From: Aotearoamyces nothofagi
Lineage: Eukaryota > Ascomycota > Leotiomycetes > Leotiales > Tympanidaceae
NCBI GenBank assembly: GCA_015345905.1
Contig: JADDTR010000008.1
Coordinates: 186,001 to 250,000 of the forward strand
DNA length: 64,000 nt
Direction: 5' to 3'
Part shown: piece after piece, positions 1 through 64,000 of the stretch
How the letters are laid out: every line of letters starts with the position of its first letter
Numbering within the stretch: position 1 is the stretch's first letter
The notes under the pieces: model-generated
The model's input: the letters and a program-made list of their open reading frames with translations, nothing else
The model's database searches: none
Told to the model about the DNA's origin: nothing
Position numbers and translations under genes: made by a program

Positions 1-88
1 CATTCGCGGCGTCCTCTGAGACAAAGTCACTTTTGTAGAAGCTGCAAGGACAATCGCCCGCATTCCTAGGAACACAATAACATTGGTC

Positions 89-1512
89 ATGCCTCCTTTA
101 ATTTTGCACAATGTGCCAGACGAGGAGCTGTACGTAGGGGATGATGGAATTCAAAGACCTTACGCCATGGTCTTTCCTGGGTAAGCATGTATACTGTCAC
201 AATGTTGGAAACATCTACTAATGATTATAGCTCTGAGGGTCATACTGGCGCATCAAGGCCTCGGAAAAATATGCCAGAGAGTGGGCCGTTTGGTAAATCC
301 GTAAGGCGCTCAAGGTCAAAGACTGGAACACCTGCCAAACGTGAAGATCCTACAATACTCGCCGCGGATGCCATTTTCTCAACGTACCTCTCCAACCTCT
401 CAAATCAACGATCTGAATCCCCACAACGCAAATCTTCCTTACCATCCTCGGCATCGCAGCCAAACCTCTCATCTCAGAGCACTTCGGCATTAGCACCAAT
501 CGAAGGGAATTCCGCCCCTTCAAGTCGATATGTCCACAAAGAACCTACAGAAATAATACTACGGGGCTTTCAATCTGCACATCAGTATGCTGCCATCCGG
601 ACGTATGAAGGTATCGCCGGACGAATCTGCGAAGATTACCCTCGCGATCCGCCCCTCGAGCAACGGCGCTACAAGTCTGATATAAGAGACCCAGCGTCTC
701 TCCGCCCACGCGCGCTGACATCAGAAGAGAAAGCCAAGGCTCTCAGATTTGCTGGTGGAGAGAATTGGATCAAAGTAACCTTCGAATCTATGGAAGCTGC
801 CGAATCTGCCATTTACGCATCCCCACAAACCGTCCTTGGATATCTTGTATTCGCAGAGTTCTACCGAGGAACTCCCCCAACAATCGATGGCGCTATACCT
901 GCGAATAGTATAGACAGGAGCTCCTCCAGAAACGAGCGGTCAACGTTCTCCTCTCAGACTTTGGGCCCGTCTTCGTCCAGCTTCTCACAACGAAAAGAGC
1001 GAAAATCGTCTTCAACGCTTCCACGTTCCTTTACAACTCCCGCAATGAACCAAATCGGCCGTGGCATTAACCAGTCGCTCTCCCCACCCACATCCCACTC
1101 CTCCTCTTCCACGCTCGACACCGGTACTCTGTCCACTGCAACCGCATCTTCTGCAACCGTCACCTCCCCTCTCGCAATTCCTCAATCAACAATCGCAACA
1201 GCGACCGATACAGCCCAAGAGGACCCCACCTCTTTATACTGCCGTAAAATCCCCACTGCGCGGCGAATCCAGCTTCTCCCCGCATCTGACGCGCTCCTCC
1301 CGCAGCCCTCGTACTCCCAAAGACTACTTGCAACTATTCCCTTGATCAGCTGGCTCAGCGGTGATATCATAGGCAGTGAAGTCCCAAGGCTGGAGACTGG
1401 AGAGTTTGACTGGTCTAAAGCGAGCTTGTACTGGAAGATTATGTTCTGGCTAGATCTCTATTTTCGATTACTTGGTGGTGATGTGGCAGGTAACGGCTTA
1501 AAAGATGACTAA
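89..1512 (+). CDS. NUP53: Nucleoporin Nup53/Nup35-type (MPPN RRM fold)
   Basis: Exons 89-180 and 231-1512 give 457 aa. Intron 181-230 starts GTAAGC, has a CTAAT branch site and ends TATAG; the phase-2 join gives VFPGSEGH. The ATG at 89 follows an in-frame stop at 17-19, and [17 protein letters not shown] looks like the usual start of fungal Nup53. Residues about 125-235 carry the Nup35-type RRM ([10 protein letters not shown], then [16 protein letters not shown]). A Ser/Thr/Pro-rich linker follows. The C-terminus ends in an amphipathic, Trp-rich segment ([14 protein letters not shown]) like the membrane-binding helix known from Nup53. The family role is linking the nuclear pore inner ring to the pore membrane. 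The next gene converges on it. Confidence 0.85.
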
Positions 1513-1782
1513 GGTATTGATATTGGCACTTGTGACTGATAATTGGAGTTGGGGAGATGTATGGTTTATAGCATAGCGTCGGCGTAACGCTGCGGAAGAC
1601 TTGTATACAAATAGCAATCCTATCTCATTGGTCCCATGTTTGTCCGGAGCTAGGTTTCTCTTAATATTTATACATATATGGATATCCCCTTTGAACCCCC
1701 CAAGAACGCCTTCAATGCAGTGCAACACCATCCCCAATCGTACACACAGATACACATGCAACAGTAGTCTCAAATATCTCAA

Positions 1783-2308
1783 TCATAGGTCCCCGCCAGA
1801 AGGCAGACCCCCCGTCTCCTTTCTAATCTCCTCCTTTTGCCTCCTCGTCTCCTCCAGCTGTTTCGCCTGGTCGGCGATCCGTCCCGCCATCTTCCTCCTC
1901 TCATCCTGCGCCTGGACCTCCCAGACTAGGGCACGAAAAAAAGAGTCAGCCAAGGGTTCCCGCAGCCACACAGGGCTCCCCTCCACTCCGCAGCCGCAAC
2001 TCACTCGACTTGTCGGACCTGGAATGCTCCTTCAGCTTGGTGACGAAGTCGTCAAACTCCTGCTGCCGGCCGATGCGGTTCTCCAGCGAGCGCCTCTGCA
2101 GCTCCGGGTTGTAGCGCAGGAACAGCTCTTCCTCGCTGGGCGACACCCAGTACACGAGAGCGGGCCCGCCGACGCAGATGATGCTGCCGCTGTGCGAGGG
2201 GGGGCGGTTTGTTAGCCTTGTGCGGTGGGTGTGGGCAGGGAGAGGGCGGCAGACGTACCCTGCGATCATCTTCATGTACAGGCCGAATTTCGAGGGCTTG
2301 GGTCGCAT
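1783..2308 (-). CDS. CBP4: Cbp4, cytochrome b / complex III assembly factor
   Basis: Minus-strand exons 2308-2259, 2189-2005 and 1925-1783 give 125 aa. Introns start GTACGT and GTGAGT and end CACAG and CCTAG. The short N-terminus [17 protein letters not shown] leads into a single membrane segment ([14 protein letters not shown]), then the family hallmark [16 protein letters not shown] and a charged C-terminal helix ([15 protein letters not shown] onward). In yeast Cbp4 sits in the mitochondrial inner membrane and joins Cbp3-Cbp6 in early cytochrome b assembly. The second join creates KSIWEVQ, matching the conserved IW position. An upstream in-frame GTG at 2386 is not needed. It converges with NUP53 and diverges from the SKT5/CHS4 gene. 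Confidence 0.88.
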
Positions 2309-4364
2309 GGTTGGCGGCGTGGGTGGGGTTGCTCTGGAATTGGGGGAGGGAATGGATGGGCTGGAGGGCTGTTCGTGAGCTGGCACTTTTTATCGCAATG
2401 GCCATGCGGCGGTGGTAATGTTGGAGTTCTGCGTGTTGTAGACTTGGTGGTTGACGTAGCGGTCCGCAGGGATGTAATTGCGGGGTGGTGATTGGTGAGC
2501 GCTTCTCCTGTGGACGAGGAATAGATGGACTGAAAGAGTAGAAGGACTTTTGTCCTTGTCTGATTAGCAAGAGGGCGGCCGTATTAGAAGTGCTGTAAGT
2601 AATACGGGGACTAATGGGCTGCTTTATAACTTATTTTAGATTTTAGATTTAAATCGGCAATTAATATTGATAAATCTTTGTTTGACATGAATATTACCCT
2701 GCGATATCATATAAATTACGTTGCATAATGCTTAAACTAGAATCTTCAAATCTATGATCTATACATCGTCGACCCATCTCAAAACAAAGATGTCAGTGGA
2801 TTATTCTTCCTCAGGTGACTACATTTTCATCATATTATACTCATTATCAAGCCATCAAACCCGCTCAACCAAGGCAGGAGTCGGGACGGAAGGCGAAAGA
2901 GCACGTGACGCGGCACCCACTTTAACGAAACGAGAAATTTCAAAGGCATATCTTATTACGACGCGTGCCATGCCACGCGCCCTCCAGTCCTCGCAATGAC
3001 GTAAAACGGCCAGAGCTGGCGGCAGGAAAACATCGCGAGAGATGGTTGTTTGGTGCAGGATGTTTGGAGATCCCAGGCGCCGAGGCTGAGCCCATCCTCA
3101 GCCACAGCCACGCCGTGCTGGCAGAGCGCGCTCTGTGGGTGCCGTGGGCTAAGGGAGGCCCTGCCGGAGCCGTCTCGGATTTGAGCGAGAAGGGGGAGGC
3201 GGTATGGGTCGTGGAGGTAGAGATGATACAGATGCGCAGGAGCCCGACATGTTTCTGGCGCACACCTGGCACTCCCGTTCGCTTTCTTCAGGGGCCAGGC
3301 CACGGCTTGGAGCATGGCAGGGGACGGGGATGGAGGCGGCATGAGCGACGGGTGCGGGATAACTGGGCACAGCACAGCCACGGGGAGCAAGCTGAGCCTT
3401 TAGGGTTGATGAGTTCTCGGGTTCGTCGGGTCCATCGGGTCCATCAGGAATGAGATGCTGCAGTGATATACCGCAGTGTGAAGACGATGCTTATTCGGCG
3501 CTGCTAAGATACAGGATATGATGTGATATAGATATAGACATGTCATAGATATAGATATGATATAGATGTAGATGGTGTCGCCGGCAGTGCGCTGCTGCAA
3601 GTTCTGCTCTCGCGGCGCCGTGTGCCCAATAGCAGTGTTGACGTACCTGACAGAGGCCACAAGCCTCTGTGTCTGCCCTAACGAGCTGCCAGAACCAACC
3701 CCTGGACGCTGGCCGTTAACCTTTTGGTCCCTGGCAACTTTGAGACGGTGCGAGCGCGGTCCCCTGGTCGCATATATCTCAATCCCACGGCGACGACCTG
3801 CAATCCTGTAATGAACAGCGCGGCGACTCTGGCCCACGAATTGGCTTTGCACCAGGGCACAATCACCCCACAAAACTGCATGCACGCTTCTTGCGCATTA
3901 ATGTGCCTCTTAAGTGTGCCTTTTCAGTGTGTCTGTTGTGCATTTTGCCCAAGTGACAGCCTCCACGTACTGGCGACGCCGGGCCAGCGAATCCTTTAGC
4001 GTACAAACCCCCTCCTCCCGCAGAACGCGAGAACATTTGAAGCAGCAACGAACCCAGACTCTCCGGGACCGTCCATACTCCCATCTCTACATATTCAAGA
4101 CCACTGGCAGCGTGGAACCCGCGTGTCCCTAGGCCATACCGCGTAGGTAAACAGTAAACAACTCACCCGTTGGACACCGGCTTGCGACTCGGAGCACAGA
4201 TTCGATACTTGATACCGCCTTTTGTCTATGGCATATACCGGAGGAGAGCAGCAGAGACGCATATTCGGGTGAGACGCTCTACCCAGAGTCGCCTTGCGCT
4301 CTAGAAGCCATACTACGACTGGAGGCCAGCGCCTTCCGCAGGACACAGGTCACACGGAATCGTC
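2309..4364. other. 2.05-kb divergent intergenic region (CBP4 / SKT5)
   Basis: No convincing gene. ORFs here (for example 2965-3453 plus and 3400-3885 minus) match no family I recognise and overlap on both strands. A GATATA/TAGATA-rich stretch lies at about 3514-3573. The last few hundred bases are probably leader or promoter of the SKT5 gene. Confidence 0.6.
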
Positions 4365-7300
4365 ATGGCCTACGACCAGGGCTACCCTCAAGGCCCGCAG
4401 AGGCCATACAACGGTCGAGCTGCTCAACCTCCAGCACAACGATATAATCAAGGCCCGCCTCAGCAGCAATACCCCCCGCAGGACCCATACAACCAGTATG
4501 CGCAAGAAGACCGAGGATACAACGGGTATGACAATGGCTACGCGCAAGAACGCAACAACCAGTACCCACAGCCGAGGAATGGTGGTGGTAGAAATGGAGG
4601 TGGAGGTGGAGGTGGAGGAGGAGGAGGAGGAGGAGGGGGTGAGCGAAGGCGACGGCAAGACAAATATCCCCCACAGAATCAAGGATATCCGCCACGACAA
4701 CACCAACAACAATCTTTTGACCGTAACAATGGCGGTGGAAGAGGAGGCCCAGGGCCAAGACCACAGCACCGAAGTGACGGTAGAGGTAGGCCTCCCCCTC
4801 CGCCGTTTGCACAAAGAGAACGTGCTGATAGCTTGGGAGGAGGCTATGATAACCGAGGAGCTGGGCCCCCACGAGGCTACCAGGATGGCAACGGTGGACC
4901 AGGAATGGGAAGAGGAGGTCGGCCAGCTCCCCTAGAGAGATCTGCGTCATCAGACCCTGGATGTAAGTGAATATCTTGGCTGTTATCTGCTTAACGCTGA
5001 CAAGTTTCGACAGCTAACCAAAGAATCCCTCTCGCGCCTAATCCGCTGTCTCCGCAAGAAATTGCTTGGGACAATCCATTTCCTGGCTTCCCAGGCGCGA
5101 AGAAGAAAACATCAATATCGGAAGAACAGAATATCATTCAACAAATGTCTGGCATGGACATTAACGGACGGCCGAGAACAGCTGGTGGCCACAGGAGTCC
5201 AGAAGCTGCACGGCGAGGTGTTCCGCCACCTGATGGGTATGGGAGACGTTCAGAAGAGATTCAGAGAGGAATGCCTGGTAGCTATCCCCTACAGCAGCAA
5301 CAACAAGGATACGGAGGTCTACAAGGCCAGAGAGGGCCTCCACCAGCAGCTGCACCTAGCTATGGCAGACCGCCTCCACAACAGAATGGTTATGGCTCAG
5401 CATACGACGACCAGGTCTATGCGCCACCAATAATATCGCCGACGTCGCCAATGAAGAACGACTTCGGGCCAATATCCAGGAGTATGACCATGCCCGTTGA
5501 TGTTATTGCTGGGGCAGAAGCAAATTCTGGCCCCCGATTCCCTCAACAACCAATAGATTCCATGGGAGCTAGTGCGCCATACAATGGTCCTGCTGGGCGG
5601 GCACCTCCTCGTCCTGCGACAGCAACGGGTGCCAACCCAAACTCTCAACGACCTTACCCAACCCAGGCACCTCAACTGCAACAGGACTACACCAATGGAA
5701 ACACCTACCCCCCTGGAAATGATCGATCAACGTCCCACCAGTCCAAGGAAAGCATCAGCGATTTGTATGATTCATATTATAATCTGCCCGAAGTTGTTGC
5801 CCCGACGTACAGCTCTGACAATCAAGAATATGATGGTGGAGCTATGCCATATCGCCAACAAGTTAACGGATATCTACCGGGTAGCCAGAATAGGTCCCAG
5901 CCTGACGAACGCGCCAAGGTACAACCTCAGTCTGCTGTTTATGAAATGGCCGGAGATGCTCCCCCGGTACCCAATGACTATCAACAGCCAAACTATCAAA
6001 ATGGCGGCTATGATCAACAATCCGTACAGAATGGCCGTGGAGGCCCTGGTGGTTACGACCAAGGAGGCCAAGCAGAGTACGGGCAGCCGAGTGGCAGAGG
6101 CCTTCCTAATGGCCCAGGCAACTTTGCAAATGGCATGTATCCACCACGGAATAACAGTCTCTCAAATGGACCCTCTCCCTCGGAAGGTCTCCCAGCTCAT
6201 CCAGTTCCTGTCCGTGCCGGCCTAATTCCAAACTCCTTTGCCAACCAAGCGAACAACAAACCTCCCCCCGTACGAAATTACAATACTCCGAGTCCCGCTG
6301 CTGCACCTCTAGGAAATGCGCCACCGCCGCAGGCTACGAACAATGGTGCACCGCCACAGCCCGAAATCCCCACTGTGACACTTGACGAGCTCGAGCGTCT
6401 CAAAGTCTTAATTAAAAACAACCCTTCCGACCAAGCCGCTCAATTAACACTTGCCCGGAAACTTGTCCTCGCCTCTGAAATTCTCGCCCCAGCTTTGCCT
6501 GATCCTAAAGCTCGAAATAAAGCACGTGAACGTTATATTCTTGACGCACATAAGATGCTGAAGAAACTGATAACTTTGGGCAACGCAGAAGCAATGTTTT
6601 ATCTTGCCGACTGTTATGGTCGTGGTTCCTTGGGTCTGGAAACTGACAACAAGGAAGCATTTAGTCTCTACCAGAGCGCGGCGAAGGCCGGCCATCCAGC
6701 AGCGGCATATCGAACAGCTGTGTGCTGTGAGATTGGCAACGAAGAGGGAGGCGGTACCAGGAAGGACCCATTGAAGGCAATCCAGTGGTACAAACGTGCA
6801 GCAACTCTTGGTGACACGCCCGCTATGTATAAGATGGGAATGATTCAGCTGAAGGGTTTGCTTGGGCAGCCTAAGAATCCACGCGAAGCAGTTGGCTGGC
6901 TCAAACGGGCTGCTGAGCGCGCGGATCCCGAAAATCCTCATGCTCTCCACGAACTCGGCTTGCTGTACGAGGCTGCACAGCCGGCGGATGGAAGTATTAT
7001 CCGTGACGAGCAATATAGTCTCAGCCTATTTACTCAAGCTGGAGAGCTTGGCTACAAGTTCTCCCAGTTTCGCCTGGGATGTGCATACGAGTATGGACTC
7101 TTCAACCTGCCCATTGACCCTCATCAGTCTATCACGTGGTACTCGCGGGCAGCAGTACAAGAGGAACACCAATCTGAGCTTGCGTTGTCGGGGTGGTATC
7201 TTACTGGTGCTGCGGATGCCAATGGAAAGGTGGTCCTCCAACAAAGTGATACCGAGGCGTACCTTTGGGCACGCAAGGCTGCCATGGCTGGGCTTGCGAA

Positions 7301-7594
7301 AGCTGAATATGCTATGGGCTACTTCACTGAAGTTGGAATTGGTGCTCCGGCAGATCTAGAGGGCGCAAAAAGGTGGTATTGGCGAGCCGCAGGTATGTTT
7401 GATTCACACCCCTTAATATCTGTACGTGAATGAGAATTAACTTTTTCGTTTCAACAGCTCAAAATTTCCCAAAAGCGCGTGAACGTCTCGAAGATCTGAA
7501 AAGAGGAGGGTCCAAGCCTCAGTTGAAATCCCGAGAACGGATCTCTCGTTCCAAAGTTGGAAAGCACAACGAGGGCGAGTGCGTTGTGATGTGA
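4365..7594 (+). CDS. SKT5: Chitin synthase activator with Sel1 repeats (Skt5/Chs4 type), prenylated
   Basis: Exons 4365-4962, 5014-7392 and 7458-7594 give 1037 aa. Residues 1-650 are low-complexity, rich in Gln, Gly, Pro, Asn and Tyr, with a poly-Gly run coded by GGA/GGT at about 4590-4640. Residues about 710-990 hold a ladder of Sel1-like repeats (AEAMFYLADCYGRG, AIQWYKRAATLGDTPAMYKMG and similar). The last exon ends in Cys-Val-Val-Met, a CaaX box, as in yeast Skt5, where farnesylation helps it reach the membrane. The family activates and localises the Chs3-type chitin synthase. Both introns have clean GTAAGT/GTATGT donors and CAG acceptors, and only the third exon supplies the CaaX tail. 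The paralogue Shc1 shares this architecture, so the symbol is family-level. Confidence 0.9.
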
Positions 7595-8734
7595 GAGTTC
7601 TCCATCAACCATTTTTCTCCATGAGACGAATGCATATAAATTGTCAAGAATGACAAAAAGGGGCTGGCTCCCCATGTACCGATCGATCGGGCGACCCGTC
7701 TCTCAAGATGATAATATACGACCGCTACGGATATACGGAGGATGGGATGTCTTTGATCTGAAGGTTTACTTTGTACTGTACCACGGTGCCACGGCCGCCA
7801 TGCAATGCAATGCAATGCAATGCAACACAATGCATGCAAAGGGTACGATACTGATATGATACCTACGAAGCACAGCACGGCATGGGGAAGCAGAAACGAA
7901 GCGTTCTCATTTTATATTTATATATATGCATGCCATGCCATGCCATGCCATGCCATGCCATGCCATGCCATGGCTGGCTGGCTGGCTGTATAAACAGAAC
8001 AGAACAGAACAGAACAGAACCGGGCCAGATCAGATCAGATCAGATCAGACCAGGTCAACGAACGCCCGTGAAATGTAGGAAACAGACGCGGCTTATCTAC
8101 TTTTATCTATACTTTTGCCTGCCTGTCTGTCTGAGCGCGAGCGTGAGATGTGTATGTATGTATGCATGTATTTATGCGTGCGTGTAAATCTATAATATAC
8201 TGTCGCATTCTGTAAATGCATTGATAATCTTATTATCCATACACGAAAGCATCAGACTCTTTTGCTCCGACTCTGGAATCGCGGTTTTTTTTCCCTTCTG
8301 CACCCTCTCTCTCTCTCTCTCTCTCTCAATAAATAAATAAATAAATAGACAAAACACTCGTCGCGCCCAGTCGACGACAAGCGAGAATCAAAGCCCGTGT
8401 TTATCTCGAGAGATAAAAGGGCTGCTGGGGATTCGTGTTCGGCGCCGTCTGCGAGTGCTACGGGGAGAGGCTAGGACATGTTGAGCCCCGCCGCCCCTCT
8501 TTTCTTGGTATCTTTTGCCGATTTGGCGTACTCGGGTTCGGGTACGCCTCGTCAAACTACGAGCGTCAGGATGAATACAATAAATGCGTTGTTGTCAAGA
8601 GCAAAAAGCTTTCGTCATTCATCTCTAATCTATCATCTAATGTCTATTGTAGCTAAAACGCCCAGCAATTTAAAGCCTCTAGAAGTCTAGGTGTGAATAG
8701 GGTTGACCTAGCTAGACGCTCGTGATTCCAGCAC
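7595..8734. other. Convergent 3' region packed with pentanucleotide repeats
   Basis: Gene-free stretch between the tail-to-tail ends of SKT5 and the peroxiredoxin. It holds four different 5-bp repeat tracts in about 250 bp, a (GGCT)n tract, a (CT)n tract at about 8304-8327 and an (AATA)n tract at 8328-8346. The short ORFs are translations of the repeats. Confidence 0.8.
7800..8050. repeat. Series of four pentanucleotide tandem repeats plus (GGCT)n
   Basis: In order: ATGCA about 5 copies (7800-7824); TGCCA about 8 copies (7931-7970), running into GGCT about 4 copies (7973-7987); CAGAA 5 copies (7995-8020); CAGAT 5 copies (8026-8050). All are nearly perfect, which suggests recent or ongoing slippage. 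Confidence 0.95.
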
Positions 8735-9482
8735 TTAAGCCAGCTTGTCGAGAGCAGCCAAGGTAGCCTCGGCGCTGCTGACAGTGAGAACCTGTGGTCC
8801 TGGCTCGTGCTCGGCGTAGACAATCTTGCCATGGTCGATGATGATGGCGTATCTACCAGTGCGTCCATTGGCGGCCCAGCCGAACTTGGAGGAGAACTTG
8901 GTATCAGGGTCGGAGAGGAAGAGCTATTGAGACATATTAGTAACTTGCCACACATGAACCAAAGTAAACCTCGTCCAAGAAGACAGAGGTATCGTGGTGA
9001 ATTGTTGGGATAACTTACGAATGATGGGTCTGTAACCTTGTTGGCCTTGGCCCATCCGCTCATGACATAGGCGTCGTTGACGGCAATGACAGCGACGATG
9101 TCAACTCCCTTGGCCTTGAACTCGGCAAGGTGCTTGATGTAGCCTGGAACGTGTGCAGCGCTGCAGGTTGGTGTGAAGGCGCCGGGAAGGGAGAAGAGGA
9201 CGACCTTCTTGTCAGCCCATTCTAGACCGCAGTGTTAGCAGATCAGCTCTGATATCAATTGCAGACGATTCAGACGGCTGTACATGGCATGCCGTACTGG
9301 CAGACATGGCAGGCTGAAAGATGAGGTTGAGGGTGAGGGTGGTGCGAGGGTGACATACCCTTGCTGGCATTGAGGTTCACGGGAATACCACAAGCTTGGA
9401 ACTCCGAGGTCTCCTCGGCGTAGGGGATGTAGCTGAAGACGACATCGGCTGGGAAAGCATCGCCGACCTTTGGTGCAGACAT
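8735..9482 (-). CDS. Two-Cys peroxiredoxin, Prx5/PMP20 (Asp f 3-like) type
   Basis: Minus-strand exons 9482-9359, 9221-9019 and 8923-8735 give 171 aa, about the length of the fungal Asp f 3 group. The peroxidatic Cys is Cys61 in PGAFTPTCS and a second Cys is at residue 31 (FQACGIP), the same pair as in Asp f 3. The redoxin fold continues through [20 protein letters not shown] and [15 protein letters not shown]. The enzyme reduces H2O2 and alkyl hydroperoxides. The C-terminus is DKLA, not a standard SKL-like peroxisomal signal, so a cytosolic form is likelier. Introns start GTATGT and GTAAGT. Confidence 0.92.
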
Positions 9483-12300
9483 TTTGAGGGTTTATGGGTT
9501 GCTTTGGATGGTTTGAGAGGTGGCTGAAGGGATTGAGATGATTGAACTGAGAGCGGTGTAAATGGAAGACGGTGGATTGTCGCTGAACTTAAATGAGGTT
9601 CTTGTAGTGGGGTCCCCTGGAGACATGGCGACGCTAAGATAGATTATCGCTAATCCGATTATGCCTGGACTTTGGATTTGTCTGACAGATGACGGCCAGC
9701 TCGGTGGCCTGCGGATGTCGAACGAATAGGGCAAATTTCCGAGCCGCAAGCTCGAGGGCGAATCCATTATGTTCCGATATTGGGAATGCTGATCCGGTAT
9801 TATTTCACATAATTAGAGTGGATTTCCATCGAGTTTGTCAGAACGCAGGACCGTTATACGTCATATCTGTGCTTGCTGACGATATTCGCCAGTCTAGAAC
9901 AACGCCGATACCTGAAATTCGAGGCCGGAATTGAGTACTTGCCAGAAGAATCACGTGATATCCCCATATCACTCCGCACTTATACAAGTACACGGCGTTG
10001 GGAGGTGCACCCTGCGAGCATCCTGCCTGTCATATAAAGGCAAGAAGCCCTATGCTATAGACGTAGGTACCGGAGGCATGCTGCTGATTTGATAATTATC
10101 GACTCATTCATCTTTTTACGGCCTCATCATATCTTAATCTCGTGACTCATCGTCATAAATATCCTAGGTAGTCGAAGTTTTGATTTTAGAACTTCTACCT
10201 CTTTCGCTCTTGAGAGATCTGGACAGAACGAAGAGAGCAAGTAAGTAATATGCATCTAGAAAACGTCAAGAACCCTCACTCGGAGTAGCAGAGGGCGAGG
10301 GCAAGGGCTGTATCTGGGGTAACCGTGCCCACTTCTTCCATGATCCTGACGAGACGGTCAAATGCCCCAGCAAGAAATCGGCAAAAGAGAACGCATAATC
10401 CAAAAGAGCTGTTGGCATGCACTGGTGACAGGGTCTGTAGAATATAGCGCAGCTGGGGCCGTGCAGGAACTCGAAAAAGTTATGTTGATGATATACGTTA
10501 CATGTCGACTCATGGTACCGTAGTTCGATCCTGGTATAAGAAACGAATTTGTCCTGACGAAGCTTCTGCAACTTTAATTCTAATTGGCAAGTGACTCCGA
10601 GAAGAATATATGCTATCATATCCCCTCGAGTCCCGCCGACGAACAATGAACAATGGCTTTATATCATATCACATACGAAGAGACGCGCTGGAACTGCAGT
10701 CCAGACCAAGCCGAAACCATGAAATACGTGTAGTAAACTGCCAAGCCCGCCACGTAGTGCAAAAGCCAGTAGAACGGGGGTAACAATCATGAGACCCTGC
10801 AACAAAGCCGTTGAGGTGGTCGCTAACTGTAGAGCCGGCCGGGAGAGCGCAGACGGTTCACCGCAGCGGCTGTAACCTGCGTAGACCTACCTGTGCGTAC
10901 CAAGTCATGCCAGAACACGACGGAAAACCAAGATCAAATCAGTCATTTTCGATCGCTATTACGTACAGAGGGGGCGCGTTCTATTCAAGGGTCTGATTCC
11001 CTCTATCTCACATGGCGCCAAGTCCGGGTCCCTCCCTAGAACCAGAGAGAAGAAAAGGGATGCCCAGGCGCTCGGATATCTGATATCTGATACCAGCCGG
11101 TACACGCTTCGGATGCAGGTTGAAAGAACCCGGAAAATAGTCAAAGTCGAATGACAGGTCACATGAATAAAATATCTGGATGTGGCTGTGAACGCGGCTT
11201 CTTTGCTCCGTCGTGTGCACGAGTGAAAGACCAGTGGAACTCCAAGAGGAGTTGCTTTCTTGCGATACACGGCAAGTGTAAATGCTGAGTATGCTGAGGT
11301 TGCGAAACGAATCTGAGCAAACTTACCCCGGCGCCGAAGGTGGTTACATGGCGAAGATAGTTTGACTGAGAGCTGCACCTTCTGTTCAAGCTTTCTCATT
11401 GCTTAAATTTACCATGATTTTATTGTCCTCTCACTCTCTCTTAACCGTGCTCCGTAGGTGCGGAACAAGAGGCAAGACAAGGTGAAGCGAGGTGGTCAAG
11501 GCTCTCAAAGGACAAAGGCCAAACCAAGCATCTGTTGATAGAACATGGACAAAGTGAGAAGTGACCCGCGGAGCCAGCCATCTCACGTCTCTAGCTCATC
11601 AAGGACATGTGGTACACACAGGGATTCTTACAACTGCAACACGACACATCAGGGCTGCACGGAGAGTGGACGGGAGGGTAGTTCCGGCGGTATCGTCGAG
11701 CAACAAAGGGAACAAAGGGGACAGCGAGTCAGCGACAATGGATCTCTATGATAGTCGACTAGTTTACGATGGCCGCCCACATCAACATGAGTGGCCAGTA
11801 GAAGGTCGAATCAGATATCGCATACCCGCGCGGGTTATAGGGTACTGGGAACTGGGCCCCGGATGCTGGATTGGGGTATAAGAGTGATGCAGCGGCCAGA
11901 TGTAGAGAGCTGATGACGAGGGCTTCGGCCGCCCTAGCCCTTGCCGTGCCTCTACCGTAGCCTATCCTACGGCCCCTTGGGCATCTTGGTGTGTACCAGC
12001 ACCCCGAATGGCCTCGTAACCCATCCGGCCTGGACAAAGCACACGGGACACACGGGATGGAAGGGACAGAACGGACAGAACGGAGCGAAATGACAGAAGA
12101 GATGGGCATTTTTGATCAATCAGTTCGAGCACTGGCCGAGCCCTGGAAGCGTCGAAGCACACTCAATCGGCATGCTCGAGGGAAAGCTTTGGTTTGAAGG
12201 AGGCCGTGGAGCCTTCGACAGCTGTTGTCTACCCCAAGGCGTCTGAGGGTTCAGGGCCTATAGTACCTAAAGAACAGTACTAATATTGTGGGAAGAACAG
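9483..12300. other. Gene-free region, first part
   Basis: Promoter side of the peroxiredoxin gene and a long stretch where I recognise no gene. The ORFs at 10266-10646 and 10959-11399 (minus) have no family signature, no plausible partner exons, and overlap ORFs on the other strand. A non-coding transcript cannot be excluded. Confidence 0.5.
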
Positions 12301-12390
12301 CAAAGTACAGTATAGCAAAGTACAGTATAGCAAAGTACAGTATAGCAAAGTACAGTATAGCAAAGTACAGTATAGCAAAGTACAGTATAC
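12301..12390. repeat. 15-bp tandem repeat, six copies
   Basis: Unit CAAAGTACAGTATAG starts at 12301, 12316, 12331, 12346, 12361 and 12376. Five copies are identical and the last differs at its final base. Further on, at 12594-12619, a 13-bp unit (GGATAATATTACT) occurs twice. Confidence 0.97.
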
Positions 12391-12719
12391 TGTAACTGCC
12401 TGACACTACGGATCATCAGAGGCCAGCTGAGCGACGCCATCCATCTCGCCTTATTCCCAGCGGTGTCCGGCCGCGGGATCTGTATACTGTATGTACGGTG
12501 CTGTATGTATACGTACTGTCGGCGTCGATCTACGGCGCACAGAGAGCGAGCGCACAGACGTCGAGTCGGTGCTGGCATATGCTGGCACGCACTGGATAAT
12601 ATTACTGGATAATATTACTGGCTTCTGAGGCCATTCAGCTCTGAAAGGCGGTCGGACGGCACTGGAGGATGGCAGGCTGGCCGGGATGGCACAGCACTGT
12701 TCCCTGGGCGGCTGGCGGG

Positions 12720-13863
12720 TGATTTACTGTAGCTGTGTGTCGCTGTCGCTGTAGCTGTCGCTGTAGCAGTGGTTGTAGCCGTCGCAGTGGTTGCAGCCGT
12801 AGCAGTGGCTTGTAGGCTGTAGCGCACCTTGCACGGCCGGGGGCTTCTTCCGGGCCACATGCGCTGTGCTGTTGGTGCGCCAGCCCGCAATCGATCGATC
12901 GTACAGGCACGTCCAGCGACGCCCGCTTGCCTGGCGCCTTGGTCGTCTTGCCCGTCTTGCCCGTCTTGCCCGTCTTGCCTGTCTTGCCTGCCCGGGAGCT
13001 GCTGGACGAGCCGGAAGAAACGTGACCCGGCCCTTCCCCAGTGCCCCGTCCGTCGCACTCTGCGCTGACGTGCCGTGGCTGCTCGCGACGACGGCAGGCC
13101 AGCAGGCCAGCAGGCCAGCAGGCCAGCAAGCCACCGGCCGTGAGCCAAGCTGTCGAGGCTTCTGCAGCCCGAGTCCCTCGACCGTCTTCCCTACCCTCCG
13201 GCCGTCTCCTCCTGCCCTACCTTGGCTGCTGGAGGTCCCTGGCCGGACAGCCAGGTCGTTTCCTGCCGTGGCACCCTGGCCCTGACGCCCCGGAGAGCTG
13301 GAGCACTGGAGCGAGCACCGCATCGTGTACCGCGGAGCAGACGGTGGGCAGGTATAGCTCCGTTGCGGCAGAAGGTACAGGCACTTCGCTGCACAAGGAC
13401 AAAGACGACAGCGACAGGCACCGAAGAGGACAGCAAGCAGGGCGCCGACACACCTCAACGGGGCGAAATAGCCTTTACCCAGTACTCGTGTGCAGCTCTC
13501 GTGCGCAGGACACCCTCCCGAGGAAGGCACGGGAGGCACGGTAGGTCCTCTGTACAGCTGCAGCTGCCGGCGACCTGCTTGCAGGAACCTGCCCTGGCGT
13601 CCCTGGCGGCTCTCCCTTGCAGTGCAGCCGGGGGCGAGTCACCAACACGGCACCTTGGGCAAGCCGCAACTGCCCAGGACTGCCCAGGACTGCCCAGGAC
13701 TGCCCAGGACTCCCCGTTAGAGCGCGCAGCGTGCAAGCCACGCACCGCCCGCCCCTGGCCCGGCATCAGACAGAATGCCCAGTGCCTGGCATTGTCGTCT
13801 ATCGGTTCCCGATAAGCCTCCTCTACTGCTTGATTGCGTATCCTGGCCTGGCCTGGCCTGGCC
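12720..13863. repeat. GC-rich nest of short tandem repeats
   Basis: Contains a degenerate CTGTCG/CTGTAG tract (about 12724-12800), CGTCTTGCC five times (12944-12988), GGCCAGCA four times (13097-13128), TGCCCAGGAC four times (13671-13710) and a short CCTGG tract near 13845. Long ORFs on both strands here are side effects of repeats and high GC. Confidence 0.9.
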
Positions 13864-14099
13864 GTGTAGACCTGGACTGCACTTCAAATGCCTCCCGTGT
13901 GAGCTGTCCGGCCCGGCACCGGCTCCGTTCTCCCCTGCGTCATTGCAGCCACCATGGCTGGAGGGTCTTGACAAGAACTACCTATCGCTCGTTGCCCTCG
14001 GCTTTTCAAGAGCCGTTGGCCTTTTTATATCTTTCTTGCCTCTCCGGCTTGTCAAATTTCTAATCCTCTTCCTGTGGCCTTTCTGTGTAGAGTGGTGGG

Positions 14100-14335
14100 T
14101 GATAGTCTGTAGTACCGAGAGCCTACCTCTACAACCTCTACTACCTTACCTTCCTCTTACCTTATTACCTTCGTGCTACAAGCATCCTCTTCCAACACTT
14201 CTACCCCCAATTTCTCTTTCACCTAAAACAATCCACCGCGTCTGTCAGACTGTCCAGCTTACGGGCATCTGTATTACACATACCCTTTTGACATTTGTTA
14301 ATCTCATACCTATACTACCCCTCCCTGCCGTCAAC
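14100..14335 (+). promoter_or_regulatory. Pyrimidine-rich leader of the RGS gene
   Basis: The bases before the ATG are strongly C/T-rich on the plus strand (tracts such as CCTCTACTACCTTACCTTCC), as is common around transcription starts and 5' leaders of filamentous fungi. The coding frame stays open upstream to an ATG at 13775, but that stretch is low-complexity and unlike any RGS N-terminus. Confidence 0.5.
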
Positions 14336-15881
14336 ATGGTGTATCAACTTACCTACCGTCGCCCGGCTTATGTCCCTAGCCCGTCTGGCCGCTCTTCCAT
14401 GACTTCGTCTGATGGCGAGAAGAGTCCGAGCGGTGGCTCCCTACGATCTGGCAAGTCTAGCTTGTCCACTGGTATACCAGATGCTTTGGCTTTCGACAGG
14501 ATCATCAGTGGCGGAACTTGTCCCGTAAGTGTTCCGTTGCCGAGCACATCTCTGATATATAATGCAATATCCAACAAGGAAGCAACCTTCAAAGCTCTAC
14601 CCTCCGAGAACGGTTCGGAATCTAATATCTGGAAGGTTTCAATACTGACTGAGCACAGCCTTGTACAGTCCGGGACTTTATGAACTACCTCGTCTACATT
14701 GAACGCTCAGCCGAAAACCTTCAGTTCTTCCTGTGGCACCGTGACTATGCCCAACGTTTCAGCAAAGCAAACCCTTCTGAGCTCGCCCTTGCGCCTGAGT
14801 GGACACTAGCTCAAGAGGAAGCCACCACCCAAGCACTCCAAATACAGGCAACCGCTCAGAAGAAACAGAAAGAAGAGAACCCAGGAGGGATATTCAGAGG
14901 CACAGATTTCGACAGTGGAACCAAACTTGGTCGGAGTGACTCCAGTGACCCATTCGTCACTCCTACTCAAAGTCTCGCAGAAGGGGGTAGTGAGCAAGCT
15001 GTGCACCAATGGGACTCGACCCTAAGCGAAAGGAACTCAACATCTTATACTGCCTCCAATGCTGAGCACCGCCAGACTGCTGCTGAAGCCTTCCAAGCTG
15101 CTGGACTGAAGAAGCCATGTAAGTCACCAAGAAAGTTTGAATTGACATATATTGATTGAAAATAGTTACAATTCAGCCTTTCCGTGAAGAGATTAACCGC
15201 GTTATTGCCACATACGTTGTCAATAACGCCCCGCGGCAGTTGAATCTCTCAGACCGTGAGCGTTCTGCCTTACTTCGCGCTCTTCAAGAGACCACTCATC
15301 CTTCTGCCTTTCGGTCTATTCAAACTACTGTAGAGCTTAGCCTCCGACGACAGGCTCATCCCAACTTCATCCGCTGGTCCATTTGCAACGGCAATCGTCC
15401 TCGCATCATCTTTGCCAGAGGCCTCGGAATTTCTCTAATTTTGCTTGGGTTAGTCTGTGCTATTCTCCTCACATTGAGTAGTGCTCGCCGCGGATGGCGC
15501 GCACTTCCGGCTATCCTCTGGGTTCTCGGCACCGCTACTATGATTGCGGGTTGGAAAGGAATGTGTGTCGTTCTTCACGGCATGCACCATCACCACGTTC
15601 GACCGTGGGAGCTGTTTGAGGATCAGGATTCGGAGGTGGAACTGAATAAATCATTTGATTCCTTTGGTACTTTAAACAGCTACGAAGACCTTCCATGGAT
15701 AGCTAAGTACGAGAAGCGAAATATTATTCGCAAAGTCTTCGATCGGGAAGTCTGGATTCAGGAACCTGCTCTACGTCAAATCCAAGATACCATCTTCATC
15801 CAGTCGATTCTCTTGGGACTGGCGGTCGCGGCTGTCTTTACAGCCATCTTCGTAGCGGTTCCGCGAGGCAACTTCTACTAG
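14336..15881 (+). CDS. RGS-domain protein with three C-terminal membrane segments (Rax1-like)
   Basis: Exons 14336-14524, 14659-15118 and 15166-15881 give 454 aa. After a Ser-rich N-terminus, residues about 50-290 form an RGS domain split by a Ser/Thr/Gln-rich insert: DALAFDRIISGGTCPPCTVRDFMNYLVYIERSAENLQFFLW (given here as positions about 50-90), then the C-terminal half (IQPFREEINRVIATYV, HPSAFRSIQTTVELSL). Membrane segments lie near residues 301-321, 328-352 and 425-447. RGS domains speed GTP hydrolysis by G-alpha. RGS plus three C-terminal TMs is the layout of yeast Rax1, a bud-site protein, and related fungal RGS proteins. The first intron (134 bp) joins TCP to PCTVRDF in phase 0. The symbol is withheld because the subfamily is not certain. 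Confidence 0.82.
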
Positions 15882-16283
15882 TCGTCCGGGTCCGCAGGCA
15901 GCAGTTACTGTTCTGTTATTTTCTTCTACAAGTTTCCCTGGCTTTGATTGGAGAATGGTATAGCTCACGAAGTGAGAGAAAAAAAGTGAAAAGCCAAAAA
16001 TAAAGAAAAAAAAATATTTAAAAAGGGTGTCTCGTACATATGGGAGTTTTGATACCCAGACCAGAAGTGGTGGGAACGTTTGCTTTCGCTCTCTCTTGTT
16101 CTTGTGTCTATGAAGGACTTTGATACCACTATTTTTTACCCCCTTTTAGGCTTTTGCTAGCGGTGGTGATTACGTCAAAAGGGACTCTTGGGATGATGAA
16201 GTCTGCTTTAGCTGAGCTGTTACTTGCTTACCTTTGTTGGTATATACGATTAGTGGTAATGATGCTATTATGCCACTGTTACT

Positions 16284-16321
<38 letters not shown>

Positions 16322-17121
16322 CTGTGATTGTGGTATTGATGATGCGATGTACTTGAATACTGATATACTTGAATAAGCTAGCTCCCTCCCTCCCTCCCAA
16401 TCTCTCGCCCGTGGCCCTGACATACATGAACAATACTACGCCACCGATGGCGCATCACGCACGCCCACGGTTTCTTCCCTCCTTCCTTCCTTCCTTCCCA
16501 TCTCTCTCTCTCTCTCTCTCTCCCTCTCTCCCGTAAACCCATGCCGAGGGGGGCCGCCTCGCTGGCCTCGACAAAAAAAAAACAAAACAAAAAAAGAAGA
16601 GAAAACAGGCCTGTGCCGCTCGTTCGCTGGCCGGTGGCTGGGATGGCATCCAGGGTGCGGTTCGGAGCTTTGCGAGACTGGCTGTGCTGTGCTGTGTGCT
16701 GTGTGTGGTCTATCTGTCCTGCCAGCTTGGTTAGCTGGTTAGTTGGTCAACGGCTGGGAGGAGGTGAGAGAAGAAGGGGGGGGGGGGGGTTTCTTGGATG
16801 TCAGTGATATGGCTGGGTGAGGATCGGATGGGGGTGTAGAGGGCGGTGAATTCGGCGCTGTTGTCAAGGTTTCGATTTCGATTTTGCTGAGCAAGATAGG
16901 CCCCGCAAGACAGGCTCCGGAACAATCACGAAATCACAAAGTCCACGAGCAGGTATATCACGAGCTCCTCATTCAGACGTATGTGACTTGCATTATCGAG
17001 CTACTGCAGATATCTCGCAGAGTCCATATGCCAACCCATGCCAGACCCATCCCACACGAGAGCGAACCGTCAAAGCAAAGCATAGTCATTCCATAGCAAG
17101 TACCCAAGTCATCCCGATACC
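15882..17121. other. Convergent intergenic region with CT/TTCC microsatellites
   Basis: Lies between the ends of the RGS gene and RPL24. It holds a (CT)n tract of about 33 bp at 16286-16318, CCCT/TTCC repeats followed by (TC)n at about 16480-16530, an A-rich run near 16570 and a G run of about 13 near 16778. No gene seen. Confidence 0.8.
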
Positions 17122-17823
17122 TTAACGGCTCGTTGCGGCAACCTTCTTGGGAGCACCCTTTGCACCCTGCTTGCTCTGAATCCTGACAGCCTGTCCCTTT
17201 GCCGCACCTGCTGCGCTCTTCGCCTTCTCTGCCTTCTTTGCGCTCTGGGTTGCTGCGCGCTTCTCCTTGCCAGATGCGATGGCGGCCTTGCGGGCTGCCT
17301 CACGGGCCTCGGGACGTTGAGTTCTTCGCTCCTTGATCACATCGAGGGAGGCACCGACAATAGCACGCTGGTGCTTGACTGTGCGGCGCGAGCGCTTCTT
17401 TGCGACTTCCTGTAGGCGCGGGATGTGTTAGTTAATTGCCTTACTGTCCCTCTACTTCGGGGCCACTATTCTTGGATTGTTGGTGGGATGACGCGTACCT
17501 CAGAGATACCCTTCTTGTGTTGTCTTCGGAAAAGAACGGTCCATGCGATACGGCGAGGGTTCTTGCGTTGGAGGAAGAGGGATTCGGTCTTGCCATTTTG
17601 GAAACGGAAGATCTTGCTGTCACCACGGACGTAGAGCTTGCCCTGTTCACCTATTGTCAGCCATCCAGTCCCATAACATCTGCCACTGCCGTCCTGGTCC
17701 ATATCCCTGACTCGAATGCCCAGGATGCCGTCCCAATGTGAGGTCTTGCTGAGGTGGAATAGAGTTTCGTACCTTTCCTGGGTAGATCTTCTCACCAGAG
17801 AAGGTATCGTCGTATGTACGCAT
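17122..17823 (-). CDS. RPL24: Large-subunit ribosomal protein eL24
   Basis: Minus-strand exons 17823-17773, 17642-17499 and 17409-17122 give 160 aa, the usual length. The sequence reads MRTYDDTFSGEKIYPGK, then GKLYVRGDSKIFRFQNGK, LQRKNPRRIAWTVLFRRQHKK and KKRSRRTVKHQRAIVGASL, ending in an Ala/Lys-rich tail. All are eL24 signatures, and both introns are phase 0. The upstream in-frame start at 17892 is not used in the family. It belongs to the 60S subunit near the subunit interface. It is divergent from TRM44, sharing a region of about 470 bp. Confidence 0.97.
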
Positions 17824-18295
17824 AGTGAATGTTGCGTAGAGTTCCGCCGACTGTGATTGTGGTTTGTCGAAAGCTAGCCCGGTGTCGTTCAAGGGCTAGA
17901 AGTATTGTTGTCGTTGTCGTCACGAATTTTGATGTTCTTCCGTGGACTTTAGGGCAAACGTCTCGCTAAGACTTCTAGAGCTAAAATCGTTAGCGCCAAC
18001 AGGCCCGCGTTTGCAAATTGCCTTAATAACAGACACAATGCGGCTGAGATGAGCGCATTTTGCAACAACTACAATATGTACCTACAGTTCAGTGAGGGTG
18101 AAAGAATCCTAAATCTCCGTGCTTAATTGTCAGGAACTCGGAATATGGGGTTGGCGAAAATTGAGGTACTGATAAATTCGAACCCGCGCGAGTGAGGGTT
18201 GCCTTGTCTGATCATCAGGTCACGTGGTAAATTTGGGCTCGAGAACGATCAAGTCTCAGTTGCCAGACCACCGAGTGAGAGGTAAGACTCGCAGC
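17824..18295. promoter_or_regulatory. Shared divergent promoter region RPL24 / TRM44
   Basis: The 472 bp separate two head-to-head translation genes. No further gene seen; exact core elements cannot be assigned. Confidence 0.5.
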
Positions 18296-19750
18296 ATGGG
18301 CTTCAAACCCGAAGACATTCCTTCGGGAACTACTCCGATGCTGAAGGTTGATGCAGAAGATACCTGGACACCTTTGTATCGTCATGATTGCTCTTTTCCT
18401 CCGGAGATTTTCTTTCAGGTTATGATGAACCTCATTCGGAATCCAAATATCAATTCCAACCATCTTTTCCGCGCCGACATATTGCTTGAAGTGCCATACA
18501 CCAGTGGTTTCTCTCATGACTCAGACAATCCGCCCATAATTCTTCATTTTGAGGGGTTCCATTTGAGTACTGTCATGATCAGACGCCTGATTCCTAGAAA
18601 CGCCTTGGTTGACAAACCACTTGACCAGACATGCCTCATATACAATGGAACGGATGATACGGAGACCAGGTCTTTGGTAATATATCTTCCACATATCTCA
18701 TCTCCATCTGAATCACCTTTCTACCACCCAGCTGTGCATGGAATAGCCTTCCTCCACACTTTTAATAGAGAATTTCAAACAGGAGTTATATCTATACATT
18801 ACTCCTTCTTTGAATCTGGACCGCGCACACCTTTTCTCCAGCGGACGGCATTGCATCTTCTTGGTACGCTACATAAGCATGGGCAGGGACTTGCATCGGG
18901 TTATGTCAAAAGGGTTCATCATGATGCAATTATTCCGCAAGCTACAGTTCAGAACACCTATGCGCGGTTGAAAGCGAAGTATGCTAGATCAATAATTTCT
19001 TCATGGGTAGAGTCAACGGACCCCGCTAAGCATGTCTTCGAAGATCTTGGGATTGCCGCCTTTTTAATTGAATTGTGGGCTGAGATGTACCCTGATGAAA
19101 AAGACGTCCCCGGCTTTGTGGATATTGGTTGTGGAAACGGGCTTCTTGTCCATATTCTCCTTGAAGAAGGATACTCCGGCTGGGGATTCGATGCCAGGAA
19201 ACGTAAATCGTGGGGCACATACTCGGCGAAGACACAAGACAACCTAAAGGAGCTTGTATTGATACCAGCCATCCTACAGACAAATGACAACAACGGAATT
19301 ATAGAAACCCAAATTCCAAGTCACGGAACACACCCTGGGATATTTCCGAAGGGCACATTTATAATATCCAACCATGCCGACGAGCTCACTCCCTGGACGC
19401 CAATCCTTGGGAACATGTCCGAGTCACCCTTCCTCATGATCCCCTGCTGCAGCCACAATTTAACAGGCGCACGTTTCCGCGCGCCGCCTCCAAAAGAGAC
19501 CGGCATGTCAAACTCAGCTTATGCATCCTTGGTTGTGTGGGTTTCGAAGCTCGGAGAGGAATGTGGATGGGAAATTGAGAAGGAAATGCTGCGAATACCA
19601 AGTACGAGAAACACTGCACTCTTGGGACGGCGAAGAAAAGCTGGCTTTCCTAAGACTGATGTAGGTAAGTTGCTGAAGGACTATGGAGGTGCTGCTGGAT
19701 GGGAAGTAAATGCGTTGAAACTTGTCAAAGCTGGGCCTCGGGGCCACTGA
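18296..19750 (+). CDS. TRM44: tRNA(Ser) Um44 2'-O-methyltransferase
   Basis: Single exon, 484 aa. The first ATG in frame is at 18296 (MGFKPEDIPSG); the frame opens with a GTG further up. An N-terminal fungal TRM44 region (SFPPEIFFQVMMNLIRNPNI) precedes an AdoMet-binding motif at about residues 274-282 (FVDIGCGNGLLVHIL). A second typical block, FLMIPCCSHNLTGARF, lies at about residue 380. The family methylates U44 of tRNA-Ser using AdoMet in the cytoplasm. The yeast enzyme is somewhat longer (567 aa). Confidence 0.9.
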   Translation: MGFKPEDIPSGTTPMLKVDAEDTWTPLYRHDCSFPPEIFFQVMMNLIRNPNINSNHLFRADILLEVPYTSGFSHDSDNPPIILHFEGFHLSTVMIRRLIPRNALVDKPLDQTCLIYNGTDDTETRSLVIYLPHISSPSESPFYHPAVHGIAFLHTFNREFQTGVISIHYSFFESGPRTPFLQRTALHLLGTLHKHGQGLASGYVKRVHHDAIIPQATVQNTYARLKAKYARSIISSWVESTDPAKHVFEDLGIAAFLIELWAEMYPDEKDVPGFVDIGCGNGLLVHILLEEGYSGWGFDARKRKSWGTYSAKTQDNLKELVLIPAILQTNDNNGIIETQIPSHGTHPGIFPKGTFIISNHADELTPWTPILGNMSESPFLMIPCCSHNLTGARFRAPPPKETGMSNSAYASLVVWVSKLGEECGWEIEKEMLRIPSTRNTALLGRRRKAGFPKTDVGKLLKDYGGAAGWEVNALKLVKAGPRGH

Positions 19751-20346
19751 CAACAATAGCATTAGGTGTACAAAGTATATATACTCTGCAAAGCCTTGTC
19801 CCTTTCTATGGGCCTCTTCTTTGCCTCAAGTTTTCGCTTTTGAGATTCGAAATCCCCTGATATATCAGATCTAAATAGTCATCGCTAGAAAGCATCTAAA
19901 CCATGTTAGGGTCAGTACCTTAAGTTAGATGGCGAACTTCTCATGGCTTTTTAGAGCCCATTAGTGATTATCTTAGTGGCAAGACCAATACAACTTTCGC
20001 AATTTTAAGGTCCAGTATCACTAATATAGCCAAATTTGAAGGCCGTCGTGTAAAGCCTAGACTGCGCAATGTGCTCGTAGTATGGGCAGGCTTCTTAAAA
20101 ATGGGAAGGATTGACCAGGCACTGATTTGATTTTGTACAAGCCACCAGATGATATGACCTTTTGACTACCTAGGATGTCGCTGCAAATAATATAGCGCAT
20201 CCGTTGTATCGCAAAGAGAAATCTAGATTCCATTCCATCCCATCCCAGCTTTACTGAAATGAGTGTTCTTGCAAACCTGACTCTCATTCAATGCCATCAT
20301 CATTGCCAACTAAACCTATCCCGAGATCCGAAATGACAGGTAGCGC
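19751..20346. other. Convergent 3' region TRM44 / EGD1
   Basis: About 600 bp between two tail-to-tail genes; moderately AT-rich, no gene or repeat recognised. Confidence 0.6.
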
Positions 20347-21088
20347 TTATTCGACATCAACCTTCTCATCGAAAGTCTCACCTGCAACCAGATCTGGAAT
20401 ATCATCATCATCCTCATCCTTGGCGCCCTCACCCTCCTTCTTTTGCAACGACTGGTAGCTTTCGGCAAGTTTGCGGAGAGATGCAAGGGAGTCTGGGCCG
20501 AGTTGGTTGAGGATGCCTGGAACAAGCTCGGTGAGCTCTTTATCTTCACCGTTGCCGTAAATAGCAAAAGTGTTGGCTGGGACGGCGGCATGAACTAGAG
20601 CGAGAATACTGTTAGTTCTCTGTGGCTCTGCAATTCTCAAGGTCATGAACGCCGAAGAGGATTATTTACCTTTTGGTGCAGCAAAGTGGATGACGTTTCC
20701 GTCAGCCTTGAACATGTTGACCTCCTCGATGGCTTGGATAGGTTGTACGTTGAGCTTCTTGAGAGCAGTTTGAAGCTTCTTGTCATCGACACCAGAGTTC
20801 TTGTGCTGCTTCTTCACCTTCCGTCTTGGTGTTCCCTTTCCACTACAGAATGGCGATATGTTAGCAATCTTGATCCTCTGCTATAAATGTCTCTTGATCT
20901 GTCGCGAGTCGCTAGTTACTGCTGGTGTAAGAGCTGTACATACCCTGTTGAATTGTTCAGGTTAGCGGATTCGCTGCAAGAGCTTTTATGAGGATTTAAA
21001 GCTACCCAGAAAGCACACAAGGCATCTGAAAAGATTACTCACCAATTCGCACTGACTGTTGCATCTTCTTCAGCTTTTCTAAATCCAT
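20347..21088 (-). CDS. EGD1: Nascent polypeptide-associated complex subunit beta
   Basis: Minus-strand exons 21088-21043, 20944 (one base), 20842-20670 and 20594-20347 give 155 aa. The product reads [17 protein letters not shown], then [16 protein letters not shown], the NAC domain ([38 protein letters not shown]) and an acidic tail ([14 protein letters not shown]). NAC beta pairs with NAC alpha on ribosomes and screens nascent chains. Exon 1 ends ATTG and exon 3 begins TGGAAAGGG. Direct joining shifts the frame, while one extra G gives ATT GGT GGA AAG, the conserved IGGKGTPRR. That G lies alone between two complete introns. All lengths then sum to 468 nt. Confidence 0.93.
20843..21042 (-). 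other. EGD1: Intron - single-nucleotide exon - intron in EGD1
   Basis: On the minus strand, intron 21042-20945 (98 bp) starts GTGAGT, has a GCTAAC branch site and ends CAACAG. The single base G at 20944 follows, and the next donor GTATGT starts at 20943. The second intron (20943-20843, 101 bp) also has GCTAAC and ends CTGTAG. Keeping exactly one G restores the invariant IGGKGTPRR of NAC beta. It can equally be described as two introns nested at one site (a twin-intron arrangement); the mature mRNA would be the same. Confidence 0.85.
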
Positions 21089-21574
21089 GATGGCGGTTGT
21101 GCGACTTTCGTCTGAGACTGAGTGAGTGTTGATGGGTTGACTGCAAAGCGGGCGTTCTGGTCAGCTCTACGCACGCCTAGTACTTGAATTGTTGACGGGC
21201 TTCTCAATAAGGTGACAGTGGAGGACGTACAGGCACGGGTTCACAGAATATCCGGGATTTCACTATCGTCGTCGAGGTTGCTGATGGAGCGATTGGCTTT
21301 GTGGGCGCCAAGACTTCACACTAAGCGAGAAAAGTTCCGCCAGACGACGAGGTTCACGATTTCAGGAAGCACACACTACTATATGGAATCTTTAACAACA
21401 GCGCATACCATTTGATATTTATTCGTTAATGAAGCTTCAGCTAAGCTGAACTTGAAATGAGCAAACTAAGAGCAATTTGTCTGTTATACATTGTGGAGGA
21501 GTGATGTTAATTTTCGAAGCCTCTCGTCGAAACACGGCAGTAGGCTGCGTCAAGTGCTATTGAGATAATTTCTT
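21089..21574. other. Intergenic, EGD1 promoter side
   Basis: Promoter and leader of EGD1 and the 3' flank of the next minus-strand gene. No gene recognised. Confidence 0.5.
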
Positions 21575-22396
21575 TCATAGGGGAACAAAGAAAGGAATGA
21601 AGGTCATCGCTTGTTGACGCTTGGTGCAGGGGATCAGGGCGTCCTCGTCCGCTCGAACCATCGGATCCGTAGCCTCGGTGCCAGACCAGGTAAGAAAGCT
21701 GTTCTCAGCTGCGTTCCAAGCCCAAGTCAGACAGTTTTCATTCTGTTCTGGACCGGTAGCGGCGATGCCAGTAGCACCATTGACACGGAAAAGGGCCTCA
21801 TCAAGGTCAATCTCATCGCCAGCAGTTGAAAGAGACTCCATGGACAACGTAACTTTGATGGTTTTCAGACATTCCAATCCTTGAACTACGAGTTCGAGCG
21901 GCTCATCAACTCGGTCCGCCGCTGAAAAAAAACCTTCGATACATTGCTTGACTCGTCCAGTAAAAGGCATGAAAAAATTGGCACTGGACATGTCCAAGTG
22001 GACATTGGAGAGGTTCTTCATATTGAAGATAGTGGTTCTCTCAAGCTTGGGCTTAATCTTAACAAAGCTTTGGTTAGGGTCGCTATCAAAGCTTGTGAAT
22101 TGGTTAGCATGGTTGAAAGATGAAGAGGAAAAGATGACTTACTCGAATTTGATACGGACGGACTTGATCTCATCGGCGAGAACGTCAAACACGGATGGTA
22201 GGGCCCAACCGTTATCCTCCCCGAGAACAACACAGACGTGCTTAAGGATGATCTCTCTGGCCCGATTAAACAAGAGAGGATTGCTACTAAGGGCCAAGAG
22301 AAGGTTGGTTGCCGTCTTGTAGTTAAGCGCCGAGAAACGAAATATCTTGTTCTTGATCTCGCCTGGAAATATATGCAGAGAAGGAACCTGTGTCAT
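21575..22396 (-). CDS. Hypothetical protein, 256 aa
   Basis: Minus-strand exons 22396-22143 and 22091-21575. The intron starts GTAAGTC, has a GCTAAC branch site and ends CACAAG; the join reads KFDFDSDPNQSF in a continuous frame. The N-terminus, MTQVPSLHIFPGEIKNKIFRFSALNYKTATNLLLAL, spans positions 1-36 and resembles the LP-E-I--KI start of fungal F-box-like or 2EXR-like proteins, but no full domain is clear. The rest is mixed alpha/beta with no signal peptide or membrane segment. The ATG at 22396 is the first in frame; earlier starts are GTG only. Function unknown. Confidence 0.7.
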
Positions 22397-23203
22397 GTTG
22401 ACGATGGTACAAGGCAAGGACCTTTGATGGAGACTGGCAAATATCAAGAGCGATATCACAGAATCTCTTATCGAGAACTGGTAGTTGGCTTTGTATTAGA
22501 CTCTAGGTTTGTGATCATGAATGGTGGCAGTCAAGATAAACTTACCGTTGGTGAATAGCAGGATGTATCGATTCGACAAGTTTTTATTTTACTGATCAGG
22601 TGTCAAGGACGACAACGCAGAAAAGCTCTTGTCAAGTTGAGAACTGGAAGGTGCTTTAAGTTAGAATTTAGGTTGTGACCGTGAACGTTTGGCGGAGAGG
22701 GTAAGCTTACCGTCAGTGAACGAGAGGAATTTTGTCAGCGGATAGAAACTGGTTGAGTTCTTATAAGATTTGTCTCAGGTGTTGAGCTCGACCGAGGAAA
22801 ATGGAGCGTGGGGTTGGAGTTTGTGAAAGATGTGGTGTTGTAAAAGGTTGGGATGGTGGGTGTTGGTGTGAGGAGGAATTTTTATACACAGGTAGGGTAC
22901 GAGCAACGAGTAACTGCAGTGAAGTCGACCTTCAACCGCCCTTACACGGGGCTAGTACCTTGGGACGTTAATAAGCACCATGCTAACATCAGGTAGTTAA
23001 TGCACTATACATTTCTGCTAAAGTCCTAGTTATACCACTTGATAAATTGCTATAGAAACAAGCAACAGGATCCTCTGCTTTAGTTTCATCTAGTCCTACA
23101 TAACAACATCATGATAAACGAACACGGTGAGCAATCCGAAACGCCATTTGAGTATGCAGACAGAACGTGTAGCTGGCATGCTATATAAAATGGGTATCAT
23201 TCA
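22397..23203. other. Intergenic, about 800 bp
   Basis: Promoter side of the hypothetical gene and 3' flank of IVY1. It contains a purine-rich stretch near 22790-22880, which is C/T-rich on the transcribed strand and so a likely leader. No gene recognised. Confidence 0.5.
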
Positions 23204-24517
23204 TTACTCGGACAAGGCACCATCATCCGTCACACTCCACCTGCGTTCTCTACCCCTCTCCTCCTCAACTAGCAACGGAGTGTTGTCTTCTCGCTCCTTA
23301 CTCCCGTCAAGAGATCCGTGAATAACAGTCTTTTGAGATCCTTGGTCTATGAACACATCGTCAATATTGGACGTTTCTTGCGTTTTGCTCCGCCGGATTT
23401 GCGGCCCAGGTGAAAACGGTCTTACGCCCCTCGATTTGTTGAAGTTCCCCTCGTTCGCCCTCTGCGAGAAGATGCTTCCGGAATCATCCCCTTTATCATG
23501 ACTTGATACTGCACCTGCTAAGCTCTGGTATTTATCACCTTCAGCAAGCAGACTATCATGTCGAGCATGACCGGGTCGATCCGACGCAGTATCAGCAAGT
23601 ATGCTCTTCTGCGGCAATATACTAAATAACTTCGAACCCTCGTTATGACTTGCTTCCGGCTCAATTGCAAATAGGTCGATGCCTTTGTCGAGCAGTTCAT
23701 CGAGCCCTCCACCAGACCAACCTTTGCGCGCCAGACTTTCAAAGATATCAACCTCGGCTCTTACAAGAGAGGAAGTGGCATCTACAATTTTCATTGACAC
23801 TTCCTGAGAGTCCCTCAATAACGTTCGAGCATGTCCGCCATGCAACGTTGTCAACCCATCGAGTTTTGTAGTTAGATCTACCAGATGGCTTCGGAACTTT
23901 CCTACATCTCGTTTACGTTGGCGATGGAGCTTCAGACCTTCTTTTTCCATCTTGCGGATCTCTCTACTCCTTTCTTTAATATCACGCTGATAGCTGACCT
24001 CCTCTTCTTCCATATTCCGCCGCCACCCGTCCAGCTCATGCAGAAGGGGAACTTCAAAACTTCGGTATACGGTCTCTGATAGGATTTGCTGATGGTTGGC
24101 AATCAATTGATGTACACCGCTTGCAGCAAGGAGATTGTCTGCAGTGCATGACCCCTGCGCTATAAAGGAGTTTGTCAGAGAACCGCCAGCTGGGTTGAGA
24201 GTTTCTGATCGAGCTTCTTTTAATCTGGCGCAAGTTTCAAGCGCGCTGCCAAACGAGCTGGCAGCAGTGGATAGCGCTGCAAGGGCCAGCCTATATTGTT
24301 TCGCTGTGGCTAAAAGTTCAGTATACGCAGCCTGCGAGAGGTCTAGGTCGTTCTTCGTGAGCACTGCATGCGGGGGCCGTGGCGCAGGTGGGAGAGGAAG
24401 GTTGAAGGATGATATCGGGTTTGCAGTCGAGGCATAAGAGTATGTAGGTGATGCTGGAACGGGAGGAAGTTTGCTGGGAGTAGGTGAGGGCTCTCGACTC
24501 TCCACCGTTGAAGCCAT
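23204..24517 (-). CDS. IVY1: Ivy1-like I-BAR phospholipid-binding protein
   Basis: Single exon, 437 aa, ATG at 24517. A Pro/Ser-rich N-terminus (residues 1-50) precedes a long helical region (about 50-290) that starts LTKNDLDLSQAAYTELLATA and includes LALAALSTAASSFGSALETC, the Ivy1 signature. Charged coiled coil follows (EEEEVSYQRDIKERSREIRKM). The C-terminal 140 residues are disordered and acidic. In yeast Ivy1 binds phospholipids, Vps33 and the Rab Ypt7 at the vacuole and dampens EGO/TORC1 and Fab1 signalling. It is divergent from the thioesterase gene. Confidence 0.8.
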   Translation of the reverse strand: MASTVESREPSPTPSKLPPVPASPTYSYASTANPISSFNLPLPPAPRPPHAVLTKNDLDLSQAAYTELLATAKQYRLALAALSTAASSFGSALETCARLKEARSETLNPAGGSLTNSFIAQGSCTADNLLAASGVHQLIANHQQILSETVYRSFEVPLLHELDGWRRNMEEEEVSYQRDIKERSREIRKMEKEGLKLHRQRKRDVGKFRSHLVDLTTKLDGLTTLHGGHARTLLRDSQEVSMKIVDATSSLVRAEVDIFESLARKGWSGGGLDELLDKGIDLFAIEPEASHNEGSKLFSILPQKSILADTASDRPGHARHDSLLAEGDKYQSLAGAVSSHDKGDDSGSIFSQRANEGNFNKSRGVRPFSPGPQIRRSKTQETSNIDDVFIDQGSQKTVIHGSLDGSKEREDNTPLLVEEERGRERRWSVTDDGALSE

Positions 24518-25004
24518 GTTTTTGTTGACAAAGCTTGTTTTGATCGATGCTTTGCCTTACGACAGGTAGCCTAGTTCCCAAAAAAGGGGGAAACTTGCAT
24601 TCAAAGGAGCGTAGTAAAAACCTAAACAGAATTCAGTTCTGCACAATTCATGCCTTGGACTCGAAAAGGTCTCCAAGTAGACTCGAAATGCAATAGGATA
24701 ATCACGCTGAGATTGCCCTTTGACTTGCGATAACAGAGTTGTGTAGTAGCGGGCCACCGGGCCCTTGTGAAGGCGGTCCGGAGTGGCAGATCACAATCGC
24801 CGATAAGACAGACGTCTTTGTTTGAGACAACAAAGAGTTCCCACTCCACTTTCAAAATTGGCCTGTGGAAGTTGCATAATCCTATTGTGCGTCACTCTAA
24901 CCTCTAGTTTTGGTTTTGGTTGACTTCAGAGTCTCAGAGAATCGTATAAAATCTTATAACTTGTTTTACCACGCCCCATCTCAATCGTCAGTACGCCATT
25001 CGAA
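24518..25004. promoter_or_regulatory. Divergent promoter region IVY1 / APT1
   Basis: 487 bp between two head-to-head genes. A TTTTGGTTTTGGTTG stretch lies near 24907-24922. No other gene seen. Confidence 0.45.
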
Positions 25005-25904
25005 ATGGCCGCACCACTTATCATCCCCGCTGTGAAGAGGCACACTGCGACTGTGATCATGGCACATGGCCTTGGAGATTCTGGCGCAGGTTGGGTTTCC
25101 CTTGCAGAGAACTGGAGACGCCGCCAGAAATTCGAAGAAGTCAAATTCATCTTCCCCAATGCCCCCAATATTCCAATCACCGTTGTTAGTACTCGAGAAA
25201 ACCTCTGAGAACGACACGTAGTTAGCTGACTACATTTAAGAATATGGGAATGCGTATGCCAGGGTGGTACGATATAGTAAGGCCTCGGACCACTGTTCGT
25301 GGACTCGAAGAGCATGGCCACATCTGTCTGATAATGCGATGCTAACTTTTTCTTCTTCAATTAGACATCCTTCGGTGATCTCCAAGCCGACCAGGACGAG
25401 ACAGGCATTTTGCGGTCCCGAGATTACTTCCACAACCTGATCAAGACAGAGATCGAGGGCGGCATACCATCGAATCGCATCGTCATTGGCGGCTTCTCGC
25501 AGGGCGGGGCAATGTCTCTATTCTCTGGCATTACGTGCCCGAGTAAACTCGGCGGCATCTTTGGCTTGTCTTCCTATCTACTTCTGCACAATAAGCTTAA
25601 GGATTTTGTTCCAGCGGATAATCCAAACAAAGAGACTCCAATTTTCATGGGTCATGGTGATAGCGATCCTCTTGTTTTGCCGCAATGGGGAAAGATGACT
25701 GCGGATATTTTAAAGCAATGGGGATGGCAAGTTAACTTGAAGTTTTATCCGTATGTTCTCCCAGATCAACCGTTAATGAACTTAAATTAGATGTATATTG
25801 ACTACATATATAGCGGCCTACAACATTCTGCCGACCCCGACGAAATCGATGATGTGGAGACATACTTGAAGGAGAGGATACCTCCCCTAGGGGACAAGTC
25901 ATGA
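25005..25904 (+). CDS. Acyl-protein thioesterase 1 (alpha/beta hydrolase)
   Basis: Exons 25005-25184, 25241-25276, 25365-25750 and 25814-25904 give 230 aa. The oxyanion-hole motif is MAHGLGDSGAGW, the nucleophile elbow GFSQGGAMS (Ser), the acid lies in GHGDSDPLV (Asp), and the His in GLQHSADPDE comes from the last exon. Exon 2 is only 36 nt and codes NMGMRMPGWYDI, a typical APT1 block. The enzyme removes palmitate from proteins such as Ras and G-alpha and also acts on lysophospholipids; it is cytosolic. All splice sites are GT-AG. It ends about 100 bp from the FMO gene, tail-to-tail. Confidence 0.94.
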
Positions 25905-26005
25905 CGGTTGTAATCAAGTATTCACTGGTATGATTACCATAACTTGAAAATCTTGTAAAGAATAGATGTGGTCATGCAATAGATGAAATTTCTACTTGGC
26001 ATCTT

Positions 26006-27906
26006 CTACTCGGAGTGCAACTTGATACTAGATTTCCTCGCCTTCCACTCATCAACCAAGCCCACGTAATCTTTAGGCCCATATGGTGAAAATATTTCCG
26101 CCAATATGCCTCCCTTCCTGTGACTCTTTAGACCCAAATCACTGAGCAACATGTCCAAGTATGGCAAGGTATCGAATACCATATCTGGGAACTTGTCGCC
26201 AAAGCCAGCCGGATACCTCCATTTTCCAAAACGACTATGAAGAATAGCCTCGTATTCTACGGAGCCTGGAATCAATATGCGATTGTTCAAGTAAGTAGTG
26301 ATCCAGAGTGCCTGTGTTTGCGCCAATAAAGGTGTAGAGATGGTTGTCATAGCACCAGCAAAGGCGATATCTTGCGAGGAGACCAGAGCTGGAGGGATCA
26401 TAAAGCGGTAGAGTCTGTAAGGTTTGACATATTCTTCCATGTCACGATTTTTAGAATCATATAAGCCTTCAGCAACGTTCAGGGGTTTAAGTTTTGGATT
26501 CAGGACAGGCTGTTTCTTGAGGAGGGGGAATCGAGAGAGGATTTCGGTATCGGCACGCTCGATCAGAGCTGTTGGTTCTGGTGAAGTGGTCTTATGGAGG
26601 AGACCGAGATCGAGGTCCAGAGGGAGGAACTTGAACGGCGGACTGTGCTTCCATCCTGTAGCACAGATTAATGCATCAGTATGTAGCCTCTCGCCGTGAG
26701 AGAGATGGACTGTCTGCGCAGTGAGACAACCTATATCGGCGATATGCACACGAACTGTGCCGTCCCGAACGAGGTCAAAAAAGTTGGTATCATGGTTTAG
26801 AATAGAGAGGGCTGATCCAGTAAAGAATGGGTTGTGCCATGGCTTGAGCTTCGCGATCTCTGGATGTGAGTCGTATTTGTTGAGCGCAATGAGATCGTCG
26901 CGGAGAATCATCCAGAATTTGTCGACTATGAAGCGTCCAACTGCGGTAGAATGGAGCAATGAGCGAATAGCTGAATAGCCGTCGAAAACGCCCCAGATAC
27001 AAGGGCTGAACCATGTCAAGAATCGGGTATGAACGAGCTTTTCCAGCCACTTTTTAAGTGGTGTTACATATGGCGGAGCCATCCATGCTGGACCATGCCC
27101 TGACTCTAGGAGGATGTCAGTTGTCTGCTAAAGGGCTGCCAGTATCGAAGCATACCTCTAATGACCCAGTCCACCTTGATCCCTTTTGATGCATATGCGT
27201 AGACAGCGTCCCAGGCAGACTTCCCACCTCCGAAAACACACACTGTTTGAGCTGCATCTAGGGTGCTAGAATAGTCGGGGAAGTCTTTAAAATGGAAGAA
27301 TGGTACGCCGAAGGACTCGATACCAGCAATCTTGGGAAGAAATGCCTCTGAAGCCATGCCAGTGGCAACCACCAATTTGGCTGTAGCAATCTGCTGCTTC
27401 TCGACAACACTTTGCTCGGCGGAGTTTGTTGAGACATTGATGAGCCATCCACGTCCATCCACACGCTCTGCTGACTCTACTTTAGTCGCAAAGCGTATCC
27501 TCTTATATATATCGAATTTACTCGCGTAGTCCTCTAAGTACTTGTGGATGACAGTTCCTGGGATATGCTGACCAGGTTCGACGCCATATGTTGCCGTATC
27601 CATGGGGAAGTCGCTGAACTCAAGTGTACCAAGCATGTTATTAGACTTCAACCCGGCATAGAGTCTATGCTTTGCCCATACTCCTCCTATCGTTGGCGCC
27701 GCTTCCAGCACGACCAGATTTGCAGACGGATTGACTTCAAGATATGTTTTTGAAATAGCTAGCCCGTGCCATCCTGAGATGGGGAGTAAGAATCAAATAT
27801 CGTAACAAGCAGGACATGGAATGTTCAATAGGAGCATTTGTAATGCGAAAAGTCAAGACATACCTGCTCCAATTACTAGGATATCTACACTTTTCACTGC
27901 AGCCAT
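26006..27906 (-). CDS. FAD-dependent monooxygenase (FMO/Baeyer-Villiger-like)
   Basis: Minus-strand exons 27906-27864, 27773-27156 and 27105-26006 give 586 aa. The FAD Rossmann motif VIGAGWHGLA is split by the first intron (residues about 11-20). GGVWAKHRLYAGLKSNNML follows, and a second dinucleotide-binding motif, VCVFGGGKSAWDAV, lies near residue 192. The third exon starts ESGHGPAWMAPPY. Such enzymes use NADPH and O2 to oxidise small organic substrates; many act in secondary metabolism, and the substrate cannot be told. The 50-bp intron 27155-27106 joins VIRESGHGPAW in frame. It is divergent from the DODA-type dioxygenase gene. Confidence 0.87.
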
Positions 27907-28708
27907 AATTTAAGTCTTAAAGTCCTTTGAGTGGTAATACACTTCTATGCAAGCTCATAAAAGAACGTCTGAATTTTCAGGGTCTAAATATTCCTAAGAA
28001 TTGAGGTGTTGCTCTTGGTGAAGGTCTCCTCAAGAGGCTGCGCACTTGAAGCATCGCCCTCTTTTGAGAGTGCGAGCCACGGTGACTACCCAAGGTAACA
28101 TGATAAGGAACACCCATGATTGATGCAGAAGTTGTGACACTATACTATGCAACATGGAATGCTACTTACTAGTTGTATCACTGCGTAGGGCTCTTGGGCG
28201 TTAACCTCGGCTGGTTAAATGGGCATAGGCCAGCCTGATTCGATGTGTCTTGCAAAGGATGCAGAGTGCAGGTTCTGGCCAGCATGCAGTGAGGGGGACA
28301 GGCTCATCCCTGAATCTATAATCCATCCATTTTATTCTTCCAATTGACGATTTCCACCTCGAAATCTTGCAGCAATTATGCAGGAGTTTCAGGCTAATTC
28401 TCGAGTTTCTCGTACATCATCTAGAGGAGCTAGACTCAGTATTGATTATAGAAACTCTCACCACTGGCTTACCTAAATTTTCAGCCGGCCATTGTCCTGA
28501 TGCGATTCCGATGGAAGTTCGGAAGCACGCGCCGGTGGCTTTTGATACTGGATTTGATATTCTCGTGGGCCAGCACCCGAAGCAAGTCCCGCACCCAAGC
28601 TAATCAGGCCGCTGACAAAATGCCGCACCCGCAGCCTAAGCAATTACCAATCAATCTCTCCTAATCGCTATCATCCTGAGAGTTCCCAGTCTCAGCCTCG
28701 TTTTCCCC
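27907..28708. promoter_or_regulatory. Divergent region FMO / DODA
   Basis: About 800 bp separate two head-to-head oxygenase genes. A C/T-rich leader-like stretch runs up to the DODA start. No further gene seen. Confidence 0.45.
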
Positions 28709-29906
28709 ATGCCTCATCCAAGATCTCCAATGTATATTCCCGCCTTTTTCTCAATTGTTATCATCTTTGTCTGCATCCTGCTGGCTCCCACACGTATTTT
28801 CACAGTTCTGCGTGACGGCGCACAGCGACTCTACTCACGCCCAGCAACGTCACTTGCAAGCCAAAATCCGTTCATACCAAACAAGATGACTTCCACTAAG
28901 ACGCCAGTCTATTTTTTGAGCCATGGAGGGGTACGAACTATGCACATCTGACTTTCTTCAAGTAACTTTGCTTCCTTTGCTAACCCCGGTTTAGCCCAAT
29001 ATTATGTACGATATCAGTCACCCGGTGTATCCAAAACTGCAAGAAATAGGAAAAGAGATCACCCAAAAAGTCAAGCCAAAGGCCATTGTTGTCTTTTCTG
29101 CACATTGGCAAGGGGGCCCAGATGTAGTACAGGTCAATACAGCAGAAGATACAGATCTTATTTACGAGTATGTCACGTGCTTTCCTTATTCTATGTAGAC
29201 ATGATCGTTGAGCTGACCGCACACAGCTTTTACGGATTTCCGGCGCATTATTACACAGCTACGTTTCCACATAAGGGTAGCATGCCTATTGCGGCGAAAG
29301 TGATATCTCTTCTCAACGATGCTGGGATCAAGACGAAGGCCACTAAAAGAGGCCTAGACCATGGTGTATGGGCTAGTTTCAGTGTCGGTAAGCTTACGCA
29401 GCACATTTAATGATCTCTAGCTAACAAGTCTCAAAGCTTTTAATCCCCAGACAAATCCGTTGAATGTTCCAATTGTACAAGTATCCCTATTTGACAACGA
29501 CGATCCAGATCAACACTATCGCTTGGGTAAAGCCGTATCTTCACTACGCTCCGAGAACATCCAGATCATTGTTTCAGGCATGGCTGTTCACAATCTACGC
29601 GACTATAGCATGGGCCTTGGCAAGGCAGATCCTCCCCCGTACACTATAAGCTTCGATCAAGCGCTGAAAGAAGCGGCAACTGCCAAGCCGGAAGAGAGGC
29701 AGTCTAAAATGGCCGAGCTGCTCAAAAGGAAAGATGCAAGGAGAGCACACCCAAGTTTTGAGCATCTGCTGCCGATACATGTGGGAGCTGGTGCTGCGTA
29801 CGATGATTATGGCGTCAGGTTGTGGACTCTCCCTGAGGGAGGCATGAGCTGGGCTCAGTATAGGTTTGGAGAAGTCCCGGATGTTGCGGAGTCAACTAGA
29901 CTCTAG
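28709..29906 (+). CDS. 4,5-DOPA-type extradiol dioxygenase (LigB family) with N-terminal anchor
   Basis: Exons 28709-28930, 28995-29167, 29227-29387 and 29437-29906 give 341 aa. From the internal Met in MTSTKTPVYFLSHGG the protein is a normal-length DODA. Metal-site His residues are seen in YFLSHGGP, FSAHWQGG, GLDHGVW and GMAVHNLRD. The preceding 59 residues include a hydrophobic segment (IPAFFSIVIIFVCILLAP), a possible signal anchor or targeting segment not usual for the family. Fungal members open catechol-type rings with Fe(II) and O2. All joins are in frame with GT-AG sites. Two starts (28709 and the Met near 28886) could give anchored and soluble forms. Confidence 0.88.
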
Positions 29907-30462
29907 TTCCTAGATGATTATTGCATTATAGACTTGTAAACATATTGATTCATCGTCTCTAAGAGCTGTTATTATTGTTGAATGAATTCTATATATCTTA
30001 CTCTAGGAAGTAAGTTATAAAAATGATACGTTTTAGCTTTCTCACTGGTTTAGTAAACAGTGCTACCTTATTCGCGCAAGTGACTTAATTTGAACGGGTT
30101 ATCATATTTAGCTTCCTATGATGGACTTGAATTGAATATTATAGGGACCTGTTGTCTTCATTTTTTATAGGTTATTTAAAATATATATTATAATTTATCT
30201 AAAGCCTCTCAATGATACCTTACTAGAATATTTTATTTATTTATAACTATTTACTATTTGAATATCCTGTAACTTTTACCTATCTCCTATATAAAGTAAT
30301 CATCCCATTGCCTCTTTCCATCCGCTGCCGCAGGTTTGGGGAAAATCACTAACACGAATCACGCATATTATGCCACCGGATGAGATGACTCTTGTTGGAG
30401 TGACTCCCTGAGAGATGGCATTATGATGAATGGACTAGTTAATGGATGTTCAGTGCACAAAG
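29907..30462. other. AT-rich gene-free stretch
   Basis: The bases from about 29930 to 30300 are strongly A/T-rich with many TA steps, unlike the flanks. No ORF or recognisable element remains. It may be a 3' flank or an old mutated repeat. Confidence 0.55.
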
Positions 30463-30471
30463 GTATATAAA
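30463..30471 (+). promoter_or_regulatory. TATA box of the small Cys-rich gene
   Basis: GTATATAAAG occurs about 125 bp before the ATG at 30593, a good match to a TATA element at a plausible distance. Confidence 0.55.
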
Positions 30472-30592
30472 GACAGCGTAAGGTTCTTAGCTGACATTGA
30501 GATAGCAAGTGTAGACTTTGGATATCTACTTGACTACTTTTAAATACTTCTAGAATTCGCCACAGCGTTGATAACTGCGCGGAATCGCCGGG

Positions 30593-30838
30593 ATGGACCA
30601 CGACAAGACAGGTAGCGGTGGAGAATCTCCGACTGGATGGGGTGCGCCAGCCAAGCAGGAGAGCTGGGGCGACCCAACTGCAGCAAAAAGTTGGATAGAA
30701 GTCGATGAGATTGGTTTCAAATACTGGAATTGCTGCAGTTGCAAGAGGAATTTCCTGGTTTCATGGAGATTGTATTGTACCTGGTGTACGCATGAGAAAT
30801 GTGCGCATTGCGGCGACAGACGATTGGAACAGGCGTGA
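30593..30838 (+). CDS. Small Cys-rich, putative zinc-binding protein (81 aa)
   Basis: One exon, 81 aa. The N-terminal half is polar with Gly and Trp (GWGAP, ESWGDP). The C-terminal half holds a compact ligand cluster: Cys47, Cys48, Cys50, Cys62, Cys65, His67, Cys70 and Cys73, spaced C-x2-C and C-x2-C-x-H-x2-C-x2-C. That spacing suggests a zinc ribbon or treble-clef-like site. No signal peptide, so it is probably not a secreted effector. A TATA box lies upstream. I do not recognise a named family; function unknown. Confidence 0.65.
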   Translation: MDHDKTGSGGESPTGWGAPAKQESWGDPTAAKSWIEVDEIGFKYWNCCSCKRNFLVSWRLYCTWCTHEKCAHCGDRRLEQA

Positions 30839-31092
30839 CGTAGGAGTCCAGGATAGGAATATAGGGACAGACACAAATATCAATCGTTGCTTTCCGACTA
30901 GTATAATAACAATAACACCGTAAAATAGCACTGACTGTGCTGCTATGTGTGTAGGGAGCGCTGGGTATCTAGGAGAACAACGAAGTACACTCGGCTATGC
31001 GCATTTTCACTGACTTGTTGATTTGAAAGCTCGATTTGTATCGTTACAAGGACCGTCATCATATGTACAATCGTCCCATGTGCCCAGTATGC

Positions 31093-31636
31093 TTATATTG
31101 CCGTCTTCGCCAGCTCCGTAACCCTTGCCTCAATCTCCTTGTCCGAGAGTCCTGAATTGTGTCAGTTCCCGAGCGTGCCTCGCTCACGTTACGTTGCCGG
31201 AGCACTTACCAGCTAAAGACTCTCTCTTCTCCTTGCCAAACTCTGTCAGTTGTGTCAGCCCATGCGCCAATATATGAAGAGATGAAGCCAATCTTCGAAG
31301 CCCGCTTCGAGTCTTTCATGAGAGTGGACGTACCGTATCGGGCGTAGACCGTGGGCTGAGTGCCTGCAGCTTCTCGTAGCAAGATCGGGGTATGTGGGTT
31401 GTTCTTTTTCATCGTAGGGTATGCCCGAGAGAGAAATGACCTGTACAAAATCCCAGTCAGCCATTACTCCATGCTTGGGCATCCCAATTGCTGTGGACAT
31501 CCTCCAACGCCTTCGCCCATGTCCTCCTGCTTCCGAGGGAGCCAACTCACCTCGTAGGGCTGCTGTGCTCACTTGTCTGACAAAACAGAAAGCGCAGCTC
31601 CTTCAAGGACTGGGTGAATGCATATTTGCCCGACAT
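31093..31636 (-). CDS. Complex I subunit NDUFA2 (B8 / 10.5 kDa)
   Basis: Minus-strand exons 31636-31551, 31440-31334, 31242-31210 and 31151-31093 give 94 aa. The protein reads MSGKYAFTQSLKELRFLFCQ, then SFLSRAYPTMKKNNPHTPIL and REAAGTQPTVYARYEFGKEK, ending KEIEARVTELAKTAI. This is the L51/S25/CI-B8 thioredoxin-like fold of the mitochondrial NADH:ubiquinone oxidoreductase accessory subunit. The 33-nt third exon supplies the FGKEK block. All splice sites are GT-AG and every join keeps the frame. Confidence 0.93.
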
Positions 31637-32396
31637 GATGGCTGATCAATTGTGCTTCTGCAGCTTTGTCTTGCTCTCACTCTACTCGAGCTTGTTGCCG
31701 GGTTGCCGTCATAAATATTTGTGCATCGCCATTCGCTTATACGGACCTTTGCATAAACCAACCCCGTTTATGGGGTTTGAGCTCAAGCGCAGCCGGAGCG
31801 GAGGCCTTTGCTGTGTCGCGCAGCCACAGAAACCCGTCAATTTAGTAAGCAATTGGGAGTCCTTTATTGTAAGGGAAATGCATCCCGAGTGTTCACAATT
31901 GTTCAATGCTGTTTACAAGGGATGGACGGCAGTTTTATAGGATACAGTACATCAATAGAATGGCCAGAGAAATGCCAGATGGATTTAAGGCCGTCTTAGA
32001 AGGAATGGCCAAATGGGCGGTGATTAGAAACAAATCCGACCAGAGTCGTACTGTATGTAGGTGCTGTTCCATTGTACTGTACAGGTAGTATTCGTATAAA
32101 TCACAAATCGAGAATCCATGCCTCAGGCCTAAATCCTGTCGCGAAGACCCACTAACTCACTAGCACCCCCGTAGACCACAAGGTGATGAGGGCTCGAGCA
32201 CCGTTATCGCAGTGGACGAACGAACAAGATTCTGTGACCCATCAACGCGGCATCCAACACCGCGTTAACACCATCCCTACCATCAATTCGCTATTGATAC
32301 TCTACTACATCTATAGTCGCGGAGACTCCACCTTCTGAATCACTGCAACCCGAGGACGACACCTGCGTGCGCCAGAGAGCCAAATTATCAATCAAT
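31637..32396. promoter_or_regulatory. Divergent region NDUFA2 / pyruvate carrier
   Basis: 760 bp between two head-to-head nuclear genes for mitochondrial proteins. The short ORFs are not convincing. No other feature recognised. Confidence 0.45.
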
Positions 32397-33250
32397 ATGC
32401 CTTCAACTACCACTGTCTTCCGAGTCGCTCGCCCCCTCTTCAAATCCTCCTCAGCTGCTCGGTCTCCATTCTTCACTGCGCGCTTCCAGTCTGCATTTGT
32501 ACGATCAACGGCACGAACTGGGCGCAGGTTCCAAAGCACAGATGCTCCAGCAGCAGCAGCACAAGTCAGCTGGTTTTCCAGGATGTGGAATAGCCCAGTT
32601 GGGATGAAGACTGTGCATTTCTGGTATGTTTATTCGAGAATTAACTATCGGGGGTCTGAGGAGTGGTCAACTAGTTGTGCCATAGATGCAATTATAGTTG
32701 TTACTGAAGTACCTTGACTAACATGCCGTTTTATAGGGCGCCCGTTATGAAGGTATTCTCGACTCCAGCCACATTTCCCAGTCATACCGCATGAGCATGG
32801 ATACGATATCCATATAAAGCTCTGCTGAGTTCTAAATACTGACGTGCATAGTGGGCTCTCGTCCTCGCCGGTGTCTCTGACTTCGCTCGCCCAGCCGAAT
32901 CCCTCTCTTTGACTCAGAACGCGGCCCTCTCAGCCACAGGTGCTATTTGGACCCGATGGTGCCTGATCATCAAGCCTCGGAATGTTCTGTTTGTAACCCA
33001 TTTTCATTGACCATGATCCTGCCATAACAATATATGTCACTCTGCATGTTCAAGAATATACCGCTGACAGATCTACTTTTAAAGCCTCGCAACCGTAAAC
33101 TTCTTCCTCGGCTGTGTTGGTATTATCCAGGTTACTCGAATCCTCTTGTGGCAACGTAGTCCGGAGGGTAAAGCTGCGGCTGCTAAAGAAAAAGCTATTG
33201 CAGCTGCTGTGGGTGTCAAAGACGAGGTAAAAAGTGTCATCGCTCAATAA
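32397..33250 (+). CDS. Mitochondrial pyruvate carrier, MPC2-type
   Basis: Exons 32397-32623, 32737-32752, 32852-32988 and 33085-33250 give 181 aa. An N-terminal Arg/Ser/Ala-rich stretch of about 65 residues is a mitochondrial presequence-like extension. The carrier core follows: WNSPVGMKTVHFWAPVMKWA, then LAGVSDFARPAESLSLTQNA, ATGAIWTRWCLIIKPRNVLL and ATVNFFLGCVGIIQVTRILL. These are the MPC2/3 signatures. Exon 2 is only 16 nt (WAPVMK). The C-terminal tail is Ala/Lys-rich. The partner MPC1 is not in this window. Confidence 0.93.
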
Positions 33251-36200
33251 ATTGAACAATTTATCGAAAATGGATGGATGGGAAGACGAAACGTGTATGA
33301 GATAGTGCGATGGAGCGTGATAGAGAAGAGGAGCATGTTTACGGAGCTTTAGATGTGTCCCCGAGGATAGATATCTGACTGTACCATGAGAACTTCTATT
33401 CTGAACGTACATCTTGGTGATCTTTGTGATTTTGTGTTATTGGCTCAACATAGTTCAGTTCAAGTCAAGACTCGGTGAACCCATCAGACCAATAGGTATT
33501 CAAGTTTCGAGATTCCTCAGTATCAGGTGAAGGTCAGCTGCTAGAGCCTCTTCGTCACAGCGCGGCCCTCACAATGCTACGTCAAGCCCAATATTCTGAA
33601 TGCCAACGATTTCTATAATACTTACTCTAGACAGGTCGCTTTATGCTCATGCTGTGTAGAGATCTCAGCTTGCCTTTTATCAACTTCGTAATACCGATGA
33701 AACCTTTCGAAGATGTTTAGACAGTCAAGAATTAAGCTTGAGATCTTAACAATGCGGATAATCGGTAATCGTCAGTACTGACGATTAACAGTACAGTAAA
33801 TGCGCAAACTGCATGACTTCTCGGCCGCACGCGAACTTCGAAAGGGCAGATTCAATCACTCCTGCAAACCTAATGTCCGTCTGGTCGTGACGGAGACGCG
33901 GCATGCCGGCGTAAAGGCAGATGGCGTCGAAAGGCTGAACGGCGTCGAAAGGCCCAAACGACAGCAAGAATTGCTAATGACGAACGATGGGGCTAATTAC
34001 GACGGGGCTAGTGACGACTGCGACAGTCGGATCGACGACGAAAATTGGTTCACGGTGAGAGTGGCAGGACGACAGGCAGGATAGGTTGCTGATGCAGTCA
34101 AGTCTGGATACGATGGTGACGGCTGCACAGAATCAGTGGAAATATAGTAGTAGAAAACCTACCTAGCTGTTGAATGCATTTGACGGCATATAATTGAGGT
34201 AATCGATACTTACTATAGATAGTTCGGCAGCAAGTGTTGATATAGCTATCCATACAGAGCTTAAGTAATACAACACCTATGTGCAGAAAGGGGGAGAATA
34301 GAAGCCATAAGAGATTTAGAAAAGCTGGATTCCGCATAAAGGATGAAAAGGTGTCTCGTTAATTTCGTCTATCTCTTGGTGTATTCGAGGTGTTCGACGT
34401 TATGGCGTCTTACAGACTAGAGTTCCAGACCGTAGACTTCTAGAACATGGTGTATTCTTACTGGCATGACGATTAATTGTTTCATGTGCTGTCAAGACTC
34501 AAAAAACAATCAGCTAGAAAAGCATGCCCAGTTCGGTATGATCAAATGTTCTCTCTGCATTATCGTGGGAGTGAAGCCAGCCACTTTAGATATATCCGTC
34601 ACCCGATTTGATAGCGGAAGGAGGTGCATGACATACGTGTACAAGAGAGCAAACCGAGGGACCAATTGCAGCGAAATGGCTCTCCCAAAGGGCGGTGTGC
34701 TTTCCGACTTGTCATGTCCGTCGAACTCAATCGTTTCTAGGTTGATTCTGTACAGCCATGCGTAATGGATCGTTGCGACTTTGATCGCATCTCAACAGCT
34801 CTCGAGAGTGTCGTGTGCGCGACCTCACCACCTGTCCAAAAATCTGCCTTGGGTTATCGTCGTGCAGCAGATGAGCGATTATAATGAGTACAGAGCCCGA
34901 CGGGTCTGGAACTGTTGTCGGCGACATGTGGAGGTTTCAGCAGTCGGCGGCAGAAATGCAGACAGGGAGGAGGGCTTGCTTACTGGGGGTGCTCTGCCGA
35001 GATCACTGGAAAGTTGCTGTGATGGTATACATGAACTTAAAACATACCCGACTTAGTTGCATTTGCAGGTCCTGTTTGGCTTGCAAGGTTATAATTATAG
35101 TATAAAAAGAATTGCTTGTGTAATGGAATACAATCTGCTTAGATACAGCTTTGCAAGGCTGACAGCGAGGCAACCGGCCTCATCTTTGGTGTGGTAGCCA
35201 TATTACTGCACGGAAGTACCATACCAATAATTCTGGACCAGCATCTCATGTATGGAATGCTGTATGCACAAATAGTGGCGGAATGCAGGGAGGTCTCCGG
35301 CTCCATATGCGGAATAGACACAGATCATGCAGGACATGATAACGCCTTCTCACTGCGAGATGGCTCATATCGGCCATTTCTGTTCTGTGTAGCTTCAAGA
35401 AGAAGCATTACTGTCGTGCTGACGATAACCTACACTGCTAGAACCCCGACATTAGCAAGCCATGAGATGGCAGGTTTCGCTGCAGAGTGCCTTGGTCAGC
35501 ATCACGTATACTGTAAGTTGGGCATGTACGGAAGACAATCCTATCAGGACAACCCCAACAGTAGGACCGGCTAAATGGAAGATGACGGGAACTATCACCT
35601 GCGGGTAGCTTTCATGGCTTATTCTGATTTCTGCCTCTCGGTTTGCCTGTACAGCGGTGAGGCCGCAATGCTTTTTGTTCTGTATGACCCTCACGACCAG
35701 CTAGGGAGTGTTTGATACCAATTGACGATTGCTGGATCTAATTCGTCGTAATGAGCAATTTAGAAATCGAGGACAAAGCTGCCCGAATGTCTTGTTGCAC
35801 AATTGTAATTCTGCCTTGCGAGTTGCCTGTGTCTGTGCCTACCGGGGAATTCGGGGCCTTGTTTTGAAAGGATAAGGTTATGTCCTCATCCTGGACAGTT
35901 TAACGTACTATCCCCTCTAGATTCCTAGCGTTCGCGCCCATCAAAACAGCTCCACACACAAGTATCAACTATAAGTGCCATCAAGGGCCGAGTCGAGTCT
36001 GTCCGTGAAGGTCAATCCATACGCTGTATCGCCAGGTCAAGAAGGCAAGGCCTCATTTATACGTTACCAGTTACGGTCATGAAGATGATGATGACACCCG
36101 AGAATCGCTCGAGCACTGATGATGCTGAGATGATGACGGCTCTTAAAGGTTACGGCAGTGATCGGAATGAGGTATACCCAATAAACCATCCATGCCTACC

Positions 36201-37291
36201 TTCGCATTTGCATAAATGCTGATACCGGTGCTGATGCTGATGCACGACTCGCAGATATCGCCTACAGCCTCAGCCACAGCCACGTTTGCATCTTCGTCTA
36301 CCACCTCGCCCACGTCCGGCGCATATATGCACTCTCCGACTTATGGTCCCCAAGATGCAGTCTTCTCCTTTTTCAAGGACGTCAGTATAGAGGGATACCC
36401 GGCAAACGAGACTGCCGCAGAAAGATCCCAGCCATGGAAAAAAGTCTGGACTGGACCTCAAAAGCCCTCGGCCGATGGAAAACTGGTTATCGCATGTCCC
36501 AAGAGGGTCGATTATGGTACGGAGAGTGCTTGCTTCGTAATCACGTGTCATGCAGCAGCTAATAGTGAAACATCATAGGGAGTGCAAACTTGGGTGGCTA
36601 TTGACAAGGCGAGGTACCAGGGCGACCAGCGTTATAGATATCAGCAGGCAATAGGTTAATGAATTCCAGTCATCTAGAGAAGCTTCTGACTCGTTTCGTG
36701 GATTTCAAATGCGTGATAAGCGTGACCCTCCAGAATACGAAAGACTCCATTACCGTGGGGGCTCGCGAAGACGACCCGGAAAGTATCAACGTCGCAGAGC
36801 CTGATTAGCCCACGCTCCTTCTAAATTCTGGCTTTTGGACTCGACCAAAGGTAAAGGCGGGCGAGGGTTGCATCTCTCGCAGCCCCTACTCGAGGATAAT
36901 CAGTGCCATAATCAGTCGCCATGCATGAATTTTGCCTGAACCAGCTGGATACATGACCGAAGTTGGTGCTGCTATAAGACACCCATACAGAATACGGTAA
37001 GAGCAGGGGGAGGCAGCCTTAGTCTGCTTTGATTGGACGAGACGTGACAAAGCGTTATAGCGCGGCTCAAATGCCCCCAGAGGTTCGATGCTATACCCCT
37101 CTTTTTCCTTTGCCCTATACTACTCAACTGGAGAGACCAGACCGTCTTCAACAACGTCTTCAATAAACTTAGCAAGAACTACAGCACTGATACCCGCCCA
37201 AGCTTGCTATCCGCGAACTTTTATCGCAGCCTCATGGTCTGCATTCCAAATACCAATAAGCTCTGTCCACCAGTGGAAGTAGATCGCAGCA
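33251..37291. other. 4-kb gene-poor region between the pyruvate carrier and NLR genes
   Basis: No convincing gene. Present are a 22-bp perfect palindrome at 33766-33787, a 94-aa ORF at 33800-34084 with a SET-like NHSCKPNV motif, and several short ORFs (35191-35574, 36216-36578) without family signatures. On the minus strand at about 35400-35700 a frame reads like a hydrophobic transporter fragment, but it is short and interrupted. The region marks the change from housekeeping to accessory genes. Confidence 0.5.
33766..33787. repeat. 22-bp perfect palindrome
   Basis: Centred between 33776 and 33777; each 11-base arm (TAATCGTCAGT) is followed directly by its reverse complement. It could be a dimeric regulator site or a small hairpin. 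Confidence 0.9.
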
Positions 37292-40200
37292 ATGCCAAGT
37301 CTTCCTCCCATACTTCTCCGACGCGACGAGCATGAAATCGACTTCGAGTGAGTTGTGCATCCAAGAATTGTATCGCCTCCCTTATATACTAATAGCCTGG
37401 TATAGTGACCCTCGTACATATGCTTTAGAGAGATGGAAGGAGATGAACTCTACCTATGTCGAACTATTAACTCCCGCTGATCGCAAAACGGTCGAAGACC
37501 CAAAAGACTGGTCCGCAGTCACTCAAATCATTCAAGAAAAGGCCAGTGAACGAAATACTGACAATGCCTCACGGAGAGCTCTTAATCGAATCCAGCCCTT
37601 GCCTCGGACACTAGCAAACCTTACGGGAGACTTTGAACGGGCACTTTCCCCAGCTGTCTTAGAATTCAATATATTGTGGGGTCTCTTGCTGCTTAATATT
37701 ACAGTAAGTCGCTCTGAGAAGCATCATTGATGTTGGTATGGTCAAATATTAACCATGTCAAGCTCTCTATGGGCACGCTAGAGAGACTCACTCAAACAGT
37801 GTCTTGGCTTTATAAACTAAGACGGTTGATTGAGCGGTTCGTCCGGGTCTTCAACATGTGTCAAAAAGAACAAGAGCCAACATTAACAGCCATCGAATTC
37901 TTTGAGGGTATGCTTGGTATGATGTGCGAGTCTGCCCAATACCTCCGGTCGTTTTCATCCGCAGGTATGCACGAACCCCCTATCCTCAAGTACCACTAAC
38001 ATAATGAATCCAGTCGATAATGAGTCGGAGGCATGGTCTGAACTGCTGTCAAAGATTGAGAAGCACCAAGACGAGCTAGACAGCACCATAAAACACCTCA
38101 GCGAGATTGTCTCATATTCGGCAGCCAACCAGCAAACCCAAGCACACAACCTTGTAATCAGACACTCGTTAGACCCCGACTCGGGTGAGCGAGTACGATT
38201 TCCAGTCAAGATGCTTCCTTTCCAACAGAATACAAACTTTTATGGACGAAAAAGTGAGCTTGCGAAGATAGATACATACTTGAGATGGCAGAACAACCCG
38301 GCGCTACGAACTTATTCAATTTACGGACGTCGTGGAGTGGGAAAGACGCAAATTGCACTCGAATATGCCTTCACAAATCCTTCTCGATTTAATGCTGTAT
38401 TCTGGATTCGGTGCGAAACCTCACTATCCCTACGACAGAGCTTCACAGAAATGGCCATTAGTATTACAACACAAGTTATTATTTAACATATAATTCTTGC
38501 TAATATTTGTTACAGAACTGAACCTTCCCGGTGCTGACAAGAACGGTACCGCACAAAACTATCCTATCATTTTTATATACTGACAGTGCTTAGGACACCA
38601 CGAAGAAAACCTGATGATGGTACAGGCATGGTTGAAAAAGACAAGTGAGTGAATATCATCGAGATTGCAAGAGAGTCTCTGCTAACTGTACTGCTTATTC
38701 AAGATCAACGATGGTTAATGATCTTCGACAATGCTGGTAGATACTTAATTTTATTTTATCAACGATTCACCCCGAACTAGTTCCTAATCACAAGCTTATT
38801 TGTAACACAGATAGGGAGTCCGAGTCTATCCTTAAGGGATACTGGCCGATAAATGCCGAAGGTGCAATCTTAATCACGTCTCGCGATTACTACAATTTTA
38901 TCAAGGATATACAACGGAAAGGCGAGACCGTCTTGCCATTCAACGACGAAGAATCATGGAACCTCTTTACTAGGCTCATAGATTACAAGTGGTTGGATAT
39001 TCTCGATCAAAATGAGACAGAAGCAACTGCAGCAAGAGATTGGCTGAAAAAGCTCAGGGGATTACGTGAGTCTCAAGTATATGCATGAAATTGTTATAAA
39101 CAAAATCTTATTAACCTTTCCGTTTAGCACTTTCTATAAAGACCGCAGCTAGCTTGATAGTCAATCCAAAATCACATGGAGGCTCGTCGATTGCTGAGAA
39201 GTACGACACCTTTCTACGGCATGAGATAGACCTCCCGGAGCGGCACCGAGGCGAACGAAAAGACACAATTCGTGCTCTCGATTCTGTCTTTGATATGACA
39301 TTTACATCACTGAGTCGGCATGCTAGAGACGTTCTAGGCATATTAGCACTTCTATCACCAGGTAGGTTATCTTAGGTATTATGAAGAATAAATAATTCTA
39401 GCCCTCTTCACTAATTCATTCCTCAGATGAAATCCTTGTTGAGCTCTTCCTACCCCGCAAACAAGTAAGTTCAATAGCTCTCATGCTGCTTTATGCAATT
39501 TATTGATGACGTGTATAGTCAGCACTGGACGGGAAACTCGAATTCGCCAAGGTAGACATTCCTGGCAATGTGAACCAGACGGAAGCCGATCTTACAAGGC
39601 TCGTCAACTTGTCTCCTGCACTAAATAAAGCAATTGAAGAGCTAGCACTGGCTTCTCTCATCACTGTCGACAGTCGAAGACTATCGGTCCATAGAGAGAT
39701 CCAAGAAGCTATGAATTACCATTCTAAGCAAGACTTGCAAGATTCATTCGGTAGCTGCGTCAGTCTCGTGTATGAAGGTAATATGACAGTACCCCTTTTA
39801 CAAGCTCGACTAAAGCTGACTACTATATAGCTTTCCCGAAACAGGTCTATGGAAACACGCTGTACGACAGTTGGGGAGTTTGTACAAGTTATATTACCCA
39901 TGCCGTACATTTGAGTAACAAGCTCAAGAGATACGGGCCAAAGCTCCTCCAGCCATCATGGGAATTTGTCCAACTCTCCTCGAATGCTGCATGGTAAATC
40001 TACGGTATAAACACGTTATACAGTACACTGCTAATATTGTAGTATAGGTACATGTACGAAGTAGGCCTCTATGAGGATGGTGTTGCAATAATTGAGGTTG
40101 CAAAAAGCGTTTGCACCGACAGCGAGAGTTCTCAAATGGCTCATCTTTGCACAACGCAAGGAGCCAACTTCTATGAGCTTAACCAGATGTCAGAGTGTCG

Positions 40201-41109
40201 GGCAAACTGGGAGAAAGCATATTACATTCGGGAGAAGCTTCAGTGCGAAGAAGACAGAGGAGACATTGCCATCAGCCTTCATAACCTCGCAAATTTAGAA
40301 GCCGCCATGGGGAATCCAGAAAAGGCGCTGTCCTACTACGACGAAGTTGTAAAGATCCGTCTTGCTATTGGCAATCGAGCAGCTTTACATCTTGGTACTA
40401 CATACCTTGGAATTGGCCGCTGTTATGTTGACCAGAAAAGGTACCTGGATGCTCGGAAAATGTACGGCCAAGCAGAGCAACTCTTCGTCCGCACAGCAGG
40501 TGCAAATAAACATTTCATGGCCCAGTGAGTATTGTCAAGCTAATAATACCCGGTTAATGTTGACATATATCGCAGTTGCCACTATCAATACGGTAATGTT
40601 GATTTCGAGCAAGGACTTTACCATGAGGCAAGGCGAGCCTACGACAATTGCTTGAATATTGCTTCAGTCGAGATTCCTATGCATCCTCTGACATGTGCTG
40701 CCTATTACAGCATCGGCTGTACAGAATTCGCTCTTGGTAATGATGAGCCCGCAAAGTACGTGCCTCCAAGATTCCACTAAACACATAATCATCATTAACA
40801 ATAATCATCATTAGGATGTGGCTAGGGAAGGCAAAAAGCATAGCTGAGTTGCGGAGCCCAGCTAGAGTCGACGGCACCACAGCTCGGATCTTGTGGAAGA
40901 TGGCTCAGGTGATGAAAAATGACATCACGGGAGCAGGAACGATCGAAGCTAATTCGCTGTTGAATCGAGCGGAGGCTGCGAGAGCGGAGTTGACTACGAA
41001 AGGCGAGTCTGCAGAGGTTGATAACTTGGACGAGGACAGAGATGGCAAGACCCAACAACAGATAGAGGAAGAGGAGTACGACTTGCTGGTTCCTGGGTAC
41101 TTTAGGTGA
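37292..41109 (+). CDS. STAND/NLR protein: N-terminal helical domain, NB-ARC-like NTPase, TPR repeats
   Basis: Fifteen exons: 37292-37347, 37406-37703, 37763-37964, 38014-38460, 38516-38545, 38594-38644, 38704-38736, 38811-39065, 39128-39361, 39427-39464, 39519-39777, 39831-39993, 40048-40524, 40576-40755 and 40815-41109. Together they give 1005 aa with every junction in frame. Residues 1-215 form a helical N-terminal domain with some likeness to the Goodbye/DUF7708-type domains of fungal NLRs. The P-loop is GRRGVGKTQ (about residue 290), Walker B WLMIFDNAD (about 365-373), and ILITSRDYYN a sensor-1-like motif. Residues about 690-850 hold TPRs (ISLHNLANLEAAMGNPEKAL and similar). Fungal STANDs are thought to act in self/non-self recognition and immunity. 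The donor at 38461 (GTATTA) was chosen because the alternative gives a stop. Confidence 0.85.
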
Positions 41110-41370
41110 TGGGCGTTTTGGGATGATGGAATGGGTATGAACCGTGTGATGGCATTGGGTGTTATACAGCCTTGATTTAGCGATGGGGTTATTAGGTTAT
41201 GGGCATTCAAATTGAGATCATGGAGTCTATGCCAGCTTGAATTTAACTAAGATATTTTCATTTGACTAGAATATCAATATCGTGATGCGTGTTAGGATAC
41301 AAGATTTCTCTTTATAATTACACGTGTAATCTTCAGCCTTTGTCAATGAATTGCTCTGCTATACAATAGA

Positions 41371-43286
41371 TTAAGTGGGATATCTCGAGGTCGAAACCGG
41401 CCGCGTTTGTTGCAATGTAAGGACAAACTGCCCAATTTGAAAGACCAGGGAAAGGATTGACAAGACGACTGTCGTGACCAGAGTAGCAAGAACTGCCTAG
41501 CTAAAAGTTAGCAATTATCGCGATTATATACGACGCGGAAACAAGGTAGAACTAACCCAAAACTGCCACCAGTTTGTGATATCGCGGTGGTCATCCCAAA
41601 GAGCTTTCAAGCTACCTGGATTCTCCTGCTTCACATACCTTTCAATCTCCAAAATCCGCTCAGCAAAGAAGCGATACGAGCTCGGTGCATAGGAAGCCTG
41701 GACATTATCAGCACGTATATCGTCATAGATCTCCAGCACTTCAGGGTCGTCGCAGCTTCGCCCGCACAGCTGCTGCAGCATCGCATCGGCATCTTCGAGC
41801 GTGACTAGCGACTTGAGCGTCAACTTCTGCCACTTCGCCATGTCTCTGTTGAACAGCTTCCATGATTTCTGGTCCTGGCCGAATATCAGCCTGTAGGTGA
41901 GCAGGATCTCCTTGAAGAATTCGGGCGTCCAGGTCACGTCAGCTGCTATCATGCCTGCGGGCTTAGTCGCGTTATCTTCAAACAAACTAGGGCATTGTTA
42001 GTATGAGATTGTGGTGGCCCTTGGTCCGGGATATACCGTGAAAGCAGGACTCTTTTCTGGTGACAGTACATGAGGCGGCAGAATGAGGGGAAGCGGAAGA
42101 TTTTGAGACTTTTTCGACCGCTGTCGAACTCCAAGTGTAGGCTTATGCTGTTGACCCACTGGATGTCGACCTTGCATACTTTCCTCAGAACATGATATGA
42201 TACAAAGCGAGCTTGTATGCGTTCTAAAGTAGGCGCCATGTCGCGTATCTTCTTCTCCATAGGATCCGGGACAAGTTTACCGAATTTTCGAAACATGGAC
42301 CATAGTGGTTGCTCTATATAGTCAAAGTCTTGGCTCAAGTTGTAAAAGGTTCTGGTTGGTGCTCTCTTCTGTGTACCGCTAGAGGTTGTACAAGTGTCGG
42401 AGACCACAAGCCTGGAAATATTTGGGCTGTGAAGAGGTTCGTAGAGCATGCCTTCGATCTTGTTAATGAGGTCTTTGTGTAAATAGGAAGTAAACGTACT
42501 GAGCCACGATATAAAGGTAAAAACAACTTGATTCCTTGCTGGTCGTTCATCGTCATCTGCGTCAAGTAGAAGGTCCTTCAATATCAACTCGTCCACGATT
42601 TTTACCATAGCCAAGTTTCTAGTCGTTGATAATTGGCGCGCAACATCAGCCAATACTCTATAAAGCATGGGAAAGTCAGGAGGGCCGGGGGCCACTGGCA
42701 CTACTTTGTTCATGCTTGGCTGTATGAAGTGCCAATGGCTTCGGAATTTGAACTCGAGGAAGTTGATATACCATGTGCAAGCCTGTCTCACAGATGGCGA
42801 ATCTGTCTTGTCAAACACTAGATAAGATATGAATTCTTCCCGGATGCTGGATTCTGGGGAACCACCTGTCGCCAGAGAAGGTTCCTGCCGAGCGTTCCAC
42901 GAGTGGGATGTTACTGCGAGGATCGATAAGCCTTCCAACGAATAGATTGCTGCAGTAAATGAACCCGCTGCGTACCTCTCTTGAACAGCCGCACTGACCT
43001 TTGGATTGCTGAGCGATTTGACAGATCAGTACGACCTGTATTGGTTCTCTTTATGTTGTGAGCCCTCGAACTGAAGAGTCCTACACTGTTCAACCAAGAC
43101 ACCTACCATACCAATTGCCAAAGGCCGGTTTACGCTCAGTGACTGCAACTCCTCCCCATCGCCGCAAAGTCCGCTCTCGAGATCGCTACTACTCCGCATG
43201 ATGGGCGTTTTAGCGGTTGAAGAGAGTACGCTCCGCTGCTTCCTATTATTTAACAGTATCACAGAACTATCAGAGCTTTCGGTCAT
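41371..43286 (-). CDS. Hypothetical protein with C-terminal membrane anchor, 565 aa
   Basis: Minus-strand exons 43286-43107, 42998-42037, 41986-41557 and 41496-41371. The N-terminal 60 residues are Ser-rich and disordered. A long helical soluble region follows, ending ALWDDHRDITNWWQFW. The last exon codes one membrane segment (AVLATLVTTVVLSILSLVFQ, about residues 525-550) and a short tail. The W-W-x-F-W before a C-terminal TM recurs in fungal hypothetical proteins. The first intron uses an AAG acceptor, chosen because it keeps the frame (GMVSAAVQERYAAGS); that join is the least certain. It ends 260 bp from the NLR, tail-to-tail. Function unknown. Confidence 0.72.
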
Positions 43287-44326
43287 CACCAGTGCATCGT
43301 TACTTGGAAGTTAGATAGTTAGATGAACAGTTTCGTAGCACGCGCTCTCTGCGCCTCACTTTCCCATCTTTTTCAGCTTCGGGGCTTCGATCTTCTGCCT
43401 AGTGGGATTTGCGACGCGGCTGAAAGGTAGCAGGGCTGCCTATCTTCATTGGCCTTCTTCTCCCATCATTACGAAGAATTCCAGGCGGCATTGAGTGGTG
43501 GAAGCTGCAATAGACCCTCGGGGTGCATATGCGAACCATCCAAACCGCATACAGTGTCTGGTGGGAAGCCTCATTGAGCCGGGATAGTGGTCATGCATTG
43601 CTGTCGCACTGCCACAATTTGTTGGCCAGCTGTGCCCGTGGATGACAAGCTGGTAGGTAGTATTGTGGTTGCATTTCCAGCGTCTTGCCGCTTTAACACA
43701 TCCTTTTGGCCTGTCTCTTGTTAGTATCGTGATTCGCTATGTTCTCTAAGTTGATATGAATGCTACAGCACCCCAGTAAATGCATATGCGTGCGGAAAGT
43801 TTATGCACTGCATGTTGCAGTACGCAACAGTACATGCAATGATGCACCACTCAGCAATTGTTGTCTGTAGGTCCCTCGAGAAAGCGACAAATTCCATTTG
43901 GCCATAAGCCTCGGTGCCATTAAAGCTTTGCGATTGGACTCGTATGGCTGTGGATGCGAAGAAGAAAAGACTTTTACAGCCGTTACTTCATAGTCGTCCA
44001 GCAAGAAAAGGTTTCCTAGGAGACGGTCAGTCGCTGATGGCTATCAATTTTGGAGTTAAGATAGGCTAACTTAACAAGTACAAATCTATTAGACCTCATA
44101 TATGTCCTTACAAAATTCGGGATTTCTACTGACCATCACAATTATCAACCTTCATGCAAAAGCAGTTAGAATTCAATGTAAGTTGTATCTCATAAACTAT
44201 ATTAGAGCCCCTATCCGTTCTCATATCCAGAAATACTCCTGTTATTTGCGATACCGCCCTACTATACGCTACAAACTCTATGCTGAATCAACTTCTACTT
44301 CCGTTTCGGTCCATGTATCTTTCACG
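43287..44326. other. Intergenic, about 1 kb
   Basis: Promoter side of the membrane-anchored hypothetical protein and 3' flank of the CmcJ-type gene. The ORFs at 43801-44004 (minus) and 44102-44389 (plus) have no family signature. No repeat recognised. Confidence 0.5.
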
Positions 44327-45465
44327 TTATTCTTTCGTGATCAATATCGATCTCGTTTCGACAGACCGGCGTGGAGGTGCATCAGGTGACTTCCGAGTGT
44401 TGTCAAAAGAGACATGTGGGCAAACTAGCAGAAAGGCATATTAGTACATATAATCATTACAGCAAGTATTAGTACCCAGGTAATGGAGATAGTAACTTTA
44501 AACTTGTGTACGTACACCTAGCGTGATTGCCAGCCCTTGTATCATACATCACAAAGGCAAAGGGTTCTTCTGGCGTCTGTTTCTCCAGCCAGTACCTGCC
44601 GATATAAGATAAGTATATGTCTTTAATAAGCAGCAGGACTGTAGAGGTCTCAAAATAGAACGTACCATTTGTGATTTGGGTTGTATGTCAGATAGTAGAC
44701 TTCGCCAACCCTATCGGGGATAATGCGATCGGCCGCAACCAGGTCGGTGGGATCAACAGATCGACTATCACAGAGTGCCAAAGGTCTATCTTCCAAAACA
44801 AGAACAAGGGTCCTCCAGGTGCTAGTTAAATATTAGAGCCTGTGAGGTGAAGCGTAATGGAACTGTCTATGCTAGACAACAGACTTACTTGACGATCCTG
44901 AAACGGTATCCCGGCTTTAGGTATTTTAGCTTGTCTTCGTCGGAGAGATGGCGATTTATGATATTTGGTCCAGAGGAATATGTTACGTCTACAAAGTAAG
45001 TATAGCAATCACTCCTGGATAAGGTCTTTGGATATACTGACCATTATGAGCCCCCTTCGCCGGACCTTCGACCAAGAGAGGATCGTTGTAGTCAATCTCA
45101 CTTCGCTGGATGCCCACATTCTCTCTCTTCCGTACCTCATAGCATTTAGCATAGACCGCGCCAAAGACGTCCCGTAACATCTCTTCAGTCTCTGATCTAT
45201 AAATCTCAACTTCCTCTCGTGTACTGAGAGTCAAGTCCTTGCTTTTATGGCTGATAACCTGAAAGCCAGATGACTCGAGAGTAGGATTGGAGCCGCGCAT
45301 GTCTGTGATTGTGATATCGTCATGAGCTTCATACTCTAGGTTGTCCAGGCGCTGTGCATCAGGGTCGAAACCCTCGTGCGGTGCGAGCAAACAGTAATAT
45401 GGCTTCTCTAATTCATAGAGTGGCAGCTTCTGGAGATAGTCGATCTTGCCGGTGATATCAGGCAT
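44327..45465 (-). CDS. CmcJ/AsaB-like oxygenase (cephem methoxylase-like family)
   Basis: Minus-strand exons 45465-45042, 44988-44889, 44821-44666, 44595-44516 and 44424-44327 give 285 aa. Family blocks in order: GKIDYLQKLPLYELEKPYYC, DMRGSNPTLESSGFQVISHK, AHNDVTYSSGPNIINRHL, YRFRIVNTWRTL, RPLALCDSRSVDPTDLVAAD, VGEVYYLTYNPNHKWYWL and PFAFVMYDTRAGNHARFCPH. Members resemble the CmcJ subunit of cephamycin methoxylation and are often found in fungal metabolite clusters, where several act as Fe(II)/2-oxoglutarate oxygenases. The H-N-D, H and R residues that usually bind Fe and cosubstrate are present. The last donor (GTACGT) was chosen because it restores ARFCPHVSF. Its neighbour on the same strand is the LOG gene. 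Confidence 0.88.
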
Positions 45466-46103
45466 CTTGGTGGCGTACGTGCGTATTTATGTGGATAGCG
45501 AAGATACGTTGTAAACTGGTGTTGAGCATTGGGGAAGATAGCTAAGCTTTAATAACTCGGAATATATGGTGGATTGCGAACCACGAGAATCCCAGGAACA
45601 TTGCGGTGAAGGCCATTGAGGTATTCCATAACCACTCCGCCTTGCTCGCTGCCTCACGAAAAAAGCGAATCACAAGCTTTGGGGATCCCGGTGGTGCGAA
45701 GGTGCCCATTAAGCCTGGCAAACCCGTTTCAGGGCTGTCGTGGCCCGCGAATAAGCTGCGGATCGGTCACCTCCGCCTCGGAATATGACTCTCAGGCTTT
45801 CTACTTAGATACGTTCCAGCACATAGCAACTACAAAACGATACTAGCGAGTCGACGAGGCAGACTGCGAGAAAGACAGAAGCAGTCATGGAAGAAATCGA
45901 ACCACTTCGAAACGCATGACCTCTTGCTCACTGCTCAATGCCGGATTAGCAGTTGCGGCTGCAGCGCCCGTCGTTTCTGCCCGTTGCGCATTGGTTTGGT
46001 GAGAGCAGCTCATGAGGGCCAGACGCGGTTCAAACGACATCTCTTGTAGCTGAACGGTACTGAAGCGGTCTCCATCGGCAAAAAAACATGTCATTTGGTC
46101 TTC
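45466..46103. other. Intergenic, CmcJ-type promoter and LOG 3' flank
   Basis: 638 bp between two minus-strand genes. The ORFs 45606-45846 (plus) and 45885-46094 (minus) have no signature. No clear core element. Confidence 0.45.
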
Positions 46104-46940
46104 TTAGTCTATCCGCCAGTCTAGTTTATATCGACCTGTACCAAGTCTGTATGACTTGATCCTCTGAACGACCTCCTCGCCGGTCTTTGCTTCTACGACA
46201 AGCCCAGCATTTCCCTCGTCAACAAACTCTTCCTGGACTGCTTTCTTTACCCAGTTTATGATGTCGTCATAGTACCCATCGACATTGAAGATAACGATCG
46301 GCTTGTCGTGTATGCCGAGGAAGTTCCACGTGATCATCTCCATTAATTCTTCCATGGTGCCAAAGCCTCCAGGAAGAGCTACGAAGGCGTCGCTGGCTTT
46401 GCACATCAGCGACTTACGGCCATGCATATCCTTAACCACAGTCACTGCCCCGTAATACCGCTCTCTAGCATCTTCATCGTTGGCCGCAGGATTCCTTGCG
46501 CGCTCAACACAGACCAGAGGTTCTGGAATGATTCCATGTACCGATCCCGGCCCAGAGAGGGCGACAAGATTTCGTGCTACCTCACCCATCATTCCAACTG
46601 TTCCTGCGCCCTGCGCTGTCAGCCGTGGCGCTGTAACTGTTGGAATGATAGGCATCACACAGACAATCTCTCAGTCAAGCAAGAAGGTGATGCTCACATA
46701 AACTAACGACCAACTCTCGGCGTGCAGAGCTGCGGCTAATGATTTAGCCGCCAACATGAAGGCTGGATTGCGGCCGGTTTTGGCGCCGCAACTGATAAGA
46801 AACCATCATCAGCATTGATCAGCATTGATAATGTTGCAGGGCAATCTCTCGTCCTCTACGCCGACGCAATAGAGAACGACATACAAAACTGCAACTGCCA
46901 GTGGCCGAGCTTCGGCGAGAGCTTCATTGTCCAAGGCCAT
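46104..46940 (-). CDS. LOG-type nucleoside 5'-monophosphate phosphoribohydrolase
   Basis: Minus-strand exons 46940-46885, 46791-46698 and 46610-46104 give 218 aa. The N-terminus is MALDNEALAEARPLAVAVFC then GAKTGRNPAFMLAAKSLAAA, where the first join makes AVFCGAK. The second join gives WSLVYGAGTVGMMGEVARNL. The catalytic signature PGGFGTMEELMEMITW is intact, and KPIVIFNVDGYYDDIINWV is typical of the family. LOG enzymes release the free base from adenine- or cytokinin-type nucleoside monophosphates. The acceptor at 46611 was chosen over an earlier CAG because only it gives the conserved GAGTVG. It is divergent from the permease gene, with the CmcJ-type gene downstream. Confidence 0.88.
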
Positions 46941-47595
46941 CCGGAAGACTTGGATTCTAGGACTGTCGAACCTGACGGGAGTTGCAACCTTTTGTGTGCA
47001 GGAATGGGGCTGTTCTTGTTGCAATTATGCACCAAATGGTGGGCTGCGGTGTTTGTAGTGATGTGCTTGATTTGTAGCTGCTTAAAGCTGAAGTTTACAG
47101 GTTGGGGGAATACCACTTAAGGTGGCTCCCACTACTACTGTTGCCTAAGGCATGGACTGAATGACCAGTACTGGCCCTCAGATTTCAACAGTTCTTATTC
47201 TATCACGGCCATAGTATCTCAAAAAAGGGGGTTCTGTCGCTGTCGCTGTCGCTGTCGCTGTCACAGTTACCGTAACGGTGGCATCCGTTTGGGTGATAAT
47301 AGCTCGCTGGTCGCTGGCTCGTCATGTCTCCACTTACCGCAATCACTCCATTCTTATCGGCCTGTTCTGCCAGATCTAGACCGTCCCAGTCTCGTAAGCT
47401 CTTCCTTGTCTGACTCATTTTATCGTCTTTTTTATATCGAGTTACGATGATATGAACGGTATAGCGTAGAAGCTTGGATGCGATAGATCCTATTCTAACT
47501 ATTTATAGTCGTCTCTTACCCGCATTTCTTGGCTTGCTTGGCTTCTTGGCACGGAAACCCGCCCTGAAACCTTCAGAGACTCATCGGTTGAAATC
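46941..47595. promoter_or_regulatory. Divergent region LOG / permease with a (CTGTCG)n tract
   Basis: 655 bp. A hexanucleotide repeat CTGTCG of about 4 copies lies at 47234-47260. A 71-aa minus ORF (47203-47418) crosses it and has no family signature. A shared promoter would co-regulate both genes. Confidence 0.5.
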
Positions 47596-49401
47596 ATGAT
47601 ACCAAACGCCATTGAGAACGCGCAGAAAGGCAATGATTCTTTGTTCTTTCCGGATACCCCCATTCAAGATACGGTACCACTGGAGGTCCTTAATCACGAT
47701 GTCGAAAAGATGTTTGTTCGCAAGCTTGACTTGATCATTATGCCACTCATTTCCATCATTTACTTCACACATAGTTTGGATAGAGCAAACCTAGGGAATG
47801 CGAAAACTGACGGATTTGAAGAAGATATTGGCTTGGGCAGTATGGCTCTCCAATAGCACATCTTATAAGTATATCGGAAAGTTAACGAAAGTAGGTAATC
47901 AGTACTCGCTAATATTGGTGCTCTTCTACGTCCCTTATGGAACACTCAATATTCCAGCAACTGTCATGGCCAAGCGATTCAGCCCTGCAGTTGTAATTCC
48001 GCTTCTTATGTTTTCGTGGGGAGCTATTTCTCTGGGCACCTCTGGAGTCACAAACTTTGGTGGAATTCTCACTAGTCGTATCCTTCTAGGAATTGTTGAA
48101 GCTGGCTTTGTGAGTGATAATTTGATCCAGGTCTATCTAGTAAACTGACAACTAAAAGTTTCCCTCCGCCATTTTCTATCTCACCATTTTCTACACAAGA
48201 CATGAAATTGCAAAACGTGTGAGCTACTTTTACTGCATGGGATTTGTTGCAAATGCCTTTTCAGGCCTGATCGCCTATAGGTATGTTACCATGGACATCT
48301 TGCAAGATGGACAATACTTATTTTTGATGCATCAGTGTTTTTCAGTGGAAGTCAAAGCTCTATGTATGACCTCGCTATTGCTTTCTTAATCGCTACTGAT
48401 AGATGAAATAGGATTGGCGATACCTCTTTATCATTGAGGGATCATTGACAATGGCCTTGTCTATAATAGCATTTGTCTTACTTCCAAGAAGTGTCGCTGC
48501 TTCCAAATATTTCACCGATGACGAGAAGACTTGCTCTTTCGTACGTTTGCGAATGGAGTCGGAGATTGAAACAGTGAAATTCTCTTGGGATGCTACGTTA
48601 AAACCTCTCTGGGACTGGCGTACGTGGATGTATGGCTTCATGGCATTGTGCTATGGTGTGGCCGCGGCTTCAATATCTAACTTCCTTCCAGTGAGTAACT
48701 TTTGTTTTTTTTTTTAGTTAAGTATATATGCTGATATTTCCACCAGACAATTATCAAACGCCTGACTGTCGAAACGATCAAGGCCAATTTGTATACAATA
48801 GCGCCGAATCTTAGCGGAGCACTATTCATTGTCCTTGTTTGCTTCATTAGTGATAGATTTCAGCAGAGAGCAATTTGTGCTGCCGTATCTGTTGTGATAT
48901 CTATGATTGGCTTTATATGCCTTGGTACAGTTGATCTAGTGCATCACACCGGTCTAGGATACTTTTTGTAAGTACCCATATATCATTCTCGATTAGCATT
49001 CATTGACTCTATAGCACTTTCCTCCTAACCTTTGGAGCTTTCACACCAGCAGTCATTGTTCCGGCGTGGCTATCTAGTAATACTGTGTCATCGTCTGGAC
49101 GTGCCACAACACTAGGTTTAATCGCGGGTCTGCAAAACATTGCAGGTATCATTTCTTCTGAGGCTTTTAGGACCGAGGATGCTCCAGTAAGTTGGGTTAG
49201 TGAGAGTGGTAACTTGAAGCTAACCAAATTCAGGTTTATGCCCCAGCATTGATTGTCTCTGGCTGTTTTCAAGGTGTGATGGTCATCATTGTAGGAGCTG
49301 CGTACTTTTATTATAGGCGTGTTAATCAGCAACTAGATAGTGGGAAGCTTAAGTGTGTGAAGGGTATGGAGCAAAATCCCTTATTTAGATATGTTCTATA
49401 G
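47596..49401 (+). CDS. MFS permease of the allantoate/nicotinate (Dal5/Tna1, ACS) family
   Basis: Exons 47596-47839, 47895-48109, 48159-48280, 48336-48363, 48412-48690, 48747-48967, 49015-49186 and 49234-49401 give 482 aa. The N-terminal LDLIIMPLISIIYFTHSLDR followed by ANLGNAK is the classic family start. Others are LFYVPYGTLNIPATVMAKRF, SRILLGIVEAGFFPSAIFYL and WRYLFIIEGSLTMA. About twelve membrane segments are visible. The family imports anionic small molecules such as allantoate, nicotinate, pantothenate or biotin precursors. Exon 4 is only 28 nt. The first acceptor could be 47894 (TAG) or 47890 (AAG); both hold the frame depending on phase, so residue 82 is uncertain. It lies head-to-head with LOG and just upstream of QPRT. 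Confidence 0.84.
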
Positions 49402-49829
49402 ACGAATTTGGTAGATAGACTATGAGAATAATTACTTGAATTATAATCTAAGCGGGGTATTCCGATGTCATTTGTGATTGAATTCATAGATAATTGACCC
49501 GGTACGGGAATATTGTCTCGGCGAAATATTCAGAGATTTTTGTCGTGTTGTATCATGCATGATTCGCGATTTGAGGTATTCTAGCGCACCACTCCACTAA
49601 TTTCAGCGCTCGTCGCCAATCGAAGTGTTGCCACATGCTTAATTAGCACCCCGGAGTCGCGTCCAACGCTAGAAACCTTCCCTAGCCGTACCTGGAGATT
49701 CCGGAAGTCGGAGGTATTTACCATCTTCCAAAATGGAGCTCTCAGGACCTCTGACTGTCGTTGCCCGTCTCAAACGAAGCACCTTCTGCCTCCCGACCGA
49801 GACATCTCCAAGCTAGAAAGTCGAGCATA
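49402..49829. other. Intergenic, permease to QPRT
   Basis: 428 bp between two same-strand genes, holding the permease 3' flank and QPRT leader. The QPRT frame is open upstream to a TTG at 49761 but has no ATG there. Confidence 0.5.
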
Positions 49830-50814
49830 ATGGCATTAGCACACGGGAACACAGCGTGTCTCCTCCCAGCCAACTTTGGCGAGGAAATCAAACGGTGGTT
49901 TGCAGAAGACGTGCCCTCGTTCGACTATGGCGGATTCGTCGTCGGCGACGACGAGCGCAGTGCGACATTATTCGGCAAGTCTGCGGGCGTGCTCGCCGGC
50001 GTGCCGTTCTTCGATGAAGTATTCGCGCAATGCGGATGTGCGGTGAAATGGCACCTGAAGGAAGGCGAATATTTCGATCCGGGCTCAGCAGGCAAGATTG
50101 CGATTGCGACGGTGACGGGCCCGACGAGGAAGTTGCTGCTCGGAGAGAGAGTCGGGTTGAATATGCTGAGTAGGTGCTCGGCGGTCGCGACGAAGAGCAG
50201 GGAGATGGAGCTGCTGGTGCGGAAGGCGGGGTATAAGGGCATTTTGGCCGGGACGAGGAAGACGACGCCTGGGTTTAGGTTGGTGGAGAAGTACGGGATG
50301 CTTGTCGGGGGAGTTGATGGCCACAGGCAAGATTTATCGAGCATGATAATGTTGAAGGATAATCATATCTGGGCACGAGGTATGTCTGAGTCTTGATAGT
50401 TTATTGGCAATTCTGATGGGTTACAGGTAGCATTACAGAAGCGGTGGCAGCGGCGAGAGCAGTAGGCGGGTTCTCATTGAAGATCGAGGTCGAGGTGGAC
50501 TCGGAAAATAATGCAGATGAGGCTATTGCTGCAGGCGCCGATGTCATTATGCTGGACAATTATGATGGGCCTGGATTGAAGGTTGCAGCGAAGAGCATCA
50601 GGGAGAGGTGGGCGGGAAAGAAGCATTTCCTGTTAGAATGTAGCGGTGGCCTAACAGTAGCAAATGTCGAGACTTATGTCAATAATGGTATGTTGATTTT
50701 ATGATACCCCGGACCTTATACTGACTCAAGTTTCTAGATATTGATATTATTTCTACTTCGAGTATCCATCAAGGATGTCCTCACATAGACTTCAGTCTGA
50801 AGATTGACCATTGA
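49830..50814 (+). CDS. BNA6: Quinolinate (nicotinate-nucleotide) phosphoribosyltransferase
   Basis: Exons 49830-50379, 50427-50687 and 50738-50814 give 295 aa, the normal length. Start [20 protein letters not shown]. Active-site blocks: [60 protein letters not shown], then [24 protein letters not shown] and [17 protein letters not shown]. The final exon gives [12 protein letters not shown]. The enzyme makes nicotinate mononucleotide, CO2 and pyrophosphate from quinolinate and PRPP in de novo NAD synthesis. It may be the single housekeeping copy or an extra one; this cannot be told here. Confidence 0.95.
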
Positions 50815-51006
50815 TACTTATGTCTATTATAAATAAAATAATCACATGGGCAACGTAACTCTTAAATTGAATGTGACTCTCAGAGCGCCACCTGTAGTAG
50901 AACTCTGTAGTAGATCTCTGGAGCAGCGGCCATTAACAGTTCATCATGACACTCTATATGCACTATCTAAAATCTGCGTGTAACGTGACTATTTTGATGA
51001 TAGTAC

Positions 51007-52047
51007 TTACTCATAAATCACTTCATTCCCTTTTCTCATCCCACTCCCAACCCACATCCCATAATTCACGGCATCTTTATATCTCTCATCACCTGTCTCC
51101 ATATTTAAAAAGAGCCTAAATTTGTACCTCGCAGGATTAACATTAGCAGCAGTTTCCGGATTAGCCAGCGCCTGCGTGACTTCGATAGGCCCAGTCCGCC
51201 ATCCAGCTGTCTGAACGGCGATAAATGCAGGCGGCTCAGAGTTGGTCTGTAGGAGATAGCTTGTAGATATTTCAGCAGCAAGATTGGGGTGGATGATTTG
51301 AGAGTCTTGTCCGCCGGGCTGCGACTATTAGCTTCTCATAACCCCGATTCATGATCACGTGAATGCTGAAAGGTGACGCCGATTGAGGGCAAGTATCAAG
51401 GCTTACCATGACAGTACCTGATCCAAAACTTCCCGCCCACGAACCTCCCGAGAAGTACACCCAGTTGCGCTCTCCGGATAGCGTAGTGCCGACTGGGATG
51501 GGGGGATTGAGAGTCGCAGACATGCTAAAGTCGAATTTCAATTCAGGAACTGGAAGGGGGAGGGTTGGATGAGGGGAAAGGGTTTGTGATGTCTCCGCAC
51601 GAGGAGTGCTAGCAAATAATCAGCCAAGATGCTGGGACTGAATTTTGTAAAATCCAGCACAGCTAGACAAAAAGGACAAGACAATTGATTCTATAAACGA
51701 GCGCTCGGAACTCCCTCGACATTCTAGTCCTCACTTCCGAGAGACGAAGAGCTCGGGACGTTTATGAAATGATTGATTGAAACTCACGCTCCATCTTGGT
51801 CTTGATCCTGCGCAACCCCCTCCGCCGTCAAGGGCTGCTGTCTCGCCAGATCTGTCACGGATTGCAAGGTGCTAGCATCGCGGGTCTGAGATTGCCCCGG
51901 ACCTGGATCGTAGACATGTTTCCCTCTCAAGTAGGAACCTATGATGTCTGGGTTATCTACGGTCCAATCAGTGGCTGGCGACACAATCTCCCTCTGGTCC
52001 ACTAGCTCCTTCACGCCCGTGAAAGATTTGTAGACGCCTGGCTCCAT
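51007..52047 (-). CDS. DUF3237 (UPF0311) family protein with N-terminal extension
   Basis: Minus-strand exons 52047-51788, 51608-51407 and 51318-51007 give 257 aa. Residues about 100-257 are a DUF3237 domain: PELKFDFSMSATLNPPIPVG, GERNWVYFSGGSWAGSFGSG, then GGQDSQIIHPNLAAEISTSY and RYKFRLFLNMETGDERYKDA ending SGMRKGNEVIYE. The first 95 residues (MEPGVYKSFTGVKELVDQRE onward) are polar and not part of the usual domain. The intron 51787-51609 is long for this window (179 bp), so the first exon could belong to a separate gene; the frame fits a single gene. Biochemical role of the family is poorly known. Confidence 0.75.
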
Positions 52048-52417
52048 AGATGTATAGTAAAAGCCTAGAGATATAAGAAAGACCTTCCCTTCCAACGGAT
52101 CGATCTAGAGGTAGGGCAAACGTCTATCGTCTAGAGGTCCGGGTCTGGAGCGCTGATCTGATAGGTAGTCGCAGACAGAACATCAAATATGACCGATCAG
52201 GAGATTTCACATTACAGCTATTCAATAACGAATAATGAGCTCTTCCTTAAAAAATAGAGAGCCGGTAATACCTCTGAAATAATTCTACAATGCCAATTTG
52301 GTAGCATCATGCAATCACGTGGCTCTGTCTCCTGCTAGCCGAAGCTTAGCCGATCATTCCGGTAGACAAGCCATCTCGCTCTAATAAGTCTGGATAAGCC
52401 AAAAAACGGCAAACGCA
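52048..52417. other. Intergenic, DUF3237 promoter side
   Basis: 370 bp between the DUF3237 start and the tRNA. No gene or repeat recognised. Confidence 0.5.
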
Positions 52418-52528
52418 GCCCGGCTGGCACAATTGGTTAGCGCGTGGGCCTTTTATGAACAACTTTGTCTTGTTGCAATGTTACTTCTGTCAAGCCCAAG
52501 GTTGAGAGTTCGAGCCTCTCGTCGGGCG
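52418..52528 (+). tRNA. tRNA-Lys(UUU) with a 37-nt intron
   Basis: The acceptor stem pairs GCCCGGC (52418-52424) with GTCGGGC (52521-52527); the discriminator base is G. The D loop holds GG (AATTGGTTA). Anticodon stem TGGGC/GCCCA encloses C-T-TTT-A, an intron at 52456-52492, and A. The T arm is GAGAG-TTCGAGC-CTCTC. The intron sits one base 3' of the anticodon, the canonical place; yeast tRNA-Lys(UUU) also has an intron. The D stem has one A-C mismatch. Confidence 0.93.
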
Positions 52529-52543
52529 TAAGTTTATCTTAAC

Positions 52544-52549
52544 TTTTTT
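52544..52549 (+). terminator. Pol III terminator of tRNA-Lys
   Basis: A run of six T about 16 bases after the mature 3' end, followed by a second T run. Confidence 0.8.
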
Positions 52550-52830
52550 GTTTTTCCATTTGTTCAGGAAAATGTCCTGATTTATTTTTGGTTTTGGTTT
52601 TTATTTTTGCAATTATTCTGTCGTTAAGCGAGCGAGTGGCCGATGGCTGCCTAGACATTACAGGCCTAGCTGGCCATCGTTCACGGTGTATACTTTAAAA
52701 CCGTCGTGAAAAATATATTTATGCTATGTAAATATTTGCATAGGTTGGAACAGCAAGTTTAAGATTTAAAGATTATATCAAAATGACTAATAATTTTCAT
52801 TGAAAGCTAACTGTTGTGTGCCAAACTCAT

Positions 52831-54580
52831 CTAAATGAACTTGCTGTCTTTGACGACATACAAATCCACATACTCATCCACTGGCATCGCCTCGAGTCTC
52901 TTCGCGTCATTGCCCAAATCCACCAACTCCTTGATCTTCGCCTCAGAGAAATGAGGGCCCAGATGTCTCTTATACTTCGCCAGGATCTCTGGTTTTGCCT
53001 CTTCACGTCTCAGCTTATGTCCCAAGGGAGCCTCGACAACGACCTCGTCAAGCACAGTACCATCATTCAGCGTTACAGTCAGCGCATTTGGTATCGTGCG
53101 CAGTGCCTCATCATGGTAATCCTTCGTAAACTGTGGATCTTCTACACATGTAATCTTTTGTCGGAGGCTCTCGACCAGAGGCGATGTTGCAGCCTCTCCC
53201 CCATCGGTGTAATCCGTGGCTTCTAGACGTCCGAAAACGAGCATGACAGCACACATATATTGAACACAGTGATCACGATCGGCGAAATTATCCAGAGCTT
53301 TGAACTGTTTGTCAATGATCCTGATGCAAGCCTCGTGTGTACGGCACGTAATCTCCTTGATATCTTCTGCAGACTTGCCAAGGGCCTTCAGTTGGTTGTA
53401 GATTGTCTTCGACGCCTCAATTGCGGTTTGCGAGTGGAATTCGGCTACAGTGGTTAGTAAAATTTCACCAAATGATCAAATAGCTTACCAGGAAATGAGA
53501 CCTTAAATAGAACATTCTCCATGACATAGCTACCATATGTTGGTCTTTGGAACTGGAACTTCTGTCCCTTGAATAGTACGTCGTAGAATCCCCAAACCGG
53601 TGCAGACAACACAGTTGGCACACCTGGCTCGCCCTTTGCGACCTTCAAGACCAAATTGACAGCACGCTGGCAAGCGTCACCAGCAGCCCATGACTTTCGT
53701 GACATTGTGTTTGGTGAATGTCTGTATGTACGCAAGCTCTGACCATCGACCCAGGCTTGAGAAACGGCATCTGCAATCTGTTTCTCAGAAAGGCCAAGTA
53801 GTTTCGACACGACGGCGGCACTCGCAACCTTAACAAGCACTACATGGTCCAAGCCGACCTTATTAAAGGAGTTTAGCAACGCCAAACACCCTTGAATCTC
53901 ATGTGCCTTGATCATAGCTTCAAGAACTTCCTTTACAGTTATAACCTTACCATTACCAAGTTTCCCCCCTGCTCGGTTGGTTCTCGAGATCCAATCCGCG
54001 ACCGCAAGAATTGCCCCAAGGTTGTCTGAAGGATGACCCCACTCAGCAGCAAGCCAACAGTCGTTATAATCGAGCCATCGGATTGCGGCACCGATGTTGA
54101 ATGCACCATTAACCGGATCGAGCTGGAACGGTGTGCCTGGAACTTTCGTGCCATTGGGAACAACAGTACCCTCGACAATAGGACCGAGAAGCTTTGTGCA
54201 TTCTTTGAAGCGAAGACCTTCAAGCCCGCAACCCAAGGTGTCTAGGAAAACATATCGTGCGGTATCGAACTACGAGATGTCAGTACGTCAATTGACCCAA
54301 CAATCGGGCTAATTACGGCGAGATCAGAATCAATTGGTGTATTATGGACAAAGCTAGCAATATCCTTTATCTCTGGATCATACTCTCTCACCGCAGGTGG
54401 CGGAGGAGCCCCGGATTGCAGAGGAGACATTGTTGAGAATTTGGCATACGCAGGAGGAACTGAAGTCCCAAACTTAGTCCTCGCAGCGGCAAGAACAGGC
54501 GCTCGTAGCGTTCGCGATTGGAGGGCTGGTAGCCTCAGACTCTTTGTAGCTGTACGTAGACTGCGATTGACCGCCGACAT
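52831..54580 (-). CDS. PrpD-type 2-methylcitrate dehydratase, mitochondrial
   Basis: Minus-strand exons 54580-54317, 54269-53489 and 53444-52831 give 552 aa. The first 50 residues are rich in Arg, Ser, Ala and Leu ([20 protein letters not shown]), a mitochondrial presequence. MmgE/PrpD blocks follow: [75 protein letters not shown] and [20 protein letters not shown]. The enzyme dehydrates 2-methylcitrate in the methylcitrate cycle that clears propionyl-CoA. The join at the last intron gives [15 protein letters not shown] 16-bp direct repeat lies just upstream of the start. Confidence 0.92.
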
Positions 54581-55512
54581 TGTATTGAAAACCCTGGAGA
54601 TACTCTCTCGGTATAAAGAGTAAGAGAGAGATGAACCCCAGAGTGGTGAGCACCCATAAGGGTATTAACGCTCTCCCCATGCCTCGTTATTCGGCACTGT
54701 GTGCTCCAGATTGCCGAAGCTCCAGGTTGCCGAAGCTCCACCTTCTTCCCCGCCATCCCCGGCATTTTTCGGTTCTCTCTCGTCTCGTCACCATCATTGC
54801 CATGATAAGCCGGCACAAAGCGTAGTTCAAAACTCCTAAATCGGAGGTGAAATAACGATGCTTCCATCCATTGGTCTGCAAACAACAGGCGAGCTGATAT
54901 CATTCACCATTCGCGGTAAAATATGCATTCTCATAATTCGTAAATATCTGCTCTCCAAACCGGATATCTCTGTTGGCCATGACCAGGATTCGATGCACGT
55001 TATCATGATGCTGATCTTGCGTATTCAATGGGACGGGACGAGCCTACCAACAAACGTCGCCAGGTGTGCCGTCAATTTCGCAAATGGCCTTGATGCCGGG
55101 AGATCGTAGATGCAGTCTGCGATGTTGATCATTAGGCGCTGCAACCCCACCAGATCTGTAAAACATGCGCATCTGAGCCGTCCCATGGAGCATAAGAATT
55201 TTTTGTCTAGGATCCATTGTTCTTTGGGACCACTCTCCGCTGCATATAAAACAAATGCTCAAAGCCCTGAAAAGCTTGAAAAGGGTAGAGAATAGAGGCT
55301 CATCGTTCTGCATTATATGCAGAAGAGGCACAGAAGAGACGGAGTTATCCGATGCTGTGCGAAGGTGCAATCCATGAAATTGAAATAGTCTAAATGCGCC
55401 TATTGTGCGTCCATGGATCTAGTTACTCTATCGGCTCCTAAGCCCCAACCAAGTCTGTATGTTAGTCCCGAAATGCGCCTTTGTAAACCGCCTCGACGCC
55501 AAATCCAGTATT
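54581..55512. other. Intergenic, PrpD promoter and EAF 3' flank
   Basis: About 930 bp. It contains the 16-bp direct repeat listed separately. ORFs overlapping on both strands here have no signature. Confidence 0.5.
54703..54740. repeat. 16-bp direct repeat in the PrpD promoter
   Basis: GCTCCAGATTGCCGAA (54703-54718) is followed at once by GCTCCAGGTTGCCGAA (54719-54734) and the first six bases of a third copy. It lies 123-160 bp upstream of the ATG and could be a regulator site or repeat expansion. Confidence 0.85.
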
Positions 55513-56459
55513 CTATTCTTCTTCGCTCTCACTGCTCTCGTCGCCTTGCATTCCAGTCTCGCTAGCCAAGGCGTGCTCCAATTCTGCCTCTAAATCCAAT
55601 TCTAGGTCTTCCTCGATATCGTTACTACCAACATTGCCCACAGGGCTTGGCAATTCAAATGATTCCACATCTTTATTGTGCTCAACTTCTTCCTCGTATT
55701 CTGCATCTTCCTCGCTCTCATCACTAGCCTCATATGTGTCGTTTCTCAGAGGCACTGTTACATGTGATTGGAAGCGTTGTGGGGGTGCCCCGCCTGGATA
55801 TTCAATCGTGAGGCCATCGTCAGAGTCTTCGTCTTCAGCATCTGGCGTGGGTTCTCTTGGTGGCGGTTTTGGCTTTCTGGGCTTCTCAATCTTGCGACGC
55901 TTGGCATCACTATCAACTTCAGTGTCAATATCATATTTTGGTGGTTGTGGTTTTGGATAGGTCGAGCTCTTCTTGCGTGGTTTGGGTGCAGACTCAAGTT
56001 GTGGATATGATGCCTGTAGACTTGTCGAATCCTGGTCCCAAGGCGTACTCGTAAGGTTCATATTGAAAGATGAATCTACCTGATGTAGGACGAAGTGTTT
56101 CTTTGTTGGGTCAAAGATAAGGATGTATTCTCCATCGCCAGGGTTTCGCACCCCTTGATACTCATACTGTTCGGATCCATCTGCGAATGAGAGATCGTAT
56201 TTAGAAGAGTCGGTAGAGTCAGAGGGCTTGAGCTGATGGGAGCTCAGAGACGTGTGAGACGATGGTGTTGGCTTGTGATTGTCTAGGCAGATCGCTGGTT
56301 AGCATCACGGTCGGGGAAATGAACCCAGCGGGTGGTCTTACAGCGAACGCCAGTATATAGCTCTTTAGTTCTTTTCCCTAATAGCTCATCACTCAAAACA
56401 ATAGGATATTTCGCCGGCTTGTCCAGGTCTATTGGAATAGACATTGCTGTAGCTGCCAT
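55513..56459 (-). CDS. ELL-associated factor (EAF), Pol II elongation
   Basis: Minus-strand exons 56459-56342 and 56282-55513 give 295 aa. The EAF N-terminal domain reads KYPIVLSDELLGKRTKELYT and GVRYNHKPTPSS, with the join giving VRYNHKP, then YQGVRNPGDGEYILIFDPTK and KHFVLHQVDSSFNMNL. The rest is Pro/Lys-rich with a basic patch (KRRKIEKPRKPKPPPR) and a very acidic C-terminus (SESEEE end), as in other EAF proteins. With ELL it stimulates RNA polymerase II elongation in the nucleus. ATG at 56459 is the first in frame; an upstream start is GTG only. Confidence 0.88.
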
Positions 56460-58357
56460 TGTAGTGGTGCTCACGGGTTTTTTAAGGTAGGGACAAGGCA
56501 GGGCGAGGAGTCGTACCGTAACCGCCGGGTTGCTGAAAGTTGATGCCTTAAGTTAACGTTGCTTGTAGTGCCTTATTATGCCTTGTTATGGTGCACACAG
56601 GGCCAGGGTGGGGCAGAAGGCAGCTCTATTATTGGTATCAATCATGTTAAGTGCGGCTGGGGTGAGAAATCGCTTAATATAGGTGCTATTATTTGCTGCC
56701 TGGATGCCTATCTGCATTTCTGAGGCTTCGGCATCCACCCGGAGTCACGTGAAGCTGTCTCGAACTCCGACTGATCCAAAGCCTCAGGGAAGCATCTTTA
56801 CCTCGGTAGGTTATTTTCTTTTGCTTGATAGAGTTTCCCACTGCCGCAGCGTGCAATGAAACGTTTCAACGTCGGATGTCCGTGAGCGCAGCAATCATGC
56901 CACTACTGTCTGCACTGCAAGTGCTAGCTTCAGCTTAATAGCATTTCACTACATTTCACTACTCTTTTTGGGGCATGACCAACCCAAGGTTGGCAAAAGA
57001 TACTACGTACTGTATGTACAGTGTACATGTAACATATGACACGTCGTCTGGCTGGATGAGGTAGGCCAATTTGGTTCACAAGCCTTCGCAGGCTATGCTG
57101 GAGACTCCCTGCATACCTTACGTAGGGCAGATACCTCATCTACATGCGTACTTACCTACCTACCTAAGGTAGGTACCTAGATCCCTACTCAGAACACTAA
57201 ATTACCCTTTAGTTGCGGACTGCCGTTGCGGGCGGCAGTACCCGGCATGAGGCTGAGGGTGGACAAGCGAAAGTATCAACCAAGAAACCTGGATATAAGC
57301 ACCGCGTCAGGTCTTATTATTGACATTACCCGTAAGTTCTTGGTAGCTCGGTGTCTTTATGCTTAAGGGGTTCCAAAGAGAGCAGTATTCTTCTTTGTCG
57401 AAAGCTGAAGCCACAACTAGGCCTATCATCTATGAAGTCATCTGGCAGCCATGGACATTCACGATCGGTATAGTGGTGTGGCTGCTCAACTACTCTGGGC
57501 AACGGGGCCAAGCAAGGGCTTTGAGCCGAAACCTTCAGCATGCTGCAGCGAGTAAATGATCAACATTCAGCCTGCCGGCGTGCCAGCCGTGCTAGCGAAG
57601 TTTCCCGCAGACCACAGCTTCCTCCAAACAGTCCTGCGGCTTACAAGCCTACATAATACATCGCTGCCACAAATTGCGACGACTGAGACTTACCCGATAC
57701 AAACCCATTCGAGCCCTTGCTGTTGGAGCCACCCTCCTTTGTTGAGCAGGATATCTAGCTAACCGTTGCAACGCCAGCTACTCGAGCAAGTGAGCCCCCA
57801 AGATGTATTTCTCAGGAGGATCAGGGTATTGGCACTTTACACAGCGTCATGGCCCAGTCTCGATTGGAGTGGCTCAAGATATGATGTACGAAACCCGACC
57901 ATTAGTTGTTTGTAGCATGGTGGTGATGTTCTGATCAGAAGTTGGATTGCTCATTCTTCTAGAGTCTCCTATTACTTACCGCTCAGAACGCCATCAGTCA
58001 TCACCATACACACCAACACAAAAATAGGCATTAGTAGTATTATTTAGCACTTAAAGTATATCTTTCCTTAGTCCATTTTCAGGCTTCTAGGTAGGTGATC
58101 TCCTCTTATCTACCCGAACGAGGTGATCTCCAAGGTATTTTCTCGATTCATATCCCATCCACCACAGATCAGGCGGTTGCATCCAGTACGATTGCATTCT
58201 TCGCGTCATGGGTGAGATCCTGGTTTCGTTTGGAGATATAGACGGTATAAATTCCCCCGAAAGCCATGGTTACACCTAGAAGTATGACAGCGAGAGACAG
58301 TATTACTCCTCATGTATCAATGCTGCACTTAACTACATATTCCTCAACAAATATATC
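56460..58357. other. 1.9-kb divergent region EAF / DHA2 transporter
   Basis: No convincing gene. An inverted repeat of TACCTACC with GGTAGGTA around TAA lies near 57155-57176, in a run of ACCT/CCTA repeats. An ATGTAC-AGT-GTACAT inverted repeat lies near 57013-57028. ORFs 57326-57762 overlap on both strands with no signature. Confidence 0.55.
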
Positions 58358-60226
58358 ATGGCTCTATCTCCTATGTCTGGCGATGACAAGCAAGGCTATC
58401 CCCTTGAGGATCCCCTTGAGGGTAGACCAACAGGCTCTTTGGAGCTTTCCTGGCGTTTTTATGCAGCCTTTGGTTGCATTTGCCTCGTCAATCTCGTTTG
58501 TGCCTTAGATGCAACGATTCTTTCCGTGGCACTGCCGGTATGAGCGACTTCATAGTACCAAGTTCCAGTGTCTAATAACATGAGTCCTCTAGATTGTTGC
58601 CTTCAAGCTAAATGGAACGGCAATGGAGGCTTTCTGGGCCGGCACATCATACCTTCTCACATCCACTGTCTTTCAACCAACATGGGCTTCCTTCTCGCAT
58701 ATCATGGGCCGAAAGGACGTGCTTCTTGTAGCCTTAGTTCTGTTTTGTGTCGGTTCGATAGTCGCAGCGATTGCTAAGAACTTTACTATATTGCTCCTCG
58801 GTCGAAGTATCCAAGGTGTTGGTGGCGGCGGGCTATCGGCTCTCACGTATGTTATTATAACAGATCTTGTCACATTAAGGGAACGTGGCAAGTGGTTTAG
58901 TATGATCAGTTTGATGTGGGCTATAGGTATGCCGTATTCCATCTCTTTCGGTGAATCTCTAACAAGAATTCAGGTAGTGTTACAGGTCCTGTTATTGGAG
59001 GAGCTATCGCCGAAGATTCGACTTGGCCATTCATATTTTGGCTGAATCTCCCGTTCTGTGCCCTTGCCTTTGTTGGTATTCCAATATGCCTGAGACTGAG
59101 CCCAATCGCTGGATCCGTTGGCGAGAAGCTCAAGACTTTCGATTGGATTGGGTCGTTCCTTTTCACCGCCTCCATAACAAGTTTTCTCATTCCTTTGACT
59201 TGGGGTAAGTTTTCTAAGACACCATTATATCCCATTCCTGACCAGAGCTATAGGAGGCATCATGTACGACTGGGATAGCCTGCGAACCCTCTCACCTCTC
59301 CTCATTGGTTTTGCCGGGTTAGTCGCCTTCGTAGCTTACTCTTTATACGGCGCAGCGTCACCTGTCATCCGCGCGAGTGTCTTTTCTACATCCACAGCCA
59401 AAGTGGCATATTTGGGTACAGTAATTCATGGCATTATTTTGTGGTCGTTGCTCTACTATATGCCGTTGTATTTTGAAGTTGCTAAAGACTTCGGTGCCAT
59501 TACGACAGGAATTTCTCTGTTCCCATTTACCTTCACCACGGCTCCAGCTAGTCTCATCACCGGTCTTGTAATCACAAAGACTGGCAAATACCGACGATCA
59601 GTTGTAAGATTCCTCGTCAACTTCAATTATTCATGGACAATCACAGGACTAACCTATCATAGCATATCGGTTGGCTTCTTACCACCCTCGGTACAGGTGT
59701 CCTCACTATCCTAAAACAACAAACAACTACCGTCCAATGGATATTCGTCTCTCTCGTCCCCGGCATCGGTTGTGGCATCCTTTACTCCGCACAATCTATT
59801 GCTGTCCAATCCAGCGCCTCCAATGATGATCTACCCTTTGCCGCAGCAATGTACTCCTTCTTTCGCTCCCTCGGACAAACATTCGGCGTTGCGATTGGCG
59901 GAGTGGTGTTCCAAAATCTGCTCAAGAAGAAACTTGCTGCCAATCCGCTCCTTGCCACGAATGCGGACAGGTGGGCCAAAGATGCAAGTGCTTTGGTCCA
60001 AACAATCAAGGCGATGGATAATGGGCAGATCAAGAGTGATACCATTACTGCCTACGTCGAATCTTTGCAAGCCGTGTGGATTGTCATGTGTGCGTTGGCT
60101 GCGATGGTGTTTGTGTTGAGTTTGTTCTTCACGAAAGAAGTCTCGCTGGATCGCGAACATGAGACCCTGCAAGGGTTTAGACATGATATCAAATACCCTA
60201 GTGTTAAAGAAAAGGAAATACCATGA
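58358..60226 (+). CDS. DHA2-type (14-TM) MFS drug transporter
   Basis: Exons 58358-58537, 58593-58926, 58974-59204, 59254-59603 and 59663-60226 give 552 aa. Motifs: LDATILSVALPIVAFKLNGT after the first membrane segment, GRKDVLLVALVLFCVGSIVA (motif A region), LLLGRSIQGVGGGGLSALTY (motif B) and SVTGPVIGGAIAEDSTWPFI (motif C, the antiporter motif). About 14 membrane segments follow. The donor at 59604 (GTAAGA) was chosen because it keeps five residues between YR and GW as in relatives. Proton-driven export of drugs or metabolites at the plasma membrane is likely; the substrate is unknown. No biosynthetic partner gene is beside it. Confidence 0.9.
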
Positions 60227-60552
60227 ATAATGAGTGATGACTTCATGTGGGTTAGGAAGTATTGCCATATTTGCGGAGGGTTGCTATCTATTGTTGTGCT
60301 GTGGAAAGGTATTGGGTAAAGAGGGAACTTTGTATTTGGCACTGTGGCTGCTATCAGTGGTAGATTGCTGAAGCTGCCAAATGGACTTATAAATCTGCCA
60401 CGGTTTTGAACAATTGGTTAGAATAGCTGATCGTAATCAAGTTCTGTTTCTCTAATATCTATATGTATTCATTCTACAACTTTCTAACCACATATCGTCC
60501 ACAGGTTCCAACAGGTTCCCAACAGGCTACACAAACGCAAGCAATGCTAAGC
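60227..60552. other. Convergent 3' region, DHA2 transporter / dehydrogenase
   Basis: 326 bp between two tail-to-tail genes. AT-moderate, no feature seen. Confidence 0.5.
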
Positions 60553-61747
60553 TTAATACCACAGTTTCCTGTCGACCGTATTCACAGTTTCATTCCCTTG
60601 GCTAATCCTGTCCAAGTTAAATTCTAGAATATCCATCACCCTGTCACCGTAGTGGTTCGAATGGCCACTCGTATGCGGCGTGATGAGCAGATTCGGCGCC
60701 TTCCACAACGGATCATCCTTCGGTAGGGGTTCAGGATCCGTGACATCCAGAGCGGCGCCGCGGATCTGGCCCGTTTCCAGAGCCCGGATCAGATCATCGC
60801 TCTTGACATGCGGACCGCGGCCAATGTTGGAGACGAAAGTCTTCCTTTTGGACATGATCTCGAATTGTTCCGCGGCGATCATGTGGTGCGTGAGCGGTGT
60901 CAAAGGGAGGCAGATCACCAGGATATCCAGGTCTTGAGCAATGAAGTTGTTCAGGTCGGCTTTGGTGGTGCCGTGGAACCATTTTGAGGGGAACTCGCCC
61001 TCTGGGTCACCGGTGCCTGGAACGCGGTAGCCGTCGTCCCGTCGCGATTCGGGAGTTGCACGCTCGCGCAGAGTGAATGCGACAACGTCCATGCCCAAAG
61101 CCTTTGCAACACGAGCACATTGGCGACCAATAGCTCCATAACCCAATATTCCCCTTTTACTGATCAGCTGATGTGTCATTATTAGAGTTAAGTAACGGTG
61201 AAAATTTTACATTCGCAATCCTGGAACATCTTCAACATCATCTGCTGCCGAATGAAGCCAACTCCCTTGCTTCATAGCTTCAGCATACTTAGGAAGGTGA
61301 TGCTGGAAGGAAAGGAATGTGGCTATCACCCATTCCGAGATTTGGGGCCTGTGAAAGCATCAATATCGCGCGTTTTAACGTGGCTGTAGAGATAACTAAC
61401 GGGTGCACGCCATTTGCAGTACAGAAAGAGATATTTCTGTCCAGATCCTCATACAGAGCACTGCCATGGAGATGGTTTGCTCCCGCTGAAGAAAGCTGCA
61501 CATATTGTAACTTGGGGGCCTCTTCCAACGTGGGAAGCACGTTATATGTACACAGGGCTGTAGCATCCTTGTAAATACTATGGTCAAATTCAGTGTGCCC
61601 ATGTAGCTGCAATTTGATGTAAACTATCTCGAGTCCCGGATGCTTCTTCTTCATTCTCGTCAGAAATTCCTCTTTCGGCGCCCTTAGGCCTGTGATTAGC
61701 AGTTTATGGCCCGCTAGGGTTGGGTTGGCGATATGTGTAGCCACCAT
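60553..61747 (-). CDS. D-2-hydroxyacid dehydrogenase (NAD-binding)
   Basis: Minus-strand exons 61747-61401, 61348-61211 and 61159-60553 give 363 aa. The substrate domain includes AHKLLITGLR-type strands and LPTLEEAPKLQYVQLSSAGA. The NAD Rossmann motif is GILGYGAIGRQCARVAKALG. Catalytic residues are the Arg in SNIGRGPHVKSDDL, the Glu in DVTDPEPLPKDDPLW and the His in LITPHTSGHS. The family reduces 2-oxoacids such as glyoxylate or hydroxypyruvate. The last acceptor could be 61160 (CAG) or 61154 (AAG), a two-codon difference; CAG is preferred. ATG 61747 is the first in frame. Confidence 0.9.
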
Positions 61748-62090
61748 GCTTATATAGTTGTGAGATCGCGGGCCAAAAAAGTAAAAAATAAAAGCAAGAC
61801 TTTGGAGAGTAGAATGTTTGATAGATAAGTAAGATGGTATACTCAAAGCGAAAAGCGGCGCTATACTCTTAGGCCGGAGAATCGCGATTTGCTCCTTTAG
61901 GTAGCTTATTACCTTATCTGCGCCTACCCGAACTTACCTTACTTGAGTACCTCGGGTGGATCTTCCACGTTCCCAAAAAAATGGAAAGCGCCATTCGGAG
62001 ATTCGTGGCCGCAAGTGGGTCTTATCGGCGTCTGGAGGCCGACTCTAATCCGAGCTGGAGCCGCAACATATACTCGCATTGCCAATCCAC

Positions 62091-62144
62091 CCACTCCTTG
62101 GGTATATAAGGTACAGTCCACTCCTTGGGTATATAAGGTACAGT
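62091..62144. repeat. 27-bp tandem duplication containing a TATA box
   Basis: Two perfect adjacent copies, 62091-62117 and 62118-62144, each containing GGGTATATAAGGTACAGT. They lie about 690-740 bp upstream of the 2EXR start and about 350 bp upstream of the dehydrogenase start. Confidence 0.95.
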
Positions 62145-62639
62145 GGTTCTATAGTTGCTTATGTCGACTCGAACGCCTAAACGATATCCTTGTTGTTGCT
62201 ATTCGAATCATGGCATTCGGATACAGGCGTACGTATATGAATCCATGTCACCTTTCCCGGGATCGAGAACCCTCCTCGTCGGTAGATTTGCGAGTTCCAT
62301 CGCTATGTGAGTATACACTTTTGCTGCAGGAAATCCAAGGTAAGGTACCTTAAGAGCTATGCCATGAAAAGACTGTATTTGCATAGGATGCAGGGCCAGG
62401 GAACTGTCTTGGTGCATGCATGCGACGGGCACGACGGGTAACATGGAACACGGCTCCCTGCATTAGGACGCATTTGCACTCAGCATCCAAGATCTGGACA
62501 TCTAGATGGGATGTCTGAGCAGAAGATTGCCATGAGGAGTTTGTCGAGGTGGATGCTGGAAGCTCCTAAATCCCCTACCCGTAAGGCCACAGGGCAGACA
62601 TGTTATCTTAGGCCGATCTAGATTTCTACGCTAGGCACT

Positions 62640-62690
62640 TCGCGAGGCTACGAGGCTACAAGGCTACGAGGCTATGAGGCCGCAAGGCTG
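62640..62690. repeat. 8-bp tandem repeat CGAGGCTA, degenerate
   Basis: About five copies of CGAGGCTA/CAAGGCTA in a row, ending in a GC-rich AGGCCGCAAGGCTGCGG stretch. Confidence 0.85.
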
Positions 62691-62827
62691 CGGCCCGGGA
62701 CGAGGCGGGGTGCGCAAGTGACGGCGGTAGGGCTAAGGTCGTTGTGCGTTTGCTCCCGCGTAGATCGAACGTGAACTGCAAACCCAGACCTGCATCAACT
62801 CTCCCCGACCATCCGCCAAGAGTCGCC

Positions 62828-64000
62828 ATGGGTCACAAATTCAAGAGCAAGCGTTCCCAGTACAACCAGAAGAGAGTATTTACTCTCTTCCCCCTCCTTC
62901 CGATCGAACTCCGTCTCAAAATCTGGAAACTCACGTTCCAGGCGCGCGTTGTTGAACTCCACGTCAGACAGCAGACGATACCCGCACGACAGGATGAGAT
63001 CCCGGCAGATGCTCTCTATCTCGTCAGCCCTGCCCATATTCCAGATGCTCTGCATGTTTGCTTTGAGTCCCGTCAAGAAGCACTCAAGCACTACCGCCTT
63101 GCATTCGGCACTGCCGCCGACCCAAACACCTCCCTGATCGCACAGCCACCCCGCATCTACTTCAACTTCGAGCTTGATACGCTCTTTTCGTTCTCTCGCA
63201 CTTCCAACTTCGACTACGTCCACCGCATCATATCGAATGAAGAGTGGTCTGAGATCAGACACATTGCACTCGATCCTCAAATCTTCCCGCCATGGGTCGC
63301 CATTAAGCCCTCTACTAATCTTCAATCCATTGCATACATCAGAAGCCACCATCCCAGCACAAGCCTTGGGCCTAGTCCCTTGCAAGGAGCTCAGCTACAC
63401 GTCATCAAGAAGATGTTCCTGCACGGTTACAATGCAGAGTGGCGGAAACAACACCCAGATCGATACCCTCCAATCTTCTTCACAGCCAATATTGTTGGGG
63501 AACCATACTCCGGCTTCCGTCCTGCAAAGACCAGCCTGCGTCAGAAGATCATGGGTGTTCTGCAGAGAACCAAGAAGAAGTTTCTTAAGAAGAAAAGCAA
63601 AGCTGTCTCCGTGCCTGAGTTGTTGCCTGAGTTGTTGCATACCTATCATGATCGACGCTTTTATACCTTGGTTCGGGTGATTGAGGCGGTCTTCCTCGCC
63701 GAATTGAATGCAAATCCCCAGGTCTTCTCTTCTGCTGAAGAGCTCGAGGAAGATGAGGATGATGGTGAAGGCGAAGACGGAAGTTCCATCACTCCCGATG
63801 AAGAGACATCGAGCCCAGGCCTAGATGTTCCGGATGTTGGCACGATGAACCCGGAAGGATATGCGGAAGAAGCTTCCATGCATGGTTCCCTACTACCCCC
63901 ACCGCCAACCCCACCCTTGGACTACAGCCAGCCCCACCTGTACCAGTACACGCTCCCCAACCGCCCTTCCCTCCAAGCCACCTCGATCCCCATCGCCCTT
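62828..64000 (+). CDS. 2EXR-domain protein (partial, runs off right edge)
   Basis: ATG at 62828; the frame is open to the last base of the window with no stop, so at least 391 aa. The start MGHKFKSKRSQYNQKRVFTL leads into FTLFPLLPIELRLKIWKLTF, the fungal 2EXR signature, then VVELHVRQQ and ALHVCFESRQEALKHYRLAF. A region of basic residues (RTKKKFLKKKSKAVSVPELL) and an acidic, Pro-rich tail follow. The role of this large fungal family is unknown. Opposite-strand ORFs here are shadows. The 3' end and any introns are outside the window. Confidence 0.82.
   Translation, partial: MGHKFKSKRSQYNQKRVFTLFPLLPIELRLKIWKLTFQARVVELHVRQQTIPARQDEIPADALYLVSPAHIPDALHVCFESRQEALKHYRLAFGTAADPNTSLIAQPPRIYFNFELDTLFSFSRTSNFDYVHRIISNEEWSEIRHIALDPQIFPPWVAIKPSTNLQSIAYIRSHHPSTSLGPSPLQGAQLHVIKKMFLHGYNAEWRKQHPDRYPPIFFTANIVGEPYSGFRPAKTSLRQKIMGVLQRTKKKFLKKKSKAVSVPELLPELLHTYHDRRFYTLVRVIEAVFLAELNANPQVFSSAEELEEDEDDGEGEDGSSITPDEETSSPGLDVPDVGTMNPEGYAEEASMHGSLLPPPPTPPLDYSQPHLYQYTLPNRPSLQATSIPIAL

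Follow-up and report, generated by a model that had tools for sequence, protein, structure and literature searches.

A candidate single-nucleotide exon between two short introns in the NAC-beta gene of Aotearoamyces nothofagi

One-base exons have been reported in the plant genes APC11 (PMC4674806) and VPS55 (PMC8831610); the available text of both papers describes them as conserved across diverse land plants. For Arabidopsis APC11, Guo and Liu favour intron definition and the removal of the introns one after the other (PMC4674806). A one-base exon was described in the CYP621A gene of Fusarium, for which the available part of the paper gives 18 SRA reads and 20 orthologues (24 genes elsewhere in the same text) (PMC12940212). 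A one-base exon flanked by group II introns has also been described for fungal mitochondria (PMC12308204, available text). An earlier note on the present DNA mentions one such exon, from Arabidopsis; this is no longer current, since VPS55 and Fusarium CYP621A also belong here (PMC8831610, PMC12940212). Nothing on one-base exons was found in the available portions of PMC5639578 and PMC9024468, and no earlier report of a one-base exon in NAC-beta was found among the open-licence papers listed.

The window, which is the whole stretch of DNA that was analysed, is 64,000 nt long and carries a NAC-beta gene on its minus strand. We take EGD1 to be the name of this gene. The features of the locus are as follows:
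21088-20347, minus strand: NAC-beta (EGD1/BTF3) gene, assigned from the sequence, the BTF3 match and the Pfam NAC domain; its stop codon ends at 20347
21043-21088, minus strand: exon 1, 46 nt, from ATG to ATTG (sequence; BTF3 match from residue 1)
21033-21038, minus strand: competing donor GTAATC, lying 4 nt downstream of GTGAGT, the main donor (21042)
20945-21042, minus strand: intron 1, 98 nt, GTGAGT...CAACAG, with a likely branch A at 20962 in CGCTAAC
20944, minus strand: predicted single-nucleotide exon, G (reading frame, gene finder, chance tests and pair enumeration)
20843-20943, minus strand: intron 2, 101 nt, GTATGT...CTGTAG, with a likely branch A at 20861 in TGCTAAC
20670-20842, minus strand: exon 3, 173 nt, beginning with TGGAAAGG at 20842
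20595-20669, minus strand: intron 3, 75 nt, ordinary
20347-20594, minus strand: exon 4, 248 nt including the stop codon

The direct joining of exon 1 to exon 3 was one base short of the frame and gave 24 codons and then a stop. When the single G was kept in the mRNA, the product had 155 aa. Halfway along the 200-nt intervening stretch, the G at 20944 is flanked by AG and GT, and it forms the second position of the first Gly codon in IGG (ATT G-G-T GGA). The one-base-exon structure predicts the spliced junction ATTGGTGGAAAG, and the junctions ATTGGTGATGGA and ATTGTGGAAAG would be incompatible with it. Several sequence marks of a single-nucleotide exon were found together at this locus: the frame is broken by one base, AG and GT are separated by one base, the introns on either side are complete and have branch sites, and no other canonical splicing gives the expected protein. 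The coordinates and sequence of the exons, introns and single G agreed with the earlier note, which had also rightly described the broken frame of the direct joining and its repair by one G between two complete introns.

Compared with the described systems, the NAC-beta exon is closest to that of Fusarium CYP621A (PMC12940212). As far as the available text describes CYP621A, in both genes a single G in AGGGT is essential for the frame and forms the second position of a Gly codon within a conserved motif; the intervening stretch is short in both, and both genes are fungal and nuclear. The stretch is 139 nt in F. graminearum CYP621A and 200 nt in NAC-beta. CYP621A is described as rarely expressed and its exon is backed by reads and orthologues, whereas the NAC-beta exon is predicted here from genomic sequence. 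The likeness to plant APC11 and VPS55 is that a one-base exon is flanked by two complete introns. In the text available for Arabidopsis APC11, the base is A, proven by substitution, in a 422-nt stretch; in NAC-beta, it is G in a 200-nt stretch.

The locus also resembles the stwintrons of Pezizomycotina (PMC6616335) and the "stwintrons sensu lato" of Lipomyces (PMC7138796), which in the available text have two U2 introns at a single site that are removed consecutively under intron definition. In a strict stwintron, one intron lies within a splicing element (donor, branch or acceptor) of its partner, whereas the NAC-beta introns are complete and lie side by side. A strict stwintron was rejected here because neither intron interrupts the elements of the other, and the 98-nt and 101-nt introns are separated by the G at 20944. 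The Lipomyces forms have one intron nested in the other, whereas the NAC-beta introns are one exonic base apart (PMC7138796). At recursive splice sites or zero-length exons (PMC5126111, available text), an acceptor likewise meets a donor, and stepwise splicing is possible. Such a site is YAG/GT with no exonic base, whereas NAC-beta keeps one base that sets the frame. A zero-length recursive site was rejected, as the sequence is AG-G-GT and not AG followed directly by GT. Abutting introns (AG-GT) and AG-G-GT may be neighbouring steps of one series.

The identification of the gene as NAC beta, already proposed from the sequence, was confirmed. BTF3 chains in the PDB matched residues 1–150 of the product (158.9 bits, best E 9e-46), with the motif ungapped. 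Seven distinct chain sequences matched, and four of the five alignments displayed span the N-terminal motif. All four were ungapped at the motif, and they apparently represent one identical sequence and thus one independent comparison. The motif IGGKGTPRR had been called invariant; it did align without gaps to the BTF3 chains, and the comparison set consisted of PDB BTF3 chains only. The product has a Pfam NAC domain (E 2.3e-23) and contains RRKVKK, which corresponds to RRK(X)nKK, described as the N-terminal ribosome-binding motif of NAC-beta (PMC5986199, available text). The NAC domain and the RRK(X)nKK motif together place the product in the NAC-beta/BTF3 family. Relatives of NAC-beta were looked for in four scans of viral and bacterial/archaeal contigs, collections not meant for fungi, and none was confirmed among 14 and 79 pattern matches of the whole protein and 156 and 21 of its long pieces.

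A gene finder was built for the window with codon usage, donor, branch, acceptor and length terms, no lower exon limit and no homology. It was trained on the window (23 genes and 60 introns, the NAC-beta gene included), starting from splice-site tables of fungal consensus that were re-estimated from the finder's own predictions. The finder chose exons of 46/1/173/248 nt for NAC-beta without homology, with NAC-beta in the training set. Among the 23 intact genes, NAC-beta alone was assigned an internal exon of 1–2 nt. The introns and codons of NAC-beta were then dropped from training, leaving 22 genes and 57 introns, with gene models taken from the run that included NAC-beta. The 46/1/173/248 structure again came out as the best path with all three length models, whether or not GC donors were allowed. 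Its weight among the top 400 paths was 0.81 (lognormal), 0.88 (mixture) and 0.78 (flat), and other paths had 0.12–0.22; homology, which would raise these weights, is not part of them, and nor is any prior for how rare one-base exons are, which would lower them. Pfam supported 6/6 of the other predicted proteins that were scanned (of 22).

No tRNA genes and no Rfam families were found in the window. A predicted gene at 37292-41109 contains 14 short introns, and its product of 1,005 aa by eye resembles a fungal NLR-like NTPase with repeats. A predicted MFS transporter lies at 58358-60226; its Pfam match to the TRI12 efflux pump family was weaker. At 12299-12389, a 15-base unit is repeated perfectly in tandem (6.1 copies), and two perfect copies of a 27-base unit were observed at 62091-62144.

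The splice signals of both introns were within the ordinary range of the window. Compared with the 57 introns of leave-out training, the donor, branch and acceptor ranked 27, 29 and 30 in intron 1 and 41, 55 and 27 in intron 2. This range of ranks (27–55 of 57) bears out the earlier description of two complete introns with good donors, branch sites and acceptors. The YTRAY branch pattern has one match in each of the two introns, the acceptor is the first AG downstream of it, and 17 and 18 bases lie between the branch A and the exon in introns 1 and 2, respectively. The length of introns 1 and 2, which is long for the window, counts against the one-base-exon reading. The training introns, which are the finder's own predictions under a length term that favours short introns, measured 43–137 nt with a median of 55 nt, and 1/57 was longer than 98–101 nt.

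The chance of such an arrangement was estimated from 20,000 dinucleotide shuffles of the interior of the stretch, with the first 6 and last 28 nt kept. AG-G-GT appeared in 896/20,000 shuffles, and the real score was reached in 0/20,000. With any base allowed in the middle (AG-N-GT), the arrangement appeared in 6,390/20,000 shuffles and the real score was reached in 1/20,000. When all 382 AG-N-GT sites on both strands of the window were scored, the real score was reached by the real site alone (0/381 others).

The enumeration of alternative splicing showed that the expected protein came from 1/3,946 GT-AG intron pairs, namely the reported pair, and from 0 single introns. Introns of at least 30 nt were considered, and the target was the protein of the reported pair, so the test shows uniqueness. 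With GC-AG and AT-AC introns allowed, the reported pair was still the sole solution (1/58,795). Fifteen single introns with GT-AG, GC-AG or AT-AC ends kept the frame, and 0/15 gave IGGKGTPRR. The claim that no alternative GT-AG pair restores the protein thus stands for the exact motif (0 single introns, 1/3,946 pairs) and fails for the frame alone, which 15 single introns preserve.

The mildest of these single introns runs from 21038 to 20843 (196 nt, donor GTAATC) and gives IGDGKGTPRR, with one extra Asp; it is absent from the earlier note. The target protein is judged to be the right one because of the BTF3 alignment, in which the added Asp costs 6 bits (152.9 bits, against 158.9 without the insertion). 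A single GT-AG intron with an altered motif, either 21038-20843 or 21056-20843 (214 nt, donor GTCAGT, product without RIG), is an improbable explanation of the locus. Both introns have canonical ends and keep the frame, and the Asp insertion loses merely those 6 bits against BTF3. Under the flat length model they scored 32.95 and 34.12, respectively, the latter being the nearest competitor, against 35.85 for the reported structure. However, just 4/57 training donors score as low as GTAATC, and both lengths exceed those of all 57 training introns (43–137 nt), although the finder itself favours short introns. With a single GT-AG intron, the branch site, acceptor and donor inside it would also have to be chance occurrences (0/20,000 shuffles). 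Both single introns change a motif that aligns ungapped to BTF3, and their junctions differ from ATTGGTGGA.

A sequence or assembly error, in which a G is missing at the flank of what is really one ordinary intron of about 199 nt, seems less probable still. The loss of a base from a short G run would produce exactly such a frame problem. Against this, an intron of about 199 nt would be longer than all 57 training introns, and the presence of AG-G-GT together with a branch site of its own would have to be coincidental. A frame-break control was performed by removing or doubling one base at each of the 57 other introns (114 trials). The best path contained a 1-nt exon in 0/114 trials and a zero-length exon in 1/114. 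The zero-length exon arose from a simulated deletion in a predicted MFS gene at 47596-49401.

With a single 199-nt gap allowed, exactly four alignments of the mature mRNA to the genome are possible; the ends of the gap are then GT-TA, TG-AG, GA-GT or AG-TG, none of which is canonical. One non-canonical 199-nt intron with one of these ends would give the identical mRNA in one step, and a free read mapper would probably report it. Because of these four alignments, a cDNA would prove the junction but could not distinguish between a one-base exon and a single non-canonical intron of 199 nt. Canonical ends occur in 0/4 placements, and the complete internal signals would be accidental, so that we regard this explanation as very improbable. 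Two introns with a larger small exon, such as one of 25 nt (20944-20920) that adds eight residues within the motif, are hardly credible: this path was second-best under the lognormal length model (32.48 vs 35.00), but it breaks the motif, its product junction differs from ATTGGTGGA, the G found at position 5 in about 0.80 of training donors is absent from its donor GTAACT, and an insertion of this kind occurs in 0/4 motif-spanning BTF3 alignments.

We conclude, with a probability of roughly 0.9, that the NAC-beta gene carries a constitutive one-base exon, and that the two short, complete U2-type introns beside it would be removed consecutively via intron definition. From the sequence, an extra base is needed, there is a single canonical solution, and the signals are better than chance. 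Ascomycete introns are almost all small, which implies the pairing of splice sites across the intron (PMC6616335, available text). Introns 1 and 2 would each be recognised in this way, and both would be spliced in the cell. In AG-G-GTATGT, the intron 1 acceptor probably lies too near the intron 2 donor for both to be occupied simultaneously. Since one short junction is common to this acceptor and donor, we infer consecutive removal.

Removal of intron 1 first would leave ATTGG/GTATGT, and removal of intron 2 first would leave CAACAG/GTGGAAA; either order would give the same mRNA. The intermediates with only one intron removed would read ATTGGGTATGT or CAACAGGTGGAAA. Premature ends were found after 24 codons when the G was skipped, 24 when intron 2 was retained and 17 when intron 1 was retained. 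Transcripts that skip the G or retain an intron may be open to nonsense-mediated decay. The splicing order and any regulatory use are likewise what we infer.

The 231-nt stretch showed no unusual RNA fold (z 0.23; 112/200 shuffles fold equally well). No likeness between introns 1 and 2 was detected, the local score being reached by 1,269/2,000 mononucleotide shuffles, and the inverted comparison was weak (84/2,000 shuffles reach the score). An origin by intron duplication found no clear support in either the direct or the inverted comparison. With no unusual fold and no clear intron likeness, nothing points to a special device or to duplication.

The NAC-beta exon looks like an addition to a known and very small kind, the one-base exons of plant and Fusarium genes. 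We speculate, with considerable doubt, that AG-G-GT one-base exons could be a recurrent and overlooked architecture in intron-defining fungi, obligatory here for a core subunit of a ribosome-associated chaperone, whose correct mRNA would depend on two successive splicing events at a common five-base junction, and that the 24-codon product of skipping could tune NAC levels. The locus also illustrates a pitfall for annotation, where a free mapper would be left with one non-canonical 199-nt intron. NAC-beta is a translation-linked gene and is expected to be well expressed. If confirmed, this would be the second fungal nuclear one-base exon found among open-licence papers, in a gene expected to be well expressed, unlike CYP621A. 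The order of splicing and the minimum exon size would then be easy to study in fungi.
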